From Epidermidibacterium keratini (GTDB taxonomy: Bacteria; Actinomycetota; Actinomycetes; Mycobacteriales; Antricoccaceae), in the NCBI RefSeq assembly GCF_009834025.1, contig NZ_CP047156.1, positions 2,108,001 to 2,172,000 of the forward strand: 64,000 bases of DNA, given 5' to 3'. Made by a program: the position numbers and the translations under genes. Under the pieces are notes generated by a model that made no database searches, was not told the DNA's origin, and saw nothing but the letters and a program-made list of their open reading frames with translations. Shown in pieces: positions 1 through 64,000 of the stretch (position 1 is the stretch's first letter; each line of letters opens with the position of its first letter).

Positions 1-1486
1 CGTACGCGCCCTCAAGGGCGTCGACCTGCAGGTCCGCGCCGGCGAGGTCCTCGCGCTGATGGGCGAAAACGGGGCCGGAAAGTCGACCCTGCTGCGGATC
101 CTCAACGGCGATCACCAACCCGACGGCGGCTCGCTCGTGCTCGATGGCAAGCCGGTCACCTTCGCGACTCCGCACGCGGCGCACACCGCCGGCGTCCGGA
201 TCATCGCGCAGGAGCCGGAGATCATCCCGCACGTCGACGTGGCCGAGAACGTGTACGCCGGACGACTCCCGCGCCAGGGGCGTCGCTTCAGCCGCTCGCG
301 CGCCCTCGCTCAGGCAAAGGAAGACCTGCGGCGTTGGGGTTTCGACGGTCTCATCGACCCGAAGCAGATCGGCAGCCGGCTGTCACCGGCGCAACGCCAG
401 CTGGTCGAGATCATGCGGGGGCTGTCGGGCGACGTACGGGTGGTCGCCTTCGACGAACCCACCTCGTCGCTGTCCGACCACGAGGTCGACATCCTGTTTC
501 GGCTGATCGATCAGCTGCGCTCAGAGGGCGTCGCGATCATCTACGTCTCGCACCGGATGAAGGAGATCTTCCGCATCTCCGACCGCATCGCCGTCCTACG
601 CGATGGCCAGCTCGTCGGCACCAGGCCGTCCGCGGAGACCGACGAGGACGAGCTCGTGCGGATGATGGTCGGGCGCGACCTCGACGCGTTCTTCCGTAGC
701 CGCGACCACGAACAGGGTGAGGTCGTCCTCGATGTCAGCAACGTCAGCTCCGACGACGTACAAGACGTCTCACTGAGCGTCCGGGCCGGTGAGATTGTCG
801 CCATCGCAGGCCTTGTCGGCGCCGGACGCTCCGAGCTCGCTAAGGCGATCGTCGGCGACCTGCCCATCACGTCTGGGCAGGTCAGCATCGACGGCAAGCG
901 GCTTCGGTTGCGCAGCCCGCGCGACGCGATCCGGGCGGGGCTGGGCTTTGCTCCCGAGGAGCGCAAGGCAGAAGCGCTCATCATGGGCCGCGGCGTACGC
1001 GACAACATCTCGCTGGCCAGCCTGCACCAGCTCAGCCGCGGCCGTTTCGTGCGGTCGGCGGAGGAACGGTCGATGACCACCGACCTGATCTCCTCGCTGC
1101 GGATCAAGACGCCGTCGGCGGAACAGCTGGTGCGCAACCTATCCGGCGGCAACCAGCAGAAGGTCGTCTTGGCGCGCTGGCTGGCTCGCAAGCCGAAGAT
1201 TCTGATCCTCGACGAACCCACGCGCGGCGTCGACGTCGGCGCGAAGTCGGAGATCTACGGGATCATCAACAACCTCGCGGCGAGCGGGACGGCGCTGCTG
1301 ATCATCTCCTCCGAACTGCCCGAGGTTATCGGGCTTGCCGACCGCATCTTGGTGATGCGCGACGGCCAGATCTCCGGCGAGCTGCCGGGCGGCGCGAGCG
1401 AGGAAGAGATCCTCGCGCTCGCCATGACGCACGACGTACCCACCGAGGACACACAGCCCCACGAGAGCAACGAGGCAACATCATGA
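1..1486 (+). CDS. Sugar ABC transporter, double ATP-binding protein (5' partial)
   Basis: This is the energising subunit of a sugar ABC importer of the RbsA/MglA type, with two ABC domains in one chain. The frame is open to the window edge (first full codon at position 2), so the true start lies upstream and only about ten residues seem to be missing. The first Walker A reads GENGAGKST and the first signature-like segment LSPAQRQL. The second domain has a degenerate Walker A (GLVGAGRSE), the signature LSGGNQQKV and Walker B ILILDEPTRGVD. The stop overlaps the permease start as ATGA, so the two are translationally coupled. A periplasmic binding protein is expected upstream, outside the window. 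The sugar is inferred from the downstream enzymes, not from this protein. Confidence 0.95.
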   Translation, partial: VRALKGVDLQVRAGEVLALMGENGAGKSTLLRILNGDHQPDGGSLVLDGKPVTFATPHAAHTAGVRIIAQEPEIIPHVDVAENVYAGRLPRQGRRFSRSRALAQAKEDLRRWGFDGLIDPKQIGSRLSPAQRQLVEIMRGLSGDVRVVAFDEPTSSLSDHEVDILFRLIDQLRSEGVAIIYVSHRMKEIFRISDRIAVLRDGQLVGTRPSAETDEDELVRMMVGRDLDAFFRSRDHEQGEVVLDVSNVSSDDVQDVSLSVRAGEIVAIAGLVGAGRSELAKAIVGDLPITSGQVSIDGKRLRLRSPRDAIRAGLGFAPEERKAEALIMGRGVRDNISLASLHQLSRGRFVRSAEERSMTTDLISSLRIKTPSAEQLVRNLSGGNQQKVVLARWLARKPKILILDEPTRGVDVGAKSEIYGIINNLAASGTALLIISSELPEVIGLADRILVMRDGQISGELPGGASEEEILALAMTHDVPTEDTQPHESNEATS

Positions 1487-2523
1487 GCCAGTCCACCATC
1501 GAACCGACGCCCACCGCCGAGGTCGCCGACAAGCCGGAACGCCCAAGCGGTGTACGGCGGGTCATCGACCTGATCGGCGTACAAAACGTCAGCCTGCTGA
1601 TCGCGCTGGCCGTGCTCGTCGCGATCATCGGCAGTCAGCACCCACAGTTCTTCCAGCTGTCGAACTTCCGCGTCATCGGCCAAGCCGTCGCCGTGGTCGG
1701 CATCCTCGCCGTCGCACAGACCATCGTGATCATCCTCGGCGGACTGGACATCTCGGTCGGATCCGCTGCCGGCCTGGGGTCGGTCGTCTCGGCGATGGTG
1801 TTAATGAGCTGGGGCGGAAGCGCGGGACTCGGGATCCTCGTCGCGCTGCTCGTCGGCATCGCCGCCGGCCTGCTCAACGGCGCCATCATCGTCTACGGCC
1901 GGGTCAACCCTGTCATCGCGACCCTGGCAACATTCGCGGCATACAAGGGAATCGCGCAGCTGCTCTCCGATGGACGGTCCCAGGGCTACACCGGAACGGA
2001 CCCGGTCTTCGTCTTCATCGCGCGAGGATCGATGATGGGCATCCCGATCCTGATCTGGATCCTCATCCTGGTCGCGGTCGGCGCGCACGTCATGCTGCGC
2101 TACACCGATATCGGTCGCAACCTCTACGCCATCGGCGGCAACGACGTGGCCGCGCGCCTGGCCGGCATCAACATCAACAAGTACATCCTCGCCGTCTACG
2201 CGCTTGTCGGAGTCGCCGCCGCGCTCGCCGGCATCCTGATCACCGCTCGCACCGGCTCGGGTCAACCGGTCTCGGGCAGCGAAGGGCTTGAGCTGCAGGC
2301 GATCACGGCGGCCGCCCTCGGCGGCGCGGCGCTGCGAGGCGGCAAGGGAACGATCAGCGGCACCATCCTCGCCGTACTGCTGCTCGGCGTACTCGACAAC
2401 GGCATCACGCTGTTTGACATCAACACCTTCTGGCAAAACGTCGCACGCGGCGCGCTGCTGGTCATCGCGGTCATCATCCAGCAGGCCCGCAGCGGTGAGC
2501 GCCGAGTCGGGATGCCCGCATGA
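1483..2523 (+). CDS. Sugar ABC transporter permease, RbsC family
   Basis: This is a 346-residue integral membrane permease that would form the channel for the preceding double ATPase. About 30 polar residues precede hydrophobic segments that fill the rest of the chain, beginning near VSLLIALAVLVAI. The BPD_transp_2 family block is visible: ILGGLDISVG near residue 85, then NPVIATLATF, and a C-terminal GGAALRGGKGTISGT. It overlaps the ATPase stop and the following SDR start by ATGA on both sides, so the three genes form one tightly coupled unit. Importers of this type carry ribose, galactose, xylose and similar sugars, and the neighbouring galactonate-pathway enzymes suggest an aldose. Confidence 0.93.
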   Translation: MSQSTIEPTPTAEVADKPERPSGVRRVIDLIGVQNVSLLIALAVLVAIIGSQHPQFFQLSNFRVIGQAVAVVGILAVAQTIVIILGGLDISVGSAAGLGSVVSAMVLMSWGGSAGLGILVALLVGIAAGLLNGAIIVYGRVNPVIATLATFAAYKGIAQLLSDGRSQGYTGTDPVFVFIARGSMMGIPILIWILILVAVGAHVMLRYTDIGRNLYAIGGNDVAARLAGININKYILAVYALVGVAAALAGILITARTGSGQPVSGSEGLELQAITAAALGGAALRGGKGTISGTILAVLLLGVLDNGITLFDINTFWQNVARGALLVIAVIIQQARSGERRVGMPA

Positions 2524-3257
2524 CCGGGGCACTCGACGGCGCCGTCGTCGCGGTGACCGGCGGCGCGCGCGGGATCGGCGCAGCGATTGCCGATCTCGCC
2601 GCCGCCCAAGGCGCCCGCGTGGCGGTCATCGACCTGACCAAGCCCGAGCAGCAGACGGATGCCATGGCACTGCAAGCCGACATCACCAACCCAGCGGAGC
2701 GGTCCGGGGCATTCTCGGCCATCGCAGCCGAGCTCGGAGCGGTGTCGGTATTGGTCAACAATGCCGGCCGCAACGTGTATCTCGACCCGGTGACGATGAC
2801 CGACGACGACTGGGACGACTTCATCGCGATCGACCTCAAGTCGTCATGGGCCTGCGCCAAGGAGGTCCTCCCGGCGATGAAGCAGGCGCGTGCCGGGGCG
2901 ATCGTCAATGTCGCGTCGCTGCACTCATCGCTGACGACGAAAGGCATGTTTCCTTACGCGGCAGCGAAGTCTGGGCTCGTCGGGCTGACTCGCAGCCTTG
3001 CGCTCGAGGTCGCCGAGTTCGGGATCCGGGTCAATGCCGTGAGCCCCGGGTACGTGCGCACGGTCCAGGTCGATGACTACTTCGCGAGTACGCCGGGAAT
3101 CGAGACCGAGGTGCTCGACGTACACCCGCTCGGGCGGATCGGCGTACCGGCCGAGATCGCCCAGGTCGTGTGCTTCCTCGCCTCCGATGCCGCGTCCTAC
3201 GTCACCGGCGCCAACTGGGCGGTCGATGGCGGCTTCGGCGTGCGGTTCTCGCGGTGA
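2520..3257 (+). CDS. SDR family oxidoreductase, probable aldose dehydrogenase
   Basis: This is a 245-residue classical short-chain dehydrogenase. The cofactor loop TGGARGIG is at residues 13-20, NNAG follows in the middle, and the catalytic YxxxK is Y146/K150 in YAAAKSG. The C-terminus has the usual CFLASDAASYVTGANWAVDGG. It is coupled to the permease by ATGA and followed by galactonate dehydratase, a lactonase and a mutarotase. From that context it most likely oxidises an aldose such as galactose, fucose or arabinose to its lactone with NAD(P). The substrate is an inference; the SDR class is certain. Confidence 0.9.
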   Translation: MTGALDGAVVAVTGGARGIGAAIADLAAAQGARVAVIDLTKPEQQTDAMALQADITNPAERSGAFSAIAAELGAVSVLVNNAGRNVYLDPVTMTDDDWDDFIAIDLKSSWACAKEVLPAMKQARAGAIVNVASLHSSLTTKGMFPYAAAKSGLVGLTRSLALEVAEFGIRVNAVSPGYVRTVQVDDYFASTPGIETEVLDVHPLGRIGVPAEIAQVVCFLASDAASYVTGANWAVDGGFGVRFSR

Positions 3258-3285
3258 GCGCAGTCTGCTTAGAAAGGGCAGCACT

Positions 3286-4431
3286 ATGAAGATCACGTCC
3301 GTGGAGACCTTCCTCGTCGCGCCGCGCTGGCTGTTCGTGCGGATCGGCACCGACGAGGGCATCGTCGGCTGGGGAGAGCCGGTCATCGAGGGCCGGGCAC
3401 AGACCGTACGAGCCGCCGTGCATGAGCTCGAGGAGGTGCTGCTTGGCGCAGATCCCCTTCGTATCGAGGATCTGTGGCAGGTGATGACGAAGGGCACCTT
3501 CTATCGCGGCGGGCCGGTGCTGTCCAGTGCGGTCGCCGGAATCGACCAGGCGCTGTGGGACATTGCTGGGAAGGCACGCGGCGTACCTGTCCATGAGCTG
3601 CTCGGCGGGCCGGTCCGCGACACGCTTCGCATGTATGGCTGGGTTGGCGGTGACACGCCGACCGAGGTGCGCGATGTCATCGCGCAGCAGGTCGAGGCGG
3701 GGTTGACCGCAATCAAGATGAATGTCAGCGGGCGGATGTCGCCGATTGCCTCACCGGTCGAGATCGCCGCGGCGGTCGGTCGGGCCGAGGCGGCGCGCGA
3801 GGTGCTAGGCGACGAGCGCGACTTCGCGATCGACTTCCACGGCCGGGTCAGCAAGGCAAACGCGCGACGGCTGTTAGCGCTGCTGCAGGACTCCGCGCCG
3901 ATGTTCGTGGAGGAGCCGCTGGTGCCTGAGCACTCACACCTGCTGGGCGAGCTCGTCGGCCTGTCGAACATCCCGCTTGCCACGGGTGAGCGGCTCTTCT
4001 CGCGCACCGACATGCTGCCGGCACTGCAGAGCGGGATCGCCGTGGTGCAACCGGATATCTCCCATGCCGGAGGGATCTCCGAGACCCGCCGGATCGCGTC
4101 ACTGGCGGAGACGTTCGGCGTACTCGTCGCTCCGCACTGCCCGCTTGGACCGATCGCGCTTGCCGCATCGGTGCAGCTGGACTTCGCGACTCCGAACTTC
4201 CTGATCCAGGAGCAGAGCCTGGGAATCCACTACAACGCCGGCAGCGACCTACTGGACTACCTAGTCGACCCGTCGGTGTTTACGATGCGGGACGGGTACC
4301 TGGACCGGCCGTTAGGCCCAGGTCTGGGTATTGAGATCGACGAGCAGGCGGTGCGCGATGCCGACCGCCGCGGGCATGACTGGAAGTCGCCGGTGTGGCG
4401 GCACGACGACGGCTCGTTTGCCGAATGGTGA
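3286..4431 (+). CDS. dgoD: D-galactonate dehydratase
   Basis: This enolase-superfamily enzyme dehydrates D-galactonate to 2-keto-3-deoxygalactonate. The protein matches my recollection of E. coli DgoD over its whole length (381 versus 382 residues), including WGEPVIEGRA, FYRGGP, AGIDQALWDI and APHCPLGPIALAA. The metal ligands fall at the same numbers: D183 in IDFHGR, E209 in VEEPL and E235 in TGERLFSR, with the catalytic histidine at 284. An open frame extends further upstream into the SDR gene, but the ATG at 3286 is preceded by AGAAAGGG and gives the canonical N-terminus MKITSVETF. The kinase and aldolase that complete the pathway are not in the window. Confidence 0.93.
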   Translation: MKITSVETFLVAPRWLFVRIGTDEGIVGWGEPVIEGRAQTVRAAVHELEEVLLGADPLRIEDLWQVMTKGTFYRGGPVLSSAVAGIDQALWDIAGKARGVPVHELLGGPVRDTLRMYGWVGGDTPTEVRDVIAQQVEAGLTAIKMNVSGRMSPIASPVEIAAAVGRAEAAREVLGDERDFAIDFHGRVSKANARRLLALLQDSAPMFVEEPLVPEHSHLLGELVGLSNIPLATGERLFSRTDMLPALQSGIAVVQPDISHAGGISETRRIASLAETFGVLVAPHCPLGPIALAASVQLDFATPNFLIQEQSLGIHYNAGSDLLDYLVDPSVFTMRDGYLDRPLGPGLGIEIDEQAVRDADRRGHDWKSPVWRHDDGSFAEW

Positions 4432-4462
4432 ATGAGCCACAGGTCGAAGGAGAGTTGAGACG

Positions 4463-5311
4463 ATGCGCGCTGAGCGGCTGACCGACGTCATCACCGAGCA
4501 CGGCGAAGGCGCTTTGTGGGATGAGCGGGACGGCGTACTGCGCTGCGTCGACATGCTTGCCGGTGATGTCGTCACGGTCGATGGTGACGAGGTGACCGCG
4601 CGGCAGAACTTCGGCCGCATCGCGGCAGCGTGGCGCCCTCGGCGTACTGGCGGCATGGTCGTGGCGACCGAGCGCGGGTTCTCGCTCACCGACTCCCAGG
4701 GCGCAGTGACCGCCCTGCCGGCCGTGTTTGACGATCCTGGTGCGCGGATGAACGAGGGCGGATGCTCTCCGGACGGGCACTTCTACTGCGGCTCGATGGC
4801 CTACGACACTCGGCCCGGTGGCGGCTCGGTGTATCGGTTGGATCCTGATCATCAGGTGAGCACGGTCGCGGATGACGTCACGATCTCCAACGGGCTCGCC
4901 TGGGTGCCGGACGGCTCGTTCTTCTACTACGTCGACACCCCGACCCAGGCCGTCAGCGCGGTGCGGCTCGATGCCGCTGGGCGCTTTGGCGAGCAGCGCA
5001 CCGTCGTCTCGGTGCCGGAGGACGCCGGCTCACCGGACGGCATGACTCTCGATGCCGACGGCAACCTCTGGGTGGCGATGTGGGGTGGGTCGGCCGTGCA
5101 CTGCTACTCGCCGTCGGGTGAGCTACTGGACACGGTCGAGGTCGATGCTCGTCAGGTGACGTCGTGTGCGTTCGGCGGATCGGACTATCGCACGCTTTTC
5201 ATCACGACGTCGCGCGAGGGGCTGACTGATGACGATGACCCGGTGGCGGGCTCGATCTTCGCCTGCACGCCAGGGACTGTTGGGTTCGCAGCCTTCCCGT
5301 ATGCCGGGTAG
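4463..5311 (+). CDS. SMP-30/gluconolactonase-like sugar lactonase
   Basis: This is a 282-residue regucalcin-type six-bladed propeller lactonase, expected to hydrolyse the aldonolactone made by the SDR to the acid used by DgoD. The expected metal-site segments are present: EHGEGALWDERDG near the N-terminus, NEGG and YCGSM in the middle, SNGLAWVPDG, and GSPDGMTLDADGNLWVAMW. A purine-rich GAAGGAGA lies upstream of the ATG. The gene is 31 bp after dgoD and 6 bp before the epimerase, inside the same operon. Family and role are well supported; the exact lactone is inferred. Confidence 0.9.
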   Translation: MRAERLTDVITEHGEGALWDERDGVLRCVDMLAGDVVTVDGDEVTARQNFGRIAAAWRPRRTGGMVVATERGFSLTDSQGAVTALPAVFDDPGARMNEGGCSPDGHFYCGSMAYDTRPGGGSVYRLDPDHQVSTVADDVTISNGLAWVPDGSFFYYVDTPTQAVSAVRLDAAGRFGEQRTVVSVPEDAGSPDGMTLDADGNLWVAMWGGSAVHCYSPSGELLDTVEVDARQVTSCAFGGSDYRTLFITTSREGLTDDDDPVAGSIFACTPGTVGFAAFPYAG

Positions 5312-5317
5312 CGATAC

Positions 5318-6139
5318 GTGATCTCGCTGGGTACGCCGGCACTTCGGGTCGAGCTTGACCCAGACCATGGCGCGGCGCTGACCTCCCTGCGCAGCGATGG
5401 GGTGGAGTGGCTCGCTGACGGCGTGGGCGCCAGCACCCCGGACCCCGGCAACTTCCTCGAGTCGGGGCTTCGGGGGTACGACGACTGCTTCCCGTCGATC
5501 TCGGCGTCGGGCGTGGTGCCCGATCACGGGTTTGTGTGGTCGCGCCCATGGGAGGTGGTCTCCGTCGAGCGTGACGCGGCCACGCTCCGGGTCGAGGTTC
5601 CCGAGTATTCCTGCACTCTTCAGCGGCGAGTGCGGGTCGATGACGGCGTACACCTCGACTATCTGCTCACGAGCTCAGCGACGGCGCCGGTGCCGTTTGT
5701 CTGGGCCGGGCACTGTCTCTTCGCAGCGGCAGGGGAGCTAGAAGTCGTGATGGACGCGCCGGTCGCGCGCCTCGACTCCAGCGCTGGTGTTGAGCTGGAC
5801 GAGCCGTGGCGGCACGATGGCGATCTCTATCGCTGGGTCGACGCAAAGGTCGGCGGCTATGCCAAGTGGTTTGCGCCGTGGCCGTCCGAAGGAGTGTTGC
5901 TGCGTCGTGGAACGCAGTCGCTGCAGGTCGATGCACATGCCGATGCGTCACTGCCGCTGATGCTGGGCGTGTGGCTGAACAACGAGGCGTTCCCGCGGGA
6001 ACGCCCCGTGAGCCACCTCGGACTCGAGCCCACGATCGGCGACGCTGACGACCTCGCGCTGGCTGTGGAACGCGGCACCTGCGGCTGGGTACCCCGCGAC
6101 ATACCCCTGCGATGGTCGGTCACCCTCACCCCGCATTAA
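5318..6139 (+). CDS. Aldose 1-epimerase family protein
   Basis: This is a 273-residue galactose-mutarotase-fold protein with a GTG start six bases after the lactonase stop. It would interconvert sugar anomers and so feed the beta-specific dehydrogenase. Family features include the central WAGHCLFAA histidine segment and a late LGLEPTIGDADDL, whose glutamate is the likely catalytic base. It is the last gene of the sugar operon and is followed by a dispersed repeat copy, then the convergent ApgM-like gene. An epimerase acting on other aldoses or sugar phosphates is possible. Confidence 0.83.
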   Translation: MISLGTPALRVELDPDHGAALTSLRSDGVEWLADGVGASTPDPGNFLESGLRGYDDCFPSISASGVVPDHGFVWSRPWEVVSVERDAATLRVEVPEYSCTLQRRVRVDDGVHLDYLLTSSATAPVPFVWAGHCLFAAAGELEVVMDAPVARLDSSAGVELDEPWRHDGDLYRWVDAKVGGYAKWFAPWPSEGVLLRRGTQSLQVDAHADASLPLMLGVWLNNEAFPRERPVSHLGLEPTIGDADDLALAVERGTCGWVPRDIPLRWSVTLTPH

Positions 6140-6142
6140 TCC

Positions 6143-6190
6143 GATGGTCGAGCACCGAGCGAGCGTTAGCGAGTGAGCGGCTGTCGAGAC
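6143..6190. repeat. Dispersed intergenic repeat copy between convergent genes
   Basis: This 48-bp segment contains GGTCGAGCA, GAGCGTTAGCGAGTGAG and CTGTCGAGACC. It is the same element seen near 17000, 18900 and as a tandem array at 54000, here in reverse orientation relative to the array. It fills the whole gap between the convergent epimerase and ApgM-like genes, so it may act as a bidirectional terminator. Confidence 0.75.
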
Positions 6191-7528
6191 CTACTCCGTG
6201 ACCCGGAAGTGCTCAGGCTCATCGGCCAGGGCAGGCACCCAGCGGGGTGTGATCCGGTGCCCGAGAAACACCGGCCGGTTGGCGCAGCTGAGCAGCAGTG
6301 GCAGCAGCTCTGCGGCGCTGACCTTGCCAAACCAGCCGTGCCGCGCGGTCCACTCACCGAACGCGGTGACCTCGTCGCGGCGTGCCCCCGGCCCGACGAT
6401 CGTCAGCGGCGTGGGATCGCCGGTGTGCAGTACGCCGTGCACCGACGGGGTCGCGTGATCGCCGGTCACCGCGATGACCGCTCGCTCGCTCAGTGCGTCG
6501 AGACCCGCGAGCCCCTGGTCGATCTGCTGCAGCACGTCGCGCTTGGCGTAGGGATCCTTGGTGTGTCCGGCCTCGTCGGTGGCCTTGGTGTGCACGTGGA
6601 CGAACTGGGCCCCTGCCTCGATGAGTTCCCCAGCGGCAGCCACGCGCGCGGCGATGTCGTGTGCGAGGTCGGACTCTGGCCGCAGGTGGGTCTGTTGCAT
6701 GTCGAGCAACTTCGCGAGCCCCCGATAGAACCGGGTGCTGGTGACCGCGGCGCCAGCGATCCCGGTCTGCTCGAGGAACGACGGGATCGGGCGTCGTACG
6801 CCGGCCCACTTCGTGCTGAGTGTGTCGAGAGCCGGGAGCCCGGCATCGACGCGGCGTGCGTTGACCGTGCTCTGCAGCAGGTGTGCGCGGGCGCCACGGA
6901 GCGCGCGCTCTAGGTCGGTCGCGAGCGCGGTGCCGTTTTCGGTGGTCGGCCGCGGCCGCAACAAGGGGTGGAACGTCTCGAAAAACGGGTCGGTGTCGGT
7001 GACATCGGCGTACTCGTGGTGCTCGGCGACCAGCAACGATTCGCCGCCGCCCAAGGGAGCCAGCGTGAAGCCGTCGTCGGCCAGGACGCTGTGCAGCTCG
7101 GAAAAGAGCAGCCGGGCGTCGTCGCTGTCAGCGGCGCTGGCTCGGCCGGTGATCCAGAGCCGGCCGGACTCAAGCCGGGAGGTGCGCAGCGCGGCGTGGA
7201 GTACGGCGCGACCTTCCGGGACGTCGAGTCCGGCGCCTAGTCCTTCGAGCACGGCCCGTCCGGGAAAAGCGACGTCGTGAAATCCGAACATCGACCAGTG
7301 CGAGACCTCCGAGCTCGGTGCCGGTCCCCAGCCGAACGGCACGTGCCACCCGTTGGCGCCCCGCGCTGCGAGCGCGTCGAGGTGCGGCGTGTCGGCTGCT
7401 TCGGCTGGTGTGCGGTCACCCAGCTCGGGCACCGGACGGTCGCCGAGTCCGTCGAGCACGAGCAGGACGATCGGCCGCCGGTCGTCGTCTAGCCTCGGTT
7501 GGCTTTCGCCGTACCCTGCCGGCTTCAC
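6191..7528 (-). CDS. ApgM-like phosphoglycerate mutase/alkaline phosphatase superfamily protein
   Basis: This is a 445-residue metalloenzyme of the alkaline-phosphatase superfamily, closest to archaeal-type cofactor-independent phosphoglycerate mutases. It carries VLDGLGDRP (metal aspartate), the candidate nucleophile region PSSEVSHWSMFG, HVHTKATDEAGH and TGDHATPS. The start overlaps the upstream nucleotidyltransferase by ATGA, and it is the last of a three-gene operon. Housekeeping glycolysis is not implied: the neighbours are an acyl-CoA dehydrogenase and a nucleotidyltransferase, and this family includes enzymes that act on other phosphoesters and phosphonates. The substrate is unknown. 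Confidence 0.82.
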   Translation of the reverse strand: MKPAGYGESQPRLDDDRRPIVLLVLDGLGDRPVPELGDRTPAEAADTPHLDALAARGANGWHVPFGWGPAPSSEVSHWSMFGFHDVAFPGRAVLEGLGAGLDVPEGRAVLHAALRTSRLESGRLWITGRASAADSDDARLLFSELHSVLADDGFTLAPLGGGESLLVAEHHEYADVTDTDPFFETFHPLLRPRPTTENGTALATDLERALRGARAHLLQSTVNARRVDAGLPALDTLSTKWAGVRRPIPSFLEQTGIAGAAVTSTRFYRGLAKLLDMQQTHLRPESDLAHDIAARVAAAGELIEAGAQFVHVHTKATDEAGHTKDPYAKRDVLQQIDQGLAGLDALSERAVIAVTGDHATPSVHGVLHTGDPTPLTIVGPGARRDEVTAFGEWTARHGWFGKVSAAELLPLLLSCANRPVFLGHRITPRWVPALADEPEHFRVTE

Positions 7529-8067
7529 CGTGCCCGCTCCTGCAGCAGCCGCGCGAGTACGTCATCGACGGCTGGCGGAAGCAGGTCGGCCCTGCTCGTG
7601 CCCGCGGCGATGGCGGCGCGTACGTCGGTAGCGCTGATCTTGCTCGTCGGATCGCCGTCGATCAGCGTGACTCGATAGCCGCCATCGCTGAGCCTGTTGG
7701 CCTTTTCGCGTTCCCACTCACTGAAGGCGCGCACGAACTGGATGGCCGACGCTGGGACGTAGTCGTGCCAGTGCTCCGGGCGGCTGAGGTCAAACGGCAC
7801 GATCGTGCTCGGGACCGGTACGCCGATGAGGGCGGCCTGCAGCAGCTGCACGCGCTCGAAGTAACTAAACGGGTTTGCCGACTCCAGGTGGCGGTGGGCC
7901 GACTGCTTCGCCAGGTGTCGGGCGCCGGGATCGGGGTTGGTGATCGCCACGATGAGGTGGTCGGCCTCCTGCGCAGCCCGGATGAAGAGCTCCACGTGCT
8001 GGCGGTGCACCGGCTGGAACCGACCGGTGACGCACGCGAGGGACATCTCGCCTGCGGGCCTGCTCAT
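7525..8067 (-). CDS. Nucleotidyltransferase, NMN adenylyltransferase (NadM)-like
   Basis: This is a 180-residue cytidylyl/adenylyltransferase-fold protein. The nucleotide-binding motif is GRFQPVHRQH near residue 16, where the GRFQPxHxGH of NadM enzymes has Q in place of G. The C-terminal ISATDVRAAIAAG matches the second conserved motif of the superfamily. Both ends overlap neighbours by 4 bp, so it is coupled to the acyl-CoA dehydrogenase and the ApgM-like gene. It could make NAD from NMN, or activate another phosphate or phosphonate with CTP or ATP; the operon does not look like ordinary NAD synthesis. Confidence 0.85.
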   Translation of the reverse strand: MSRPAGEMSLACVTGRFQPVHRQHVELFIRAAQEADHLIVAITNPDPGARHLAKQSAHRHLESANPFSYFERVQLLQAALIGVPVPSTIVPFDLSRPEHWHDYVPASAIQFVRAFSEWEREKANRLSDGGYRVTLIDGDPTSKISATDVRAAIAAGTSRADLLPPAVDDVLARLLQERAR

Positions 8068-9314
8068 GACTCGGGTGAGCGATCGCGGATCAGGCCGCGA
8101 GCGATCGCGTTGCGCTGGATCTGCGTCGTACCAGCGGGAATGCGCAGGTTGCGGGCGACTCGAAAGAGCTTCTCTTCCGGGGAGCCCAGCTCGAGACCGC
8201 GTGCGCCGCGCAGCTGGACGGCATTGTCGGCGACCCGGAAGAACGCTTCGTCGTTGATGATCTTGATCAGGCTGATCAGCCGCGGGGCCTCCGGGTGCAG
8301 TGGGATCGCATACGGGCCGAGCTCGTCGAGTCGGGCCTGTGCCACCAGCGAGGTCGCGCGGGCCTGGTAGACGTCAGCGTCCATAGCGGCCAGCAGGTGC
8401 TGCACCGACTGCAGGTCGGCCAGTGGTGCTCCTCCTGAGCGGCGCCGTGCGGCGTACTCGACGGCTCGGTCCAGCAGCCACGCACCCCAGCCGGCGTCCA
8501 TGCCGCCGCGGCACATGCGCCGCCAGTTGATCCATGCCATCGCGAGCGCGAACCCGTCGCCGATCTCGCCCACGACGTTGTCGGCGGGGATGCGCACGTC
8601 CTCGAATGTGAGCCCTCCGGTCAGCCCGTCGTTCATCATGGTCGCCATGTCCGGTCCGCGGGTCACACCCGGAGCATCGCCGTCGACCAGGAACATCGAC
8701 AACGACGCTGTGCCGGCTCCGGGTTCGGTGATAGCGACGACCTGGAGTACGTCGGCGTAGTGGGCGTTGGTGATCCATGCCTTGCGTCCGTTGAGGATCC
8801 AGTCGTCACCGTCGCGGGTCGCCCAGGTCGACATGCCGAGCACGTCCGATCCGACGTCGGGCTCGGTGTTGGCAAACGCGGCCGTGATCTCGCCGCGGAC
8901 CAGCGGGGTCAGGTACTTCTCGCGCGCCGCGTCAGAGCAGTGCTCGATCGCGGGGTTGGGGCCTTCGGTCCAGGCAAGTGCGGCGAGCCCGAGCCCGAGA
9001 CCGGAGTGCCGGTAGACGAACTCCTCCACGTGGTGCATCTCGGTGCGCGAGAACCCGCCGCCGCCGGCCTCGACCGAGTTGTGCGGCGCGTAGAGACCTG
9101 CCGCTCCAGCGCGGCGCTGGACCTCGCGCCGCGCTTCCCAGACTTCCGGGTGCATCCGGCCGGCCTCGTCGAGGCGGGGTACGGCGGGTGTGCCCACGTC
9201 CTTCGCCGCGAGCGCTGACTCGAGCTCGGCGACGTCTTCGTCGAGGAACCGCGCAAAGCGCGCCTCGTAGTCGTCGACGCGCTCGGTCCTGCCGATCTCA
9301 CCCGTTGCTGCCAC
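8064..9314 (-). CDS. Acyl-CoA dehydrogenase family flavoprotein
   Basis: This 416-residue protein spans the full acyl-CoA dehydrogenase fold. It has an N-terminal helical part with HHVEEFVYRHSG, the flavin/beta-domain segment AAFANTEPDVGSD, WILNGRKAWITNA, and a C-terminal LRGARGLELGSPEEKLFR followed by GTTQIQRNAIARGL. It oxidises an acyl-CoA thioester using FAD and an ETF partner. It is the first gene of the three-gene operon, and a 51-bp palindrome lies just upstream. The acyl chain cannot be read from sequence. Confidence 0.92.
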   Translation of the reverse strand: MAATGEIGRTERVDDYEARFARFLDEDVAELESALAAKDVGTPAVPRLDEAGRMHPEVWEARREVQRRAGAAGLYAPHNSVEAGGGGFSRTEMHHVEEFVYRHSGLGLGLAALAWTEGPNPAIEHCSDAAREKYLTPLVRGEITAAFANTEPDVGSDVLGMSTWATRDGDDWILNGRKAWITNAHYADVLQVVAITEPGAGTASLSMFLVDGDAPGVTRGPDMATMMNDGLTGGLTFEDVRIPADNVVGEIGDGFALAMAWINWRRMCRGGMDAGWGAWLLDRAVEYAARRRSGGAPLADLQSVQHLLAAMDADVYQARATSLVAQARLDELGPYAIPLHPEAPRLISLIKIINDEAFFRVADNAVQLRGARGLELGSPEEKLFRVARNLRIPAGTTQIQRNAIARGLIRDRSPES

Positions 9315-9371
9315 CGCTTGCCTCCAGCTCTGTCAGTGTCGCTGGCGACCGCGCTGAAATCGCGCGGAGGC

Positions 9372-9422
9372 GATAGCGCGTAGCGTTTGCGTCACCAGGT
9401 GACTGAAACGCTACGCGTTATC
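9372..9422. promoter_or_regulatory. 51-bp near-perfect palindrome upstream of the acyl-CoA dehydrogenase operon
   Basis: The palindrome is centred on base 9397. GATA (9372) pairs with TATC (9422), CGCGTAGCGTTT (9377-9388) with AAACGCTACGCG (9406-9417), and GTCACC with GGTGAC around a single A. Only three base pairs are unmatched. It starts 58 bp upstream of the acyl-CoA dehydrogenase start and ends 4 bp before the nfo stop. No T-tract follows on either strand, so an operator for a dimeric regulator is at least as likely as a terminator. Confidence 0.7.
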
Positions 9423-9425
9423 CGC

Positions 9426-10205
9426 TCAGAGGCCGCCGCGCAGCAGCGCGATGTCGTCGGCCTGGTGCTCACCCGGCGTCTCGACAACCACCGGGGCGCC
9501 GGCCGCGCGTACGACGTCGATCAACAGCTGCGGGTCGATCGTGCCCTTGCCGATCGTCGCGTGGCGGTCGCGGCGCGAGTCAAACTCATCGCGCGAGTCG
9601 TTGCAGTGCACCAGGTCGATCCGGCCAGTGATGGCCATGACCTTGTCGACGACGGTGCCCAGGTCGATGCCTCCGGCGTACGCGTGGCAAGTGTCGAGGC
9701 AGAAGCCGGGGTTATAGTCACCGATCGCATCCCACAGCCGGGCCAGCTCATCAAGCGTGCGAGCCATCGACTTGTCGCCGCCCGCGGTGTTCTCAATCAG
9801 GATCGGGGTGTCGAATCCGCCGTACTTCTCATGAGCCTCAGCAAAAGCCTTGCGCCAGTTATCAACGCCGACCTCCGGGTCGTCGTCCTTGGTGACGTGA
9901 CCGCCGTGCACGATCAGCCCGGTCGCGCCCACGGTCGCCGCCGCCGTCGCGTGTTCGCGCATCAGCTTGCGGCTGGGGATGCGGATGCGGTTGTTGGTGC
10001 TCGCCAGGTTGAGCCGATAAGGCCCGTGGATGAACACCTCCACGTCGGACGCCGCGATCTGCGCGGCGTCGTCGCGCTCGACGGGCGTCTTCCACGCCTG
10101 CGGGTCAGACAGGAAGAACTGGACGACCTCCGCGTCGCTTTCGGCAGCGGCCTCCAGCGGGTCGCCGTCGCGGACATGGGCACCGATCTTGATCTTGCTG
10201 CTCAC
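9426..10205 (-). CDS. nfo: Deoxyribonuclease IV (AP endonuclease family 2)
   Basis: This TIM-barrel endonuclease IV cleaves DNA 5' of abasic sites in base excision repair. Zinc-ligand segments are recognisable: FIHGPYRLNLA, GLIVHGGHVTK, ILIENTAGG, FCLDTCHAYAGG, LVHCNDSRD followed by RRDRHATIGKG, and VVVETPGEH. Longer in-frame starts exist at 10235 and 10328, but the latter overlaps the divergent peptidase gene. The GTG at 10205 gives the expected N-terminus (V/M)SSKIKIGAHV and a 259-residue protein of normal length. About 86 bp separate it from the divergent M3 peptidase. Confidence 0.92.
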   Translation of the reverse strand: MSSKIKIGAHVRDGDPLEAAAESDAEVVQFFLSDPQAWKTPVERDDAAQIAASDVEVFIHGPYRLNLASTNNRIRIPSRKLMREHATAAATVGATGLIVHGGHVTKDDDPEVGVDNWRKAFAEAHEKYGGFDTPILIENTAGGDKSMARTLDELARLWDAIGDYNPGFCLDTCHAYAGGIDLGTVVDKVMAITGRIDLVHCNDSRDEFDSRRDRHATIGKGTIDPQLLIDVVRAAGAPVVVETPGEHQADDIALLRGGL

Positions 10206-10291
10206 GGATCCGACCCTACCGGCGTACGCCGACATCAACCCCCGAGCCCGGTTGTCGAGATCGGAATTGACCGACCCAGTAGCGTCGGGGC

Positions 10292-12328
10292 ATGGCCAAT
10301 CCGCTTCTGCAGCAAAGCACGCTGCCATTTCAGCTTCCCGACTTCGCCGCGATCGACGTACCCGAGATCGAGGCTGCGCTCGATGAGGGCATGGCCAGGC
10401 AGCGCGAGGAGATTCGCGCCATCACCGACTCGACCGAGCCGGCAAACTTCGAGAACACCGTGCTCGCACTTGAGGCCAGCGGCGATGTGCTGCGTCGCAC
10501 TGCAAACGTCTTCTTCGCCCTCATCTCCTCCGATGCCACCGAAGGGCTGCGCGAGCTGGAAGCCGACGTCGTCCCGCGGTTGAGCGCACACGAGGACGCG
10601 ATCACGCTCGACCCCGTCCTCTTCGCCCGTATCGCCGAGGTGTACGCCGGCCGCGACGCACTGAGCGACGAAGACCGCAACCTGACCGAGCGCTACTACA
10701 CCGAGTTCACCCTCGCCGGCGCCGAGCTTGAGCCGAAGGACCAGGACCGGCTGCGCGAGCTGAACAGCGAGATAGCTGCGGCGCAGGCAGAGTTTCGCGC
10801 CAAGCTGCAGGCTGACACCAACGACAGCGCCGTACTCTTCGAAACGGCCGAAGAGCTCGACGGGCTGAGCGACGCCGAGTTGTCGGCGTGCGCGCGGGCG
10901 GCGTCCGACCGTGGCCTCGACGGCTACCTCGTCACGCTCGTGCTGCCGACAACCCAGCCATACTTGGCAACCTTGACCAATCGAGAGTCGCGGCGCCGCC
11001 TGTTCGAGGCTTCGATGGCGCGCGGCAGCCGCGGCAACGAGCACGACACAACCGCGACGGTGCAGCGCATCCTGCGGCTGCGTGCCGAGCGCGCGAAGCT
11101 GCTCGGCTACCCCAACCACGCGGCGTACGCCGTCGCCGACGCGTCGGCCGGCACCGTCGAGGCGATCGAGGAGCGCATCTACCCGATGGCGGCACCCGCC
11201 GCACGCAACGCCGACCGTGAACGTGAGCTGCTGCAGCAGCTCGCCGACCGCGAGCGGGCCGAGGCAGGCGCGGAGCCATTCGAGATCGCGGCGTGGGACT
11301 GGGCCTACTACTCCGACAAGGTGCGCGCCGAGCGGTACGCCGTCGACGCCTCGGCACTGCGCCCGTACTTCGAGTACGACCGCGTGCTGCGCGACGGGGT
11401 GTTCTTCGCTGCCAACGCCGTCTACGGCATGACGTTCGAGGAGCGCACCGATCTTTGCGGATATAGCCCGGATGTGCGCGTATTTGAGGTCAAGGACAAG
11501 GACGGATCGTCGCTCGGCCTCTTCTTGCACGATGTCTACACCCGCGATGCCAAGCGTGGTGGGGCGTGGATGAACAACTTCGTCGACCAGTCTGGCTTCG
11601 AGCAGACCCTCCCGGTCGTGTGCAACAACCTCAACGTGCCCAAGCCTGCCGACGGCGAGCCGACGCTGCTGACGCTCGACGAGGTCCGCACGCTGTTTCA
11701 CGAGTTCGGGCACGCCATCCACGGGCTGCTGTCGGACTGCCGCTACGCCCACGTGTCGGGTACGTCGGTGCCGCGTGACTTCGTCGAGTTTCCCAGCCAG
11801 GTCAACGAAATGTGGATCGAATGGCCGGAGGTCATCGCCAACTACGCCGTCCACCACCAGACCGGTGAGCCGCTCGACCCGGCGGTCGTCGAACGCCTTC
11901 GTGAGTCCGCGCAGTGGGGCGAAGGTTACGAGACTTCGGCATACCTCGGAGCCGCACTGCTCGATCAGGAGCTGCACAAGACGACCGAGCCCATCGAGGA
12001 CCTCGCGGCGTTTCAGGCTGAGGCGCTGCGCCGGATCGGGCTCGACAACCCAGCGGTGCCCCCGCGCTACGGCACGGCGTACTTCAACCACGCCTTCGGT
12101 GGCGGGTACGACGCCCGCTACTACTCCTACATCTGGAGTGAGGTGCTCGATGCCGACACCGTGGCCTGGTTTGTAGACAACGGCGGGCTGCGCCCGGAAA
12201 ACGGCGATCGGTTCCGTGATGAGCTGCTATCGCGTGGGCGCAGTCGCGATCCGATGGAGTCCTACCGCCAGTTCCGCGGGCGCGACCCGGAGGTCGAGCC
12301 CCTCCTCGAGCGCCGGGGCCTGGTTTAA
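10292..12328 (+). CDS. M3 family metallopeptidase (oligopeptidase A/Dcp type)
   Basis: This is a 678-residue thimet-family zinc peptidase that degrades short peptides in the cytoplasm. The zinc motif is HEFGH at residues 470-474 in TLFHEFGHAIHG, and downstream EFPSQVNEMW supplies the third ligand glutamate. The C-terminal YYSYIWSEVLDAD segment and full length fit peptidyl-dipeptidase Dcp or oligopeptidase A. There is no signal peptide. Which of the two activities it has cannot be decided by eye. It starts the plus-strand block, and the mycofactocin-type SDR begins 34 bp after its stop. Confidence 0.94.
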   Translation: MANPLLQQSTLPFQLPDFAAIDVPEIEAALDEGMARQREEIRAITDSTEPANFENTVLALEASGDVLRRTANVFFALISSDATEGLRELEADVVPRLSAHEDAITLDPVLFARIAEVYAGRDALSDEDRNLTERYYTEFTLAGAELEPKDQDRLRELNSEIAAAQAEFRAKLQADTNDSAVLFETAEELDGLSDAELSACARAASDRGLDGYLVTLVLPTTQPYLATLTNRESRRRLFEASMARGSRGNEHDTTATVQRILRLRAERAKLLGYPNHAAYAVADASAGTVEAIEERIYPMAAPAARNADRERELLQQLADRERAEAGAEPFEIAAWDWAYYSDKVRAERYAVDASALRPYFEYDRVLRDGVFFAANAVYGMTFEERTDLCGYSPDVRVFEVKDKDGSSLGLFLHDVYTRDAKRGGAWMNNFVDQSGFEQTLPVVCNNLNVPKPADGEPTLLTLDEVRTLFHEFGHAIHGLLSDCRYAHVSGTSVPRDFVEFPSQVNEMWIEWPEVIANYAVHHQTGEPLDPAVVERLRESAQWGEGYETSAYLGAALLDQELHKTTEPIEDLAAFQAEALRRIGLDNPAVPPRYGTAYFNHAFGGGYDARYYSYIWSEVLDADTVAWFVDNGGLRPENGDRFRDELLSRGRSRDPMESYRQFRGRDPEVEPLLERRGLV

Positions 12329-12362
12329 GTGACCGAATAGCGAAAACAAGGGAGACGCACTC

Positions 12363-13190
12363 ATGGGACGAGTTGACGGCAAGGTCGCGTTTATTACTGG
12401 AGCGGCGCGCGGACAAGGACGAGCGCATGCGATTCGGTTGGCACAGGAAGGTGCCGACATCATCGCGATCGACCTGTGCGATGACATTCCCAACGTCTCC
12501 TACGAGTCGGCGACGCCGGAGGATCTGGCCGAGACAGTCCGTCAGGTGGAGGCGCTTGGCCGGCGCATCATCGCCAGCCAAGTCGACGTACGCGACCGCG
12601 ACGGTATGAAGAAGGCGATCGACGAGGGCGTCGCGCAGCTCGGAAAGCTCGACATCGTCGTGGCGAATGCGGGCATCTGCGTGATCGCTCCGTGGGACCA
12701 GACCTCGGTCGAGGTCTGGGATCAGACGATCGGCACCAACCTCACCGGCGTGTGGAACACGGTGCAGCTTGCCGCGCCGCATCTGGTCGAGAACGGCGGA
12801 GGATCGATGATCCTCACCAGCTCGGCGGCCGGGCTGAAGGGCCTGCCCTTCCTCACCGCCTACGTCGCTGCGAAGCACGGAGTCGTCGGCATCATGCGCG
12901 GGTTCGCGACCGAGCTCGCCCAGCACAACATCCGGGTCAACTCGGTGCATCCCACGGGTGTGGACACCCCGATGGGAGGCGCCGGCGAAGATAGCGAGGC
13001 CGCAACCGCCGCGTTTCAGCAGCTCGTGGGGACCAACCCTCGGGTCGGGCCGATGATGATGAACCTGCTCCCGGTGGAGATCACCGAGTCGAATGACATC
13101 GCCAACGCGGTGCTCTTCCTCGCCTCCGACGAGTCGCGTTACGTGACGAGCCTGGCGATGGCGGTCGACGCCGGCAACTCCCGGTTCTGA
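12363..13190 (+). CDS. Mycofactocin-coupled SDR family oxidoreductase
   Basis: This is a 275-residue SDR of the carveol-dehydrogenase/mycofactocin subfamily. It has ITGAARGQGRAHA at the cofactor loop, then the diagnostic insert AIDLCDDIPNVSYESAT before DLAETVRQVEA, VANAGI in the middle and Y-V-A-A-K as catalytic pair. The long C-terminal segment (VHPTGVDTPM to VTSLAMAVDAGNS) fits. Members carry a tightly bound nicotinamide reoxidised by mycofactocin. The mycofactocin maturation genes are not in the window, so the dependence is inferred from family membership. RBS AAGGGAGA precedes the ATG. Confidence 0.9.
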   Translation: MGRVDGKVAFITGAARGQGRAHAIRLAQEGADIIAIDLCDDIPNVSYESATPEDLAETVRQVEALGRRIIASQVDVRDRDGMKKAIDEGVAQLGKLDIVVANAGICVIAPWDQTSVEVWDQTIGTNLTGVWNTVQLAAPHLVENGGGSMILTSSAAGLKGLPFLTAYVAAKHGVVGIMRGFATELAQHNIRVNSVHPTGVDTPMGGAGEDSEAATAAFQQLVGTNPRVGPMMMNLLPVEITESNDIANAVLFLASDESRYVTSLAMAVDAGNSRF

Positions 13191-13210
13191 CGGGCGACGG
13201 GCTGGAAACG

Positions 13211-13714
13211 ATGACTGACGAGAGACCGCAGCCGCCGTACCGCGGCGACGAACGCGAGACATTGCTGGGATTCTTGAGGTTTCTGCGCGAATCGGTCGCG
13301 CACAAATGTGATGGGCTGAGCGAGGAGCAGCTGCGGAGTACGCCGACCGTCAGCACGATGTCGCTGCTCGGGCTGGTCAACCATCTGGCCGACGTGGAGC
13401 GCTGGTGGTTCCAGCATGTCTTCCTCGGCCGCGACGTTGCGTTTGACTGGAGCGACGAAGATCCCGATGGTGAATGGACAGTTGACCTCGATCGTCCTAG
13501 CGCGGATGTGATCGCGGCGTACCGAGCGGAGTGCTCGGCCTCGGACGAGGTGATCGCCGAGCATGACTTCGATGCCCTCGCCGCGAAGTCGCGCTCCGAC
13601 GAGACCCGCAAGAGTCTGCGGTGGATCGTGGTGCACCTGGTCGAGGAGACCGGACGCCATGCCGGGCACGCCGACATCCTGCGCGAGGCGATCGACGGAT
13701 CCACCGGCGAGTGA
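13211..13714 (+). CDS. DinB/DUF664 family protein
   Basis: This is a 167-residue DinB-fold four-helix protein of the DUF664 type. Visible are LLGFLRFLRESVAHKCDGL, SLLGLVNHLADVERWWF and, near the end, VHLVEETGRHAGHADILREAID. The spaced histidines (NHL, VHL and GRHAGH) are the usual metal triad of these proteins. Related proteins include thiol-dependent (mycothiol or bacillithiol) transferases, but the function of DUF664 members is unknown. The stop overlaps the GTG of the PrmC-like gene, so the two are probably coupled. Confidence 0.85.
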   Translation: MTDERPQPPYRGDERETLLGFLRFLRESVAHKCDGLSEEQLRSTPTVSTMSLLGLVNHLADVERWWFQHVFLGRDVAFDWSDEDPDGEWTVDLDRPSADVIAAYRAECSASDEVIAEHDFDALAAKSRSDETRKSLRWIVVHLVEETGRHAGHADILREAIDGSTGE

Positions 13715-14478
13715 GCGATCTCGTCGCCCGGCTGCGCGCCGCGGGCTGCGTTTTCGCAGAAGACGAGGCTCGGATCCTCCTTGCCGAGCAGTACGACGCC
13801 GCGGCGCTCGAGCGCGCCGTTGCACGCCGGGTCGACGGTGAGCCACTGGAGCACATCGTCGGCTGGGTCGACTTCGGCTCGTGCCGGCTCGCGGTCGGCC
13901 CCGGTGTCTTTATCCCGCGCCAGCGCTCTCTTTTCCTTGCCTCCCAGGCGATATCGTCCCTCGCCGCTGAACCCAACGAGATCTTCGTGGAGGCGTACGC
14001 CGGCGTCGCGCCCATTGCCGCGACCGTCAGCCGCGCAGTACCAGGAGTGCGTGTGCACGCGGTCGAGCGCGCCGAGGCCGCCACGCAGTACGCCGCCGTC
14101 AACCTCCCGAACGGCCAGGTGCACGTGGGCGATTGCCTCCGACCGCTTCCGGCGTACCTCAGAGGCCGCGTCGCGGTCATCGCCGCGGTCCCGCCGTACG
14201 TCCCCGATGACGCGCTCGATTCGATGCCCGCCGAAGCCCGCGAGCATGAACCGCGTGAGACTCACCGGGGTGGGGCCGACGGGCTTGACGACGTTCGCCG
14301 GCTGGTCGGCGAAGCGCGCGACTGGCTGAGGCCGGGCGGCGTAGTGCTTGTTGAACTGCACCGCGACCAGGTGCCGGTCGCGATCTCTCACGCCAGCAAC
14401 CTCGGCTACGAGGCAAGCGCCCCAATCGGCGATGACGGGCAGACAGCGGTGTTGACGGCAGTCGCCGCGAGCTTGTGA
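13711..14478 (+). CDS. PrmC-related methyltransferase-like protein with degenerate motifs
   Basis: This 255-residue protein resembles the PrmC-related putative N5-glutamine methyltransferases. The order LEHIVGWVDFGSCRLAVGP, VFIPRQRS, MPAEAREHEPRETHRGGADGLD and WLRPGGVVLVELH matches that family. Two key motifs are altered. The SAM loop, normally D-x-G-x-G-x-G, reads VEAYAGVAPIA, and the catalytic NPPY or NAPY reads VPPY. It may have lost glutamine methylation or changed substrate. The start is the GTG overlapping the DUF664 stop. Confidence 0.8.
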   Translation: MSDLVARLRAAGCVFAEDEARILLAEQYDAAALERAVARRVDGEPLEHIVGWVDFGSCRLAVGPGVFIPRQRSLFLASQAISSLAAEPNEIFVEAYAGVAPIAATVSRAVPGVRVHAVERAEAATQYAAVNLPNGQVHVGDCLRPLPAYLRGRVAVIAAVPPYVPDDALDSMPAEAREHEPRETHRGGADGLDDVRRLVGEARDWLRPGGVVLVELHRDQVPVAISHASNLGYEASAPIGDDGQTAVLTAVAASL

Positions 14479-14506
14479 TGTCGCCGCCGCCTGTCACACT
14501 GCGCGC

Positions 14507-15352
14507 ATGAGATACGGCATCGTGATCACCGACCGCGAACCCACCCGATTCGTCGAGCTCGCACGGCGCGCCGAGGACGCTGGCTGGGACGCCGTCTTCT
14601 CGTGGGAGACCCACTATGGGTGGGATGCCTGGACTGGGCTGACCGCTGCCGCTACCGCGACGAGCACGCTGCGGCTTGGCACCATGCTGACGCCGGTCCC
14701 GAAATGGCTGCCGTGGCAGCTCGCGTCGGTCACCCGCACGCTCGATGAGCTCAGCGGCGGCCGCGTCATCCTGGCCTGCGGGCTCGGCGCGGTGCACGAA
14801 GGCTGGACCGCGTTTGAGGATGATCCCGGGCGTCGCGTGCGGGCGGAGAAGATGGACGAGATCCTCGACATCTGCTTCGGGCTGTGGAGCGGCGGCGCCG
14901 ACTTCGAGTACGACGGCACGCACTTCCGCGTGCGCCCGACCGAGATGTTCCAACCCGGACCTCCGGTTGCCCAGCCGCGGATCACCACCTGGTGCGTAGG
15001 GCTGACCGGAGCCCGCAAGTCAATGTCCCGGGCGGCCCGCTGCGACGGGCTGCTGCCCAACTTCGCCGGCGTCGGCCCGGAAACCGACAAGCTCACGGTC
15101 GACGACTGGGGCGCAGCGGTCACCGAGATCACCGCGCTGCGTGACGAGCTCGGCTACTCGGGCGAGTATGACGTCGTCGCCGAGGGTGCCTTCGCACTCG
15201 ATGAGTGGAGCCGGTGCCGTGAATACGCCGCCGACCTCGCTGAGCGCGGCTGCACTTGGTACGTCGACTCGTCCTGGTCGCAGATGGGCCAGCCCGACGA
15301 GGACGACGTACTGCGCGCCCGGATCGACGCCGGCCCGCCGCGCCCAGCCTGA
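14507..15352 (+). CDS. LLM class flavin-dependent oxidoreductase
   Basis: This is a 281-residue luciferase-like F420/FMN oxidoreductase. The TIM-barrel start RYGIVITDREPTRFVELARRAEDAGWDAVF, TLRLGTMLTPVPKWLPWQLA, TLDELSGGRVILACGLG and RRVRAEKMDEILDICFGLW are typical. Whether it uses F420 or FMN is not certain, though F420 is common in actinobacterial members. It follows the PrmC-like gene by 28 bp and may share its transcript. The substrate is unknown. Confidence 0.88.
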   Translation: MRYGIVITDREPTRFVELARRAEDAGWDAVFSWETHYGWDAWTGLTAAATATSTLRLGTMLTPVPKWLPWQLASVTRTLDELSGGRVILACGLGAVHEGWTAFEDDPGRRVRAEKMDEILDICFGLWSGGADFEYDGTHFRVRPTEMFQPGPPVAQPRITTWCVGLTGARKSMSRAARCDGLLPNFAGVGPETDKLTVDDWGAAVTEITALRDELGYSGEYDVVAEGAFALDEWSRCREYAADLAERGCTWYVDSSWSQMGQPDEDDVLRARIDAGPPRPA

Positions 15353-15457
15353 GCGAGCCTCTCACCTGCGGTTTTGCCGGCGTACGCGTCCTGAGTGGAT
15401 ACTCGGTGGGACAGGCCGAATCGACCCGGTTCGGCGCTTCGACGCACAGGAGGAGCT

Positions 15458-15613
15458 ATGTCGCAAGAACCCATCGACGACAACGAGCATGAGCTGACCG
15501 ACGACGAAGCAGTACGCATCGCCAAGGAGCAGACGGCGAGCACGTCCGAGAATGCCGACGAGGCAGACAAGGACTGGGAGGGTCGCGACGTAGAGGACCC
15601 CAAGCCGCTCTAA
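15458..15613 (+). CDS. Small acidic hypothetical protein (51 aa)
   Basis: A 51-residue, strongly acidic, lysine-poor protein begins at an ATG preceded by a strong AGGAGG seven bases away. It contains NEHELTDDEAVRIAKEQTAS and ends DVEDPKPL, with no hydrophobic segment or cysteine. The good RBS and the strong hairpin immediately after the stop argue for a real gene. I do not recognise a family. Confidence 0.65.
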   Translation: MSQEPIDDNEHELTDDEAVRIAKEQTASTSENADEADKDWEGRDVEDPKPL

Positions 15614-15624
15614 GACCGGCACAC

Positions 15625-15662
15625 CGCGACGGGGCCTGTCCGCCTGGACGGGCCCCGTCGCG
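15625..15662 (+). terminator. Strong GC hairpin terminator
   Basis: CGCGACGGGGCC (15625-15636) pairs perfectly with GGCCCCGTCGCG (15651-15662), and GTCC/GGAC can extend the stem inside the loop. It lies 12 bp after the small acidic protein and before the aminotransferase. There is no T-tract, as is common for actinobacterial hairpin terminators. Confidence 0.75.
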
Positions 15663-15711
15663 CGTCTGCGGCCCGGTTGCCCGGCGCCGGCCGGCCTAGC
15701 AGACTGGGGCC

Positions 15712-16950
15712 ATGGAGACCGCATTCTGGCACCCGCAAGCCCTGATGTCCCAAGTCAAGAACGACGAGATCGTCCTCGAACGCGGCGAAGGCAGCCACGT
15801 CTGGACCGACGACGGACGCAAGCTCTTTGATGCGACCGCAGGGCTCTGGTACGCCAACATCGGCCACGGCGACCAGCGGATCACCGATGCTGTCGTTCGC
15901 CAGATGAACCAGCTGGAGACCTTCCACGCCTTCGGCAACTTCGCCACCCCGATCACCAAGGCGCTGTGCGAGCGGATCGTCTCGCTCGCCCCGCTCGGCG
16001 ACGACGCCAAGGTCTTCCTCGCCTCCGGTGGAAGCGATGCGATCGACACCGCGGCCAAGCTGGCGCGTCGTTACTTCACCGCCGCCGGCGAGCCAAACCG
16101 CCGCATCCTCGTCTCGCGCGAGTACGGCTATCACGGGCTGCACGGCTTCGGCACGTCGCTGGGGTGGCTCCAGCCCAACCGCGAGGGGTACGGCGAGCTC
16201 GACCCGGACATCATCCGTGCCTCGGCGACCGACGCCGACGAGGTCGAGAAGCTCTTCATGAACACCGGCCCCGAGCTGATCGCCGCCTTCTTCTGCGAGC
16301 CGATCATCGGCGCGGGCGGTGCGATCTTCCCCGGCGAGGAGTACCTCAGCAAGGTGCGCGAACTATGCCGCCAGCACGGCATACTCTTCATCGCCGACGA
16401 GGTCATCACCGGATTCGGCCGCACCGGCCCGTGGTTTGCCTCCGAGCGGTTTGATCTGCAGCCGGACATGATCACCTTCGCCAAGGGCGTCACCAGCGGC
16501 TACCTGCCCGTGGGTGGCGTCGTCATCTCGCAGCGGGTGTGCGAGCCGTTCTGGGCCGACGGCTCCAACGAATGGTTCAAGCACGGGATGACCTACTCCG
16601 GGCACTCGACCTGCGCGGCGGCGGCGATGGCCAACCTCGACGTGATCGAAGCCGATGGACTGCTCGACCGCGTGCGCGAGCTGGAGCCCAAGCTCGACGA
16701 GGCGCTGCAGTCGCTGGCCGACCATCCCAACGTCGCGGAGATCCGCAGCGGCACCGGGCTCGTTGGTGCGGTCGTTGTCGACACCGCCGAGGCCGGTCAG
16801 GGGCTGTATGAGGGGTTGATGGCGAACGGCGTGATCAGCCGCAAGCTCGGCGACGGTCGGGCACTGCAGTATTCGCCGCCGTTTGTGATGACCGACGACG
16901 AGCTCGCCTGGCTGACCGAGCAAACCCGCGCCGCCCTCGACACGCTCTAG
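15712..16950 (+). CDS. Class III (fold type I) PLP aminotransferase
   Basis: This 412-residue omega-aminotransferase family protein transfers an amino group between an omega-amino acid or amine and an oxo acid. The PLP lysine is K258 in TFAKGVTSGY. The ring-nitrogen aspartate is D229 in FIADEVITGFGRTG, and SGGSDAIDTAAKLAR forms the phosphate cup. RBS is weak and the start is set by the METAFWHP N-terminus. Substrates of the family include beta-alanine, GABA, putrescine and taurine; neighbours do not decide between them. The dispersed repeat block starts just after the stop. Confidence 0.92.
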   Translation: METAFWHPQALMSQVKNDEIVLERGEGSHVWTDDGRKLFDATAGLWYANIGHGDQRITDAVVRQMNQLETFHAFGNFATPITKALCERIVSLAPLGDDAKVFLASGGSDAIDTAAKLARRYFTAAGEPNRRILVSREYGYHGLHGFGTSLGWLQPNREGYGELDPDIIRASATDADEVEKLFMNTGPELIAAFFCEPIIGAGGAIFPGEEYLSKVRELCRQHGILFIADEVITGFGRTGPWFASERFDLQPDMITFAKGVTSGYLPVGGVVISQRVCEPFWADGSNEWFKHGMTYSGHSTCAAAAMANLDVIEADGLLDRVRELEPKLDEALQSLADHPNVAEIRSGTGLVGAVVVDTAEAGQGLYEGLMANGVISRKLGDGRALQYSPPFVMTDDELAWLTEQTRAALDTL

Positions 16951-16962
16951 GTCGCGGGGTCT

Positions 16963-17348
16963 CGCCCCCATATCGGTGATTGAGCCCTCCGACAACCGGG
17001 CTCGTTCCTCGCCCTGCTCAGGACAAGCAACGACCGAGCGTTAGCGAGGGAGTGTCCGTCGAAATCACTTCCGCCGGGCAAGTGGTTTCGGGGTCTCGAC
17101 AACCGCTCAGGCCCCAGGGGGCCTTCGCTGCTCGACCACCGAACTCGAGGCCGCGACCCAATATCGGTGATCGAGCAACGAGGGAGCGTTAGCGACCGAG
17201 TGGTTGTCGAGATCACTTCCGCCGGCCGAGTGGTTTCGAGGTCTCGACAACCGCTCAGGCCCCAGGGGGCCTTCGCTGCTCGACCACCGGGTGGGGGCGG
17301 CTTCAAGGGACGCTTAGGCCCCCCGGGGCCTTCGCTGCTCGACCACCG
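16963..17348. repeat. Block of composite dispersed repeats between convergent genes
   Basis: Two near-identical composite units begin ATATCGGTGAT (16971 and 17161). Each joins an A core (GAGCGTTAGCGA) to a B core (GCTCAGGCCCCAGGGGGCC) and ends GCTGCTCGACCACCG. A third partial B copy runs from 17289 to 17348. The B core can fold through GGCCCC/GGGGCC. The block separates the convergent aminotransferase and CoA ligase and supplies the last codons and stop of the ligase. Confidence 0.85.
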
Positions 17349-18846
17349 CATTCGATGACACCCGCTGGCGGAGCTCGCGTTTGAGGATCTTGCCGACGGG
17401 CGAGAGCGGCATCTCGTCGATGAAGTCGATCGTCTTGGGCACCTTGTAGTGCGCGATCTGCTTGCCGGTGAACTCCCGTAGCGCCGAGGCGTCGACCGAC
17501 TCGCCGCCGGCGAGTACGACGTAAGCGTGCACCCGCTCACCCCAGTCGTCGTCGGGTACGCCGACCACCGCCACCTGGTCGACGGCCGGGTGCGCGGCCA
17601 GCGCCTTCTCCACCTCGGTGCTGTAGACGTTTTCGCCGCCGGTGACGATCATGTCCTTCACCCGGTCGACGACGTAAAGGAAACCCTCGTCGTCGAAGTA
17701 GCCGAGGTCGCCGGTGTGCATCCACCCACCGCGCAGCGTGTCGGCCGTCTGCTCGGGCAGGTTCCAGTAGCCCATCATCACGTTGGCGCCGCGCACCACC
17801 ACCTCGCCGACCTCCCCGGTCGGCAGCGGGCGGTCGGAGGGGTCCACGACCCGCACCTCGTTGTGCAGCGCCGCCCGTCCGGCCGAGCGCAACCGGTCGG
17901 GACGTTCCAGGTCGTGGTCGTGCGGAGCGAGGACCGTGGCAACCGGACCGAGCTCGGTCATGCCGTATCGCTGAGCGAGCAGTACGCCGGGCACCGCCTG
18001 CATAGTCAGCCGCAGCGTCGCCTCGGAGATCGGTGAGGCGCCGTACCCGATGCGCCGCAGCGTCGGCAGACTGCGACCGGAGGCCAGCGCCTCGGTGAAG
18101 ACGAGATGCATCATCGTCGGCACGAGCGTGGTCGCGCTGACCTCCTCGTGGCTGACCGTGTCGAGGAAGGCGTCGATCTCGAACGCCGGCAGCAGGATGT
18201 GGGTCGAGCCGAGCTGCACCTGAAGTAGCAACGATCCCAGGGCCGCGAGGTGGTAGAACGGCGATATATGTAGGAAACGCTCGGCAACCAGTGGCTGGCC
18301 GGCGCTCGCGAGAGAGCCGTACGTCGAGGTCAGGATGCCGCGGGCGTTGATCATCACGCCCTTGGCCCGGCCCGTGGTACCGCCGGTGTAAAGCAAGCCT
18401 GCTAGCTCGTCCCAGCCCATCCGCTGGTCCTCGATCGGCTCGCCGGATGCGATCAGCGAGTCGAGCTCCGCTGCTGTGCTCACCAGCTGACGCAGACCGG
18501 TCAGCCGTGACGCAGCTGCGGCGCACGCGTTGTCGGTGAAGCAGATCGCGATCTGCGCATCGTCGACCTGGAACTGCATCTCTGGCACCGACCAGCGGGC
18601 GTTGATCGGCGCAAAGACAAAGCCGCCCCATGCACACGCCAGCACAATCTCGGCGTACGCCGCACTGTTGAGCGAGAGGATGCCGATGCGATCGCCCGGC
18701 TGCGCTCCGAGCGACCGCAGCGCGCCGGCGAGCCGTGCGACGCGATCGGCGACCTCGCCGAAGCTCCGGCGCACCTCGCCGTCGATCAGCATCGTCGCAT
18801 CGGGCGCGAGTTGCAGGCTCTTGTGCAGCCCCGCGGTCAGATACAT
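17314..18846 (-). CDS. Fatty-acid/aryl-CoA ligase (AMP-binding)
   Basis: This 510-residue ANL-superfamily adenylate-forming enzyme activates a carboxylic acid to its CoA thioester. Motifs are YTGGTTGRAKGVM (P-loop), QRYGMTELGP, MHTGDLGYFDDEGFLYVVDRVKDMI and the C-terminal catalytic lysine in LSPVGKILKREL. The frame is open upstream, but the ATG at 18846 has GAAGGA before it and starts the fold properly (MYLTAGLHKSLQL). The last residues, VVEQRRPRGA, are encoded by the dispersed repeat, so the original stop was probably lost. It is likely the last gene of the minus operon; a repeat copy separates it from the acyl-CoA dehydrogenase. Confidence 0.9.
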   Translation of the reverse strand: MYLTAGLHKSLQLAPDATMLIDGEVRRSFGEVADRVARLAGALRSLGAQPGDRIGILSLNSAAYAEIVLACAWGGFVFAPINARWSVPEMQFQVDDAQIAICFTDNACAAAASRLTGLRQLVSTAAELDSLIASGEPIEDQRMGWDELAGLLYTGGTTGRAKGVMINARGILTSTYGSLASAGQPLVAERFLHISPFYHLAALGSLLLQVQLGSTHILLPAFEIDAFLDTVSHEEVSATTLVPTMMHLVFTEALASGRSLPTLRRIGYGASPISEATLRLTMQAVPGVLLAQRYGMTELGPVATVLAPHDHDLERPDRLRSAGRAALHNEVRVVDPSDRPLPTGEVGEVVVRGANVMMGYWNLPEQTADTLRGGWMHTGDLGYFDDEGFLYVVDRVKDMIVTGGENVYSTEVEKALAAHPAVDQVAVVGVPDDDWGERVHAYVVLAGGESVDASALREFTGKQIAHYKVPKTIDFIDEMPLSPVGKILKRELRQRVSSNAVVEQRRPRGA

Positions 18847-18867
18847 GCGTCGTCCTTCACGGATGCG

Positions 18868-18930
18868 GAGGCGGTTTCGAGGTCTCGACAACCGCTCAGG
18901 CCCCTGGGGCCTTCGCTGCTCGACCGCCGA
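18868..18930. repeat. Dispersed repeat copy (B type)
   Basis: The segment contains GAGGTCTCGACAACCGCTC, GGCCCCTGGGGCC and GCTGCTCGACCGCCG. It is the B-type version of the family found at 17000. Here it sits inside an otherwise collinear minus-strand operon, between the acyl-CoA dehydrogenase stop and the ligase start. Confidence 0.82.
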
Positions 18931-18940
18931 TGGGGAAACG

Positions 18941-20086
18941 CTAGAGGGAGCGGGCGATGAGCTCCTTCTGGATCTCGTTGGCTCCGCCGTAGATGCGCTG
19001 CGCACGCGCGTCGGCATACAGGCGCGCGATCGGGTACTCGGTCATGTAGCCGTAGCCGCCAAACAGCTGAAGGCACTGGTCGATCACCTGGCACTGCACG
19101 TCGGTCAGCCACCACTTGCACATCGCAGCGGTCGGGGTGTCGAGCCCCTCGTGCAGATGCGTGGCCATGCAGTCGTCGAGGAAGACGCCCGCAACCTTCG
19201 TCAGCGTGGCGGCCTCGGCAAGCTCGAAGCGGGTGTTTTGCATATCGATCAGTCGCTGGCCAAAGGCCTCTCGGTCCTTGACGTGCTGGCGGGTCACCTC
19301 CAGCGCGAGCTCCATGGCGCCGACCGCGGTGATGCCGATGATCAGCCGCTCCTGCGGCAGCTGGCTCATCATCATCGAGAAGCCGGTGCCCTCGCCGCCG
19401 AGCAGGTTGTCGGCGGGCACGCGTACGTCGTCGAAAAACAGCTCGCTGGTGTCCGCGCCGTGTTGGCCGACCTTGGACAGCACTCGACCGACCGAGAACC
19501 CGTCGGCCTTGCCGGTCTCCACGACGATCAGCGAGATGCCCTTGGCGCCGGCGTCCGGGTCGGTCTTAGCTGCGACCACGATGAGGTCGGCGCTGGATCC
19601 GTTGGTAATAAAGGTCTTTGAGCCGTTGATGACGTAGTCGTCACCGTCGCGACGCGCGGTCGTGCGAATCGCCTTGAGGTCCGATCCAGCCGACGGTTCC
19701 GTCATTCCGATCGCCGCGACGAGGTCGCCCGTTGCCATTCCCGGCAGCCACCGCTGGCGCTGCTGCTCGGTGCCGTAGTCGAGCAGGTAGTGCGCGACGA
19801 TCCCGCTGTGCACCGAGTTGCCCCACGCGCGGTCGCCGGTCTGCGAGTATGCCCACTGGATCGCCGCATGATGCACGAAGGTGCCCCCGCCGCCGCCGTA
19901 CTCCTCGGGAATCGAGGCGCACAGCAGGCCGAGCTCGCCAGCCTGCTTCCAGAACTCGCGGTCGACGTGCCGTTGCTCGGCCCACATCTGTGCCTTAGCA
20001 GCGACCTCGCGGGTGAGGAAGTCGCTGGCGAGATCGTAAAGATCGGCGACATCGCCGGTGATCCAGGCGCGTCCGTACCGGCTCAT
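18941..20086 (-). CDS. Acyl-CoA dehydrogenase
   Basis: This 381-residue FAD enzyme has the complete short/medium-chain acyl-CoA dehydrogenase pattern. It shows IPEEYGGGGG, AIGMTEPSAGSDLKAI, YVINGSKTFITNG, QRLIDMQNTRFELAE, FGGYGYMTEYPIARLYADAR and RIYGGANEIQKELIARSL. The glutamate in YMTEYP is near the expected catalytic position. It overlaps the MaoC-like gene upstream by ATGA. With the SDR, hydratase pair, ligase and the divergent thiolase it would supply the first oxidation step of a beta-oxidation-like pathway. Confidence 0.93.
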   Translation of the reverse strand: MSRYGRAWITGDVADLYDLASDFLTREVAAKAQMWAEQRHVDREFWKQAGELGLLCASIPEEYGGGGGTFVHHAAIQWAYSQTGDRAWGNSVHSGIVAHYLLDYGTEQQRQRWLPGMATGDLVAAIGMTEPSAGSDLKAIRTTARRDGDDYVINGSKTFITNGSSADLIVVAAKTDPDAGAKGISLIVVETGKADGFSVGRVLSKVGQHGADTSELFFDDVRVPADNLLGGEGTGFSMMMSQLPQERLIIGITAVGAMELALEVTRQHVKDREAFGQRLIDMQNTRFELAEAATLTKVAGVFLDDCMATHLHEGLDTPTAAMCKWWLTDVQCQVIDQCLQLFGGYGYMTEYPIARLYADARAQRIYGGANEIQKELIARSL

Positions 20087-20490
20087 GACGCCACCTCTAC
20101 GACGGCCCGCCCGGCCAGGGTGACTGTGCCATCGGCGAGGCGCACGGCCAGCTCCAGTTCCACTGTGCCGTCATCACCCACCGAGGCAACCGTGCCCGAG
20201 CAGGTCGGTGCGCCGTGCACCGGCGTGATCGAGACAAACCGCGTGCTGAAGTGGCGTACGGCGCTTTGCGGGGCGAGGGTGAGCAGGTAGCGGCTCAGGT
20301 AGGCCATCGACAGCATGCCGTGCGCAAAGACGTCGTCCAGCCCGGCGCTGCGCGCATTGTCGAGGTCGATGTGGATGGGGTTGTGGTCGTTGGACGCACC
20401 GGCGAACAGTGCGAGCGTGGTGCGTGAGATCGGGTCGATCTGCAGTTCTGGCAGCGCCGCGCCCTCCGCGAGCTCGGTCAGCGTGGACAT
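20083..20490 (-). CDS. MaoC-like hot-dog dehydratase subunit (catalytic-motif half)
   Basis: This is a 135-residue single hot-dog protein. It contains the hydratase-2 type signature FAGASNDHNPIHID with the expected D/H dyad, followed by DVFAHGMLSMAYLSRYL. It probably pairs with the 150-residue MaoC-like protein encoded just upstream, forming a split enoyl-CoA hydratase. The ATG at 20490 shares its A with the upstream TGA; a GTG one codon earlier is an alternative start. Split hydratases of this kind are known in steroid side-chain degradation. Confidence 0.87.
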   Translation of the reverse strand: MSTLTELAEGAALPELQIDPISRTTLALFAGASNDHNPIHIDLDNARSAGLDDVFAHGMLSMAYLSRYLLTLAPQSAVRHFSTRFVSITPVHGAPTCSGTVASVGDDGTVELELAVRLADGTVTLAGRAVVEVAS

Positions 20491-20942
20491 CACGAAAGTC
20501 CTTCCATAGCGCGAGAGATCAGCACGTTGGTGAGCGTGGCGATCGGCTCGTCGCCGCGGGTCACGTCGCTCTGGCGCACCAAGAAGCGCAGCGCCCCGCC
20601 CTTCTTCTCGTAGTAGTCGGTGTAGGAGCCGCTAAACGTCAGCTCGTCGCCGGCGTACGCCGCAGCGTGGTAGTCGAAGGCCTGCTCGCCATGCAGCACC
20701 GAGCGCATGTCGATGCCGAGCTCGGTGAGGATGCCGCGCGGGTTCGGGCGCAGCAGCTCAAGGCTGAACAGGAAGGTCGGCGGTAGCGGGATGTCGCGAT
20801 GGCCGGCGGCGCGCGCGGCTTCCACGTCGCGATACACCGGATCGTCCAGGCCGACCACCTCGGCGAAGAAGGCGATCTGGCCGCGCTCGGCGGTTGCGGT
20901 GAATGGCTCGAGGGCGCGCCCGATGACGTCTGTGGCTTGCAT
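20490..20942 (-). CDS. MaoC-like N-terminal-half (FAS1-like dehydratase) subunit
   Basis: This is a 150-residue hot-dog protein with the pattern of the non-catalytic half of double-hot-dog hydratases: PFTATAERGQIAFFAEVVG, PLPPTFLFSLELL, GEQAFDYHAAAYAGDELTF and a late YYEKKGGALRFLVRQSDVT. It lacks the D-x-N-x-x-H signature carried by its partner, which fits a heteromeric enzyme. The frame is open further upstream, but the ATG at 20942 fits the fold and follows the SDR by 10 bp. Confidence 0.85.
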   Translation of the reverse strand: MQATDVIGRALEPFTATAERGQIAFFAEVVGLDDPVYRDVEAARAAGHRDIPLPPTFLFSLELLRPNPRGILTELGIDMRSVLHGEQAFDYHAAAYAGDELTFSGSYTDYYEKKGGALRFLVRQSDVTRGDEPIATLTNVLISRAMEGLS

Positions 20943-20952
20943 CGTGACTCCT

Positions 20953-21864
20953 TTAGATCGACGACTTCCACTCGGGCGGGCCGGCCGGGATCTGCTCGAG
21001 CGCCGTGGCGAGCTCGTCGACCTCCCAGCGGCCGTCCTTGTCAAAAGCCTGCTCTTCTTCCCACATGCGCTGCAATCCCACGTGGCCGCCAAACACCGAG
21101 AAGACCCGTCCCGAGATCCGGCATGCGGGGTGAGCCAGCCACGCGACGAGCGGGGAGACATTCTCCGGCGCCCACGTGTCAAAACCGTCGCCCTCTTCCT
21201 TGATCCGGTCGCCCAGCCCAGGGGTCTGCTCCGTCAGTCGGGTGCGAGCGACCGGCGCAATTGCATTGACGCGTACGCCGTAGCGCTCCAGCTCGCGCGC
21301 GTGAACCACAGACATCGTGGCGATCGCGGCCTTGGCGGCGGCGTAGTTGGTCTGGCCGGGGTTGCCGCGCAGGCCGCTTCCGGATGAGGTGTTGACGATT
21401 GCCGCGTTGACCGGGCCGCCCTCCTTGGAGCGCGCTCGCCAGTAGTCGGCGGCATGCTTGGTCACCGCGAAGTGGCCCTTGAGGTGGACGGCGACGACGT
21501 CGTCAAACTCGTCCTCGGTCATGTTGACCAGCATGCGGTCGCGCAGTGTTCCGGCGTTGTTGATCAGCGCGTCCAGCCCGCCGAACGTATCGGTCGCGAG
21601 CTCGATCATCGCCTTCGCGTCGGCCCAGTCGGTGACGCTGCCGACGTGAGCGACCGCCTCACCGCCGCGGTCGCGAACCTCCTGGGCGACCTGCTCGGCA
21701 GGTCCGGCCTCCGAGCCGGCGCCGTCTGGGGCGCCACCGCTGTCGTTGACGACGACCCGCGCACCAAGGTCACCGAGCAAAAGTGCGTGGGCGCGACCGA
21801 GGCCGCGGCCGGCTCCGGTGATGATGACTGTCTTGTCTTCGAACCCGCCGTCAATTGTGGTCAC
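20953..21864 (-). CDS. SDR 3-hydroxyacyl-CoA dehydrogenase (MFE-2/Hsd4B-like)
   Basis: This 303-residue SDR resembles the dehydrogenase domain of peroxisomal multifunctional enzyme 2 and actinobacterial steroid side-chain dehydrogenases. It has VIITGAGRGLGRAHALLLG, VVVNDSGGAPDG, LINNAGTLRDRML, the catalytic TNYAAAKAAI and a C-terminal extension ending PPEWKSSI. It would oxidise a 3-hydroxyacyl-CoA. A longer open frame exists, but the GTG at 21864 gives VTTIDGGFEDKTV, the usual N-terminus. It is first in the minus operon, divergent from the double-TetR gene. Confidence 0.9.
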   Translation of the reverse strand: MTTIDGGFEDKTVIITGAGRGLGRAHALLLGDLGARVVVNDSGGAPDGAGSEAGPAEQVAQEVRDRGGEAVAHVGSVTDWADAKAMIELATDTFGGLDALINNAGTLRDRMLVNMTEDEFDDVVAVHLKGHFAVTKHAADYWRARSKEGGPVNAAIVNTSSGSGLRGNPGQTNYAAAKAAIATMSVVHARELERYGVRVNAIAPVARTRLTEQTPGLGDRIKEEGDGFDTWAPENVSPLVAWLAHPACRISGRVFSVFGGHVGLQRMWEEEQAFDKDGRWEVDELATALEQIPAGPPEWKSSI

Positions 21865-21913
21865 TCGTTCATCGTCCCTTCGGCTACGCACGTCGTTACT
21901 GATTTGGACGATA

Positions 21914-21925
21914 AACAGCACTGTT
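21914..21925. promoter_or_regulatory. Candidate TetR operator in the divergent promoter
   Basis: The perfect inverted repeat AACAG-CA-CTGTT lies in the 92-bp gap between the SDR and double-TetR genes. On the minus strand a TTGACT element (21932-21937) upstream and TTATCG downstream give a plausible promoter that the palindrome would occlude. This placement fits autoregulation and control of the minus operon. Only one site is seen, and binding is inferred. Confidence 0.5.
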
Positions 21926-21956
21926 CAAGAAAGTCAACAAGCGTTAACCTGACGAC

Positions 21957-23111
21957 GTGCCATCCGAGACGATCACCCAGCCCGACCGCGCGCAGCTGAT
22001 TAGCGCGGCGGCCGCTCCGGTGCTGCGTGGGCGTGGTTTTTCCAGCGTGGGGATCGATGAGATTGCGGCCGCCGCGGGGCTCACCGGGCCGGCGCTCTAT
22101 CGATATTTCGATGGCAAGCACGACGTGCTGGCAGATGTGATCGAGCGTTTTCTCGGCGAGCTCGCCGAGCTGACACCGCGGGCCGGTGTCGACGATCTGT
22201 CGCGCGCGGTCGTCGCGCATCCCGATGCCGCCTCGGTGGCGGTGCGCCAGATCGGACTGCTTGCCCCGGACGTCCGAGAGCGCCTGCTCACCGGCGTGCC
22301 CACGCAGGTGCGCGCGTTACTGCCGCTGACCCCGGAACCGGGTGAGGACATCGGAATGACTGTCAGCGATCGGGTGCGGCTGCGGGCCATCTACGGCGCG
22401 GCAATCCACTGCGGGCTGCGCCGCAGCGGCAGCCTGCCGGCGCGGACCCGGGCCGCGGTCGAAGCGGCACACGCGCTGGCCGACGTACCCATCACGCTCG
22501 ACGAGCCTGAACCGATGCCGCACGAGCGGCTCCTGCCGCTGTCTCGGCGCGAGGCGGTGATGGCGGTCGCGATGGATCTTTTCAGCCAGCATGGCTATGG
22601 CGGCGTGGCCCTGCGCGATATCGGTGCCGAGATCGGCGTCACGGCCTCGGCCGTCAGCAGGCACTTCGCATCCAAGGAAGACTTGCTGGTCGCGCTGTTT
22701 GACCGAGCGGGAAGCCAGATCGCGTCGTCGCTGCAGGCTGGTCTGCGTCGAGCCCAGAACCCGCGCGATGCGCTTGAGCGGGTACTGCGTGGATACAGCG
22801 CGATGGCGCTCGATAATCGCGAGCTGATTCTGATCTATATCAGCGAACGCAACTCTCTGAGCGCGGCCAACCGCGAGATCCGCCGCGACAACCACCTGGG
22901 CTATACCGCCGAGCTGCGGCAGCTCATTGAGCTGACGACGGGCCTGCCACGCGCCGTTGCGCAGCTCCGCGCGACGCTCGCCTTCTCCGTCGTCAACGAG
23001 GTGCTCTTTGACGAGCCGGCCTGCCGCCACCGCAACCTCGCCGGCGTACTCGGTCAGCTTGCCTACCAGGTGGCGACAAGTCCTGCAGTCTCTGCAGCGA
23101 AAGGAAAGTAG
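21957..23111 (+). CDS. Tandem double-TetR family transcriptional regulator
   Basis: This 384-residue regulator contains two complete TetR N-terminal DNA-binding domains. The first, near residues 10-57, reads FSSVGIDEIAAAAG and PALYRYFDGKHDVL. The second, near residues 180-230, reads YGGVALRDIGAEIGVTASAV and SRHFASKEDLLVALFD. Each is followed by a helical ligand-type segment, so the gene looks like a fused duplication. A GTG start is used. It is divergent from the SDR operon and 4 bp before the HMGCS-DUF35 gene, so it probably represses both arms in response to an acyl-CoA. Confidence 0.88.
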   Translation: MPSETITQPDRAQLISAAAAPVLRGRGFSSVGIDEIAAAAGLTGPALYRYFDGKHDVLADVIERFLGELAELTPRAGVDDLSRAVVAHPDAASVAVRQIGLLAPDVRERLLTGVPTQVRALLPLTPEPGEDIGMTVSDRVRLRAIYGAAIHCGLRRSGSLPARTRAAVEAAHALADVPITLDEPEPMPHERLLPLSRREAVMAVAMDLFSQHGYGGVALRDIGAEIGVTASAVSRHFASKEDLLVALFDRAGSQIASSLQAGLRRAQNPRDALERVLRGYSAMALDNRELILIYISERNSLSAANREIRRDNHLGYTAELRQLIELTTGLPRAVAQLRATLAFSVVNEVLFDEPACRHRNLAGVLGQLAYQVATSPAVSAAKGK

Positions 23112-23115
23112 GGTC

Positions 23116-24534
23116 ATGAGCGATCGGATCGGAATCCTCAGCTATGCCAGCTATCTGCCGCACTGGCGGTTGCGGCGAGAGGCGATTTCTGGCGTGCTCG
23201 GCAGTGGTGGCGCTCGAGGCAGTCGGGCGGTCGCAGGCTACGACCAGGACACCACCACGATGGCTGTCGAGGCCGGTCGTGTCGCGTTGCGCGGGTACGA
23301 CGGATCGCCTGCGGCACTGGTGTTTTCCAGCTCGTTTCCGGCGTATGCCGACAAGACGAACGCGACCACCGTGCACGCTGCGCTGAACCTGCCCTCGCAG
23401 GTGCGGGCCAGCGACGCGTGCGGCTCGGTGCGCAGCGCAGTGGGCGCGCTGCTCGCGGGACTGCACCAGCCCGGCGGGACGCTGGTCACGGTGGCCGACA
23501 CTCGCACTGGGCCGGCCGGGTCACCGGACGAGGCGGGCGGGGGTGACGCGGCTGCCGCGTTCGTTGTCGGGCCGGGAGACCCCATCGCCGAAGTCCTGGC
23601 GGTGGGTAGCGCGACGAGCGAGTTCCTCGACAGGTGGCGAGCGCCAGGCGAGCCGTGGTCGCAGAGCTGGGAAGAGCGCTTCGGCGAGGACGTGTACGTC
23701 GGTCTCGCCGAGCAGGCCACCGAGCGCGCCCTGGAGCTGGCCGGGCTACGTGCCGACCAGGTCGACCGGTGGGCGATGACCGGGCTTTCGCCCCGTGCCG
23801 TGAAGCGCGTGAGCCGCTCACTTGAGCTTGCGGACGGCGTACTCGCCGACGACCTGAGCTCGCAGATCGGCGTCGCCGCAGCCGCGCACGCCGGGCTGCT
23901 GCTGGCCGACCTGCTCGACCAGGCCCAGCCAGGCGAGGTGCTCGCGCTGACGGTGCTGGCCGACGGCGCCGACACCTTCGTGCTGAGAGCGGGCGAGCAG
24001 ATCACCGATCACCGCCAGCCTGAGCCGGTCCGCGAGCAAGCCGCCCGCGGTGACGACTCTCTGAGCTATGCCGACTTCCTGACGTGGAAGGGACAGCTGC
24101 AGCGGCCCGCGCCGCGACGGCCAGCGCCCGACCGGGCGGTCGCGCCGGCCACCTATCGCCACCAAGACTGGAAGTACGGCTTCGTGGCGAGCACCTGCGA
24201 GAAGTGCGGCACGCGCCACCTGCCGCCGCAGCGGGTGTGCCTGTCGTGCCACAGCGTGGATGCGATGCGGGCCGAGCCGATGGCCGATGCGCGTGCACGG
24301 ATTGCGACCTACACGATCGATCATCTGGCCTTCTCGCTCGCGCCTCCGACGGTCGGTGTCGTCCTCGACCTGGACGGCGGCGGGCGCTTCTCGTGCGAGC
24401 TGACCGACTGCGACCCGGAGCAGGTGCGCGTCGGGCAACCGGTGCAGCTGACCTTCCGCCGGATCTCTGATGCGAGCGGAATCCACAACTATTTCTGGAA
24501 AGCACGCCCTGCGGCGGAAGGAGAGACGGCATGA
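23116..24534 (+). CDS. HMG-CoA-synthase-like ketosynthase fused to a DUF35 zinc-ribbon/OB domain
   Basis: This 472-residue fusion starts with an archaeal-type HMG-CoA synthase fold: IGILSYASYLPHWRLRRE, GYDQDTTTMAVEAGR, NATTVHAALNLP and a candidate nucleophile C102 in SDACGSVRSA. The C-terminal part is a DUF35 module with zinc ribbon C361-x2-C364 and C375-x2-C378, then an OB fold (IATYTIDHLAF, VGVVLDLDGGGRF). In archaea, separate thiolase, DUF35 and HMGCS proteins form one channelled complex. Here HMGCS and DUF35 are fused, and the thiolase gene overlaps by ATGA. The reaction direction and acyl group are unknown. Confidence 0.87.
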   Translation: MSDRIGILSYASYLPHWRLRREAISGVLGSGGARGSRAVAGYDQDTTTMAVEAGRVALRGYDGSPAALVFSSSFPAYADKTNATTVHAALNLPSQVRASDACGSVRSAVGALLAGLHQPGGTLVTVADTRTGPAGSPDEAGGGDAAAAFVVGPGDPIAEVLAVGSATSEFLDRWRAPGEPWSQSWEERFGEDVYVGLAEQATERALELAGLRADQVDRWAMTGLSPRAVKRVSRSLELADGVLADDLSSQIGVAAAAHAGLLLADLLDQAQPGEVLALTVLADGADTFVLRAGEQITDHRQPEPVREQAARGDDSLSYADFLTWKGQLQRPAPRRPAPDRAVAPATYRHQDWKYGFVASTCEKCGTRHLPPQRVCLSCHSVDAMRAEPMADARARIATYTIDHLAFSLAPPTVGVVLDLDGGGRFSCELTDCDPEQVRVGQPVQLTFRRISDASGIHNYFWKARPAAEGETA

Positions 24535-25724
24535 GCTCGCATGGAATCAAGGATCGCGTCGCGATCATCGGGATGGGGTGCACGCGGTTTGCCGAGCACT
24601 GGGACAAGGGTGCCGATGACCTCATCGTCGATGCGGTCACCGAGGCTCTCGACTCGGCCGGTGTCGCCCGAGATGCCATCGACGCCTACTGGCTCGGCAC
24701 GCTGACCTCCGGCTACTCCGGGATGATGCTGTCGTCGGCGCTCAAGCTCGACTACAAGCCGGTCACGCGCGTCGAGAACTTCTGCGCGAGTGGGTCTGAG
24801 TCGTTCCGCAATGCCTGCTATGCCGTGGCTTCTGGCGCCTACGACATGGTCATGGCCGTCGGCGTCGAGAAGCTCAAGGACTCCGGCTACTCGGGATTGA
24901 CCCGGGCCAACCCGCCCGACGACGGCACGTCGACGTCGCTGTCGGCACCGGCGCGGTTTTCCATGCTCGTGCCGGCGTACGCCGAGAAGTACGGCGTCGA
25001 CCGCGGGGACATCAAGAAGGCGATGACCCGCGTTGCCTACAAGAACCACTACAACGGCGCGCGAAACTCGCGGGCCCAGTTCCAGGCCGAGGTGAGCGAG
25101 GAGAAGATCGCTGGAGCGCCGGCGGTTGCCGGCGACCTCGGCGTCTTCGACTGCTCAGGAGTCAGCGACGGTGCTGCCGCCGCGATCATCGTGCGAGCCG
25201 AGGATGCGCACAAGTACACCGATAATCCCTTGTATGTAAAGGCTCTAGCGTTCGCTGCCGGTCCAGGGACCGGCACCTACGATCCGGCGTACGACTACAC
25301 AACCTTCGGGGAGGTGGTGCAGTCGGCACGCGATGCCTACCAGCAGGCCGAGGTCGACAGCCCTGCTGACGAGCTGATGATGGCCGAGGTGCATGACTGC
25401 TTCACCCCGACCGAGCTCGTGCTCATGGAAGACCTCGGCTTCTCCGAACGCGGCGAGGCGGTCGCCGACACGATGGCCGACAAGTACGCGCTATCCGGCG
25501 CATTGCCGGTCAACCCCGACGGCGGGCTCAAGAGCTTCGGTCACCCCATCGGGGCCTCTGGGCTCCGGATGCTTTACGAGTGCTGGTTGCAGCTGCGCGA
25601 GGAGGCGCCGCCGGAGCGGCAGATCGCGGCCAAGGGCAAGCGCTACGGACTGACCCACAACCTTGGCGGCGGGCCTGGCGAGTGCGTGTCGTTCGTGGCG
25701 ATCGTGGGCGCGGAGCAGGGATGA
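24531..25724 (+). CDS. Thiolase/SCP-x-type acyltransferase
   Basis: This 397-residue thiolase-fold protein is of the SCP-x/lipid-transfer-associated type. It has the nucleophile segment VENFCASGSESFRNACYAVA, then MAVGVEKLKDSG, VHDCFTPTELVLMEDLG, a GGLKSFGHPIGASGLRML histidine block and LTHNLGGGPGECVSF with the second cysteine. Family members cleave 3-oxoacyl-CoA or, as Ltp2 does with a DUF35 partner, carry out retro-aldol cleavage. Overlap with the upstream HMGCS-DUF35 gene and the downstream crotonase makes a protein complex likely. Confidence 0.92.
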   Translation: MSSHGIKDRVAIIGMGCTRFAEHWDKGADDLIVDAVTEALDSAGVARDAIDAYWLGTLTSGYSGMMLSSALKLDYKPVTRVENFCASGSESFRNACYAVASGAYDMVMAVGVEKLKDSGYSGLTRANPPDDGTSTSLSAPARFSMLVPAYAEKYGVDRGDIKKAMTRVAYKNHYNGARNSRAQFQAEVSEEKIAGAPAVAGDLGVFDCSGVSDGAAAAIIVRAEDAHKYTDNPLYVKALAFAAGPGTGTYDPAYDYTTFGEVVQSARDAYQQAEVDSPADELMMAEVHDCFTPTELVLMEDLGFSERGEAVADTMADKYALSGALPVNPDGGLKSFGHPIGASGLRMLYECWLQLREEAPPERQIAAKGKRYGLTHNLGGGPGECVSFVAIVGAEQG

Positions 25725-26539
25725 GCTCGCCGGATGCCTCCGCGTCGTCGGGCGCAGGGGTGCGTTGGAGTCGCTCGGCGCCGGGCGTCGCGCTGATCGA
25801 GTTCACGCGTCCCGAGAGACGCAACCCGCTCGATGTCGAGACCGGCCTGCGGCTGGTTGAGATTCTTGCCGAGATCGAAGCCGACGAGTCCGTGCGGGCG
25901 GTGGTGATCACCGGACGCGGCGGCGCCTTCAGCGCGGGCGGCGACATCGACCACATCGCGCGGATCCCGTCCAGACCTGAGGCCGAGACCGCGGCCAGCT
26001 TCGCCACGCGGTTTGCGGTGTCCGAGGCGATCTACAACTCTGCAAAGGCATATATAGCGGCGATCTCCGGGCCTGTAGTCGGTGCTGCCTTCGGGTTGGC
26101 ACTGGCGTGCGACCTGCGGATCGGGGATGAGACGGCGATGTTCCTTGCGCCGTTCTCCCGCATGGGCCTGGTGCCGGACTACGGGCTGTCGTGGCTACTG
26201 CCGCGGACGGTAGGCACGAGTGCTGCGCTGGAGGTGGCGCTGCTTGGCGACCGGATCGGGGCGCTCGACGCGCACCGCCTCGGCGTACTGAACCGGGTTG
26301 TCGACGACCCGCTCGCCGCGGCGCTCGGTGCGGCCGGCGTATTGGCCAGTCGACCGGCCTACGGCATCGCCGAGACGAAACGGCTCGCCCATGCCGCGAT
26401 GGACCGGCCCTTCTCCGAGGGTCTCGCTGACGAGGTGGCCGCGCAGGCGCGGGGATTCCAGCAGCCCGAAGTGCAGTCCGAGGTAGCGGCATACACCCAG
26501 AGCATCGGCAACCGCGCCAAGACGAAACGTGGTGCGTGA
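25721..26539 (+). CDS. Enoyl-CoA hydratase/isomerase family protein
   Basis: This is a 272-residue crotonase. The oxyanion-hole segments are GRGGAFSAGGDI and ISGPVVGAAFGLALACDLRI. The position that often holds a catalytic glutamate reads FSRMGLVPDYGLSWLLPR, where an aspartate follows the proline, so isomerase or hydrolase chemistry is possible. The ATG overlaps the thiolase stop by 4 bp; a longer upstream frame is open but would run inside the thiolase. It is part of the plus arm of the acyl-CoA cluster. Confidence 0.88.
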   Translation: MSSPDASASSGAGVRWSRSAPGVALIEFTRPERRNPLDVETGLRLVEILAEIEADESVRAVVITGRGGAFSAGGDIDHIARIPSRPEAETAASFATRFAVSEAIYNSAKAYIAAISGPVVGAAFGLALACDLRIGDETAMFLAPFSRMGLVPDYGLSWLLPRTVGTSAALEVALLGDRIGALDAHRLGVLNRVVDDPLAAALGAAGVLASRPAYGIAETKRLAHAAMDRPFSEGLADEVAAQARGFQQPEVQSEVAAYTQSIGNRAKTKRGA

Positions 26540-26549
26540 AGGAGGAAAC

Positions 26550-27821
26550 ATGAGGTATCGCAGCAATTCTGTGCGAACCGGGCTCATCGCGGTGAGCGTG
26601 GCGATCGCTCTCGGCGGCTGCTCGACGAAGGCGGCGAACTCGGACTCAGGATCGGGCAACGGAGGTGACGGTCTCAAGACCGACGTCGGCGTCACCGACG
26701 ACACGATCACGCTCGGTGTGCTGACAGATCTGTCCGGTCCCTACAAGATCTCCGGCCTGGCCACCAGCAACGGCAACCAGCTATGGGCTGATGATGTCAA
26801 CTCTCGCGGGGGCATCTGCGGGCGTGAGGTCAAGCTCGACGTTCAGGAGTCCGGATATAAGCCGGATAACGCGATCCCGCTGTATGAGCAGATGCGCCAG
26901 AACGATCTGGCGATGCTGCAGCTGCTGGGCTCGCCGGTGCTCGCGGCGTTGAAGCAGAAGCTCATCTCCGACAACATGATCGCGATCCCCTCAGCGTTCA
27001 CCTCAGACATTCTCGACAATGACGTCGTCATGCTCGTGGGCCAAAGCTATGACGTGGAGATGATCAACGGGCTGGCCTACCTGCAGCAACAGGGCAAGAT
27101 CGACAACGGGTCGAAGGTCGGTCATATCTACCTCGACAACGAGGCGGGCAAGAACTCGCTTGAAGGCGCGAAGTTCTATGCCGAGCAGCATGATCTGGAG
27201 ATCGTCGAGGCGTCGGTGTCGGCGACCGATACCGACATGACGTCGGTGATGACGAAGATGAAGTCCGAGGGTGTCGAAGCGATCCTGGTGCTCTCCACCC
27301 CCGCGGCGACCGGATCGATTGCCCTGCAGAACGTGGCGCAAGGCCTCAACGTGCCGATCGTCGGCAACAACCCGACGTACGCCGCCACCCTGCTGCAGGA
27401 CGAGCAGGTGACCGCTGCTCTGGACAACTTCCTGCTGGTGAACTCGGTCGCGGCGTACGCGAGCGACCTGCCGACGTCTAAGAAGGTGGTCGAGGCCTAC
27501 GAGGCGGCGTACGACGAGGCGCCGGAGAAGTCGGTGCCGACCGGGTTCGCGTTTGGGTTGGCGATGGAGCAGCTGCTGCAACAGGCTTGCGACGACGGCG
27601 ACATGACGCGCGAGGGACTCATCGCGGCGAAGAAGAAGCTCGACGATGTCGACACACAGGGGCTGACCGGCACGCTGGACTTCTCCACGCCAGGCTCGCC
27701 GAGCAGCCGCGAGGCCTACATCCTGCGTGTCGACCCGCAGGTGCCCGCCGGGTTGGTCAACGTCGGCGACCTGTTTACCTCACCGGAGGCCAAGGAGTAC
27801 AAGGCGCCGTACGAGAAGTAG
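26550..27821 (+). CDS. ABC transporter substrate-binding lipoprotein (LivK type)
   Basis: This 423-residue exported binding protein starts at an ATG preceded by GAAGGAGGAAAC. A signal peptide with lipobox LGGC sits at about residues 22-27, followed by a Ser/Gly-rich linker. The mature part shows ITLGVLTDLSGPY, GNQLWADDVNSRGGICGREV and VPIVGNNPTYAATLL, typical of branched-chain amino acid type receptors that also bind aromatic or alicyclic acids. It ends the plus operon, so it may capture the substrate degraded by the cluster. No matching permease or ATPase gene is nearby. Confidence 0.9.
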   Translation: MRYRSNSVRTGLIAVSVAIALGGCSTKAANSDSGSGNGGDGLKTDVGVTDDTITLGVLTDLSGPYKISGLATSNGNQLWADDVNSRGGICGREVKLDVQESGYKPDNAIPLYEQMRQNDLAMLQLLGSPVLAALKQKLISDNMIAIPSAFTSDILDNDVVMLVGQSYDVEMINGLAYLQQQGKIDNGSKVGHIYLDNEAGKNSLEGAKFYAEQHDLEIVEASVSATDTDMTSVMTKMKSEGVEAILVLSTPAATGSIALQNVAQGLNVPIVGNNPTYAATLLQDEQVTAALDNFLLVNSVAAYASDLPTSKKVVEAYEAAYDEAPEKSVPTGFAFGLAMEQLLQQACDDGDMTREGLIAAKKKLDDVDTQGLTGTLDFSTPGSPSSREAYILRVDPQVPAGLVNVGDLFTSPEAKEYKAPYEK

Positions 27822-27829
27822 TCCCGAGT

Positions 27830-27851
27830 CGAACCTGGCCGGTCAGGTTCG
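27830..27851 (+). terminator. Hairpin terminator after the binding-protein gene
   Basis: CGAACCTG (27830-27837) pairs with CAGGTTCG (27844-27851) around a 6-nt loop, nine bases after the stop codon. No T-tract follows. Confidence 0.6.
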
Positions 27852-28262
27852 GCTCGACAACCGGCACTCGTCTTCGATTCGACCGCACTGTCTTCGCAGG
27901 ACGAGCCGGAGATGCCACCTCCGGCCCAACAGAAGCGAGCGAGGCACACGGCCTGTCAGCGGTCGCGGATAGTCACGCCACCACGCAGCAGGAGTAGGGA
28001 GCGGAAAGTCCAGCTGTCTTCGTTGGTTGCGCCCTGTATCTGGTGTGAGTCGGTTTCACCCGGGTAGGTGACGGACTGTTCCTGACCTCGTCGACGGCTG
28101 GCGCACGCCCCTTTGTCGGGAACGGTGGGCGTTCGCCGGCCGTCAAACGTGTGCACGCGCCCGACCCCGCAAGCGGAGCCATTCCTCGGCAGCGTCCGAT
28201 CCGTATCTGGGGTGACGCGATCGGGTCCCCATTAGGGTCGATGTGAGGGGCGATAGCAGAGG
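27852..28262. other. Intergenic region without a convincing gene
   Basis: These 411 bp hold only short unconvincing frames on both strands. A 66-codon minus-strand frame (27956-28156) has no RBS or recognisable family. Base composition is slightly less GC-rich than the neighbours. It may be a decayed gene remnant or a long leader for the small membrane protein that follows. Confidence 0.5.
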
Positions 28263-28676
28263 ATGTCGACGGAACTTCTCCTGATCTTGATCCCGCTGGG
28301 ATTGGTGCTGGTCGTTGTCTGGATGATGAGACATCCAAAGTCGCTACTCTCGCGGTTATCTGCGGCTGGTTCGTCGGCAGAGAACTTCTACCTCGGCTAT
28401 CCGACGCAGGTCGAGGATCGCGAGATTGACCACGGAACCGGTGAGCCGTCACGGAGCCTCTCAGAAAAGTGCCGTGCTCAGAAGCGGACCGCTATGGAGG
28501 GGGACGATGACCGAACCGTGGGCCGACGGGCCACCGCCGAACCCAGGGCCACCTGGCCTACCGCCCGAAGAAGAGAAGCCACAGGGCATGGGGCCGTGGA
28601 TTCTCGCCGGGGTTATCTGCACCGCCGCCGTCGTGGCGGTCATCATCGCGGTCGTCGTGGTGGTCAACGGCGGTGA
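28263..28676 (+). CDS. Possible small membrane protein, overlapping the next gene
   Basis: A 137-codon frame starts with one clear transmembrane helix (LLLILIPLGLVLVVVWMM). After about 65 residues it becomes Arg-rich, as out-of-frame reading of a GC-rich gene would. It overlaps the next gene by 170 bp. The N-terminal part may be a real single-pass protein whose stop has been lost; as it stands the call is weak. Confidence 0.3.
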   Translation: MSTELLLILIPLGLVLVVVWMMRHPKSLLSRLSAAGSSAENFYLGYPTQVEDREIDHGTGEPSRSLSEKCRAQKRTAMEGDDDRTVGRRATAEPRATWPTARRREATGHGAVDSRRGYLHRRRRGGHHRGRRGGQRR

Positions 28677-29184
28677 CTCGAAGGCAGCGTCCGATTCGAA
28701 GAAGGGTGCGGCCTCAAGCTCGCAGGACTCGTCGTCGTCGGCCCCGCCGTCCTCGAGCGGACAGCCCGGACCGGATACGTCGGGTAATGCTCCGCAGAGC
28801 CCGACGACCACGGCCGCTCCCACGACAACCGCAGCGCCCACCACCAAGAAGACCTCAGTGGCGCCGACCAACACGCAGACAGCCGAGCCGACCCACGATG
28901 CGCAGGACTCCGGCGCGCTCAGCATCGCAGATGCGTGCAGTCAGGCAAGCTCGGCGCAGGGTCAGAAGATTTCAACGAACCCATCGGTCGGCATCTCGTC
29001 GGGCCAGGAGGTCTATGTCATGACCTCGCTGCTGTACTACGTCGGATTCATCGATGTTGCGACGAGCTCGTTTACCTCGTCCATCGAGTCCCTCGTGATC
29101 GACTACCAGTCGTCGCGTGGGCTGTTTGCCGACGGGATCGTCGGGCCCGACACGTGGGGGCAGCTGATTGCGGACGCCTGCTAG
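28507..29184 (+). CDS. Membrane-anchored peptidoglycan-binding-domain protein
   Basis: This is a 225-residue protein with a Pro-rich cytoplasmic start, one transmembrane helix at about residues 29-53, and a long Ser/Thr/Pro linker. The C-terminal domain resembles PG_binding_1 (LLYYVGFIDVATSSFTSSIE, YQSSRGLFADGIVGPDTWGQL). Two cysteines bracket that domain (DACSQ and the final DAC), possibly a disulfide outside the cell. The ATG at 28507 follows GGAGGGGAC. An upstream in-frame start exists but lacks an RBS. It is likely a cell-wall-bound surface protein of unknown role. Confidence 0.8.
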   Translation: MTEPWADGPPPNPGPPGLPPEEEKPQGMGPWILAGVICTAAVVAVIIAVVVVVNGGDSKAASDSKKGAASSSQDSSSSAPPSSSGQPGPDTSGNAPQSPTTTAAPTTTAAPTTKKTSVAPTNTQTAEPTHDAQDSGALSIADACSQASSAQGQKISTNPSVGISSGQEVYVMTSLLYYVGFIDVATSSFTSSIESLVIDYQSSRGLFADGIVGPDTWGQLIADAC

Positions 29185-29187
29185 GAC

Positions 29188-30801
29188 TTAGAGTTCGCCG
29201 TGGGTGAGCTCACCCGCGAGCAGGGTGGCGTCGACCGTGATCTCGCCGATCGTCTCGGGGTCGACCTCCAGCGGGTCGGCGCCGAGTACGACGAGATCGG
29301 CGTACTTGCCGACCTCCAGCGATCCGGAGACATCGTCGAGGAACGACGCGTACGCCGAACCGAGCGTGTAGGCGCGCAGCGCGTCGTACGCCGACACTGC
29401 CTCGTCAGCGGCAAGCAGCTGCCCGCCGGAGGTGCGCCGCGTAACCATCGCCTGGATGCCGAGCAGGGGAGCGCCGAGTACGACGGGACGGTCCGAGCTG
29501 CCGGTCAGCGTCACGCCCGCGTCCAGGAACGACTGCCCGCGGTAGCACCACGCGGTGCGCTCCGGACCGAGCGCCTCGATCATCCCGTCACCGATCTCGG
29601 TGATGAACCGGCCCTGCGGCGTCGGCACCAGCCCGAGCGCCGCGATCCGCTCGACATCTTCCGGACGACATACACCGCAGTGCTCGATCCGGTGCCGATG
29701 ATTCTCGCGCGGGTACTCCGCGAGCACCTCAGAATAGATATCGATGACCGTCGATACAGCGCGGTCCCCGATCGCGTGGGTCGCGACCTGCCACCCGGCG
29801 AGGTGCGCGCCGAGGATCATGTCGCGCAGGTTCTCGACCTCGTCCTGCAAGAAGCCGGAGTTGCCCGGGCTGTTGGCAAACGGCTCGAACATCGCCGCGG
29901 TGTGCCCGATCAGCGAGCCGTCACTGAAGACCTTCATCGCGCCGAGGCGTAGGCGATCGCTGCCAAACCCGGTGTGGACGCCAAGGTCCATGCCGTACGC
30001 CGAACCCTCATCCTCCGAACGCTCGACCTCATGCAGCGCATCGCTGACCGGCATCAGCGAGACCCGCTGCAGCAGGCGTCCCTCGGCCAGGGCGCGCTGG
30101 TAGGCCGCCGCCTCGACCGGCGAATTGCCGACCCAGCCGCCTCCGACGCCGCACTCGGTGACCGCGACCAGCCCCTCGGCGGCGTACTGCGTCGAAGCCG
30201 CTGCGATGCACTCGGTGAGCACGCCGGTCGAGTACGGCTTGACCATGCGCTGCACGAGCTCCTGCGCCTGCTCAAGCAGCAGCCCGGTCGGTACGCCCTC
30301 GTCGTCGCGCACGACGACTCCGCCCTCGGGCACGGCGTCGAGATCGGCGGCATCGAGTACGGCGCCGCCGACCACGCACATGTGCCCGCTGGTGTGTTTG
30401 AGCCACACCAGATGCCGCGGCGCGATCTCATCCAGGCGCGCCCGAGTCGGATGGTCGCCGCCGAGCTTGTTCTGGTCGTAGCCGCTGCCGATGATCCATT
30501 CGCCGGGACCGATCTCCGCCGCCGCGCGTTTCACGGCGTCATAGAGCTCATCCAGCGTGCGGATTGCCGGATAGGACAGGTCGATCTCGCGTAGCCGCAT
30601 GCCCGACATGGCCATGTGGTTGTGCGCGTCGTGGAAGCCCGGGACCACCGTCCGTCCACCGAGGTCGACCGTGCGCGCGGCCGGGACGTCCTCGTCGAGA
30701 GCGACGACCCGGCCGTTGAGTACGGCGAGCGACTCGGCGCGCGGGTGCGCATCGGACATGGTGTGGATGCGAGCGTTGGTCAGCAGCAGATCGACCTGCA
30801 C
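29188..30801 (-). CDS. YtcJ-like amidohydrolase (amidohydrolase 3 family)
   Basis: This 537-residue metal-dependent hydrolase has N-terminal VDLLLTNARIHTM and GGRTVVPGFHDAHNHMAMSG (metal-binding HxH). It also shows WIIGSGYDQNKL, GAMKVFSDGSLIGHTAAM, VATHAIGDRAV, HRIEHCGVCRPED and the closing GSLEVGKYADLVVLGADPL. Such enzymes hydrolyse N-formyl, N-acyl or cyclic amide bonds; the substrate cannot be called. The GTG at 30801 with a weak GGAG is chosen, although the frame stays open upstream into the MT0933-like gene. It ends 3 bp from the convergent peptidoglycan-binding gene. Confidence 0.9.
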   Translation of the reverse strand: MQVDLLLTNARIHTMSDAHPRAESLAVLNGRVVALDEDVPAARTVDLGGRTVVPGFHDAHNHMAMSGMRLREIDLSYPAIRTLDELYDAVKRAAAEIGPGEWIIGSGYDQNKLGGDHPTRARLDEIAPRHLVWLKHTSGHMCVVGGAVLDAADLDAVPEGGVVVRDDEGVPTGLLLEQAQELVQRMVKPYSTGVLTECIAAASTQYAAEGLVAVTECGVGGGWVGNSPVEAAAYQRALAEGRLLQRVSLMPVSDALHEVERSEDEGSAYGMDLGVHTGFGSDRLRLGAMKVFSDGSLIGHTAAMFEPFANSPGNSGFLQDEVENLRDMILGAHLAGWQVATHAIGDRAVSTVIDIYSEVLAEYPRENHRHRIEHCGVCRPEDVERIAALGLVPTPQGRFITEIGDGMIEALGPERTAWCYRGQSFLDAGVTLTGSSDRPVVLGAPLLGIQAMVTRRTSGGQLLAADEAVSAYDALRAYTLGSAYASFLDDVSGSLEVGKYADLVVLGADPLEVDPETIGEITVDATLLAGELTHGEL

Positions 30802-30823
30802 GGCGTACTCCAGGGGTTGGCGG

Positions 30824-31186
30824 CTACTTGGGATTGACGCCGGGCTGATGGTGCCCGTCACCGGAGGGTCCGGCCGGCGGCTGGTTAGGGTCGGTCGGCC
30901 CCTCGACTCCGGTGGGGTCGGGGTAGCGCGGCTGCTCGCTGCCCTCGCCCGGGGCGGTCGGGCGCTGGTCCGGGGAGCCAGGTGCCGGCGGGCGCGAGTC
31001 CTCAGTCCCCTCGGGGGCTGGCGCGACCTCGGTCTGCGGATCTCCGTCCGGGGGCGAGCCCAGCGGACCGGTGCCACCGGGCTCGGTCTGACCCGGGTTG
31101 ACATCACGCGGCTCTGTGTTATCACTGCCTTGCTCGTCCGAGCTCAGCTTCTGCTTCGCCTTGTTGATCATGTCGTCAAGTCCCAC
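30824..31186 (-). CDS. Small Pro/Gly-rich protein with an MT0933-like start
   Basis: This 120-residue hydrophilic protein begins MGLDDMINKAKQKLSSDE, close to the start of the 65-residue protein at 32141-32338. The remaining 100 residues are low-complexity Pro/Gly/Glu/Asp. The N-terminal motif resembles the MT0933 antitoxin-like family, but no toxin gene is adjacent. It lies 22 bp upstream of the amidohydrolase and may be cotranscribed. The function is unknown. Confidence 0.6.
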   Translation of the reverse strand: MGLDDMINKAKQKLSSDEQGSDNTEPRDVNPGQTEPGGTGPLGSPPDGDPQTEVAPAPEGTEDSRPPAPGSPDQRPTAPGEGSEQPRYPDPTGVEGPTDPNQPPAGPSGDGHHQPGVNPK

Positions 31187-31302
31187 TGGAGTCCCTTCGT
31201 CGGATCGTGCGGCACCGCGACCAGACGGGGCGGCTCCTCATTCCTACCGGCAATCCGGTGGGCGCGTCATTAGCTGGGGCATGAATTCTCTAAGGTCGGT
31301 CT

Positions 31303-32064
31303 ATGGAGAGCTCAGATCTGGTGCTGACCGAGCGGGACGGGCACGTCCTGACGATCACGATCAACAAGCCGCAGAAGCGCAACGCGATCGACCGCGAGCT
31401 CGCCGATCTGCTCGATGCGGCATTCAACGAGCTCGACGATGACGACGAGCTGTGGTGCGGGATTCTGACCGGCGCCGGACCGGCCTTCAGCGCCGGAAGT
31501 GACCTCAACGCCGCGGGCGACTACTACACCGAGCGCGGCGGCGAGTACGGCGTCATCCGGCGGGAGCGGCGTACTCCGCTGATCGCCGCAGTCGAAGGGT
31601 TCGCGCTCGGCGGGGGCCTGGAGATCGCGCTCGCGTGCGATCTGATCGTGGCCGGCGAGGACGCGCGGTTTGGCCTTCCGGAGGTACGCCGCGGGCTCAT
31701 CGCCAGCTGCGCCGGGCTGTTTCGCGGCCCGCACGCGCTGCCGCTGAACATCGCGATGGAGCTGGCGATCACCGGCGAGCCCATCACCGCCGAACGGGCC
31801 GCGCACTTCGGGCTGGTCAACCGCGTCGTCGACGACGGGTCAGCGCTCGACGAGGCACGCGCGATGGCGCAGGTGATCTGCCAGAACGGCCCGCTGGCGG
31901 TCGCGCTAAGCCGAGACGTGGTGCGCCGTACCGCCGGCTTCAACGACCTCGAAGGTTGGGAGCTGACCAGCGCCGCGCGCGATGCGGTCTATGCCTCGGC
32001 CGACCGCGAGGAGGGCATTGCCGCCTTCTTCGAGCGGCGTACGCCGAACTGGACCGGCCGCTAG
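31303..32064 (+). CDS. Enoyl-CoA hydratase family protein (crotonase)
   Basis: This is a 253-residue crotonase with TINKPQKRNAIDRELADLL, GAGPAFSAGSDL (oxyanion hole), VEGFALGGGLEIALACDLIVA and the catalytic-glutamate segment FGLPEVRRGLIAS. It probably hydrates an unsaturated acyl-CoA. It stands alone between two small MT0933-like genes on the opposite strand and ends at a long perfect hairpin. The pathway is not shown by the neighbours. Confidence 0.92.
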   Translation: MESSDLVLTERDGHVLTITINKPQKRNAIDRELADLLDAAFNELDDDDELWCGILTGAGPAFSAGSDLNAAGDYYTERGGEYGVIRRERRTPLIAAVEGFALGGGLEIALACDLIVAGEDARFGLPEVRRGLIASCAGLFRGPHALPLNIAMELAITGEPITAERAAHFGLVNRVVDDGSALDEARAMAQVICQNGPLAVALSRDVVRRTAGFNDLEGWELTSAARDAVYASADREEGIAAFFERRTPNWTGR

Positions 32065-32070
32065 CTAACC

Positions 32071-32131
32071 CCAACAATCAGAATGGAGCGTTGGTTGCAG
32101 TCTTCTGCAACCAACGCTCCATTCTGGTTGG
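32071..32131. terminator. 22-bp perfect hairpin between convergent genes
   Basis: The arm 32079-32100 (starting CAGAATGGAGCG) pairs perfectly over 22 bp with 32105-32126 around the loop TCTT. Outer CCAAC/GTTGG extends the stem. It lies between the crotonase stop and the end of the minus-strand MT0933-like gene and can terminate both directions. Confidence 0.85.
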
Positions 32132-32140
32132 GCGGGAGCG

Positions 32141-32338
32141 TTACTGCTGCTGCCCGTCCTGCTGCTGGCCGCCGTCGCCGATGCGGTCATCGATCGCGTC
32201 GCGGCCCTGCTGAATCTTGTCTTCCTGACCGGAGAAGCGATCGCCGGCTGCCTGCTGGCCCTTATCGAGCAGCTGGTCGGTCTTCTCCTCGTCGCCGAGT
32301 GCGTCCTTGCCCTTGCCCAGCATGTCGCCGAGTCCCAT
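32141..32338 (-). CDS. MT0933-like antitoxin-family small protein
   Basis: This 65-residue hydrophilic protein begins MGLGDMLGKGKDALGDEE and continues with KTDQLLDKGQQAAGDRF and a Gln-rich tail. This is the DKG/DEKT-type repeat pattern of the MT0933 antitoxin-like family (PF14013). An AAGGAGA RBS precedes the ATG. No toxin partner is visible, and the toxin-antitoxin role of the family is not established. A relative lies at 30824-31186. Confidence 0.7.
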   Translation of the reverse strand: MGLGDMLGKGKDALGDEEKTDQLLDKGQQAAGDRFSGQEDKIQQGRDAIDDRIGDGGQQQDGQQQ

Positions 32339-32578
32339 GGAAGTCTCCTTCTCGTCGCGATTGGCGAAGCCAGGATTAGCCCCGCCACTGCCAATTCCTA
32401 CCGGATTGCGGTACCCGACACGCCAGGTTTCCCGATTTTTCTGCCGGCTCGGGCGCCGGATTCGCCGCTGGTTTCCCGCCTGTTCGCCCGCTGTTTCGCT
32501 CTCTGGCCGGCCGCGAGACCGCTCCCAGGGAAACCCCCAGACTTAGCGGCGCTATGGCGATCGCGGCGCTGGATGCGT

Positions 32579-32649
32579 CCAAAAATGGACGAGAGACGGG
32601 ACCCCATCGCGCTATTCGACGTGGGGCCCCTGCTCTCGTCCATTTTTGG
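32579..32649. other. Orphan 71-nt hairpin between divergent genes
   Basis: The first 17 bases (32579-32595, CCAAAAATGGACGAGAG) pair perfectly with 32633-32649. Inside, CCCCA/TGGGG and GGG/CCC continue the stem with one bulge. It is not at the end of any recognised gene, unlike the other long hairpins here, so it may mark a small RNA or a lost gene. Confidence 0.7.
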
Positions 32650-32823
32650 CAGAGGCGCGACGGTGTCGTGTCGCCGTACCTCCGCCGTCACGCGGTAGGG
32701 GAGTGCGCCCGCTCACTCCGGCTAGGTACGCCGTACTCCGAGCGGGTATCGTGGATCGGTGCGCCGCCACCCGGCCGCGCACGCCTGGTGGCCCGGCTTC
32801 GTGGCCGAGCCGCCGACGCAAGA

Positions 32824-32867
32824 CCCTCCTGTCACGGAAATCCCGTGACCGTCCAGTCCAGAGGAGG
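32824..32867 (+). promoter_or_regulatory. Structured rpsF leader that can mask the ribosome-binding site
   Basis: CCTCCT (32825-32830) is complementary to the rpsF Shine-Dalgarno AGGAGG (32862-32867). Between them GTCACGG and CCGTGAC form a 7-bp hairpin. The position is that of the S6:S18 ribosomal leader known from many bacteria, in which the S6-S18 complex binds the mRNA. Assignment to that family is inferred from position and fold only. Confidence 0.5.
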
Positions 32868-32878
32868 TGGGTTTACTA

Positions 32879-33169
32879 GTGCGTCATTACGAAATGATGG
32901 TCATCCTCGACCCGCAGGTTGACGACCGTACCGTCGGAACGCAGCTCGAGCGGTTCCTGGCGATCGTCACCAAGGACGGTGGCACCGTCGACAACGTCGA
33001 TATTTGGGGCCGACGCCGTTTCACCTACGAGATCAAGAAGCATGCTGAGGGCATCTACGCCGTCATCGACATGCAGGCCACGCCGCAGACGGTCGCCGAG
33101 CTCGACCGCCAGCTCAATCTCAACGAGCTGATCCTGCGCACCAAGGTCATCCGTCCCGAGATTCGGTAG
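32879..33169 (+). CDS. rpsF: 30S ribosomal protein S6
   Basis: This 96-residue S6 protein begins (M)[18 protein letters not shown] and has [18 protein letters not shown] and a C-terminal [10 protein letters not shown]. It binds the platform of the 30S subunit with S18. The GTG at 32879 is chosen: AGGAGG ends 11 bases before it, while an in-frame GTG at 32867 overlaps the RBS itself. The order rpsF-ssb-rpsR-rplI-dnaB is the conserved actinobacterial arrangement. Confidence 0.97.
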
Positions 33170-33284
33170 TCCATCCACACGTACGGCGTGTCGTCCACTT
33201 CGGACCCCTGTGCAGTGACAGAAGTCGCCGCGAGCCGGTAGACACTACACACGCAGGCGCGTCGTACATCGAGAGGAATCCACC

Positions 33285-33767
33285 ATGGCAGGCGAAACCG
33301 TCATCACGGTCGTTGGCAACCTGACCGCAGACCCCGAGCTGCGGTTCACCCCGTCAGGGGCTCCGGTCGCCAACTTCACTATCGCGTCGACCCCGCGCAC
33401 CTTCGATCGCCAGAGCGGCGAGTGGAAGGACGGCGAGGCGCTGTTCATGCGCTGCAGCATCTGGCGGCAGGCGGCAGAGAGCGTCGCCGACTCGCTCACC
33501 AAGGGCACGCGAGTGGTGGCCACCGGCCGGCTCAAGCAGCGTTCGTTTGAGACCAAGGAAGGCGAGAAGCGCACCGTGGTCGAGATGGACGTCGATGAGA
33601 TCGGTCCCTCCCTGCGTTACGCGACCGCCAAGGTCACCAAGGCTTCCCGCGGCTCCGGCGGCGGGGGCGGCGGCTACGGCGGTGGCGGCGGCCAGTCCGA
33701 GGACCCCTGGGGTTCGGCACCGGCTGCCGGCGGCGGCGGTGGATTCAGCGACGAACCGCCCTTCTAA
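33285..33767 (+). CDS. ssb: Single-stranded DNA-binding protein
   Basis: This 160-residue SSB has an OB fold ([57 protein letters not shown]), a Gly-rich linker, and the acidic tail ending DEPPF that recruits repair proteins. It protects single-stranded DNA in replication. RBS GAGAGGAA precedes the ATG. The 115-bp gap from rpsF suggests an additional promoter. Confidence 0.97.
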
Positions 33768-33830
33768 GCACCCGCGGTCAGTCCGGGACGACCCGGCGTA
33801 CGCCGCACCCATTCATCAGGAGTAAACTCC

Positions 33831-34067
33831 ATGGCTAAGCCAGTCATTCGCAAACCGAAGAAGAAGCCCAACCCGCTGTTCGCGGCCGAGATCGAGTACA
33901 TCGATTACAAGGACACCGCGATGCTGCGCAAGTACATCTCTGACCGCGGCAAGATCCGTGCCCGCCGCGTCACCGGTGTGACCTCGCAGCAGCAGCGCCA
34001 GCTCGCCAAGGCGATCAAGAACGCCCGCGAGATGGCCCTGCTGCCCTACACGAGCACCGCTCGCTAA
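33831..34067 (+). CDS. rpsR: 30S ribosomal protein S18
   Basis: This 78-residue S18 has [39 protein letters not shown] and [11 protein letters not shown] near the C-terminus, and pairs with S6 on the 30S platform. RBS AGGAG lies before the ATG. No zinc-binding CxxC is present in the basic N-terminus, so this is the zinc-independent type. Confidence 0.97.
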
Positions 34068-34079
34068 GGGGTTAGGGAA

Positions 34080-34535
34080 ATGTCCAACATGAAGCTCATC
34101 CTGACCAACGAGGTCAGCGGCCTCGGCGCCCCCGGCGACGTGGTTGAGGTCAAGGGTGGTTACGCCCGCAACTACCTCATCCCGCGCGGGTTCGCGATGC
34201 TCGCGACCAAGGGTGCGGAGAAGCAGATCGCGCAGATCAAGCGGGCCCGCGAGGTGCGTGACGTCCGCGATCTGGACCACGCCAAGCAGATCGCGGCCGA
34301 GCTCGCCGCCCTCACCGTGCGCCACGCTGCGCGCGCGGGCGACGACGGCCGACTGTTCGGCTCGCTGACCGCCACCGACGTCGTCGAGGCCGTCTCCGCC
34401 GCTGGCGGTCCGCAGCTGGACCGCCGCCGCATCGAGCTGCCCGGTCACGTCAAGACGACCGGCAAGCACGAGGTGTCGGTGAAGATCCATGAGGATGTCA
34501 CCGGCCGCTTCACCATCGAGGTCGTGCCCGGCTAG
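34080..34535 (+). CDS. rplI: 50S ribosomal protein L9
   Basis: This 151-residue L9 has the N-terminal domain MKLILTNEVSGLGAPGDVVEV and YARNYLIPRGFAMLAT, a connecting helix rich in Lys/Arg/Glu, and a C-terminal domain with DGRLFGSLTATDVVEAV and RRIELPGHVKTTGKHEV. The ATG at 34080 adds MSN before the usual MKLIL start at 34089; either may be used. It follows rpsR by 12 bp. Confidence 0.96.
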   Translation: MSNMKLILTNEVSGLGAPGDVVEVKGGYARNYLIPRGFAMLATKGAEKQIAQIKRAREVRDVRDLDHAKQIAAELAALTVRHAARAGDDGRLFGSLTATDVVEAVSAAGGPQLDRRRIELPGHVKTTGKHEVSVKIHEDVTGRFTIEVVPG

Positions 34536-34546
34536 TACGCCTGTTT

Positions 34547-34589
34547 GTCGAGTACGCCGTCACCCCGCGCGGGTGGCGGCGTACTCGAC
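34547..34589 (+). terminator. Hairpin terminator of the rpsF-rplI operon
   Basis: GTCGAGTACGCCG (34547-34559) pairs with CGGCGTACTCGAC (34577-34589), and CACC/GGTG extends the stem inside. It begins 11 bases after the rplI stop and separates the ribosomal genes from dnaB. Confidence 0.75.
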
Positions 34590-34677
34590 GTTTGGGGCGG
34601 TGACGCCTGGGGATACTGGCCGGTAACCCCCCTTGCGAAGGGCCCGCGACGCGCGGTATAGGAGCCTGCAGCGGGGG

Positions 34678-34841
34678 ACAAAAAATTCTGGAAAGAAGTT
34701 TTCATCCACAAGCTGTGATTGGCAAAAACCCAGGTCATCGGCCATGTGAATTGATATACACAGCCTCATCCACAGGCTCGATCACAGGCCGTCCGCGTGT
34801 CGTCCACAGGCCCGCCGCGTGTCGCGCACACGTTGTCCACA
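34678..34841 (+). other. AT-rich segment with four DnaA-box-like sites upstream of dnaB
   Basis: Four same-strand nonamers fit the actinobacterial DnaA box: TCATCCACA (34702), TCATCCACA (34766), TCGTCCACA (34800) and TTGTCCACA (34833, perfect consensus). An unusually AT-rich stretch (34678-34760) including GACAAAAAATTCTGG and TTGATATACA adjoins them. It lies in the 495-bp non-coding gap between rplI and dnaB. It may be a DnaA-controlled dnaB promoter, a DnaA-titration site, or an origin-like element; dnaA and dnaN are not adjacent. Confidence 0.55.
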
Positions 34842-35030
34842 GGTCTGTGCACATCGAGAGTTGTCGATGCCTGCCAGGCGGGCCTATCTTTGCTGGCGGC
34901 CCTCTCCGACGGCCACGAGTCTTCAGTCCATGTCTGCCCCATCTGTCACAGTCGCGGCATGCCACATGAGGTCTCTCTGACCGGGGAGCAGCCACACCGG
35001 TCGGGTCGTCGAGCGAAGGGGAGTGCGGGC

Positions 35031-36419
35031 GTGAGTGCAGTCGCCACCGAGGAGTACGCCGAGCCACGGGATTGGGACAGCAACGACCGCCAGCCGCCGC
35101 AGGACGTCGCCGCGGAGCAGTCCGTGCTCGGCGGCATGATGCTCTCCAAGGACGCGATCGCCGACGTCGTGGAGACGCTGCGTCCGGACGACTACTACCG
35201 GCCCGCGCACCAGATGGTGCACGACGCGATCCTGGACCTTTACGGGCGCGGCGAGCCGGCCGACATCCTCACCGTCGGCGATGAGCTGACCAAGCGCGGG
35301 CTGCTGCTGCGCGTCGGCGGTCCGGCGTACCTGCACACCCTGATCAACCTCGTCCCGACCGCAGCCAACGCCGGGTTCTACGCGCAGATCGTCGCCGAGA
35401 AGGCGGTGCTGCGGCGGCTGGTCGATGCCGGCACCCGCATCGTGCAGATGGGCTACGGCGCGGCGACCGGCGAGCAGGAGGTCGGCGGTGAGATCGACGA
35501 GGTCGTCGACCGCGCGCAGGCGGCAATCTATGACGTGACGGAGCGGCGTACCACCGAGGACTACGTCGTGATCGGTGACCTGCTCGACCCGGTGATCTCC
35601 GAGATCGAGATGATCGGCGCGCACGGCCAGCTCGGCGGCATCCCGACGGGCTTCACCTCGCTCGATGACATCATCCAGGGCCTCTTCCCGGGGCAGATGA
35701 TCGTCGTCGCGGCGCGCCCCGGTATGGGCAAGTCGACGCTGGCGCTGGACTTCGTGCGCTCGTGCTCGCTGCGTCACGGCAAGGCCTCGGTGATCTTCTC
35801 GCTCGAGATGAGCAAGTCCGAGATCGCGATGCGCATGTTCTCGGCCGAGGCCGCGATCAAGCTCGGGCGCATCCGCTCGGGTGACCTCAACGATGACGAG
35901 TGGAGCAAGCTCACTCGCATCAGCGGCGACATCGCCGACAAGCCGCTGTTTATCGACGACTCGCCCAACATGTCGATGATGGAGATCCGCGCCAAGGCGC
36001 GGCGCCTGAAGCAGCAGCACGGCCTCAGCCTGATCGTGGTCGACTACCTGCAGCTGATGACGTCCGGCAAGCGGGTCGAGTCGCGCCAGCAGGAGGTCTC
36101 GGAGTTCTCCCGCGCACTGAAGTTGCTGGCCAAGGAGCTTGAGGTGCCGGTCGTGGCGATCAGCCAGCTGAACCGTGGCCCGGAGTCGCGCACCGACAAG
36201 AAGCCGATGCTGTCGGACCTGCGTGAGTCCGGCGCGATCGAGCAGGACTGCGACGTTGCGATCCTGATCAACCGTCCCGAGGTCTACGACAAGGACTCCG
36301 GGCGCGAGGGCGAGGCCGACCTGATCGTGGCCAAGCACCGTAACGGGCCGACCGGCGAGGCGCTGACGATCTTCCAGGGCCAGTTCAGCCGGTTCGCCGA
36401 CGCGGGCGGTTTCGACTAG
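35031..36419 (+). CDS. dnaB: Replicative DNA helicase
   Basis: This 462-residue DnaB loads at the fork and unwinds DNA as a hexamer. The N-terminal domain (PPQDVAAEQSVLGGMML, LRPDDYYRPAHQMVHDAI) is followed by the RecA-type ATPase with Walker A GMGKST (K234), IFSLEMSKSEIAMR, LIVVDYLQLM, ISQLNRGPESRTDKKP and LRESGAIEQDCDVA. There is no intein, unlike several mycobacterial DnaBs. The GTG at 35031 with GAAGGGGAG upstream is chosen over an open extension of 78 codons that looks non-coding. Confidence 0.96.
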   Translation: MSAVATEEYAEPRDWDSNDRQPPQDVAAEQSVLGGMMLSKDAIADVVETLRPDDYYRPAHQMVHDAILDLYGRGEPADILTVGDELTKRGLLLRVGGPAYLHTLINLVPTAANAGFYAQIVAEKAVLRRLVDAGTRIVQMGYGAATGEQEVGGEIDEVVDRAQAAIYDVTERRTTEDYVVIGDLLDPVISEIEMIGAHGQLGGIPTGFTSLDDIIQGLFPGQMIVVAARPGMGKSTLALDFVRSCSLRHGKASVIFSLEMSKSEIAMRMFSAEAAIKLGRIRSGDLNDDEWSKLTRISGDIADKPLFIDDSPNMSMMEIRAKARRLKQQHGLSLIVVDYLQLMTSGKRVESRQQEVSEFSRALKLLAKELEVPVVAISQLNRGPESRTDKKPMLSDLRESGAIEQDCDVAILINRPEVYDKDSGREGEADLIVAKHRNGPTGEALTIFQGQFSRFADAGGFD

Positions 36420-36431
36420 GCGCGCCGACGT

Positions 36432-36482
36432 GCGGTGGGTTCACCACCACTCGGCGCTCGGTATCGGTGGTGAACCCACCGC
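36432..36482. terminator. 17-bp perfect hairpin after dnaB
   Basis: GCGGTGGGTTCACCACC (36432-36448) pairs perfectly with 36466-36482. The convergent DinB-like gene ends inside this stem (stop at 36441-36443), so its last codons form part of the hairpin. dnaB stops 12 bp before it. Confidence 0.8.
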
Positions 36483-36893
36483 GCGTGGGCGCAGATCGGG
36501 TTGGTAGGGCAGTCCGAGGGCCGCGGCGAGCACGCCGGTCCGTGCGACGACCTCGACGAGTACGGCGGCGTACACCTCACCTACGGTGCGCTCGCCAACG
36601 TGAGCGGACGCCTCCAAGCGATCGAGCGCGGCGATGAGCTCGGCCGCCGTACGCCGATAGTGCCGGTCGTAGCCTCCGCCGTGCTCGTCCGGTGCCAGCA
36701 ACTGCGCCGGGTCGCCGGCATCGCTGGGATCGGTCCCGAGAACCGCGGTGAGAGCACGGTGCTGCTCGATGGCGCGCAGGTAGAGCTCGCCGATCGTGCC
36801 GTTGCCGAGGTCCTGATTCAGGTCCCCGGCGGTGACCTCCGAGAGGTACGCCGCGAAGTCCGTTGTGACAGTCTGCAGGATGGACGTGTCCAC
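36441..36893 (-). CDS. DinB/maleylpyruvate-isomerase-N-like protein
   Basis: This 150-residue helical protein resembles the actinobacterial DinB/mycothiol-dependent family: ILQTVTTDFAAYLSEVTAGDL, TIGELYLRAIEQHRALTAVL and a late VGEVYAAVLVEVVARTGVLA. Metal-binding histidines are fewer than in typical DinB proteins (EQHRA, DRHYR), so catalytic activity is uncertain. The GTG at 36893 lies six bases after AAGGAGG. It is divergent from a MarR gene, with two operators between, and is probably the target of that regulator. Confidence 0.68.
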   Translation of the reverse strand: MDTSILQTVTTDFAAYLSEVTAGDLNQDLGNGTIGELYLRAIEQHRALTAVLGTDPSDAGDPAQLLAPDEHGGGYDRHYRRTAAELIAALDRLEASAHVGERTVGEVYAAVLVEVVARTGVLAAALGLPYQPDLRPRAVGSPPIPSAEWW

Positions 36894-36932
36894 GCATGCC
36901 TCCTTGGTGGCCCGTGGCGCGAGTCTTAACCA

Positions 36933-36968
36933 TCTACCACGGTAGAGAATATCGTCTACCAAGGTAGA
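36933..36968. promoter_or_regulatory. Twin MarR operators
   Basis: Two palindromes of identical form, TCTACCACGGTAGA (36933-36946) and TCTACCAAGGTAGA (36955-36968), have centres 22 bp apart, about two helical turns. They fill the space between the divergent DinB-like and MarR genes, so one MarR dimer on each site would control both promoters. Confidence 0.8.
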
Positions 36969-36989
36969 CGATCGGAAGCGAGGTGTCCA

Positions 36990-37424
36990 TTGGCCGGTGA
37001 CGGTGACGTTGCTGACGAGCCGGATCTCGGTGCGCTCTTGGCCCGGCTGCTACCCCGTCTGGCCGCGCTCGAGGCGCCGATCCTGCAGGCCGAAGGCCTT
37101 TCGATGTGGGAGTACGCGATCGTCACCGAGCTGGCCTCTGGCGACGCGGTCTCGCAGGTTGAGCTGTCTGCGCGCACCCGCCGTGACCCGACCCGGCTCG
37201 GCCGGCATCTCGATGACCTCGCCGCCCGGAGCATTGTCGTCCGGGAGCGTTCTGCGGACGGGCGCCAGCGCACCGTGCGCCTCACCAAGCAGGGGCGGGC
37301 GGCGTACTCGCGCGTGAAGCAGGCCATCCGTCAGATCGAGGACGACCTGCTCACCGCCTCGCTGTCGGCGGCCGACGCGCGGCGCCTCCGGCAGATCCTC
37401 GCGCGCCTTGTCGCTCTCGACTGA
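36990..37424 (+). CDS. MarR family transcriptional regulator
   Basis: This 144-residue winged-helix regulator has LSMWEYAIVTELASGDAVSQ, VELSARTRRDPTRLGRHLDDL (recognition helix), RSIVVRERSADGRQRTVRLT (wing) and a C-terminal dimerisation helix. A TTG start is used. Two matching palindromes lie 22-57 bp upstream, so autoregulation is likely. The stop TGA lies in the first arm of a 22-bp hairpin. The ligand is unknown. Confidence 0.9.
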   Translation: MAGDGDVADEPDLGALLARLLPRLAALEAPILQAEGLSMWEYAIVTELASGDAVSQVELSARTRRDPTRLGRHLDDLAARSIVVRERSADGRQRTVRLTKQGRAAYSRVKQAIRQIEDDLLTASLSAADARRLRQILARLVALD

Positions 37425-37485
37425 TCTGCGGTGGAACCGGACACCCTAGAGCGCCCCTTGGGGGTCCGGTTCCACCGCAGATCAG
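37421..37485. terminator. 22-bp perfect hairpin carrying both convergent stop codons
   Basis: The arm 37421-37442 (starting CTGATCTGCGGTGG) is perfectly complementary to 37464-37485. The MarR stop (37422-37424) and the LysR stop (37482-37484) occupy equivalent positions in the two arms. The loop is 21 nt and no T-tract follows, so it would act in both directions. Confidence 0.85.
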
Positions 37486-38342
37486 TGTGCGAGGTCGAGG
37501 AAGGCGCGCGCGGCCGGGCTGGGGTTGAACTCGTTCCAGGCCAGGTACTCGAGCCGCTCGGGTCCATCGGTCACCGCGATACGCACCACCGGGGCAGCGG
37601 CCGGTACGACGCCCGGCGCCAACATGGCGACCGCGAGGTTGTGCTCGACCAGCCCCAGCATGAGATCGGCGGTTGTGGCCTCGAAGGCGACCGTGCGCAC
37701 CAACCCGGCCGCGGCAAACGCCAGCTCGGACTGCGCGCGTCCAGAGCTGCCGACCGGGAAGTCGACGAACGGCTCGTCGACGAGGTCGGCCAGGCGCACC
37801 CGGCGCCGCCCGGCCAGGCGGTGCGCCGTACTGACGATCGCGGTGAGCCGGTGCCGATCCAGCACGCGATGCGCCGTGTATGGCGGGGTCTGCGCGGCAA
37901 GTCCGAGCAGTGCGACGTCGAGCCGGCCGGCCTCCAGGTCGTCCTGCATCTGCTCGCTGGCTCCCACCGCGAGTGAGATCTGCACCTGCGGGTGGGCGGC
38001 GCGAAACCGCCCGAGTACGGCGGGGAGATCGAGCGCGGTCACCGTGGGGATCGCGCCGATTCGCAGCGGGCCGCGAATCTGCCCGACCGCCCCTGCGGCG
38101 TCCGAGGCGGCACGAGCGGCAGCGTCGAGGCATGCCTGGGCGGCCGGCAAGAAGGCCTCGCCTGCCGCGGTGACGTCAACGCGGCGGCTCGTCCGCGCAA
38201 ACAGAGTGACCCCGAGCTCTTTCTCCAGCGCCTTGACCTGGTGGCTCAGCGCCGACTGCGCGACGAAGCACTGCTCGGCGGCTCGGGTGAAGTTGCGGTG
38301 CTCGGCGACGGCCAGCACATAGCGCAGCTGTTGTAGCTCCAT
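37482..38342 (-). CDS. LysR family transcriptional regulator
   Basis: This 286-residue LTTR has MELQQLRYVLAVAEHRNF, TRAAEQCFVAQSALSHQVKA (HTH), LEKELGVTLFARTSRRVDVT and a periplasmic-binding-like effector domain (LRIGAIPTVTALDLP, LDVALLGLAA). The ATG at 38342 is chosen over one 36 bp upstream because it starts at the standard MELQQLR. A perfect inverted repeat lies directly upstream. The divergent EamA transporter is the likely target. Confidence 0.92.
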   Translation of the reverse strand: MELQQLRYVLAVAEHRNFTRAAEQCFVAQSALSHQVKALEKELGVTLFARTSRRVDVTAAGEAFLPAAQACLDAAARAASDAAGAVGQIRGPLRIGAIPTVTALDLPAVLGRFRAAHPQVQISLAVGASEQMQDDLEAGRLDVALLGLAAQTPPYTAHRVLDRHRLTAIVSTAHRLAGRRRVRLADLVDEPFVDFPVGSSGRAQSELAFAAAGLVRTVAFEATTADLMLGLVEHNLAVAMLAPGVVPAAAPVVRIAVTDGPERLEYLAWNEFNPSPAARAFLDLAH

Positions 38343-38343
38343 A

Positions 38344-38370
38344 CCATCGATCGTCCAGCACGATCGATGG
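38344..38370. promoter_or_regulatory. LysR-type operator between lysR and the EamA gene
   Basis: CCATCGATCG (38344-38353) and CGATCGATGG (38361-38370) are perfect inverted repeats around a 7-bp spacer and contain a T-N11-A arrangement. The site touches the LysR start codon, so bound protein would block lysR expression while it regulates the divergent transporter. Confidence 0.7.
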
Positions 38371-38421
38371 CATCGCAACTATGTCTTGGACTTATCGATC
38401 GCACAGGCCGAGGCTGGAGCC

Positions 38422-39339
38422 ATGAACTTGCGCCTCATCCTCGCGACCGCGACCGCTCCCATCGTCTGGGGTACGACGTACGCCGTCACCACCGAGCTGC
38501 TGCCACCCGGCCACCCGCTCTTTGCCGGGCTCATGCGTGCGCTGCCCGCGGGCCTGGTCGCCATCGCCCTGACCCGGGTGCTCCCGCGCGGCGACTGGTG
38601 GTGGAAGACGCTCGTACTCGGCGCGCTCAACATCGGTATGTTCTTTCCGCTGCTGTTCCTGACCGCTGAGCGCCTCCCCGGCGGCGTCGCCGCCACGCTC
38701 GGCGCGATCCAGCCCCTGGCAGTGGCCGCGCTCGCCGCCGGACTGCTCGGCGAACGCGTCACTTCGTGGCGCATCGGGTGGGGTGTGATGGGTGTCGTCG
38801 GTGTCGCGCTCGTCGTTCTGGGACCGGCTGCCCGGCTTGATCTGGTCGGCGTACTCGCCGGCCTCGGCGGCGCGCTGTCTATGGCCTTCGGCGTGGTGCT
38901 GTCCAAGAAGTGGGGACGGCCTGCGGGCGTGAGTGCGATGGGGTACGCCGGCTGGCTGCTGACTGCCGGCGGGCTGGTCCTTGCGATCCCGACGCTGGTC
39001 TTCGAAGGCCTGCCGGCCGAGCTGAGCGGCGCGGCGTACGGCGGCTACCTGTGGCTGGGTCTGGTCGGGGGCCTGATCGCCTACACGCTCTGGTTCCGGG
39101 GTATCGGCGTACTGCCGGCCGCACCCACCGCGATGCTAGGGATCCTCTCACCGCTGACGGCCACGGCCCTTGGTGTGCTGGTGCTCGGCGAGCGGCTGAG
39201 CTGGGTGCAGGGCCTCGGCGTGGCCGTCGCGATCACCGCGCTGCTGGCCAGCCAGCTGCCCGGTCCGCGCAGTGGTCCATATGGCGGTCGGCCCAGCCGC
39301 GCGGATCGGACGATCTCCAGCGCGACGGTCCCGAGCTAG
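38422..39339 (+). CDS. EamA/DMT family transporter
   Basis: This 305-residue membrane protein has about ten hydrophobic segments and two EamA repeats, typical of drug/metabolite exporters. It starts MNLRLILATATAPIVWGTTY and includes LGAIQPLAVAALAAGLLGE in the first repeat and LGILSPLTATALGVLVLGE in the second. The ATG at 38422 follows GCTGGAG. It is divergent from a LysR gene with a shared operator, a common arrangement for amino-acid or metabolite efflux. The substrate is unknown. Confidence 0.9.
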   Translation: MNLRLILATATAPIVWGTTYAVTTELLPPGHPLFAGLMRALPAGLVAIALTRVLPRGDWWWKTLVLGALNIGMFFPLLFLTAERLPGGVAATLGAIQPLAVAALAAGLLGERVTSWRIGWGVMGVVGVALVVLGPAARLDLVGVLAGLGGALSMAFGVVLSKKWGRPAGVSAMGYAGWLLTAGGLVLAIPTLVFEGLPAELSGAAYGGYLWLGLVGGLIAYTLWFRGIGVLPAAPTAMLGILSPLTATALGVLVLGERLSWVQGLGVAVAITALLASQLPGPRSGPYGGRPSRADRTISSATVPS

Positions 39340-39351
39340 ACCGCGCCAAAA

Positions 39352-39409
39352 CCGCACACCAGGCGGCGGGTCACGCAGATATCGCCGCCAACCGCGTTCT
39401 GGTGTGCGG
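39352..39409. terminator. Long hairpin between convergent EamA and monooxygenase genes
   Basis: CCGCACACCAG (39352-39362) pairs with CTGGTGTGCGG (39399-39409), and GGCGGCG (39363-39369) with CGCCGCC (39383-39389). The hairpin starts 12 bp after the EamA stop and ends 10 bp before the end of the convergent gene. Confidence 0.8.
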
Positions 39410-39419
39410 AATTGGCTCG

Positions 39420-41255
39420 TCAGCCAGACGGGGGAACCGCGGCGCCGTCGAACTCCAGGCCCTCGAAGCGGCCGTTCGTGCGCCAGTCGGCCACGTAATC
39501 GAAGAACGCGAGTGACCCGCCGGGGAAGCGCCCGGAGTTGAGCCGCTCGCGACGGCCTTCGTGCTGTCCCTCGTTGTTGTAGTAGCCGGGGGTGCAGTCC
39601 GGCCCGCCGACGATGCCCTTGGGGACGGTGAGCACGGACTCGACCCACGCGGCCTGCGCGGCGGCGGATGCCTCGACGGTGCGGGCGCCGCTAGCGCGAA
39701 GGTGCCCCAGGATCGCGGCGATGGTGAAGCCCTGGTCGGTGTAGTTGCTCGTGATGTTCGACAGCAGCGCCGAGCCTTGGGCGTGGCCGATGATGAAGAG
39801 GTTGGGGAAGCCATGGATGTGCATGCCCTGGAACGTCTGCATGCCCTCGGCCCACGTCTCGGTCAGGGTGCGGCCATCACGTCCGTAGACCTCCAGCCCC
39901 GACTTGAACGTGTACTCCGAATTGAACTCAAAACCGCTGGCATAGACGATCACGTCGAGCTCGTAGTGCACCCCGTCGACCCACACTCCGGTCTCGTCGA
40001 TCCGCTCGACGCCCCGGCCGTCGGTGTCGACCAGATGCACGTTGGGCCGGTTGTACGTCGGCAGGTAGTCGTCGTGGAAGCACGGCCGCTTGCAGTACTG
40101 CCGATACCACGCCTTCAGCTGCTGCGCGGTCTGCGGATCCTCGACGATCTCGTCGACCCGCGCGCGGATCCTGGTCATCTGCTCGTCGTCAGAGTCGTGG
40201 TACGCCGCCATGAAGTCCGCGTGGGTGAGTTCTGCGGGCGGTTTGTCCGAGGCGAGCATCCGCGCGACGATGCGTTTCGCGCCGTCGGTCCAGCCGTCGT
40301 GGACGAGGTCTTCCTCAGCGAGCCCGGTCGCCTGCAGCTGCACGAAGTTACGTAGCCACTTCGCCTGCCAGCCCGGCTCCAGAGCGGCGTACCACTGCGG
40401 GTCGATGGGATGGTTGCCGCGTACGTCGACCGCCGACGGCGTGCGCTGGAAGACGAACAGCTCGCCGCTGTCGCGACCGAGCTGCGGGATGCACTGCACG
40501 GCAGTGGCCCCGGTGCCGATGATTCCGACGCGCTTGTCAGCGAGCCGGGTCATCACGCCGCCGTCCCAGTCACCGCCGGTGACGTTGAAGTCCCAGCGCG
40601 CGGTGTGAAACGCCTCGCCTTGGTAAGTCTCGATCCCAGGTATACCTGGCAAGTGTGGACGGTTGAGCGGGCCGGTCCCCATGGCGACCGTCGTGGCGGT
40701 GAACTTGTCGCCCTCGCGGGTCCGCACGATCCACCGCGATGCGCTCTCGTCCCAGGTGAGCGATTCGAGATGCGTGCTGAACAGCGCGTGCGGGTAGAGG
40801 TCGTAGTGGCGGCCGATGCGCTGCGCGTGTGCGAGGATCTCTGGTCCGTGCACGTACTTGGCCGACGGCATGTGCCCGGTCTCCTCGAGCAGCGGCAGAT
40901 AGACCATCGCCGCCGTGTCGCACATGGCGCCGGGGAAACGGTTCCAGTACCAGACGCCGCCGAAGTCACCTCCGGCCTCCAGGATCCGGAAGTCGTCGAA
41001 GCCGGCCTCCTTGAGCCGCGCGCAGATCGTGAGACCGGCAAAACCGCCACCGATAAAGAGAAACTCGACGTGATCGTGCACTGTCTCGCGCGGCATGACG
41101 GCGGTGAAAGGGTCGGTGTCGGCGCTCGCGACGATCCCGTCGAGTGCGCGCCACTGCCGGATCCCATCCGAGCGCAACCGCTTCTCGCGCTCGACGGCGT
41201 ACTTGCGGTGCATGGCCTCGCGGTCAGTCGCATCGAGCACGGGTGGCTGCCTCAC
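39420..41255 (-). CDS. Baeyer-Villiger-type FAD monooxygenase
   Basis: This 611-residue two-dinucleotide-fold flavoprotein has the FAD loop GGGFAG at residues 69-74, the NADPH loop GTGATA in VGIIGTGATAVQ, and a BVMO fingerprint variant YQGEAFHTARWDF between them (usual F-x-G-x3-H-x3-W). An N-terminal extension of about 60 residues is like that of larger phenylacetone/steroid BVMOs. It would insert oxygen into a ketone to give an ester or lactone. It is coupled by GTGA overlap to the epimerase/dehydrogenase gene upstream. Confidence 0.9.
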   Translation of the reverse strand: MRQPPVLDATDREAMHRKYAVEREKRLRSDGIRQWRALDGIVASADTDPFTAVMPRETVHDHVEFLFIGGGFAGLTICARLKEAGFDDFRILEAGGDFGGVWYWNRFPGAMCDTAAMVYLPLLEETGHMPSAKYVHGPEILAHAQRIGRHYDLYPHALFSTHLESLTWDESASRWIVRTREGDKFTATTVAMGTGPLNRPHLPGIPGIETYQGEAFHTARWDFNVTGGDWDGGVMTRLADKRVGIIGTGATAVQCIPQLGRDSGELFVFQRTPSAVDVRGNHPIDPQWYAALEPGWQAKWLRNFVQLQATGLAEEDLVHDGWTDGAKRIVARMLASDKPPAELTHADFMAAYHDSDDEQMTRIRARVDEIVEDPQTAQQLKAWYRQYCKRPCFHDDYLPTYNRPNVHLVDTDGRGVERIDETGVWVDGVHYELDVIVYASGFEFNSEYTFKSGLEVYGRDGRTLTETWAEGMQTFQGMHIHGFPNLFIIGHAQGSALLSNITSNYTDQGFTIAAILGHLRASGARTVEASAAAQAAWVESVLTVPKGIVGGPDCTPGYYNNEGQHEGRRERLNSGRFPGGSLAFFDYVADWRTNGRFEGLEFDGAAVPPSG

Positions 41256-42241
41256 TTCGTCTGGCTGTGGTGGTCGGCAAGATACTGCTCTATCACCGAG
41301 TCGATGCTCGCGTCCGGTTGCAGGCCGAGGGCGGCGGCGCGGGTGTTGTCGAAGCGCGGCGGCCAGTCCGCGACGATCGCCTCGATGGCCGGGTCACGTT
41401 GCACGCTCACCAGGTCCGCGACTGCATCACCGGCGACGCGCCGCAGTCCGTCGATCATGTCGGCGACCGTGACCGACAGCCCGGGCAAGTTGACCGGCAG
41501 CCGCCCGGTGAGCTGACCCGACGCCGTACCTCGCTCCGCCTCGAGCATCGCGATGATTCCTTCGACGGTGCGACGCGGCGAACTGATCACCACCCGCTGG
41601 GCCGGGTCAACAGGGCACACCGCGGGTACGCCGGCCAGCGGCTCGCGGATGATCCCGGACAGGAACCCGGACGCCGCGGCGTTGGGTTTGCCCGGCCGCA
41701 CGCTGACGGTCATGAGCCGGGCGACGCGGCCGTCGATGAGTCCACGGCGCGTGTAGTCGGCGATGAGGCCCTCGCAGACAACTTTCTCGGCACCGTAGGA
41801 GTTCTGCGGCTGCGGGTACGTCGCTTCGGTGACCGCATCGGGCAGCGGGAGCGCTGCGTCTGCGCCGTACACCGCCACGCTGGAGGCAAAGAACAGCCGC
41901 ACGGTCGGCCCACCGGCTGCCTGTTGTGCACGCGCCGCGTCGAGTACGCCGCGTGTCAGGTCGACGTTGGCGCGCAGGCCGAGATCGAGGTCGGCCTCGC
42001 TCTCCCCGGACACCGCCGCGGCCAGGTGGATGACCGCGTCGACCGGCTCGGCAAAGACCCGCGGCAGCGTCTCGTGCAGGTCACCAAGCACCGACCTCGC
42101 CTGCGGCACCTCCGTGCCGGCCGCGCGGTCAGCGAGCACGATCTCGGTGATCGGCTGACCGGCCAACCCGCCGCGGCGCAGCAACTCATCGCACACTGCT
42201 CGGCCAAGAAACCCATGCCCACCGGTGATCACGATCCGCAT
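41252..42241 (-). CDS. NAD-dependent epimerase/dehydratase, D-erythronate dehydrogenase-like
   Basis: This 329-residue extended SDR has MRIVITGGHGFLGRAV (GxxGxxG), VIHLAAAVSGESEADLDLG, FFASSVAVYG and catalytic SYGAEKVVCEGLI. The segments LMTVSVRPGKPN, ASGFLSGIIREPL and the late RFDNTRAAALGL match my memory of D-erythronate 4-dehydrogenase DenD. The other erythronate genes (ltnD, otnC, otnK) are absent. The ATG at 42241 follows GAGAGGAG; the 16-codon upstream extension is unlikely. It is coupled to the monooxygenase. Confidence 0.85.
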   Translation of the reverse strand: MRIVITGGHGFLGRAVCDELLRRGGLAGQPITEIVLADRAAGTEVPQARSVLGDLHETLPRVFAEPVDAVIHLAAAVSGESEADLDLGLRANVDLTRGVLDAARAQQAAGGPTVRLFFASSVAVYGADAALPLPDAVTEATYPQPQNSYGAEKVVCEGLIADYTRRGLIDGRVARLMTVSVRPGKPNAAASGFLSGIIREPLAGVPAVCPVDPAQRVVISSPRRTVEGIIAMLEAERGTASGQLTGRLPVNLPGLSVTVADMIDGLRRVAGDAVADLVSVQRDPAIEAIVADWPPRFDNTRAAALGLQPDASIDSVIEQYLADHHSQTK

Positions 42242-42381
42242 GACGACGCTCCTCTCGATCCGCCCCGCTGCCCAATTGGACGAAAGCAAAGACCTCGTGC
42301 ACTATCTCGCACGACCCCTGCGCTCTCTCGCGCGAGTCGTGGATGAACATGGTCGACCCCGCGGGAGGGCTGGAGCAACTC

Positions 42382-43197
42382 CTAGAGGCGCGCGATGACC
42401 GCGTCGAGCATCGCCTCGGTCAGCTTGCCGGTGAAGGTGTTTTGCTGGCTCACGTGGTAGCTGCCCACGAGGCGAATCTCGTTGCCATCCGGCCCGATGA
42501 TTGGTGCTTCGGCGCCGTGCCCGAAGCGCGGCGCCGGGACCGGAACGCCCCAGCCGAGCCGGCGCGCGGCGCGGACGGTCGCGTCCCAGCCGATCGAGCC
42601 GAGGACGAGAATCGACCGCAACCCTGGCCCGCTCAGGGTGAGGTCGCGGTCGAGCCACGGCGCGCACGTCGCCTTTTCCTCCGTGGTCGGTTTGTTGTCC
42701 GGGGGAGCGCAACGCACCGGTGCGGTGATGCGAATGCCGTTGAGCCGCAAGCCATCTCCGGCCGCGACCGAACTCGGCTGGCTCGCGTATCCCGCCCGGT
42801 GCAGGGCCGCGTAGAGCCAGTCGCCGGACCGGTCGCCGGTGAACATCCGGCCGGTCCGGTTGGCGCCGTGAGCGGCCGGCGCGAGGCCGATGACGAGGAC
42901 GGGCGCCTCAGGGTCGCCGAATGAGGCCACCGGACGCCCCCAGTAGGGCTGGTCGGCGAAGGATGTGCGGCGTCCGGTCGTCGCGACCTCCTCGCGCCAG
43001 CCCACGAGGCGCGGGCACGCGCGACAGACCGTGACGCGGGCGTCGAGCGCGGAGAGGTCCGGTGCCGACCCCGCGAGCCGGCGCACACCAGCGGCCGTTT
43101 GGGCGACCGGGGTGTCCGCAGTCGCCGGGTCACCCGGCCATCCCGAGCCCGGCGGAACGGGGGAGGGGAACTCGACTCCGGAAAGTGGATGCGCCAT
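42382..43197 (-). CDS. Uracil-DNA glycosylase, type 5 (UdgB)
   Basis: This 271-residue iron-sulfur UDG removes uracil and related damaged bases. It shows the cluster cysteine pair [12 protein letters not shown], active-site [20 protein letters not shown], a third cysteine in [18 protein letters not shown], and the late [13 protein letters not shown]. The motif-1 GLAPAAHG, without the catalytic Asp of family 1, is the type 5 signature. ATG 43197 overlaps the upstream MBL stop as TGATG, so the two are coupled. Confidence 0.9.
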
Positions 43198-44018
43198 CAC
43201 GTCAGGTGGTCGTTGTCGCCGCTGACCCAGCTGATGTAACGCTTCGCCGCCGTCTCGACTCGATCCCGCGCACCGGGCCCGCATACCGCGCCGAAGTTGT
43301 TGTAGAGCAGGTCGTAGTCATACGCCCGCACGTGGTCGGCCATCCGGCGGATCACCGCTGCCGACAGCGGGATCCGGTTGGGATAGCTGCGCAAGAAGGT
43401 GACGTAGCCATCGGGCGTCGGAAAGATCGCATCCCCGGCGAGTACGACGCCGCGCCCCTCAGCGCCGGCTGCCCAGTGCGCAATCGTGCTTCCGGGGAAG
43501 TGCCCACCGATGGTGCTTAACTCGATTCCCGGCAGCACCTCAAAGCGCGAAGACCACGTGCGGATCGCCGGGACCGACCGCTGCACCCACCCCGCATCCG
43601 ACTCGGCGACATAGATCGGGGCATCGTCGAATGCCGCGCTCCACGCTGACTGCACGCCGTACATGTGCGGGTGGCTCGCGACGATCGCGGCGATTCCTCC
43701 GAGCTTTCGCACCGCCTCAATCGCGGCATCGTCGATCAGTCCTGGGATGTCGAAGAGCAGGTTGCCTCCGTCGCTCTGCACCAGCATTCCTTGCTGCTGT
43801 ATGCCGACGCCGTCTGCGAAAACTCCATGTAGCCCAGGCGAAACCTCGAAGACCTCGACCGAGTGCCCGGTCGAGCGAAGCTGACTGAGGGTGGTCCATT
43901 GCTGGCCGGAGCGCGGCACGTACTGCCGCTCGTCCTCGCAGATCGGGCAGCTCGCGGGCGGTGAGTCTCCGCCGTCGTACTCCACGCCACAAGTCGCACA
44001 CAGCCATCGGTCGCTCAT
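43197..44018 (-). CDS. MBL-fold hydrolase with N-terminal rubredoxin-like zinc ribbon
   Basis: This 273-residue protein starts with a zinc ribbon ([18 protein letters not shown]) followed by a metallo-beta-lactamase fold. The metal motif reads [13 protein letters not shown] instead of HxHxDH, so metal binding is atypical. [12 protein letters not shown] and [15 protein letters not shown] are the later MBL motifs. Proteins of this layout are common in actinobacteria and proteobacteria but of unknown substrate. It is coupled to the UDG gene, which may indicate only shared expression. Confidence 0.82.
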
Positions 44019-44135
44019 GACTCCATCTTGGTCCTCATCGACGAGTCGGCGACGCAGTGCCGCGTGTCACCCGCGCGGGGTAGTCTTCGCAATGCCAGAG
44101 CCCAGGCACTCACGACGCCCAGCAGAGGAGCGCAC

Positions 44136-44561
44136 ATGTCCAGTCGCCTCAACCCCTACCTTGCCTTCCGCGACACTGCGCGCCCGGCGATGGAGTTCTA
44201 CGCCGACGTGTTTGGCGGCGAGCTCAACCTCAACACGTTCGGTGAGTTCGGCAACACGGGCCCGGAGAAGGACCTCGTCATGCACGCCATGCTCGAGACG
44301 CCCGCCGGCTACACGATCATGGCCTCCGACATCCCGCCGGCTATGGACCGTGAAGTAGGCAACAACATCTCGATGAGCCTGTCCGGTGACGACGAGGCCC
44401 AGCTGCGCGGCTACTGGGAGCGCCTCAGCGAAGGCGGCCAGGTCGCCGTACCGCTGCAGAAGCAGATGTGGGGCGACACCTTCGGGCAGTGCACCGACCA
44501 GTTCGGCATCTCCTGGATGGTCAATATCGCCGGCGACGGCACGGGCGCATCCGAGCAATAA
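44136..44561 (+). CDS. VOC family protein (PhnB/glyoxalase-like)
   Basis: This 141-residue vicinal-oxygen-chelate protein of the PhnB type begins MSSRLNPYLAFRDTARPAMEFYADVF. It continues MHAMLETPAGYTIMASD, NNISMSLSGDDEAQLRGYWE and ends QMWGDTFGQCTDQFGISWMVNI. It lacks obvious neighbours for a pathway and is probably a small metal-dependent or resistance-type protein of unknown substrate. The ATG at 44136 has AGAGGAG upstream. Confidence 0.88.
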   Translation: MSSRLNPYLAFRDTARPAMEFYADVFGGELNLNTFGEFGNTGPEKDLVMHAMLETPAGYTIMASDIPPAMDREVGNNISMSLSGDDEAQLRGYWERLSEGGQVAVPLQKQMWGDTFGQCTDQFGISWMVNIAGDGTGASEQ

Positions 44562-44680
44562 CGGAAAAGATCACGAATTGGATCCGCTTTCGGATTCGGT
44601 TGCGAGAGGCATCCAAACCTCATTACATTCGTGGCTGAGCGGCTGAGCAGGGCGCCGGGTTCCTCACCCAAAGGCATCAC

Positions 44681-45439
44681 ATGTCCAGTCTTGCCGTCGT
44701 AGTTGACAACGAAACCGTCGAAGAGATCCTTGAGCGGGCCGCACATGCCGACCCGCACGAGAAGGCGCAGCTCGAAGAGCGCGTCATCGAGCGGTCGCTT
44801 GACCTAGCCCGTTCGCTCGCCGCCCGCTACAACGGGCGTGGCGAGTCGATGGATGACCTGTTCCAGGTCGCGAGCATCGGTCTTGTTCAGGCAGTACGCC
44901 GCTACCAGCCGGGCGCCGGCGCCAGCTTTGCCGCGTTCGCGACCCCGACGATTCTCGGCGAGTTGCGCCGACACTTCCGCGACCACGCCTGGGCTATTCG
45001 CCCGCCGCGCCGGGTGCAGGAAGCGCTTCCGCTGCTGCGTGCCGCACGAGCCGAGTGGGAGCAGGAGCACGCCGCGAGCCCCACGACGGCTGAGCTCGCC
45101 GAGCAGCTGAAGATGCCCGATGCCGATGTGCGCGAACTGGAGCAGGCCGGATCGGCGTACGCGTTGACCTCACTGGAAGGCGCTGTTGAGGCCGGGGTAC
45201 CCATGCCGTCGGAGCGCGATGAGATGGACCTGGCAATCGACCGACTCGCCGTCCAACGGATGCTGCGCGGCCTCTCGCCGCGTGATCGGGCGATCGTCTA
45301 CCTGCGGTTTTACGAAGAGCTGACCCAGGCGCGGATCGGCGATGAGTTCGGGCAGAGCCAAATGCAGGTCTCGCGCACCCTGTCGCGGATCCTGGCGCGG
45401 CTTCGGGCCGAACTGCACCAGCCGGCCGAGGCCGGCTAG
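44681..45439 (+). CDS. RNA polymerase sigma factor, SigB/SigF/SigG type
   Basis: This 252-residue group 3 sigma factor has region 2 (LARSLAARYNGRGESMDDLF, QVASIGLVQAVRRYQPGAG, SFAAFATPTILGELRRHFRD), region 3 (WAIRPPRRVQEALPLL) and region 4 (LSPRDRAIVYLRFYEELTQA, RIGDEFGQSQMQVSRTLSRI). It would direct stress or development transcription. No anti-sigma RsbW or anti-anti-sigma gene is adjacent, which is unusual for this class. The convergent GAF-ANTAR gene is the nearest regulator. No clear self-type promoter was found upstream. Confidence 0.9.
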   Translation: MSSLAVVVDNETVEEILERAAHADPHEKAQLEERVIERSLDLARSLAARYNGRGESMDDLFQVASIGLVQAVRRYQPGAGASFAAFATPTILGELRRHFRDHAWAIRPPRRVQEALPLLRAARAEWEQEHAASPTTAELAEQLKMPDADVRELEQAGSAYALTSLEGAVEAGVPMPSERDEMDLAIDRLAVQRMLRGLSPRDRAIVYLRFYEELTQARIGDEFGQSQMQVSRTLSRILARLRAELHQPAEAG

Positions 45440-45444
45440 CGGCC

Positions 45445-45519
45445 GTGGCCGACCCACGGGTCGGCCAGACGCGCACACCCGCAGTTGGGAACGCCGGCTA
45501 GCGCAGCTAGCCGGCGTTC
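45445..45519. terminator. Two consecutive perfect hairpins between convergent regulators
   Basis: TGGCCGACCC (45445-45454) pairs with GGGTCGGCCA (45457-45466). GAACGCCGGCTAGC (45489-45502) then pairs with GCTAGCCGGCGTTC (45506-45519) around a 3-nt loop. They lie between the sigma factor and GAF-ANTAR stops, one probably serving each gene. Confidence 0.85.
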
Positions 45520-45520
45520 G

Positions 45521-46228
45521 TCAGCTCTGGAACTGGTCTTGCTGGCCCTCGACGACCTTGCGAGCCACGTGCGCCAGCTTCATGTTGAGGTTCTGCGACG
45601 TGCGCTTGAGCAGATCGAAGGCCTCGTCCTCGCTGAACTTGTGCGCCGCCATCAGCAGACCGATGGCCTTGCCGATCTGTCGGTTGCTGTCGAGTCCGCG
45701 CTCCATCGTGGTGGCCTGATCACGAGCGCTGAGCGTCATCATCGCCATCGAGGCAAACGAGGCGATAATGGCCGCCTGATCGATGGAGTCCTCGGAAAAC
45801 GCGTCCGCCTCGTTGGCGAAGAGATTCAGCGCGCCGATCTTGCGGTTGTCGACCAGCAAGCGGATGCCCATCATGCCGCGTACGTCGGTCTGCTCGCGTA
45901 CGAGCTTGGCAAGACCCGGCCAGGTCGCGTGCTTGTTGATGTCTGGGTCGCTTTGGACGCCCTCGTCCTCAATGGCATCGACGCACGGACCTTCGCCAAC
46001 CTGGCGCTCGAGCGTGTCGATCAACAGCGCGACATCACTGGTAGCGGCGATGGTCATATAACGCCCGCTCGCCTTGAGCATGATGGATGCGTGATCGCAG
46101 CCGTCAACGAGCCGGACGGCATGCCGCACGATCGAGTCATAGATCGACTGCGGCTCACCGTCTGCATAGATCTCCTTGGCAAGCTGCTCAAGAATCTCGG
46201 ATCTGTTTTGCTCAGAAGTTTCCGACAT
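45521..46228 (-). CDS. GAF and ANTAR domain protein (RNA-binding antiterminator)
   Basis: This 235-residue regulator has an N-terminal GAF domain (about residues 25-165: VDGCDHASIMLKASGRYMT, GMMGIRLLVDNRKIGALNLF). The C-terminal ANTAR domain reads LDSNRQIGKAIGLLMAAHKF, SEDEAFDLLKRTSQNLNMKL. ANTAR proteins bind paired RNA hairpins and prevent termination. The GAF domain lacks an obvious haem or cysteine motif, so its signal is unknown. It converges on the sigma factor gene. Confidence 0.9.
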   Translation of the reverse strand: MSETSEQNRSEILEQLAKEIYADGEPQSIYDSIVRHAVRLVDGCDHASIMLKASGRYMTIAATSDVALLIDTLERQVGEGPCVDAIEDEGVQSDPDINKHATWPGLAKLVREQTDVRGMMGIRLLVDNRKIGALNLFANEADAFSEDSIDQAAIIASFASMAMMTLSARDQATTMERGLDSNRQIGKAIGLLMAAHKFSEDEAFDLLKRTSQNLNMKLAHVARKVVEGQQDQFQS

Positions 46229-46449
46229 CGGTGTGGCCTGACTCCTTGTCTGCTGCCGTTGGTACGCACGATTAGCCGATTAGCGGTCCGCAGGCGAACA
46301 TAGGCCGTACTCGATGTGCGTGTGCCGACGCGCCGGGCCGTGTTCTCGACTGAGGCAAAACGCCGTAGGTGCTCGTACAGATTAGCGCCCATAGCCGACT
46401 TATGTAGTGCGGACCAGTTACTGCGTAAAGCGGTCAGCAAAGTGCCAGG

Positions 46450-47349
46450 TCAGCGCGATCGGAGCGCGGAAACCGCAACGCGCGCAGCACGCCCAATCGC
46501 CCGATCTGCGGCCGGTAGCTGGGAGTCAGCACGGGCCGCCCTGGTGAGCACACTCACGGCGTACGCCGGCTCGTTCGGGTACTGCACGACAGCGGACTCA
46601 TGCCGCAGGGCGCCGAGGGTGCCGGTCTTGCCGTTGACCCGCACGCCGCGTGAGGGGAAGCCGGAGCGGATGCGATGAGTCCACACTTGCGATCCGAGGG
46701 CCTCGCGCACGAATGCGCCTTGAGCGTCCCCGATGAGGGTGCCCGTCCAGATCGCGGCCAGCAGGCGGGTCTGGTCGCGCGCGGTCGTCGGACCGAGTAG
46801 CCGCGGCTCGTAGGCCCGTTCGGCGGCGGCCGAGTCCGCGTCGGCGAGTACGGCGAACGCCGAGCTGATGGTCGGCATACGCACCTGCTGCAGCAGCCTG
46901 GCGTGGGTCTCTGCGGTCCCGCCCACCACCTGGGTGCTCTCGCATCCGGCTTCGCGCAGCACGCGGCCGATCTCGTCATGACCCACGCGAGCGAAGAGAA
47001 TGTCGGCCGCGGCGTTGTCCGAGACGCTGATCATGGACACGGCGTGATCGCGAAGCGACATGGTGACCGCGTCGCGAAGCAGCGACAGCCCGGTCGGCCC
47101 GGCCGTGCGCTCATCGCGACGTGAGGTGACCGCCTCTGTGGGGTCGAGCTCGCCGCGCTCGAACCGTCGGCACAGTGCCACGAGCAGCGGAAGCTTATAG
47201 AGCGAGGCCATGGCGAACTGGCGATCTGCGGCGTACTCGACAGTGGCGCCGGAGTCGAGATCGAGCGCGTGGACGGCACCCTCGATCCCGGCGTCGATGA
47301 ACACCTCCATGATCTCGCCGGCGACATCCCCGGCGGGCTCACGCGACAT
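46450..47349 (-). CDS. Class A beta-lactamase-like serine hydrolase, no signal peptide
   Basis: This 299-residue penicillin-recognising hydrolase has SxxK as S49-x2-K52 in ASLYKLPLL, SDN at 110-112 in MISVSDNAAAD, and KTG starting at K241 in NGKTGTLG. The start at 47349 gives MSREPAGDVAGEIMEVF, with no signal peptide, so it appears cytoplasmic unless another start is used. It begins 11 bp inside the LysR gene end and is cotranscribed with it. A resistance role is uncertain; peptidase or esterase function is possible. Confidence 0.85.
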   Translation of the reverse strand: MSREPAGDVAGEIMEVFIDAGIEGAVHALDLDSGATVEYAADRQFAMASLYKLPLLVALCRRFERGELDPTEAVTSRRDERTAGPTGLSLLRDAVTMSLRDHAVSMISVSDNAAADILFARVGHDEIGRVLREAGCESTQVVGGTAETHARLLQQVRMPTISSAFAVLADADSAAAERAYEPRLLGPTTARDQTRLLAAIWTGTLIGDAQGAFVREALGSQVWTHRIRSGFPSRGVRVNGKTGTLGALRHESAVVQYPNEPAYAVSVLTRAARADSQLPAADRAIGRAARVAVSALRSR

Positions 47350-48235
47350 TTCCGGCCCATTCGTGGAGCTCGTCGGCGATCTGCTGGCCGGCGCGTCGGA
47401 TCGCTGCGGGTGCGTCTTCGCGCCAGACGGCTCGCAGCCGGAGGGGTAGCGGGTCGCCTCGCAGCTGCCGGCGATCAAGCTGGAACGGTGTGGTCGTGCC
47501 GCGGACCACCGGGGTGAACGCGCGCCCGTTGGCCACCGATCCGAGGGCGTCTCGTTCGGTCGCGTGGGCGACGACCCGCCGCGAGCCGCCAAGGCGGTCG
47601 AGCTCGTCGACTTCGAGGTCGTACGACGCGGGATTGCCGGCGCGCTCGTAGGTCGCGAACTCCAAGCTTCGCAGCTCGCGCAGCGAGATCTCGCTGGTGG
47701 GATCTGAGGCCTCAAGCGCGCCCGGTCCGATCAGCACATCGCGTGCCAGGCGCACGACCTCCGAGCCGTGCAAGTCACCGAGCACGCACGGATGCACCAC
47801 GACCGCGCAAGCCAGCGCGCCGCTGGCGACCTGCTCGAGCAGCGTGGTGGTCGGCGCATGCCAGGTGCGGACGGTGACCTCGGGGAGCAGGCGAGCGGCG
47901 GCCGCCGTGATCGTCGTCGTGAGTTCGAGCGGGACCGAACCGGCGAGTCCAATCCGCACGGTGAGTTCTCGCGAGCCGATCTCCTCCGCCCGCTCGCGAA
48001 ACCGCTCCGCGGACGCTAGCAACTCGCGCGCGGGACCGAGCAGCTCCCGGCCGGCTTCGGTCAGCACCACCGATCGCGACGTGCGATCGAGCAGCCGCAC
48101 TCCCAGGTGCTCTTCGAGCCGGCGTAGCCCTTGCGACAGCGGCGGCTGGGTGATCTGCAGACGGTCGGCCGCACGCCCGAAGTGCAGCTCCTCGGCGAGT
48201 GCGACGAAGAACTCAGCGTGCCGAGCGAGATCCAT
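47339..48235 (-). CDS. LysR family transcriptional regulator
   Basis: This 298-residue LTTR has the N-terminal HTH MDLARHAEFFVALAEELHFG, RAADRLQITQPPLSQGLRRL, EEHLGVRLLDRTSRSVVLTE and an effector domain (VRIGLAGSVPLELTTTI). Its position with a beta-lactamase-like gene on the same transcript and a divergent penicillin-binding protein recalls AmpR, but sequence alone does not assign it. The intergenic AT-rich segment (48240-48300) should hold both promoters. Confidence 0.9.
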   Translation of the reverse strand: MDLARHAEFFVALAEELHFGRAADRLQITQPPLSQGLRRLEEHLGVRLLDRTSRSVVLTEAGRELLGPARELLASAERFRERAEEIGSRELTVRIGLAGSVPLELTTTITAAAARLLPEVTVRTWHAPTTTLLEQVASGALACAVVVHPCVLGDLHGSEVVRLARDVLIGPGALEASDPTSEISLRELRSLEFATYERAGNPASYDLEVDELDRLGGSRRVVAHATERDALGSVANGRAFTPVVRGTTTPFQLDRRQLRGDPLPLRLRAVWREDAPAAIRRAGQQIADELHEWAGNVA

Positions 48236-48370
48236 CGGTGCTGTCTACCCACAAAGTATTCGGTTTGAGTATCAATCGGTTGTCAATTGACTATTCGACT
48301 GAATCGGACGGTGTCTTGTTTACTGGGCGCGCCGTACGGTGTCAATCAAGCGCAAGCAGAGGAGTCCGCG

Positions 48371-50197
48371 GTGAGTGCAGTAGTGGCGAGGCGACAGCGG
48401 GCGGCGGGAACCTTCGCCGTACTGCTTGCCCTCACGATGCTTGCGGTGAGCGGCTGTGTGACCGCCTCCGATCAGCCCAAGCCGGCCTCGGTTGCTGAGC
48501 AGTTTGCCGCCGACCTCAGCGCTGGTGACTACGAGGCGGCCAGCAAGCTGACCGACGACCCGACCGCGGCGTTGGAGAGCTTCAACTTCACCGTGGGCAG
48601 CCTGGGTCAACCGACCGTGGAGTACGCCGCACCGCAGGTCCAGCCCGGCCAAGTCGAGGCCGACGTGACGTTCGTCGTTACGTGGAAGTTTCCCGCGGAG
48701 GAGACTTGGAGCTATGAGGTCTCGGGTGATCTGAAGAAGGAGGAGGGCGACTGGAAGATCGTCTGGGCGCCGACGCTGATCCATCCTCAGCTGAAGACCG
48801 ACAGGCGGTTGGTGAAGTCCGACCAGACGCTCGCCTCGCCGCGCGTGCTGGATCGCACCGGGCAGGCGTTGCTGACCGATCAGCTCGTGACGGCGGTGCG
48901 CCTGGACCCGGCGGCGATCACCGACCAGCAGGGGACCGCCGCGCAGCTGGCCGGCGCGCTCGGCCCTGTGGAGCCTTCGATCACCACCGACTCGATCCTG
49001 GCCGCGCTCTCGGCAAACACGAGCGCGTTCACGCTTGTCGTGCTGCGCCCCGACGTGGTTTCCGGCATCACCATCCCGCTGCTGGCCGGAGTCACGACCA
49101 ACCAGCAGTCGCGGCTGCTGACGCTCGACAAGTCGCTGCGCTCGGTCGCCTTCTCCGGGCTCAGTGATGCCTGGCAGGCGGCGTACGACGCCACGACCGG
49201 TTGGCGCATCACCCTGCGTGCTGCTGACGACACCGTCATCGAAGAATTGAAAACCGTCGAACCTTCGCAGCCGTACGACGTATCGACGTCAATCGATATC
49301 CCAATGCAGCAGGCGGCGCAGGCAGCGGTCGACGGGTACTCGGGCCAGGCGGCGATCGTGGCGATCCAGCCATCGACCGGCGGCGTACTCGCCGTCGCGC
49401 AAAACGCCGCGGCTGACGCCGAGGGTCCGATCGCGCTGACGGGGCAGTATCCGCCCGGCTCGACGTTCAAGCTGGTCACCACGTCGGCCGTGCTGAGTGC
49501 GGGCGCCGCTGAACCCAACACCGTCCTGCCGTGCCCAGGTCAGGCCAGCATCAAGGGGCGCACCATCCCGAATGACGACGGCTTCGACCTTGGCGAGGTG
49601 CCGTTGCACACCGCCTTTGCGCAGTCGTGCAATACGACGTTGGCGACGCTTGCGGCGGATCTGCCGGCGTCGGCGCTGTCGGATGAGGCGCTGAAGTATG
49701 GGCTGGGCGTCGACTACACGACGCCGTACCTCACCACGATCACCGGCTCGGTGCCGCCGAGCGCCAACGACGCCGAGCAGGTCGAGGCCTCGATTGGGCA
49801 GGGCAAGGTCACCGCGTCGCCGTTCGGGATGGCGCTCGCGGCGGCGACCGTCGTTGCCGGGAAGACGCCGATGCCGATCCTCGTGTCGGGACAGCCGGCC
49901 GCCGCCGATCAGGAGGCACCGGCCCCGAGCCCAGACGTCATCGAGGCGTTGCGGCCGATGATGACCGAGACGGTCGAATCCGGAACGGCGACGGCGGTGG
50001 CCGACATTGACGGGCTGGGCGGCAAGACCGGCACCGCGCAGTACGGCGATGGCACGCAGTCGCACGGCTGGTTCATCGGCACCTATAAGGATGTCGCGTT
50101 CGCCGTACTGCTGACCGGTGCGGGCTCATCCAAGCCCGCGGTCGACGTGGCCGGGGAGTTCCTACGGCCGGTCGAGAGCACGGTCCCGGGAGCGTGA
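48371..50197 (+). CDS. Class B penicillin-binding protein lipoprotein (transpeptidase)
   Basis: This 608-residue protein has a signal peptide with lipobox VSGC (about residues 28-31), an NTF2-like MecA-N type domain (EQFAADLSAGDYEAASKLTD), a linker domain, and a transpeptidase domain. The active-site serine is S364 in GSTFKLVTTSAV, SxN is S419/N421 in QSCNTTLATL, and KTGT begins at K552. It cross-links peptidoglycan outside the membrane, and the PbpA/MecA-like layout may give low beta-lactam affinity. The GTG at 48371 follows GAGGAG. Confidence 0.9.
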   Translation: MSAVVARRQRAAGTFAVLLALTMLAVSGCVTASDQPKPASVAEQFAADLSAGDYEAASKLTDDPTAALESFNFTVGSLGQPTVEYAAPQVQPGQVEADVTFVVTWKFPAEETWSYEVSGDLKKEEGDWKIVWAPTLIHPQLKTDRRLVKSDQTLASPRVLDRTGQALLTDQLVTAVRLDPAAITDQQGTAAQLAGALGPVEPSITTDSILAALSANTSAFTLVVLRPDVVSGITIPLLAGVTTNQQSRLLTLDKSLRSVAFSGLSDAWQAAYDATTGWRITLRAADDTVIEELKTVEPSQPYDVSTSIDIPMQQAAQAAVDGYSGQAAIVAIQPSTGGVLAVAQNAAADAEGPIALTGQYPPGSTFKLVTTSAVLSAGAAEPNTVLPCPGQASIKGRTIPNDDGFDLGEVPLHTAFAQSCNTTLATLAADLPASALSDEALKYGLGVDYTTPYLTTITGSVPPSANDAEQVEASIGQGKVTASPFGMALAAATVVAGKTPMPILVSGQPAAADQEAPAPSPDVIEALRPMMTETVESGTATAVADIDGLGGKTGTAQYGDGTQSHGWFIGTYKDVAFAVLLTGAGSSKPAVDVAGEFLRPVESTVPGA

Positions 50198-50979
50198 GCG
50201 GGCAACGACGTGCGTTTTCTCGAGCTGTGCAGCTGCTGGCGTTTTTGTCGATGCTCGTGCTCGGCGGTTGCGCCGGTGGCGGGGGCACCGCAGGACCCTC
50301 CACGGCGGGTGGAGGCACAGCGCCGCCAGCGGTCTATCAGGCCGACGTACTGTCCGTAGCCGCGCAAGCCTCCGGCCTCGATCTGACGGTCAGCGTGAGA
50401 GCGGGCCAGGACGACTGCGCGGGCGACGTCGTCGTCGACGTCCAGCCGGCCGCCGACCGCGTTTACGTCACGCTGTCGTATGAGTCGACCGACACCGGGG
50501 CGGGATGCGGCGACGTCGAGCAGCGGCAGGTGTACGTCGAGACCGGAGATCTCGCCGGCAAGCAGATCGTGCTCAACGGCAATACCTGGGGCGCGGACGG
50601 CGCCGGCGGCTTCGTTGAGTGCTCACCGCCGTTCGGATGTGATCCGCGGCCAGCTGACCGCTGCGACGCGGCGTGGATCGAGTATCTCTTCACCACGGTC
50701 GAGGTCGCGCCTGACCGCTCCTACGAGGTGCAGGCGTGCGATGGAGCGTGGTTGGTGCTGGACATCGACTCGGTCCCCGATGGCTGCGCCCCGCCTGCCG
50801 GTGAGTCGACTCCGGCGGGCTGCGCAGGCGCGGCGAGCTCGGTGCGCTGGTTCGCGGCGTTTGTCGACGAGCAAGCGGGCTGGGATGTCGTCGCATCCGG
50901 AGTCGAGGGTGGCTGCGCGCCCGTGGCCGGCGTACCCGCGTTTCCCAACGAGCTCTGCGCAAGCCTTCCGCCGCTGTGA
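50194..50979 (+). CDS. Cys-rich secreted lipoprotein of unknown function
   Basis: This 261-residue protein begins with a GTG that overlaps the PBP stop (GTGA). It has a signal peptide with lipobox LGGC near residue 26 and a Gly-rich linker. The mature part contains many cysteines (DDCAGD, AGCGD, ECSPPFGCDPR, DRCDAAW, DGCAPP), probably disulfide-bonded. I do not recognise a family. Coupling to the PBP suggests a cell-envelope partner or accessory protein. Confidence 0.82.
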   Translation: MSGQRRAFSRAVQLLAFLSMLVLGGCAGGGGTAGPSTAGGGTAPPAVYQADVLSVAAQASGLDLTVSVRAGQDDCAGDVVVDVQPAADRVYVTLSYESTDTGAGCGDVEQRQVYVETGDLAGKQIVLNGNTWGADGAGGFVECSPPFGCDPRPADRCDAAWIEYLFTTVEVAPDRSYEVQACDGAWLVLDIDSVPDGCAPPAGESTPAGCAGAASSVRWFAAFVDEQAGWDVVASGVEGGCAPVAGVPAFPNELCASLPPL

Positions 50980-50988
50980 GGGTTGGGG

Positions 50989-51993
50989 TCAGTGAATGCT
51001 GCGGTAGTCGTCGTGTCGGCGCCGGAACCGTGGGTTTCGCTCGGCAGCCCGGTCGACGAGTCGCTGTCGATAGATCGAGACGCGGCTCCAAATGGACTGC
51101 TGCAGCGCGAGTACCAGCCACCCGGCCACCGCCATGCCCGCGATGTTGACCAGCAGTTGCAGCGCGCTCCCTCGGACCTCGGACCAGTCGCCGAACGTCG
51201 TCGCTAACGCGATGTTGCCCGCGGCAGGGATCGTCGTGACGGAGATAAAGACTCCGCTGAGGCCGCCGATCCGTGACGAGGTGAGAGACAGTACGCCGGC
51301 CGCCGCCGCGATGATCGCGACGATGAAAGACCACTTGTCGGGCGTGTAGATGAACGCGGTCTGTGGCCGTGGCCCGGTGACGTCCTCGACGGTGATCCAC
51401 CCCAGCCCGCGACCGACGAATGACAGGGCGATCGTGACCGCGATGGCGAAGATGAAGCCGCCGACGAGGGTGCGGAGGGCACGGCGCATGATCGCCGGTC
51501 GCCGGCGTACTAATGCCAGCCCCATGGCGGCGATGGCGCCGAACTCCGGTCCGAGCACCATCGCGCCGATGACGAGCACCTGCGAGTCGACGACGATGGC
51601 AATGCTGGACAGCATTGTGGCGAGGGTCAGGAAGCTGGTGAACGTCCAGTTGAACTCGGTGTCCTCGTAGGCACGCTGGGTGACATCGGCCCACACCACC
51701 GAGTCGGCGCTGCTACCCGGCGCCTCCTCCTCGGCCTCAAAGCCGGGCCGCGAGATCCACGTCGGCACCTGGTCGATGTGCAGCGTGCCCGTGCGCGGCA
51801 ACCCCGTGTGCCGGATCCGGTCGATGAGATCATTCGCCGCTTCACGCGCGACGTCCGCGTCGATAACATCGCCGGGCGGCTTCAGCGACGCGCCGTGCAC
51901 GTACGACAGCGCAGTCACGGCAGGGTCCTCGCGCAAGATCCGCAGCACGTCTTTTGCCACGGCCTTCGGCGCGCACATGCGCAGGTGAATCAT
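50989..51993 (-). CDS. DUF389 family membrane protein
   Basis: This 334-residue protein has an N-terminal soluble domain ([20 protein letters not shown]) and a DUF389 membrane region with about six hydrophobic segments. Family blocks are [40 protein letters not shown] and [18 protein letters not shown]. Function is unknown; relatives have been called hydrophobic proteins linked to stress. It ends 10 bp from the convergent lipoprotein gene. Confidence 0.87.
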
Positions 51994-52135
51994 GCACTCA
52001 GGCTAGGGGCCAGTGCGCCCAGCTTCGTGCTAACACGACTCGTGGCATCGATTCGAACTCTGCCAACGGGTTAACAAACGTCGGGGCTTTTGCGAATCGA
52101 CGCGGCTGGTGTCGGGTTCGAGCCTGCTGTCGACT

Positions 52136-52179
52136 TTGCTGACCGGCCCGGACAGTCCGGCTCGTCGTGCCGGCAGCAA
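52136..52179. terminator. Hairpin downstream of the HNH protein gene
   Basis: TTGCTG (52136-52141) and CCGGC (52143-52147) pair with GCCGG (52169-52173) and CAGCAA (52174-52179), with one bulged A. CCGGAC/TCCGG may extend the stem inside. It lies in the 247-bp gap between the HNH protein stop and the DUF389 start, where no gene is seen. Confidence 0.6.
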
Positions 52180-52240
52180 GCCGAGGCCTTGTCGATCGCC
52201 GGGCGTTACGACGCCCGCCACGCCGCCGCCGCTCGGTCGC

Positions 52241-53884
52241 TCACCCTGCTCTGGCGAGGGTGGTGTGGACTTGGTGCCAGCGCCTGTGGGCGTCCCACCA
52301 TTGGGGTCCTCGTACTTGGGGTAGGCCGTTGGTCATGCGGATGTGCCAGCCGTTGGTGCCGAGCGTGCGGTGGTGGAACCAGCACAGTAGGACGCCGTTG
52401 TCGGTGTGCGTCTTACCGCCGAGGGCCCAGTCGTGGACGTGGTGGATTTCGCACCAGGCTGCTGGGGTGTGGCAGCCGGGGATGATGCATTCGCGGTCGC
52501 GGGCGATGATCGCGCGGCGCTGGGCTGCGTTGAAGACCCGACCGGTGGTGTGGATGCCGATGATGCGTCCGGTCGCGAGGTGGATGACGCGTTGGATGAC
52601 CCCGATGCAGGCGATGCGTTGGGCGGCGTGCCAGGAGGTGCGCACATCGAGTCCATCGAGGTGTGCCCACCCGGACTGGCTCTCGAAGTCCTCAGCACTG
52701 ATCGTGACCACCAGCGTGGGTGGTGCGCTGCCGAGGGTGGGTGTCTCTGCCGCTCCGGCGGCAAGGTTCAAGATCGCCGCGAAGGCATCGTGACGTTTCT
52801 GGGCTCCGGTGCGCTGATCCGGCGGCGGCAACAGATCTTCTTCACCACCGAAGCCAGAGTCGTCGCTGCCGCTGCCGACCGCGGCCTCGTCGGCGCCATC
52901 GAAGGCCCAATCGCCCGCCTGCTCGGCTGCTCCCGCGGCGGCTGCGTCGCTGTCGACGTTGTCGGTGTCGAGGTTGAGATCGGCTTTGCTGCTGCGGGGG
53001 TTGGTGCTGGCGCTGATGAGGCGTTCGAGCTGGCTGGCGATATCGGGCATGAGGTTGCCGCGCAGCGGCACCAGTCCGTCTTTGGGTTTACCGAGACTCA
53101 GGCCCCGTTTGGCCAGTGCGCGTTCCTCGGTGGGTTCGGCGCCGTCGGGGTCGGCGTAGGCGGTCAGCCGCTGCGCGAGGACTGCTAGGTCGTCGGCATC
53201 CAACGACGGCACCTGACTCACAGCGTCGGTGTCACCGGCACCGCCGTCGTTATCCACGACGGGCTCGCTGTCGGCGCCAGCGTCGCCGTCGTCGGGTGTC
53301 GTCGTGGTGGTGTTGGCGTGGCCGCGGGCGTACCCGGCGAGAATCTGGTCGGCCTCGGCCAGGTGCTCGGTGGAGATGCGCGAGACGGCGTCGTTGAGGG
53401 GTTTCGTTGCGGCCAGGAACGTCGCGGCGCTGATCACGCCCTCGCGCAGCGCGGCGGCGAGTTGCGGGAACCGGCCGGGTAGCAGCTCGCCGGTGGTCAT
53501 GGAGCGCTCACGGCGGGTGAGCTTCGCGGTGTTCATCAGATCGCGCGCGGTCTTGCCGCTGCACAGGGTGGCGGCGCGGACGAGCTCGGCGGCGTCCTTC
53601 GCACCGAGGCGGGTGGTGAGCCGTTCGTCGCGGGGCGCGTCGTTGCGGGTGTGGACTTGCTCGATGGCTGCGACCAGTAGCGCGTCGGATAGCCGGGCGA
53701 GCTGCCCGCCGAGGCGGAGCGTGGCGATCAGCTCACGGTCAGACAGTGCTTCGGTGGCGAGCTCGTCGATCACTGCGCTGATCGCCGGAGCGAGTGAGCG
53801 GCGGGCAGCGGCGAGCGCGGTCACCGCGCTGCGCTCTACTGTCTGTTCGTTCATGTGTTCGATTAGATCAGTCGCCACTGACAT
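52241..53884 (-). CDS. DUF222/HNH endonuclease (13E12 repeat family)
   Basis: This protein of about 547 residues combines an N-terminal DUF222 region (ALAAARRSLAPAISAVIDEL, LRLGGQLARLSDALLVAAIE) with a variable acidic linker. The C-terminal HNH nuclease motif is CIIPGCHTPAAWCEIHHVHDW followed by LLCWFHHRTLGTNGW. This is the mobile, multi-copy 13E12 family of mycobacteria and relatives. The start is uncertain (53884, 53854 or 53917) because no RBS is visible. The adjoining tandem repeat array fits a region prone to rearrangement. Confidence 0.88.
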   Translation of the reverse strand: MSVATDLIEHMNEQTVERSAVTALAAARRSLAPAISAVIDELATEALSDRELIATLRLGGQLARLSDALLVAAIEQVHTRNDAPRDERLTTRLGAKDAAELVRAATLCSGKTARDLMNTAKLTRRERSMTTGELLPGRFPQLAAALREGVISAATFLAATKPLNDAVSRISTEHLAEADQILAGYARGHANTTTTTPDDGDAGADSEPVVDNDGGAGDTDAVSQVPSLDADDLAVLAQRLTAYADPDGAEPTEERALAKRGLSLGKPKDGLVPLRGNLMPDIASQLERLISASTNPRSSKADLNLDTDNVDSDAAAAGAAEQAGDWAFDGADEAAVGSGSDDSGFGGEEDLLPPPDQRTGAQKRHDAFAAILNLAAGAAETPTLGSAPPTLVVTISAEDFESQSGWAHLDGLDVRTSWHAAQRIACIGVIQRVIHLATGRIIGIHTTGRVFNAAQRRAIIARDRECIIPGCHTPAAWCEIHHVHDWALGGKTHTDNGVLLCWFHHRTLGTNGWHIRMTNGLPQVRGPQWWDAHRRWHQVHTTLARAG

Positions 53885-53993
53885 CGACTGCGTGCAAACC
53901 ACCCGAAACTGCAACACGTGAGGCGGTTGGTGTGAGTGGTGCGGTAGTGGCGTTTCGCGTTACCGCATCGTTATGAAAAGCCGCAGGTCGGCC

Positions 53994-54782
53994 CGCTTTC
54001 GGCCGGCGGGAGTGGTCTCGACGGACACTCAGTCGCTAACGCTCCCTCGCTGCTCGACCACCGAGAGAAAGAGAGCCGGGCCGCCACGCTTTCGGCCGGC
54101 GGGAGTGGTCTCGACAGACGCTCAGTCGCTAACGCTCCCTCGCTGCTCGACCACCGAGAGAAAGAGAGCCGGGCCGCCACGCTTTCGGCCGGCGGGAGTG
54201 GTCTCGACGGACACTCAGTCGCTAACGCTCCCTCGCTGCTCGACCACCGAGAGAAAGAGAGCCGGGCCGCCACGCTTTCGGCCGGCGGGAGTGGTCTCGA
54301 CGGACACTCAGTCGCTAACGCTCCCTCGCTGCTCGACCACCGAGAGAAGAGAGCCGGGCCGCCACGCTTTCGGCCGGCGGGAGTGGTCTCGACGGACGCT
54401 CAGTCGCTAACGCTCCCTCGCTGCTCGACCACCGAGAGACGAGAGCCGGGCCGCCACGCTTTCGGCCGGCGGGAGTGGTCTCGACAGACGCTCAGTCGCT
54501 AACGCTCCCTCGCTGCTCGACCACCGAGAGACGAGAGCCGGGCCCCCACGCTTTCGGCCGGCGGGAGTGGTCTCGACGGACACTCAGTCGCTAACGCTCC
54601 CTCGCTGCTCGACCAGCGAAAATGGAGTCGCGGCCACCCGGCGGGAGTGGTCTCGACGGGCACTCAGTCGCTAACGCTCCCTCGCTGCTCGACCACCGAA
54701 AATGGAGTCTCGGCCACCCGGCGGGAGTGGTCTCGGCAGCCGGACCTCGCCCAGGGGGCTCGGCCCTGCTCGACCAGCGATA
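53994..54782. repeat. Nine-copy tandem array of the dispersed repeat
   Basis: Copies of GGCGGGAGTGGTCTCGAC start at 54005, 54098, 54191, 54284, 54376, 54468, 54560, 54640 and 54720. The period is 93 bp (three times), 92 bp (three times) and then 80 bp (twice). Units contain CTCAGTCGCTAACGCTCCCTCG and end GCTCGACCACCG; the last has the other (GC-rich) core. It fills the gap between the HNH gene and the FadD-type ligase gene. The frames open through it have no coding character. Confidence 0.92.
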
Positions 54783-54870
54783 GGGCGTTCGCTCGATGGG
54801 TTGGTTGGCGGGTTGAGCGGTTCGACATACGCTTCTGGCCAATTACTCGACCCCGATAGAGAGGTCCACC

Positions 54871-56505
54871 GTGGACGGCTTGATGCAGCAGACGCCCCTG
54901 ACCATCGTCGACATCTTCGAACGTGCAGAGCGGATGTACGGCGACCACCAGATCGTCACGCGTGGACCCGCGGCCAGCACCTATACCTACGCCGACTGGG
55001 CGCGGCGTACTCGTCAGCTGGCGACCGCACTCGACGAGCTCGGCGTCAGCGAGGACGCGCGGGTCGGGACGTTCTGCTGGAACCACCACCAGCACCTGGA
55101 GCTCTACTACGCGATCCCGTGTTCCGGTCGTGTCATGCACACCCTCAATATCCGGCTCTTCCCCGAGCAGATCGCCTACATCATCGACCACGCCGGCGAT
55201 GAGGTGATCTTCGTAGACCGTTCGCTGCTGCCGCTGTTGCTTCCGGTGCTTGATCAGGTCACCTCGCCGCAGAAGATCGTCGTCATCGACGACGGCTCCG
55301 GCCCGGAGGTTATCGACAACGAGAGGTTCTTCGACTACGAGCAGCTCATCGAGGGCCGCGACCCGGCGGAGTTCGACGTCCAGGACGAAAACCAGGCCGC
55401 CGCGATGTGCTACACCTCCGGCACCACAGGCAATCCCAAGGGCGTCGTCTACTCGCACCGTTCGACATGGCTGCACGCGATGGGCATGACCTCGACGATG
55501 ACGATCGCCGTCAGCAACCGCGACCGCGCGCTCGTCATCGTGCCGATGTTCCACGCGTGCGCCTGGGGCATGCCGTACGCCGCGCCGTTCTGCGGCGCCG
55601 AGCTCGTCTTCCCGGCCAGCGACATGACTCCGGCCGGGATCGCGCAGACCATCCAGGACGAGAAGATCACCATCGCGATGGGCGTGCCGACGATCTGGCA
55701 GGGCATCGCACCACTGCTCGACGACTACGACTTCAGCACGCTGCGTGAGGTCACCGCCGGCGGCTCGGCCGTGCCACGCTCGCTCATCAAGCTCTACCGC
55801 GACAAGACCGGCATGATGATCGTTCAGGGCTGGGGCATGACCGAGACTTCCCCGGTCTGCACGATTGCCCGTCCCGAGCTGCGCGATCTTGACAAGTCCG
55901 ATGACGAGAAGCTCGACATCGCCGCAACCGCAGGCACAATCGTCGGTGGCGTCCAGGCTCGCGTGATGGACATGGACTCCGGCGAGCAGGCCCCGTGGGA
56001 CAACGAGACCACCGGCGAGCTGCAAGTAAAAGGCCCGTGGATCGCCCGCGAGTATTACAAGCCCGAAAACCCAGGCGCCCTCTCGACCGAAGACGGCTGG
56101 ATGCGCACCGGCGACATCGCGGCCATCTCGCCGGCAGGGACCATCCGGATTGTCGATCGCACAAAGGATCTGGTGAAATCCGGCGGTGAGTGGATCTCCT
56201 CGGTCGATATCGAAAACATCCTGATGGCGCACCCGGATGTCCGTGAGGCGGCGGTCATTGGAATCGCCCATCCGAAGTGGACCGAACGTCCACTCGCGAC
56301 TGTCGTACTCGCAGACGGAGTCGAGCCAACGGAGGAGAAGAAGGCAGAAATAGCTGACTTCTTGCGTCCGCAGATCGCGAAGTGGTGGATGCCCGACGCG
56401 ATCGAGTTCATCGACGAGGTGCCCAAGACGTCGGTCGGCAAGTTCTCCAAGAAGGACCTGCGCGACAAGTACGCCGACTACGAGCTGCCGGACGCCGCCC
56501 GCTAA
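54871..56505 (+). CDS. Long/medium-chain fatty acid-CoA ligase (FadD type)
   Basis: This 544-residue AMP-binding enzyme has CYTSGTTGNPKGVVYSHRS (P-loop), IVPMFHACAWGMPYAAPFCG, GWGMTETSP, the hinge GWMRTGDIAAISPAGTIRI, VDRTKDLVKSGGEWISSVDI and the C-terminal lysine in TSVGKFSKKDLR. It activates fatty acids to acyl-CoA. The GTG at 54871 follows GAGAGG. The preceding repeat array probably separates it from upstream transcription. The chain length is unknown. Confidence 0.93.
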   Translation: MDGLMQQTPLTIVDIFERAERMYGDHQIVTRGPAASTYTYADWARRTRQLATALDELGVSEDARVGTFCWNHHQHLELYYAIPCSGRVMHTLNIRLFPEQIAYIIDHAGDEVIFVDRSLLPLLLPVLDQVTSPQKIVVIDDGSGPEVIDNERFFDYEQLIEGRDPAEFDVQDENQAAAMCYTSGTTGNPKGVVYSHRSTWLHAMGMTSTMTIAVSNRDRALVIVPMFHACAWGMPYAAPFCGAELVFPASDMTPAGIAQTIQDEKITIAMGVPTIWQGIAPLLDDYDFSTLREVTAGGSAVPRSLIKLYRDKTGMMIVQGWGMTETSPVCTIARPELRDLDKSDDEKLDIAATAGTIVGGVQARVMDMDSGEQAPWDNETTGELQVKGPWIAREYYKPENPGALSTEDGWMRTGDIAAISPAGTIRIVDRTKDLVKSGGEWISSVDIENILMAHPDVREAAVIGIAHPKWTERPLATVVLADGVEPTEEKKAEIADFLRPQIAKWWMPDAIEFIDEVPKTSVGKFSKKDLRDKYADYELPDAAR

Positions 56506-56536
56506 CGAATCCGCGCCTTGGGTAGGTTTCCTCAGT

Positions 56537-58021
56537 ATGGGGAAGTTCCGGCCGAGTGGCCCTGGCGTGTTTCAGTCCGTCGCGCATCTTGACGACGTCG
56601 TCTATCGACGCCTCGCGCGCTCGCACAGCAAAACGCTCGACACGACGATGCCGGCATTGTCGCGCGCTGCCGACTACTCGAGGCTCTGGATGGCCATCGC
56701 GGCAGGCATGCACGCATACGGCGGTCGGCGCTCCAGGCGCGCGGCGGTCCGCGGTGTCGCGTCCATCGCGGCGACGTCGTTGGTGACCAACCAGGTGTTC
56801 AAGCGGATCCGGTGGCGCAACCGTCCGGACCACTCGCTCGTGCCGATCCTCCGTGCAGCGGAGCGTATGCCGACCTCGTCGTCGTTCCCGTCGGGGCACT
56901 CAGCAAGTGCGGCCGCGTTTGCCACCTCGGTCGCGATGGAGAACCTGCCCGCTGGCGTGGCGGTCGGCCTACTCGCCGGCGGTGTCGGGGTCTCTCGGGT
57001 TGCCACCGGTGCCCACTATCCCTCGGATGTTGTGTGCGGCTTCGCGATTGGCGCCGCCGTCGCGGCGATCGGCGCGAAGGTCGTCCCGCCGGTCGCACCC
57101 GTTCTGGATGAGTCGCAGCAGCCAACCCAGTTCGACCTCCCCGAGCTGCCCGATGGTGAGGGGCTCGCGGTCATCGCCAATGACCGGTCCGGGGTCGACC
57201 AGGAGAACACCGTTGTCGACCAGATCCGCGAGGCGCTGCCGAAGGCCCGAATCCTTACCTTCGGTGAAGGCGAGGATCTCGTCGAGATCGCCGACAAGGC
57301 AGCAAAAGATGCCGTCGCGCTCGGTGCGTGCGGCGGCGACGGGACAATCGTCGCGGTCGCCGAGGTCGCCATGAAACACGATCTTCCGTTGGCCGTATTT
57401 CCGGGTGGCACGTTCAACCACTTTGCCAAGGACTCACGGATCCTGTCGATGGATGACGCCTTCGAGGCCGTACGCGGGGCGCGCGGCACCAAGGTCGATG
57501 TCGCCACGCTGAACGACGAGATCTTCCTGAACACCGCGAGCATCGGCACCTACCCCGAGTTCGTCACCGAACGCGAAAAACTCCAGCGACGTCTGGGAAA
57601 ACGCATCGCCGCCGTGGTCGCGGCCTGGCGGGTCTATCGCGCCGCGCCGCGCGTCGACATGAAGGTCGACGGGCGGCCGGTGACGGCTGCGCTTTTCTTC
57701 GTCGGCAACGGTGAATACCTGCCGCGTGACTTCGCCCCCGCCATGCGCGCGGACCTGTCCGACGGCCTGCTCGACGTGCGCATCCTGAAGTCTGACAAGC
57801 GCGGCAAACGTCCGAGGCTGGCGTGGGCCACGCTCACTGGAACCTTGGAACGCAGCGGAATCTACGAGCGTATGGCGGTCAGCAAGCTCGACGTCCAGAT
57901 CAGCGGCAACAAGATCTTGATCTCGCGCGATGGTGAGGTCGATCCGCCGGTCAACCACATCCGGTTCGGCGTACTCCCGGACGCGCTCACCATCTACCAG
58001 CCGGACTCGCCGACGCTCTAA
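56537..58021 (+). CDS. PAP2 phosphatase fused to diacylglycerol-kinase-like domain
   Basis: This 494-residue fusion has an N-terminal PAP2 part with KRIRWRNRP, PSGHS (P118-S122) and SRVATGAHYPSD, the three phosphatidic-acid phosphatase motifs. A C-terminal lipid-kinase domain has ACGGDGTIVAV (G266-G267-D268) and VFPGGTFNHFAKD. The two halves have opposite chemistry on phospholipids, dephosphorylation and phosphorylation. Membrane segments are weak, with short hydrophobic stretches around the PAP2 motifs. Substrates may be isoprenoid or diacyl lipids. Confidence 0.88.
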   Translation: MGKFRPSGPGVFQSVAHLDDVVYRRLARSHSKTLDTTMPALSRAADYSRLWMAIAAGMHAYGGRRSRRAAVRGVASIAATSLVTNQVFKRIRWRNRPDHSLVPILRAAERMPTSSSFPSGHSASAAAFATSVAMENLPAGVAVGLLAGGVGVSRVATGAHYPSDVVCGFAIGAAVAAIGAKVVPPVAPVLDESQQPTQFDLPELPDGEGLAVIANDRSGVDQENTVVDQIREALPKARILTFGEGEDLVEIADKAAKDAVALGACGGDGTIVAVAEVAMKHDLPLAVFPGGTFNHFAKDSRILSMDDAFEAVRGARGTKVDVATLNDEIFLNTASIGTYPEFVTEREKLQRRLGKRIAAVVAAWRVYRAAPRVDMKVDGRPVTAALFFVGNGEYLPRDFAPAMRADLSDGLLDVRILKSDKRGKRPRLAWATLTGTLERSGIYERMAVSKLDVQISGNKILISRDGEVDPPVNHIRFGVLPDALTIYQPDSPTL

Positions 58022-58025
58022 CGGC

Positions 58026-58778
58026 TCACCCCTGGATCGTCGGCAGCACCTCGACCACGCTGGCGTTGGTATCTGCCGGCAGCGCGCACGACCACGCGAT
58101 CGCCTCGGCGATCAGCTCCGGCGAGATGGGCGGCACCTGCTCGCGAAACTCCGCGAGCTCATCTCGGGCGGCCTGATCGCCCATGTCGCTGCCGAGGTCC
58201 GTGGCCGTCATGCCCGGCTCGATCGCCCGCACCCGGACACCCTGCGGACCGAGCTCCTGGCGCAGCCCGCGCGAAAGGTGGGAAACTGCCGCTTTGCTTG
58301 CCATGTAGACGGCGTACTTGTCGATCGTCAGGTGTGCGCCGATCGAGCTGATCAGCACCAGATCGGCGGGCCGGCCGTCGGCGGCCGCTTTGAGCAGGTC
58401 GGGAATCGCCAGCCGGCCCGTCTCGGCGAGACCGAGGACGTTGACATCGAGCATCCGGCGCCACTCGTCGGGGTCAGCGGTCGCAAACGTGGCGGGCAGC
58501 ATCTGACCGGCGTTGGCCACGACAAGGTCCGCCGGGCCATGTGCCTCGCGCGCTTGGTCAAAAGCGGCAGCCAGCTGTCCGCTGTCGCTGACGTCGGCGG
58601 CGACAGCGAGGCCATCGATCCGCCGCGCCTGCTCCACGAGCGGCTCGAGGCGTCGGCCGAGCAGCGCGACCTTCGCTCCGCCTGCGCTGAGTGCCGTCGC
58701 GGTCGCCGCGCCGATTCCGGTTCCGGCGCCGGTCACGATGCCGACGCGGTTGCTGAGGTCGTGGGTATGAGTTGTCAT
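58026..58778 (-). CDS. SDR family oxidoreductase
   Basis: This 250-residue classical SDR has IVTGAGTGIGAATATAL, VVANAGQMLP, SSIGAHLT and the catalytic Y-M-A-S-K in KYAVYMASKAAVSHL. It ends 5 bp from the convergent PAP2-DAGK stop and is divergent from an XRE regulator, which may control it. The substrate is unknown. Confidence 0.9.
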   Translation of the reverse strand: MTTHTHDLSNRVGIVTGAGTGIGAATATALSAGGAKVALLGRRLEPLVEQARRIDGLAVAADVSDSGQLAAAFDQAREAHGPADLVVANAGQMLPATFATADPDEWRRMLDVNVLGLAETGRLAIPDLLKAAADGRPADLVLISSIGAHLTIDKYAVYMASKAAVSHLSRGLRQELGPQGVRVRAIEPGMTATDLGSDMGDQAARDELAEFREQVPPISPELIAEAIAWSCALPADTNASVVEVLPTIQG

Positions 58779-58879
58779 GACTCCACCATCGGCGCCACCG
58801 CCGCGCCGTGGCAGTCCGTGCTGAGAGGGGTAGTCGCACTACCGGGCTAGGGATCCTCGACGTCCGTAGCATGGCCGGT

Positions 58880-59824
58880 ATGTCCGATAACCATCTCGGA
58901 GACTTCCTGCGGCTACGGCGCGAGCGCGTCGACCCGCGCGATGCCGGGCTTCGCACCCTGGGGCATCGGCGTACGCCGGGACTGCGCCGCGAGGAGGTCG
59001 CGAGCCTGGCCGGCGTGAGCGTCGAATATCTCATCCGTCTCGAACGCGGCCGTGACCGCAACCCTTCGCCGCAGGTCATCGCCGCGCTGGCCGACGCGCT
59101 GCGGCTGGACGAGCAGGCCACCGCGCACCTGCGGGCGCTGTGCTCACCGGAGCCGGTCGCGCCACCGGAGGAGTTCGCGATCGACCCGACCGTCCTGCGC
59201 ACGCTGCAGGCAACGGCGTACCCGGCGATGATCGCGTCGCGATTCTTTGACCTGCTGGCTCTCAATGAGTCAGGTGCCGCGCTGTACGACGGGTGGGACA
59301 TCCCCCTCGGGACCAACCTCGCGGAGCACCTGTTCCTGCACCCGCGCGCGGAGGAGATCTACCTCAACCGCGAGGAGCTTGCCGCTGAGACGGTCGGAAA
59401 CCTGCGCCAGCAAAGCGGTCTTGACCCCTCGCACGAGCGGCTGACCGATCTCATCGGACGGCTCAGCATCGGCAGCCAGCTCTTTGCCCGCCTGTGGGCG
59501 CTCGGTGATGTGCACGCCAAGACGGTCGGCCGCAAGCAGCTGCGCCATCCCAGCCTGGGCGAGCTCGACCTGCTGTGGACAACGCTCACTGTGGCCGCGG
59601 CGCCGAGCCAGATGGTGGTCGTCTATCAGGGCGAGCCGGGCTCGGACACCGAGCGGGCCCTTGCCTCGCTGACCGGCTCGGACCGCGAGTTCGCGACCCA
59701 GAGCGCTATCGCGACGGCGAGCCCGACGCCGAGGATCGCCAGGTCCATCCAACCCACGGCAGGCCAGGCCCCGGCGCGCCAGGCGCTGCCGGCCGCCGTG
59801 CCGAATACCGACGACCCGAGGTAG
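58880..59824 (+). CDS. MmyB-like XRE family regulator
   Basis: This 314-residue regulator starts with a helix-turn-helix (LGDFLRLRRERVDP, PGLRREEVASLAGVSVEYLI, RLERGRDRNPSPQVIAAL). The MmyB-type sensor domain follows: NESGAALYDGW, HLFLHPRAEEIY, LRQQSGLDP, KQLRHPSLGELDL and MVVVYQGEPGSDTERAL. About 55 C-terminal residues run antisense into the convergent MFS gene (199-bp overlap) and look non-native. Such regulators usually control the adjacent divergent oxidoreductase gene, here the SDR. An ATG at 58871 is an alternative start. Confidence 0.88.
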   Translation: MSDNHLGDFLRLRRERVDPRDAGLRTLGHRRTPGLRREEVASLAGVSVEYLIRLERGRDRNPSPQVIAALADALRLDEQATAHLRALCSPEPVAPPEEFAIDPTVLRTLQATAYPAMIASRFFDLLALNESGAALYDGWDIPLGTNLAEHLFLHPRAEEIYLNREELAAETVGNLRQQSGLDPSHERLTDLIGRLSIGSQLFARLWALGDVHAKTVGRKQLRHPSLGELDLLWTTLTVAAAPSQMVVVYQGEPGSDTERALASLTGSDREFATQSAIATASPTPRIARSIQPTAGQAPARQALPAAVPNTDDPR

Positions 59825-60879
59825 TAGGCAAACAGGTAGATCGCCGCCGCCGAAGCGACGGGCCGTCCCGCGGCGTACGCCCGGGTGGCGACGGCAGCCG
59901 ACGCGACCGCGTGGACGGCGAAGAAGCCGATCACCACGATGGTGATCGCGGTGATGAACAGCCACAGCGGGGTCGCAAAGGTCAGCGCCATGCCGGCGAT
60001 CGCGATCACGAACCCCACCGCGATGACCCGATAGGGACCGACGCGGTCAGCCACGCGGCCCGCGACCGCAGAGGAGATCGAGCCGATGGGATAGGCAAAG
60101 TAGATGAGCCCGGCGATCCCCACCGGCAGCAGGTACGGCGCCGCCTCGAGCCGGAAGCCGGCGATGTTGAACATTGCCACGAAGGCGCCCATGACGACGA
60201 ACGGTACGACGTAGAGCCCGAGCAGCCCGCGGTCGCCGAGCACCGCGCGATAGCCACGCATCGAGGCCCGCAGCCCCCGCGTGCCGGGCGTGAAGTTGCG
60301 CGACGCGGGCAGCACGGCGAGCACGACGACGGTGCAGATCATCGTGAACGCCGCCGTTCCGGCCAGCGCGAGCCGCCAGTCGCCGAACTCGGTGAGCGTC
60401 CCGGTGACCAGCCGCCCGCTCAACCCACCGAGCGCGTTGCCGCCGACGTAGAGCCCGGTCGCTCTGGCGTGCGAGCTGGCGTGCACTTCTTCGCGCAGGT
60501 AGGCCATCGCGACGGCGGGGAACCCGGCGAGTACGACGCCGGTCAGCGCGCGCATCGCCAGGATGAACGGCCAGTCCGGTGCGATGGCGCAGAGCCCGGT
60601 GACCACTGACGAGCCGACCAGCGACCATCGCATGACGACAGTCCGGCCGACCGCATCCGACAGCGGTCCCGCGACGAGCAACGCCAGACCAAGCCCGATG
60701 GTGCACATCGAGATCGCCATCGTGGCCACCGCCGGCGAGACGTCGAAGACGCGCGTGAACTCAGGCAGCAGCGGTTGCAGGCAGTAGAGCAGTCCGAACG
60801 AGGCGAACGATCCGGCGAAGAGGGCGATCGAGACGCGACGGAACCCGGCCTCGCCGTGTCGGTATCCCTCGAACGCCAT
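59626..60879 (-). CDS. MFS transporter
   Basis: This 417-residue permease has twelve likely membrane segments and the MFS loop motif VAGPLSDAVGRTVVMRWS after the second helix and VAGRVADRVGPYRVI in the second half. The N-terminal half resembles Bcr/YgaY-type exporters (YCLQPLLPEF, SPAVATMAISM). The C-terminus continues beyond the last helix into the region overlapping the XRE gene (SRSEPVSEARARSVSEPGSP), probably added by loss of the original stop. The substrate is unknown. Confidence 0.9.
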   Translation of the reverse strand: MAFEGYRHGEAGFRRVSIALFAGSFASFGLLYCLQPLLPEFTRVFDVSPAVATMAISMCTIGLGLALLVAGPLSDAVGRTVVMRWSLVGSSVVTGLCAIAPDWPFILAMRALTGVVLAGFPAVAMAYLREEVHASSHARATGLYVGGNALGGLSGRLVTGTLTEFGDWRLALAGTAAFTMICTVVVLAVLPASRNFTPGTRGLRASMRGYRAVLGDRGLLGLYVVPFVVMGAFVAMFNIAGFRLEAAPYLLPVGIAGLIYFAYPIGSISSAVAGRVADRVGPYRVIAVGFVIAIAGMALTFATPLWLFITAITIVVIGFFAVHAVASAAVATRAYAAGRPVASAAAIYLFAYYLGSSVFGTAAGSAWRAGAWPAVGWMDLAILGVGLAVAIALWVANSRSEPVSEARARSVSEPGSP

Positions 60880-60923
60880 TCCTTCACACTACGAAAGATC
60901 GGCCGTCGCCGGTCGTCCGAGCT

Positions 60924-62294
60924 CTACCTGATGGTGAGCTGGCGGGCGCGGTGCGATGGCGACAGGCGCGGGCTGTCGGAGGTGCCAAGCCGCTCGCGCA
61001 GGCTGCGCGGCGTACCCGGCGGCGCTGCGACCAGCCCCCTGGCCTGCAGCTCTGGGACAAGATGCTCGACGAGATCGGCGAACGTGCCCGGCATCGTGAC
61101 GTACATGAAGTTGAAGCCATCGACGTCGGCGATCTGCTGCCACTGCTGCAGCGTGTCGGCGACGGTCGCTGGTGAGCCGGCAATCACCGGGCCGCGCCCG
61201 CCGATGCTGATAAACCGGGCGAGCTCCTCGACGGTCCAGTCGTGGTCGGCGTCGCGCGTGAAGGAGTCAAGCGCCGACCGGTTGGCGTCGGTGGTGATGT
61301 GCACGAGCGGAGCGTCCGGCGCCTGTCCCGCGAGATCCACACCGGTCCACCCGCCAAAGAGCGCAAGCGCGCCTTCGAGGCTTGCCGACTCGCGGTAGTC
61401 GGCCAGCAGCGCGGTCGCTTCTTCGTCGGTCGGCCGCACGATCGCGGTGAGGCCGGCGATGATCTTGACCGACCGCGGATCGCGACCGGCGGCCTCGACC
61501 TCTGCGCGGATCGCGTCGACGGTACGCCGGATCGCCTGCGGGCTAGGGCCGATGACGAACACCGCTTCCGCGTGGGTGGCGGCGAACTGCCGCCCACGCG
61601 GCGAGGCACCCGCCTGGAAGATGACCGGCGTACGCTGCGGCGACGGCTCGCACAAGAACGCCCCAGGCACGGTGAAGTAGCGACCCTCGTGGGCAATGTC
61701 GTGCACCTTGTCCGGGTGCGCGTAGGTGCCCGACGCGCGGTCACGCACCACCGCGTCGTCCTCCCACGAGTGCTCCCACAGCTTGTAGCAGACATCGAGA
61801 TACTCATCGGCGATGTCGTATCGCTCGTCGTGCGGGATCTGCGCGGTGAAGCCGAGGTTCTTGGCCGCGGAGTCGAGATATCCGGTGACGACGTTCCAGC
61901 CGATCCGACCGTTGCTCAGATGGTCGAGCGTCGTCATCCGGCGCGCGAGCGAGTAGGGCTGCTCGTACGTCGTCGTGACCGTGACGCCGAACCCGAGATG
62001 ATCGGTGACGCCTGCCATCGCGGATATAGCAAGGATCGGGTCATTCACGGGCACCTGGATGGCAGAGCGCACCGCCGCATCGCGGGTGCCGCCGTACACG
62101 TCATAGGTGCCGAGTACGTCGGCGAGAAACAGTGAGTGGAAGCCGCCGCGCTCGAGCAGTCGGGCGAGCTCGAGCCAGTGCTCGAGCTTTGCGTAGTCAG
62201 TGCTGTCGTCGTCGTCGCGGGTCCACAGCCCGGCCGACTGGTGGCCGACACAGGCCATGGCAAAGGCGTTGAGCAGCATCGTCCGGTTGGTCAT
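60924..62294 (-). CDS. NtaA/SnaA/DszA-type FMN-dependent monooxygenase
   Basis: This 456-residue flavin-dependent group C monooxygenase uses reduced flavin supplied by a partner reductase. Features include LNAFAMACVGHQSAGLW, HWLELARLLERGGFHSLFLA, VTVTTTYEQPYSLARRMTTL, DHLSNGRIGWNVVTGYLDSA, KNLGF and the long insert DAVVRDRASGTYAHPDKVH. The family cleaves C-S and C-N bonds in compounds such as dibenzothiophene sulfone, dimethyl sulfone and nitrilotriacetate. It is coupled to the MHS transporter by ATGA and lies under a SAM riboswitch, so an organosulfur substrate is the best inference. Confidence 0.92.
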   Translation of the reverse strand: MTNRTMLLNAFAMACVGHQSAGLWTRDDDDSTDYAKLEHWLELARLLERGGFHSLFLADVLGTYDVYGGTRDAAVRSAIQVPVNDPILAISAMAGVTDHLGFGVTVTTTYEQPYSLARRMTTLDHLSNGRIGWNVVTGYLDSAAKNLGFTAQIPHDERYDIADEYLDVCYKLWEHSWEDDAVVRDRASGTYAHPDKVHDIAHEGRYFTVPGAFLCEPSPQRTPVIFQAGASPRGRQFAATHAEAVFVIGPSPQAIRRTVDAIRAEVEAAGRDPRSVKIIAGLTAIVRPTDEEATALLADYRESASLEGALALFGGWTGVDLAGQAPDAPLVHITTDANRSALDSFTRDADHDWTVEELARFISIGGRGPVIAGSPATVADTLQQWQQIADVDGFNFMYVTMPGTFADLVEHLVPELQARGLVAAPPGTPRSLRERLGTSDSPRLSPSHRARQLTIR

Positions 62295-63637
62295 CGAGAC
62301 ACCTCCTGGAGTTCGGCCGACCGCTCGTCACGCGACGGCCGGGTCTCTGGTGCGAGGAACGCGCCGAGCGCCGACAGCAGCGAGAGTACGGCGAGGTAGC
62401 CAGCGACCAGCCATGGATCGCCTCCGCTCGTGGTCAGCAGCGTGGCCGCGACAAGCGGGGTAATGCCGCCGCCGAGTACGGCGCCCACCGCATAGCCGAC
62501 CGAGGCGCCGCTGTAGCGCATGTTGGTCGGAAACAGCTCGGCGAAGAAGGCGCCCTGCGGACCGTACTGGCTGTCGTGTCCGACGTTGATCCCGAGCACG
62601 AACGCGAGTGTGATGAGTACGCCGGACCCGGTGTCGATCAGCGCGAAGGCCGGTGCGGTGAAGACGGCGGTGAAGAGCGCGCCGAAGATATAGACCCGGC
62701 GGCGGCCGAGGCGATCGGACAGCCAGCCCCAGAACGGCGTACTTGCCAAGCCCAACACGGACGCGATCAAGGTCGCGGCGAGTCCGAGGTCGGCGCCGTC
62801 CGAGCGCACCTCGCTGACGATGTAGGTCAGCGCGAAGACGGTGTAGAGCGTGTAGATGGCGTTCTGGCCGAGCCGCATGAGCACCGCGTAGAGCACCTCA
62901 CGCCAATGCGAGCGCAGCACTTCACGCACGGGGGAGCGCAGCGTCTCACCGCGAGCGCGCAACGCGACGAACTCGGCAGAGTCGTTGACTGCCAGGCGCA
63001 CGATGAGGCCGATCACGACGAGTACGGCGCTCAGCAGGAACGGGATGCGCCAGCCCCACGCCAGGAAATCCGCGGTGCCCAGCAGCCCGTGCACCGTCGC
63101 GTAGGTCGAGGTAGCGAGGATCATGCCGGCGGCCGAGCCGGTCTGGGGGAACGCGCCGTACAGTCCGCGCCGCCGCGCGGGAGCGTGCTCGACGGCCAGC
63201 AGCACCGCGCCGCCCCACTCGCTGCCAGCCGAAAGTCCCTGCAATAGCCGCAATGTGGTGAGCAGAATCGGTGCTGCGACACCGATCGTCGAGTACGTCG
63301 GCAGCAGCCCGATTGCGGTCGTCGACAGCCCCATGACCAGCAGGGATCCGACAAGCACGGCCTTGCGGCCAATGCGATCGCCGAGGTGACCTGCGAGCGC
63401 GCCGCCGAGTGGACGGGCCAAGAAACCCACGGCGTACGTCGCGAATGCCGCGAGTACGCCGCCAGCCGCAGATGCGTCGGGGAAGAACAGCGGCCCGAGG
63501 ATCAGAGCCGACGCGGTGCCGTAGAGATAGAAGTCGTACCACTCGACGGCCGTGCCGACGAACGACGCGAGAGCGACCCGTCGGCGGCTTGTCGGCACGG
63601 GCGGTGGGGTGGACGGGGACAGGGATGGGGCAGACAT
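62291..63637 (-). CDS. MHS-family MFS transporter (metabolite:H+ symporter)
   Basis: This 448-residue permease starts with the MHS signature SFVGTAVEWYDFYLYGTASA. It then has FLARPLGGALAGHLGDRIGRK (MFS loop motif), RLLQGLSAGSEWGGAVLLAVE and FWGWLSDRLGRRRVYI in the second half. It is the promoter-proximal gene of the two-gene operon under the SAM-IV riboswitch. Together with the DszA-type enzyme this suggests uptake of an organic sulfur compound when SAM is low. The ATG at 63637 follows GAGGGAAC. Confidence 0.92.
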   Translation of the reverse strand: MSAPSLSPSTPPPVPTSRRRVALASFVGTAVEWYDFYLYGTASALILGPLFFPDASAAGGVLAAFATYAVGFLARPLGGALAGHLGDRIGRKAVLVGSLLVMGLSTTAIGLLPTYSTIGVAAPILLTTLRLLQGLSAGSEWGGAVLLAVEHAPARRRGLYGAFPQTGSAAGMILATSTYATVHGLLGTADFLAWGWRIPFLLSAVLVVIGLIVRLAVNDSAEFVALRARGETLRSPVREVLRSHWREVLYAVLMRLGQNAIYTLYTVFALTYIVSEVRSDGADLGLAATLIASVLGLASTPFWGWLSDRLGRRRVYIFGALFTAVFTAPAFALIDTGSGVLITLAFVLGINVGHDSQYGPQGAFFAELFPTNMRYSGASVGYAVGAVLGGGITPLVAATLLTTSGGDPWLVAGYLAVLSLLSALGAFLAPETRPSRDERSAELQEVSR

Positions 63638-63672
63638 GGCAGAGAAGTTCCCTCAGCTCTTATAAGCCCGGA

Positions 63673-63790
63673 GGCTTGCACTTGCCGGTGCCCGAAGCTG
63701 GCACCCGCCTGGTCGTTATCCGGAGCACCCCACCGCAAGTACGAGGGTTGCTGCCCAGCGAGCCGGAACTTGGCGCTGGAACTCGTGACC
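63673..63790 (-). ncRNA. SAM-IV riboswitch
   Basis: Read on the minus strand from 63790, the element matches the Streptomyces SAM-IV aptamer. In order it shows GGTCACGAG, CCAGCG, AAGTTCCGGCT, CGCTGG, GCAGCAACCCTC, GCGGTGGGGTGCTCCGG, AACGACCAGG, a GGTGCC/GGCACC hairpin, and GGCAAGTGC. P1 pairs GGTC with GACC (63711-63714). The 3' pseudoknot-type element GGCAAG(T/C)GC is kept. It ends 36 nt before the MHS transporter start and should repress the operon when SAM is abundant. SAM-I/IV-type variants are the only close alternative. Confidence 0.93.
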
Positions 63791-63851
63791 GCCGTCCACG
63801 TTAGCGAACCCGCCCGGACCGCTTGCTGACCCACCCCGGCTCAGCAAGCCC

Positions 63852-63893
63852 TCGGTGACGTTCGCTCACTAGCGCTCGCTCGCTGCGGGGCTC
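63852..63893. repeat. Degenerate dispersed repeat copy
   Basis: GGTGACGTTCGCTCACTAGCGCTCGCTCGCTGC resembles the core of the dispersed family (GCTAACGCTCCCTCGCTGCTC) with several changes and lost ends. It sits in the divergent gap between the SAM riboswitch and the CitE-like gene. Confidence 0.45.
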
Positions 63894-63919
63894 CGAACTC
63901 GGTGGCTAGCATCGGGGAT

Positions 63920-64000
63920 ATGAGGGAGATCGCGCAGGCGCGCACGTTGCTGTTTGTCCCGGGCACCCGACCGGACCGGTTTGCCAAGGCCGCGGCGTCA
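63920..64000 (+). CDS. HpcH/HpaI aldolase/citrate lyase (CitE-like), 3' partial
   Basis: Only the first 27 codons are in the window: the frame reads MREIAQARTLLFVPGTRPDR and continues to the edge. RxLLFVPGxRPDRFAKA is the typical start of CitE-like lyases, which cleave malyl-, citramalyl- or citryl-CoA. A GGGGAT stretch is the only RBS candidate. It is divergent from the riboswitch operon. Confidence 0.83.
   Translation, partial: MREIAQARTLLFVPGTRPDRFAKAAAS

Follow-up and report, generated by a model that had tools for sequence, protein, structure and literature searches.

A fused HMG-CoA synthase-like/DUF35 protein and its adjoining SCP2-type thiolase: a probable degradative beta-ketothiolase module in Epidermidibacterium keratini

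Two adjacent genes of Epidermidibacterium keratini, found in a window of 64,000 nucleotides (the whole stretch of DNA analysed here), probably encode a degradative beta-ketothiolase complex in which a dead HMG-CoA synthase (HMGCS)-like domain and a DUF35 part make up one scaffold polypeptide; we give this reading a probability of roughly 0.7. By analogy, its design would be that of the acyltransferase PhlACB and its chemistry that of a thiolase. The two-gene module of fusion and thiolase is common in bacteria, often amid degradation genes; it is a version of a known enzyme complex that has received little study, and does not amount to a new type of machinery. A search of the open-licence literature found no paper on the fused protein among the matches listed.

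The fusion gene (23116..24534, + strand) runs from an ATG at 23116, with AGGAAAG upstream, to a stop at 24534, and encodes a protein of 472 aa that carries an HMGCS-like domain and DUF35, as indicated by the ORF, the domain matches and an AlphaFold2 model computed from a 35-row alignment (mean pLDDT 87.6). The HMGCS-like domain, of thiolase fold, covers residues 1-330 (23116..24105, +) and is devoid of the catalytic Glu, Cys and His. Its residues 4-329 match the archaeal HMGCS models NF003274 (E 1.8e-37) and TIGR00748 (E 2.7e-23), in both cases below the curated cut-off (129 bits versus 244, and 83 bits versus 353), while Pfam HMGCS models give no match in the fusion at E<=0.001. Both remaining Pfam domains pass their thresholds, namely a zinc ribbon (zf-ChsH2, residues 356-380, 24181..24255, +; 27.6 bits, cut-off 23.2) and an OB fold (OB_ChsH2_C, formerly DUF35, residues 390-448, 24283..24459, +; 50.3 bits, cut-off 27.1). 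All four zinc cysteines (Cys361, Cys364, Cys375 and Cys378) are present in the window; the complete set occurs in 64 of 123 family members, and the other 59 have none of the four. The SCP2-type thiolase gene (24531..25724, +; 397 aa) starts at 24531 and thus overlaps the fusion gene by ATGA. The fusion, its zinc cysteines and this overlap had all been described in an earlier, sequence-only reading of this DNA, and are as described there.

That reading had also related all three parts to the archaeal thiolase/HMGCS/DUF35 complex, a kinship upheld by sequence and by predicted fold: the fusion model lies nearest to 6esq_J (Z 43.2, 327 residues, 2.0 A rmsd), followed by PhlA (9skh_A, Z 42.3), MucA (9vbo_A, 38.8), MvaS (36.7) and FabH2 (33.0). 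It had further named, as a point that would count against it, a first domain placed among unrelated KAS III enzymes and lacking the catalytic Cys, His and Glu. The three residues are indeed missing, but a KAS III origin of the domain is unsupported by family models, fold or tree. KAS III models from NCBIfam and Pfam give no match in the fusion at E<=0.001, and the KAS III Cys-His active site is missing at the fusion's catalytic columns. The archaeal HMGCS score alone separates the families weakly, since the genome's FabH reaches 98 bits against NF003274, compared with 129 for the fusion. The tree, built from 76 of 131 aligned rows after thinning by similarity, has weakly supported deepest splits (97/35, 88/52) and a single, very long FabH branch.

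Glu, Cys and His are absent from all 123 family members at the columns of the archaeal catalytic Glu82, Cys114 and His238 (two members are gapped at the Cys column), and the window has Ser, Val and Thr there. The 123 comprise 105 distinct full fusions, window included, which were retained from 113 fusion-like ORFs above 150 bits (110 of them full), plus 18 further fusions. Alignment controls came from a thin reference set of four HMGCS/Phl/Muc chains and one FabH: the genome's own FabH, which scores above the FabH cut-off, has Cys and His at those columns, and PhlA shows Cys at the Glu column and Gly at the Cys column, in agreement with the available text of PMC6392133. MucA carries Cys in place of the Glu, Glu in place of the Cys and Gln in place of the His. 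Because these columns are without Glu, Cys and His in 123 members, the sequences make it very unlikely that the fusion acts as an HMG-CoA synthase. With the HMGCS residues lost, only one recognisable active site is left, and the HMGCS chemistry previously suggested, and hence channelling between two active sites, falls away. When the columns are relaxed (Cys within 4, Glu within 1, His within 3), all three residues are found nearby in 9 of the 123 members, so that a few members of the family may have a shifted active site; only the Cys is near in the window.

By means of gaps, phmmer sets Cys102 of the window on the catalytic Cys114. This residue was rejected as a shifted catalytic cysteine, being common to only 6 of 105 relatives, and MAFFT puts the window's Val105 in the column of Cys114. 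That the domain is a working HMG-CoA synthase, which would turn the pair into a fused archaeal-type thiolase/HMGCS complex, is thus scarcely credible, even with archaeal HMGCS as its best match in sequence and fold, in view of the altered columns and of scores under both curated cut-offs. It is also quite improbable that the domain has gained a new second activity through conserved residues near the old pocket, such as Asp100, Arg106 and Arg227 (kept in 105, 100 and 104 of 105 fusions, respectively). Their proximity to the pocket is itself deduced from sequence, and Asp100 is common to HMGCS, PhlA, MucA and FabH and so looks structural; His225, present in 90 of the 105, is Ser in the window.

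In contrast to its partner, the thiolase, which matches NF004810 at 587 bits (cut-off 403), appears from its motifs to have an intact active site. The nucleophile Cys85 (codon at 24783..24785, +), which aligns with the CASGS cysteine of 6esq_A, the HDCF motif (residues 288-291, 25392..25403, +) and the GHP motif (residues 337-339, 25539..25547, +) are invariant in 90 of 90 thiolases, these being the full and distinct sequences, window included, out of 108 thiolase-like ORFs. All three are kept in 8 of 8 thiolase partners at plasmid fusion loci, and are likewise found in the SCP2-thiolase 6hsj; we take their roles in the active site to be those given in the SCP2-thiolase literature. A structure prediction for the thiolase (pLDDT 47 from a 10-row alignment) was set aside.

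The state of these motifs bears on the aldol-type C-C cleavage that the sequence-only reading had proposed, with Ltp2 as its example. A complex working as a catabolic aldolase, in the way of Ltp2-ChsH2 or Sal-Shy, would convert a 3-hydroxyacyl-CoA into a ketone or aldehyde and a short CoA ester, and the window offers the same combination of thiolase fold and DUF35 partner, with MaoC hydratase genes nearby; the HDCF Cys even sits where the YDCY motif of Sal has an essential Cys, according to the accessible part of PMC12329534. Nevertheless, the Tyr needed by both aldolases is His288 here, without exception in 90 sequences, and the presence of HDCF instead of the YDHF or YDCY motifs given there for Ltp2 and Sal argues against such an activity. 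The nucleophile Cys85 and the GHP motif are retained, and the adjoining SDR could make the beta-keto substrate that a thiolase would use; we therefore hold aldol cleavage to be improbable.

A chance artefact is excluded as the source of the fusion gene, because the full-length fused gene recurs in family, class and named genomes. It is present in three further family genomes with 59-71% identity (four of five with its own), in 29 of 296 genomes of the class, its own included (E<=1e-20), and in named genomes, where 291 relatives were found; the best 80 of these 291 were kept, so that the following counts cover the relatives nearest the window. In 78 of the 80 named loci, a thiolase gene lies at most 2 kb downstream of the fusion (full length in 72, cut by a contig end in 6), and the remaining two loci reach a contig end about 110 bases past the fusion. 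The pairing noticed in the window is thus near-obligate. Fusion and thiolase also stand side by side in the haloarchaeon Natrialba magadii, so that the "bacterial version" of the sequence-only reading was too narrow a description. In 33 plasmid records, fusion members go by names such as "OB-fold domain-containing protein", "3-oxoacyl-ACP synthase III C-terminal", "hydroxymethylglutaryl-CoA synthase" or "hypothetical protein".

The neighbours of the fusion in the window include acyl-CoA degradation genes, in keeping with the catabolic setting already recognised from the sequence. On the + strand, a TetR-family regulator with two TetR_N stretches (21957..23111) ends 4 bases before the fusion, an enoyl-CoA hydratase/isomerase family protein (25721..26539) overlaps the thiolase by ATGA at 25721, and a branched-chain-type ABC substrate-binding protein (Peripla_BP_6, 26529..27821, start codon uncertain) comes next. 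On the - strand are found an SDR dehydrogenase (20953..21921), a candidate 3-hydroxyacyl-CoA dehydrogenase, the HadA-like (FAS1_DH_region, 20490..20942, its start placed at the first ATG of the frame) and HadB-like MaoC (20083..20493) hydratase subunits, an acyl-CoA dehydrogenase (18941..20086) and an AMP-binding acyl-CoA ligase (17314..19017), whose listed ORF overlaps the dehydrogenase and whose true start is probably further downstream. The divergent set from the SDR through both MaoC subunits to the acyl-CoA dehydrogenase recurs in genome G073 in the same order (56-70% identity), about 8 kb from that genome's fusion and thiolase, which share its strand; a Peripla_BP_6 gene and an ABC permease lie in between. 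Among the 296 genomes, 11 have the first MaoC subunit, 29 the fusion and 7 both (hypergeometric p 1e-5, without correction for kinship; a single family supplies five of the seven). The three nearest relatives of the window (about 10 kb inspected on each side) keep fusion and thiolase, the SDR-MaoC set being absent and distant ligase or dehydrogenase homologues occurring in two of the three only; the link to this pathway thus rests mainly on G073.

Acyl-CoA degradation genes also accompany the fusion in 8 of the 8 annotated plasmid loci opened. Neighbouring genes were clustered by similarity, and each cluster was named from the Pfam match of a single member; on this basis, 36 of the 80 named loci have a NifU-domain-type gene as the neighbour upstream, and there a degradation setting is not obvious. 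These many loci, with the NifU-type neighbour in place of degradation genes, would suit a biosynthetic complex for condensation or acyl transfer on the model of PhlACB or MucABC, which have the same three parts, dead HMGCS-like part included, and thiolases are reversible. Such a role is unlikely given that, in the window and on the plasmids, the pair is surrounded by genes for ligases, dehydrogenases, hydratases and importer parts, and that a Phl-like thiolase of Priestia, encoded beside an NRPS, has lost the HDCF motif that window-type partners keep. The module probably helps to cut carbon chains.

In the degradative beta-ketothiolase reading, the SCP2-type thiolase would do the chemistry: Cys85 would take the acyl group from a beta-ketoacyl-CoA in an active site completed by His338 and the HDCF motif, and CoA would then release two shortened CoA esters. 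The fusion would be the non-catalytic partner, its HMGCS-like domain having kept the fold of archaeal HMG-CoA synthase and not the active site. This domain and the attached DUF35 may clamp the thiolase and contribute to the substrate/CoA cavity, in the manner of PhlA and PhlB with PhlC, and fusing the two scaffold parts would fix their 1:1 ratio and position. The physical complex, the part played by the fusion in scaffold and cavity, the reaction direction and the class of substrate are inferred. The substrate here is probably a carboxylic acid of bulky or branched structure, processed successively by the ligase, the acyl-CoA dehydrogenase, the two-subunit MaoC hydratase, the SDR dehydrogenase and the thiolase. 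A bolder and rather doubtful extension is that such modules represent a widespread, undescribed class of thiolase complexes for degradation, with the mevalonate channel of archaea put into reverse. An unreactive chamber, the dead HMGCS domain welded to DUF35, might accept and orient bulky acyl-CoA tails, and the pocket of this chamber, not the thiolase, might set the substrate range, adapting one thiolase to different compounds in many lineages (Actinomycetota, Pseudomonadota, Chloroflexota, haloarchaea).

If the main reading is true, a family for which a single genome scan gave at least 291 relatives consists of non-catalytic thiolase scaffolds, despite their varied record names, and thiolases beside fusions may need the co-expressed partner for assay. 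It would also guard against misreading fusion genes as mevalonate-pathway genes, and would supply a degradative counterpart, fused by nature, to PhlACB and the archaeal complex, in which the function of a dead HMGCS domain could be studied.

The closest known system is the archaeal acetoacetyl-CoA thiolase/HMGCS/DUF35 complex of M. thermolithotrophicus (6esq, 6et9), to which all three parts are homologous. It is the best solved-structure match in sequence for the HMGCS-like, DUF35 and thiolase parts and in fold for the fusion, and its thiolase aligns with that of the window at AEVHDCF and at the CASGS cysteine. In the window, however, a single polypeptide carries both the HMGCS-like and the DUF35 part, the active site of HMGCS is gone and the setting is degradative. 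PhlACB (5m3k, 9skh) combines, as here, a dead HMGCS-like subunit, DUF35 and an active thiolase-fold subunit, but is biosynthetic and encoded by three separate genes, whereas two of the parts share a single ORF in the window. In the text available for it, PhlA is without Cys and Glu, a trait shared by the fusion, and transfer involves residues of PhlC only (PMC6392133), which provides a precedent for a dead HMGCS-like partner. MucABC of Streptococcus macacae (9vbo, 9vbt), a multi-component acyltransferase by its entry title, has separate subunits, the HMGCS-like one being that matched by the fusion at Z 38.8.

To our knowledge, an HMGCS-like domain is absent from the benzoylsuccinyl-CoA thiolase BbsAB, and we take IpfE to be a DUF35 protein and a ligase and a Rieske dioxygenase to belong to the ibuprofen set. 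The ipfDE-encoded thiolase acts in the degradation of ibuprofen, an aryl-alkanoic acid, and in this resembles the window pair, the accessible sections of the source making no mention of an HMGCS-like domain (PMC9195938). BbsAB (7pxp), a thiolase with a DUF35 partner, matches the window thiolase and is listed in PMC12329534, next to 6ESQ and 5M3K, among complexes of homologous structure. Finally, the steroid aldolases Ltp2-ChsH2 and Sal-Shy are catabolic and bind a thiolase fold to a DUF35 that likewise belongs to a fusion protein (PMC12329534, PMC11321319). There, DUF35 is joined to MaoC, in contrast to the HMGCS-like domain of the window fusion.

The 472-residue fusion protein is encoded at 23116-24534 (+) and, with the SCP2-type thiolase encoded at 24531-25724 (+), probably forms a degradative thiolase complex in which the HMGCS-DUF35 protein is a fused, catalytically dead partner. 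Archaeal HMG-CoA synthase (HMGCS) models match the fusion over residues 4-329, with scores under their curated cut-offs; both DUF35-derived Pfam domains score over the cut-off, at 356-380 and 390-448. The coordinates and zinc cysteines given in the sequence-only reading are correct. An ATGA overlap joins the fusion ORF to the thiolase gene, and another joins the latter to an enoyl-CoA hydratase-family gene (25721-26539, +), 3' of which lies a gene for a Peripla_BP_6 binding protein. Upstream, a gene for a 384-aa TetR-type regulator with two tandem TetR_N stretches (21957-23111, +) ends 4 bases before the fusion.

The AlphaFold2 model of the fusion (35 alignment rows) has a mean pLDDT of 87.6 and a pTM of 0.89, and is weakest in the linker 331-350 (block means 63 and 54), at 451-460 (64) and at the last two residues (41). 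In VIA-align, its top match is chain 6esq_J of the archaeal thiolase/HMGCS/DUF35 complex (Z 43.2, 2.0 A, 327 residues), which ties within 1 with PhlA (9skh_A, 42.3), followed by MucA (9vbo_A, 38.8), MvaS (36.7) and FabH2 (33.0). A 76-row tree with a single FabH as root gathers the bacterial fusions into one group (98/97). The neighbouring group contains archaeal HMGCS, PhlA, MucA and a Priestia protein (97/35); a fusion from the haloarchaeon Natrialba magadii groups weakly with the bacterial ones (88/52). Fold ranking and tree support a relationship of the domain to the archaeal HMGCS/PhlA kind rather than to KAS III, albeit with few reference sequences; taken alone, the score of the archaeal HMGCS model (129 bits for the fusion versus 98 for FabH) separates the two weakly. 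The sequence-only reading was correct both in what it observed and in the homology to the archaeal complex that it proposed.

Neither HMGCS function nor channelling between two active sites is supported. Catalytic columns were taken from an alignment of 6esq_I, two PhlA chains and MucA; Glu82 and Cys114 are so named in PMC6392133, while the His238 column was assigned here from the FHQPN motif. The window fusion has Ser, Val and Thr at these columns, and none of the 123 aligned family members has Glu, Cys or His there (two are gapped at the Cys column). As controls, the genome's own FabH (309.6 bits against a FabH cut-off of 292.1) shows Cys and His in the corresponding columns, and PhlA shows Cys in the Glu column and Gly in the Cys column, in agreement with PMC6392133. 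Pointing the other way, relaxed columns find all three residues nearby in 9 of 123 members, and Cys102 of the window fusion lies three residues off the Cys column, but it is present in only 6 of 105 relatives. On balance, HMG-CoA synthase activity of this domain is very unlikely.

The thiolase itself keeps Cys85, HDCF (288-291) and GHP (337-339), as do all 90 distinct full-length partners, the window's included, and 8/8 partners at fusion loci on plasmids, of which four are proteobacterial, three actinobacterial and one haloarchaeal. Aldolase-like C-C cleavage of the Ltp2 type had been suggested; according to PMC12329534, Ltp2 and Sal aldolases need the Tyr of YDHF/YDCY, whereas the window thiolase has His288 at that position. 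These residues make a true thiolase much likelier than an aldolase, and the Ltp2 suggestion is not sustained.

The zinc cysteines 361/364/375/378 are all present in 64 of 123 family members and all absent from the other 59, with at least three changes on the tree. Such joint retention or loss is consistent with genuine zinc binding where the cysteines are kept, and suggests that the module can do without zinc in many lineages.

The fusion occurs as a single copy in its own genome (4.02 Mb, one contig), where a second DUF35-like stretch adjoins another thiolase-like ORF elsewhere (G000:C1:3999483-3999875). A full-length fusion gene is found in 4/5 genomes of the family, own genome counted, and in 29 of 296 of the class (E<=1e-20). 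A scan of named genomes gave 291 relatives; the record titles of the best 80 name, among others, Acidimicrobiia, Streptomyces, Frankia, Nocardia, Mycobacterium, Chloroflexi, Rokubacteria and Acidobacteria. Plasmid records added 33 matches (Rhodococcus, Sphingobium, Novosphingobium, Variovorax, Azoarcus and others), annotated at their best place as 'OB-fold domain-containing protein' (12), hypothetical (10), '3-oxoacyl-ACP synthase III C-terminal' (8), hydroxymethylglutaryl-CoA synthase (1), uncharacterized (1) or nothing (1). The Natrialba fusion (481 aa) adjoins genes for a thiolase, a 3-hydroxyacyl-CoA dehydrogenase and an acyl-CoA dehydrogenase. Given these relatives, the fusion is neither unique nor confined to bacteria.

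Pairing with the thiolase is nearly constant: in 78 of the best 80 of 291 named loci, a same-type thiolase (72 full length, 6 interrupted by a contig end) is encoded on the same strand no more than 2 kb downstream, the distance in L079 being 1.8 kb, and in the other two the contig stops 108-114 bases past the fusion. Among these 80, a NifU-domain cluster gene (~218 aa) lies upstream on the same strand in 36, mostly 0.7 kb start to start, and a DXS-like gene on the opposite strand in 23, mostly ~2.8 kb downstream. By title, the 36 comprise 18 Acidimicrobiia, 4 Actinomycetes, 8 Actinomycetota with no class given, 1 Acidobacteriota and 5 with no phylum given; in this lineage, fusion and thiolase seem to be embedded among housekeeping genes. 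In contrast, the eight annotated plasmid loci examined that carry both genes (Rhodococcus DK17, R. qingshengii, M. avium pP7a, Novosphingobium ES2-1, Azoarcus KH32C, Sphingobium TomTYG72, Natrialba and Niveispirillum) all encode an acyl-CoA ligase, dehydrogenase, hydratase or CoA-transferase. Ring-hydroxylating dioxygenase genes are present as well in three of them, those of R. qingshengii, M. avium and Niveispirillum.

The opposite strand of the window encodes an SDR, HadA-like and HadB-like hydratase subunits, an acyl-CoA dehydrogenase and an acyl-CoA ligase. The pathway is inferred to resemble beta-oxidation, with a bulky or branched acid as its putative substrate. In G073, a genome of another family, SDR-MaoC1-MaoC2-ACAD follow in the same order (65, 56, 60 and 70% identity), ~8 kb from its fusion and thiolase on the same strand; the intervening genes encode an FMO-like monooxygenase, a Peripla_BP_6 protein, a protein without Pfam match and an ABC permease. 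The window also has an FMO-like monooxygenase gene, next to an epimerase/3beta-HSD-like gene (39420-42289, -), 15 kb from the fusion. Of 296 genomes, 11 have MaoC1 homologues (E<=1e-25), 29 have the fusion and 7 have both (p 1e-5, kinship ignored; five of the seven are one family). The SDR-MaoC set is absent from the window's closest relatives (L126-L128), where fusion and thiolase are kept, and only 4 of the best 80 of 291 named loci contain close homologues (>=50%) of the ACAD, SDR or MaoC2 encoded in the window.

No experimental study of the fused family was found in the literature searched; fusion of DUF35 to members of the thiolase superfamily was, as a general idea, already noted in 2010 in the SSO2064 paper (PMC2954200), which also describes an active/inactive pair in phlABC. 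PhlACB offers a precedent for an inactive HMGCS-like subunit (PMC6392133), and MucA has Cys/Glu/Gln at the Glu/Cys/His columns; loss of the HMGCS site is thus common to the fusions and the acyltransferase complexes. The R. qingshengii and M. avium plasmids share a gene order (three enoyl-CoA hydratase-family genes, ligase, ring-hydroxylating dioxygenase alpha and beta, a small gene, fusion, thiolase; M. avium has one extra thiolase 5' of the fusion) that recalls ibuprofen-type logic. On a Priestia megaterium plasmid, the HMGCS-like, thiolase and zinc-ribbon proteins have a gene each, next to NRPS genes, and catalytic residues are lost in a Phl-like way; the set is possibly a further PhlACB/MucABC-type acyltransferase. 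Unlike the partners of the fusions, its thiolase lacks HDCF.
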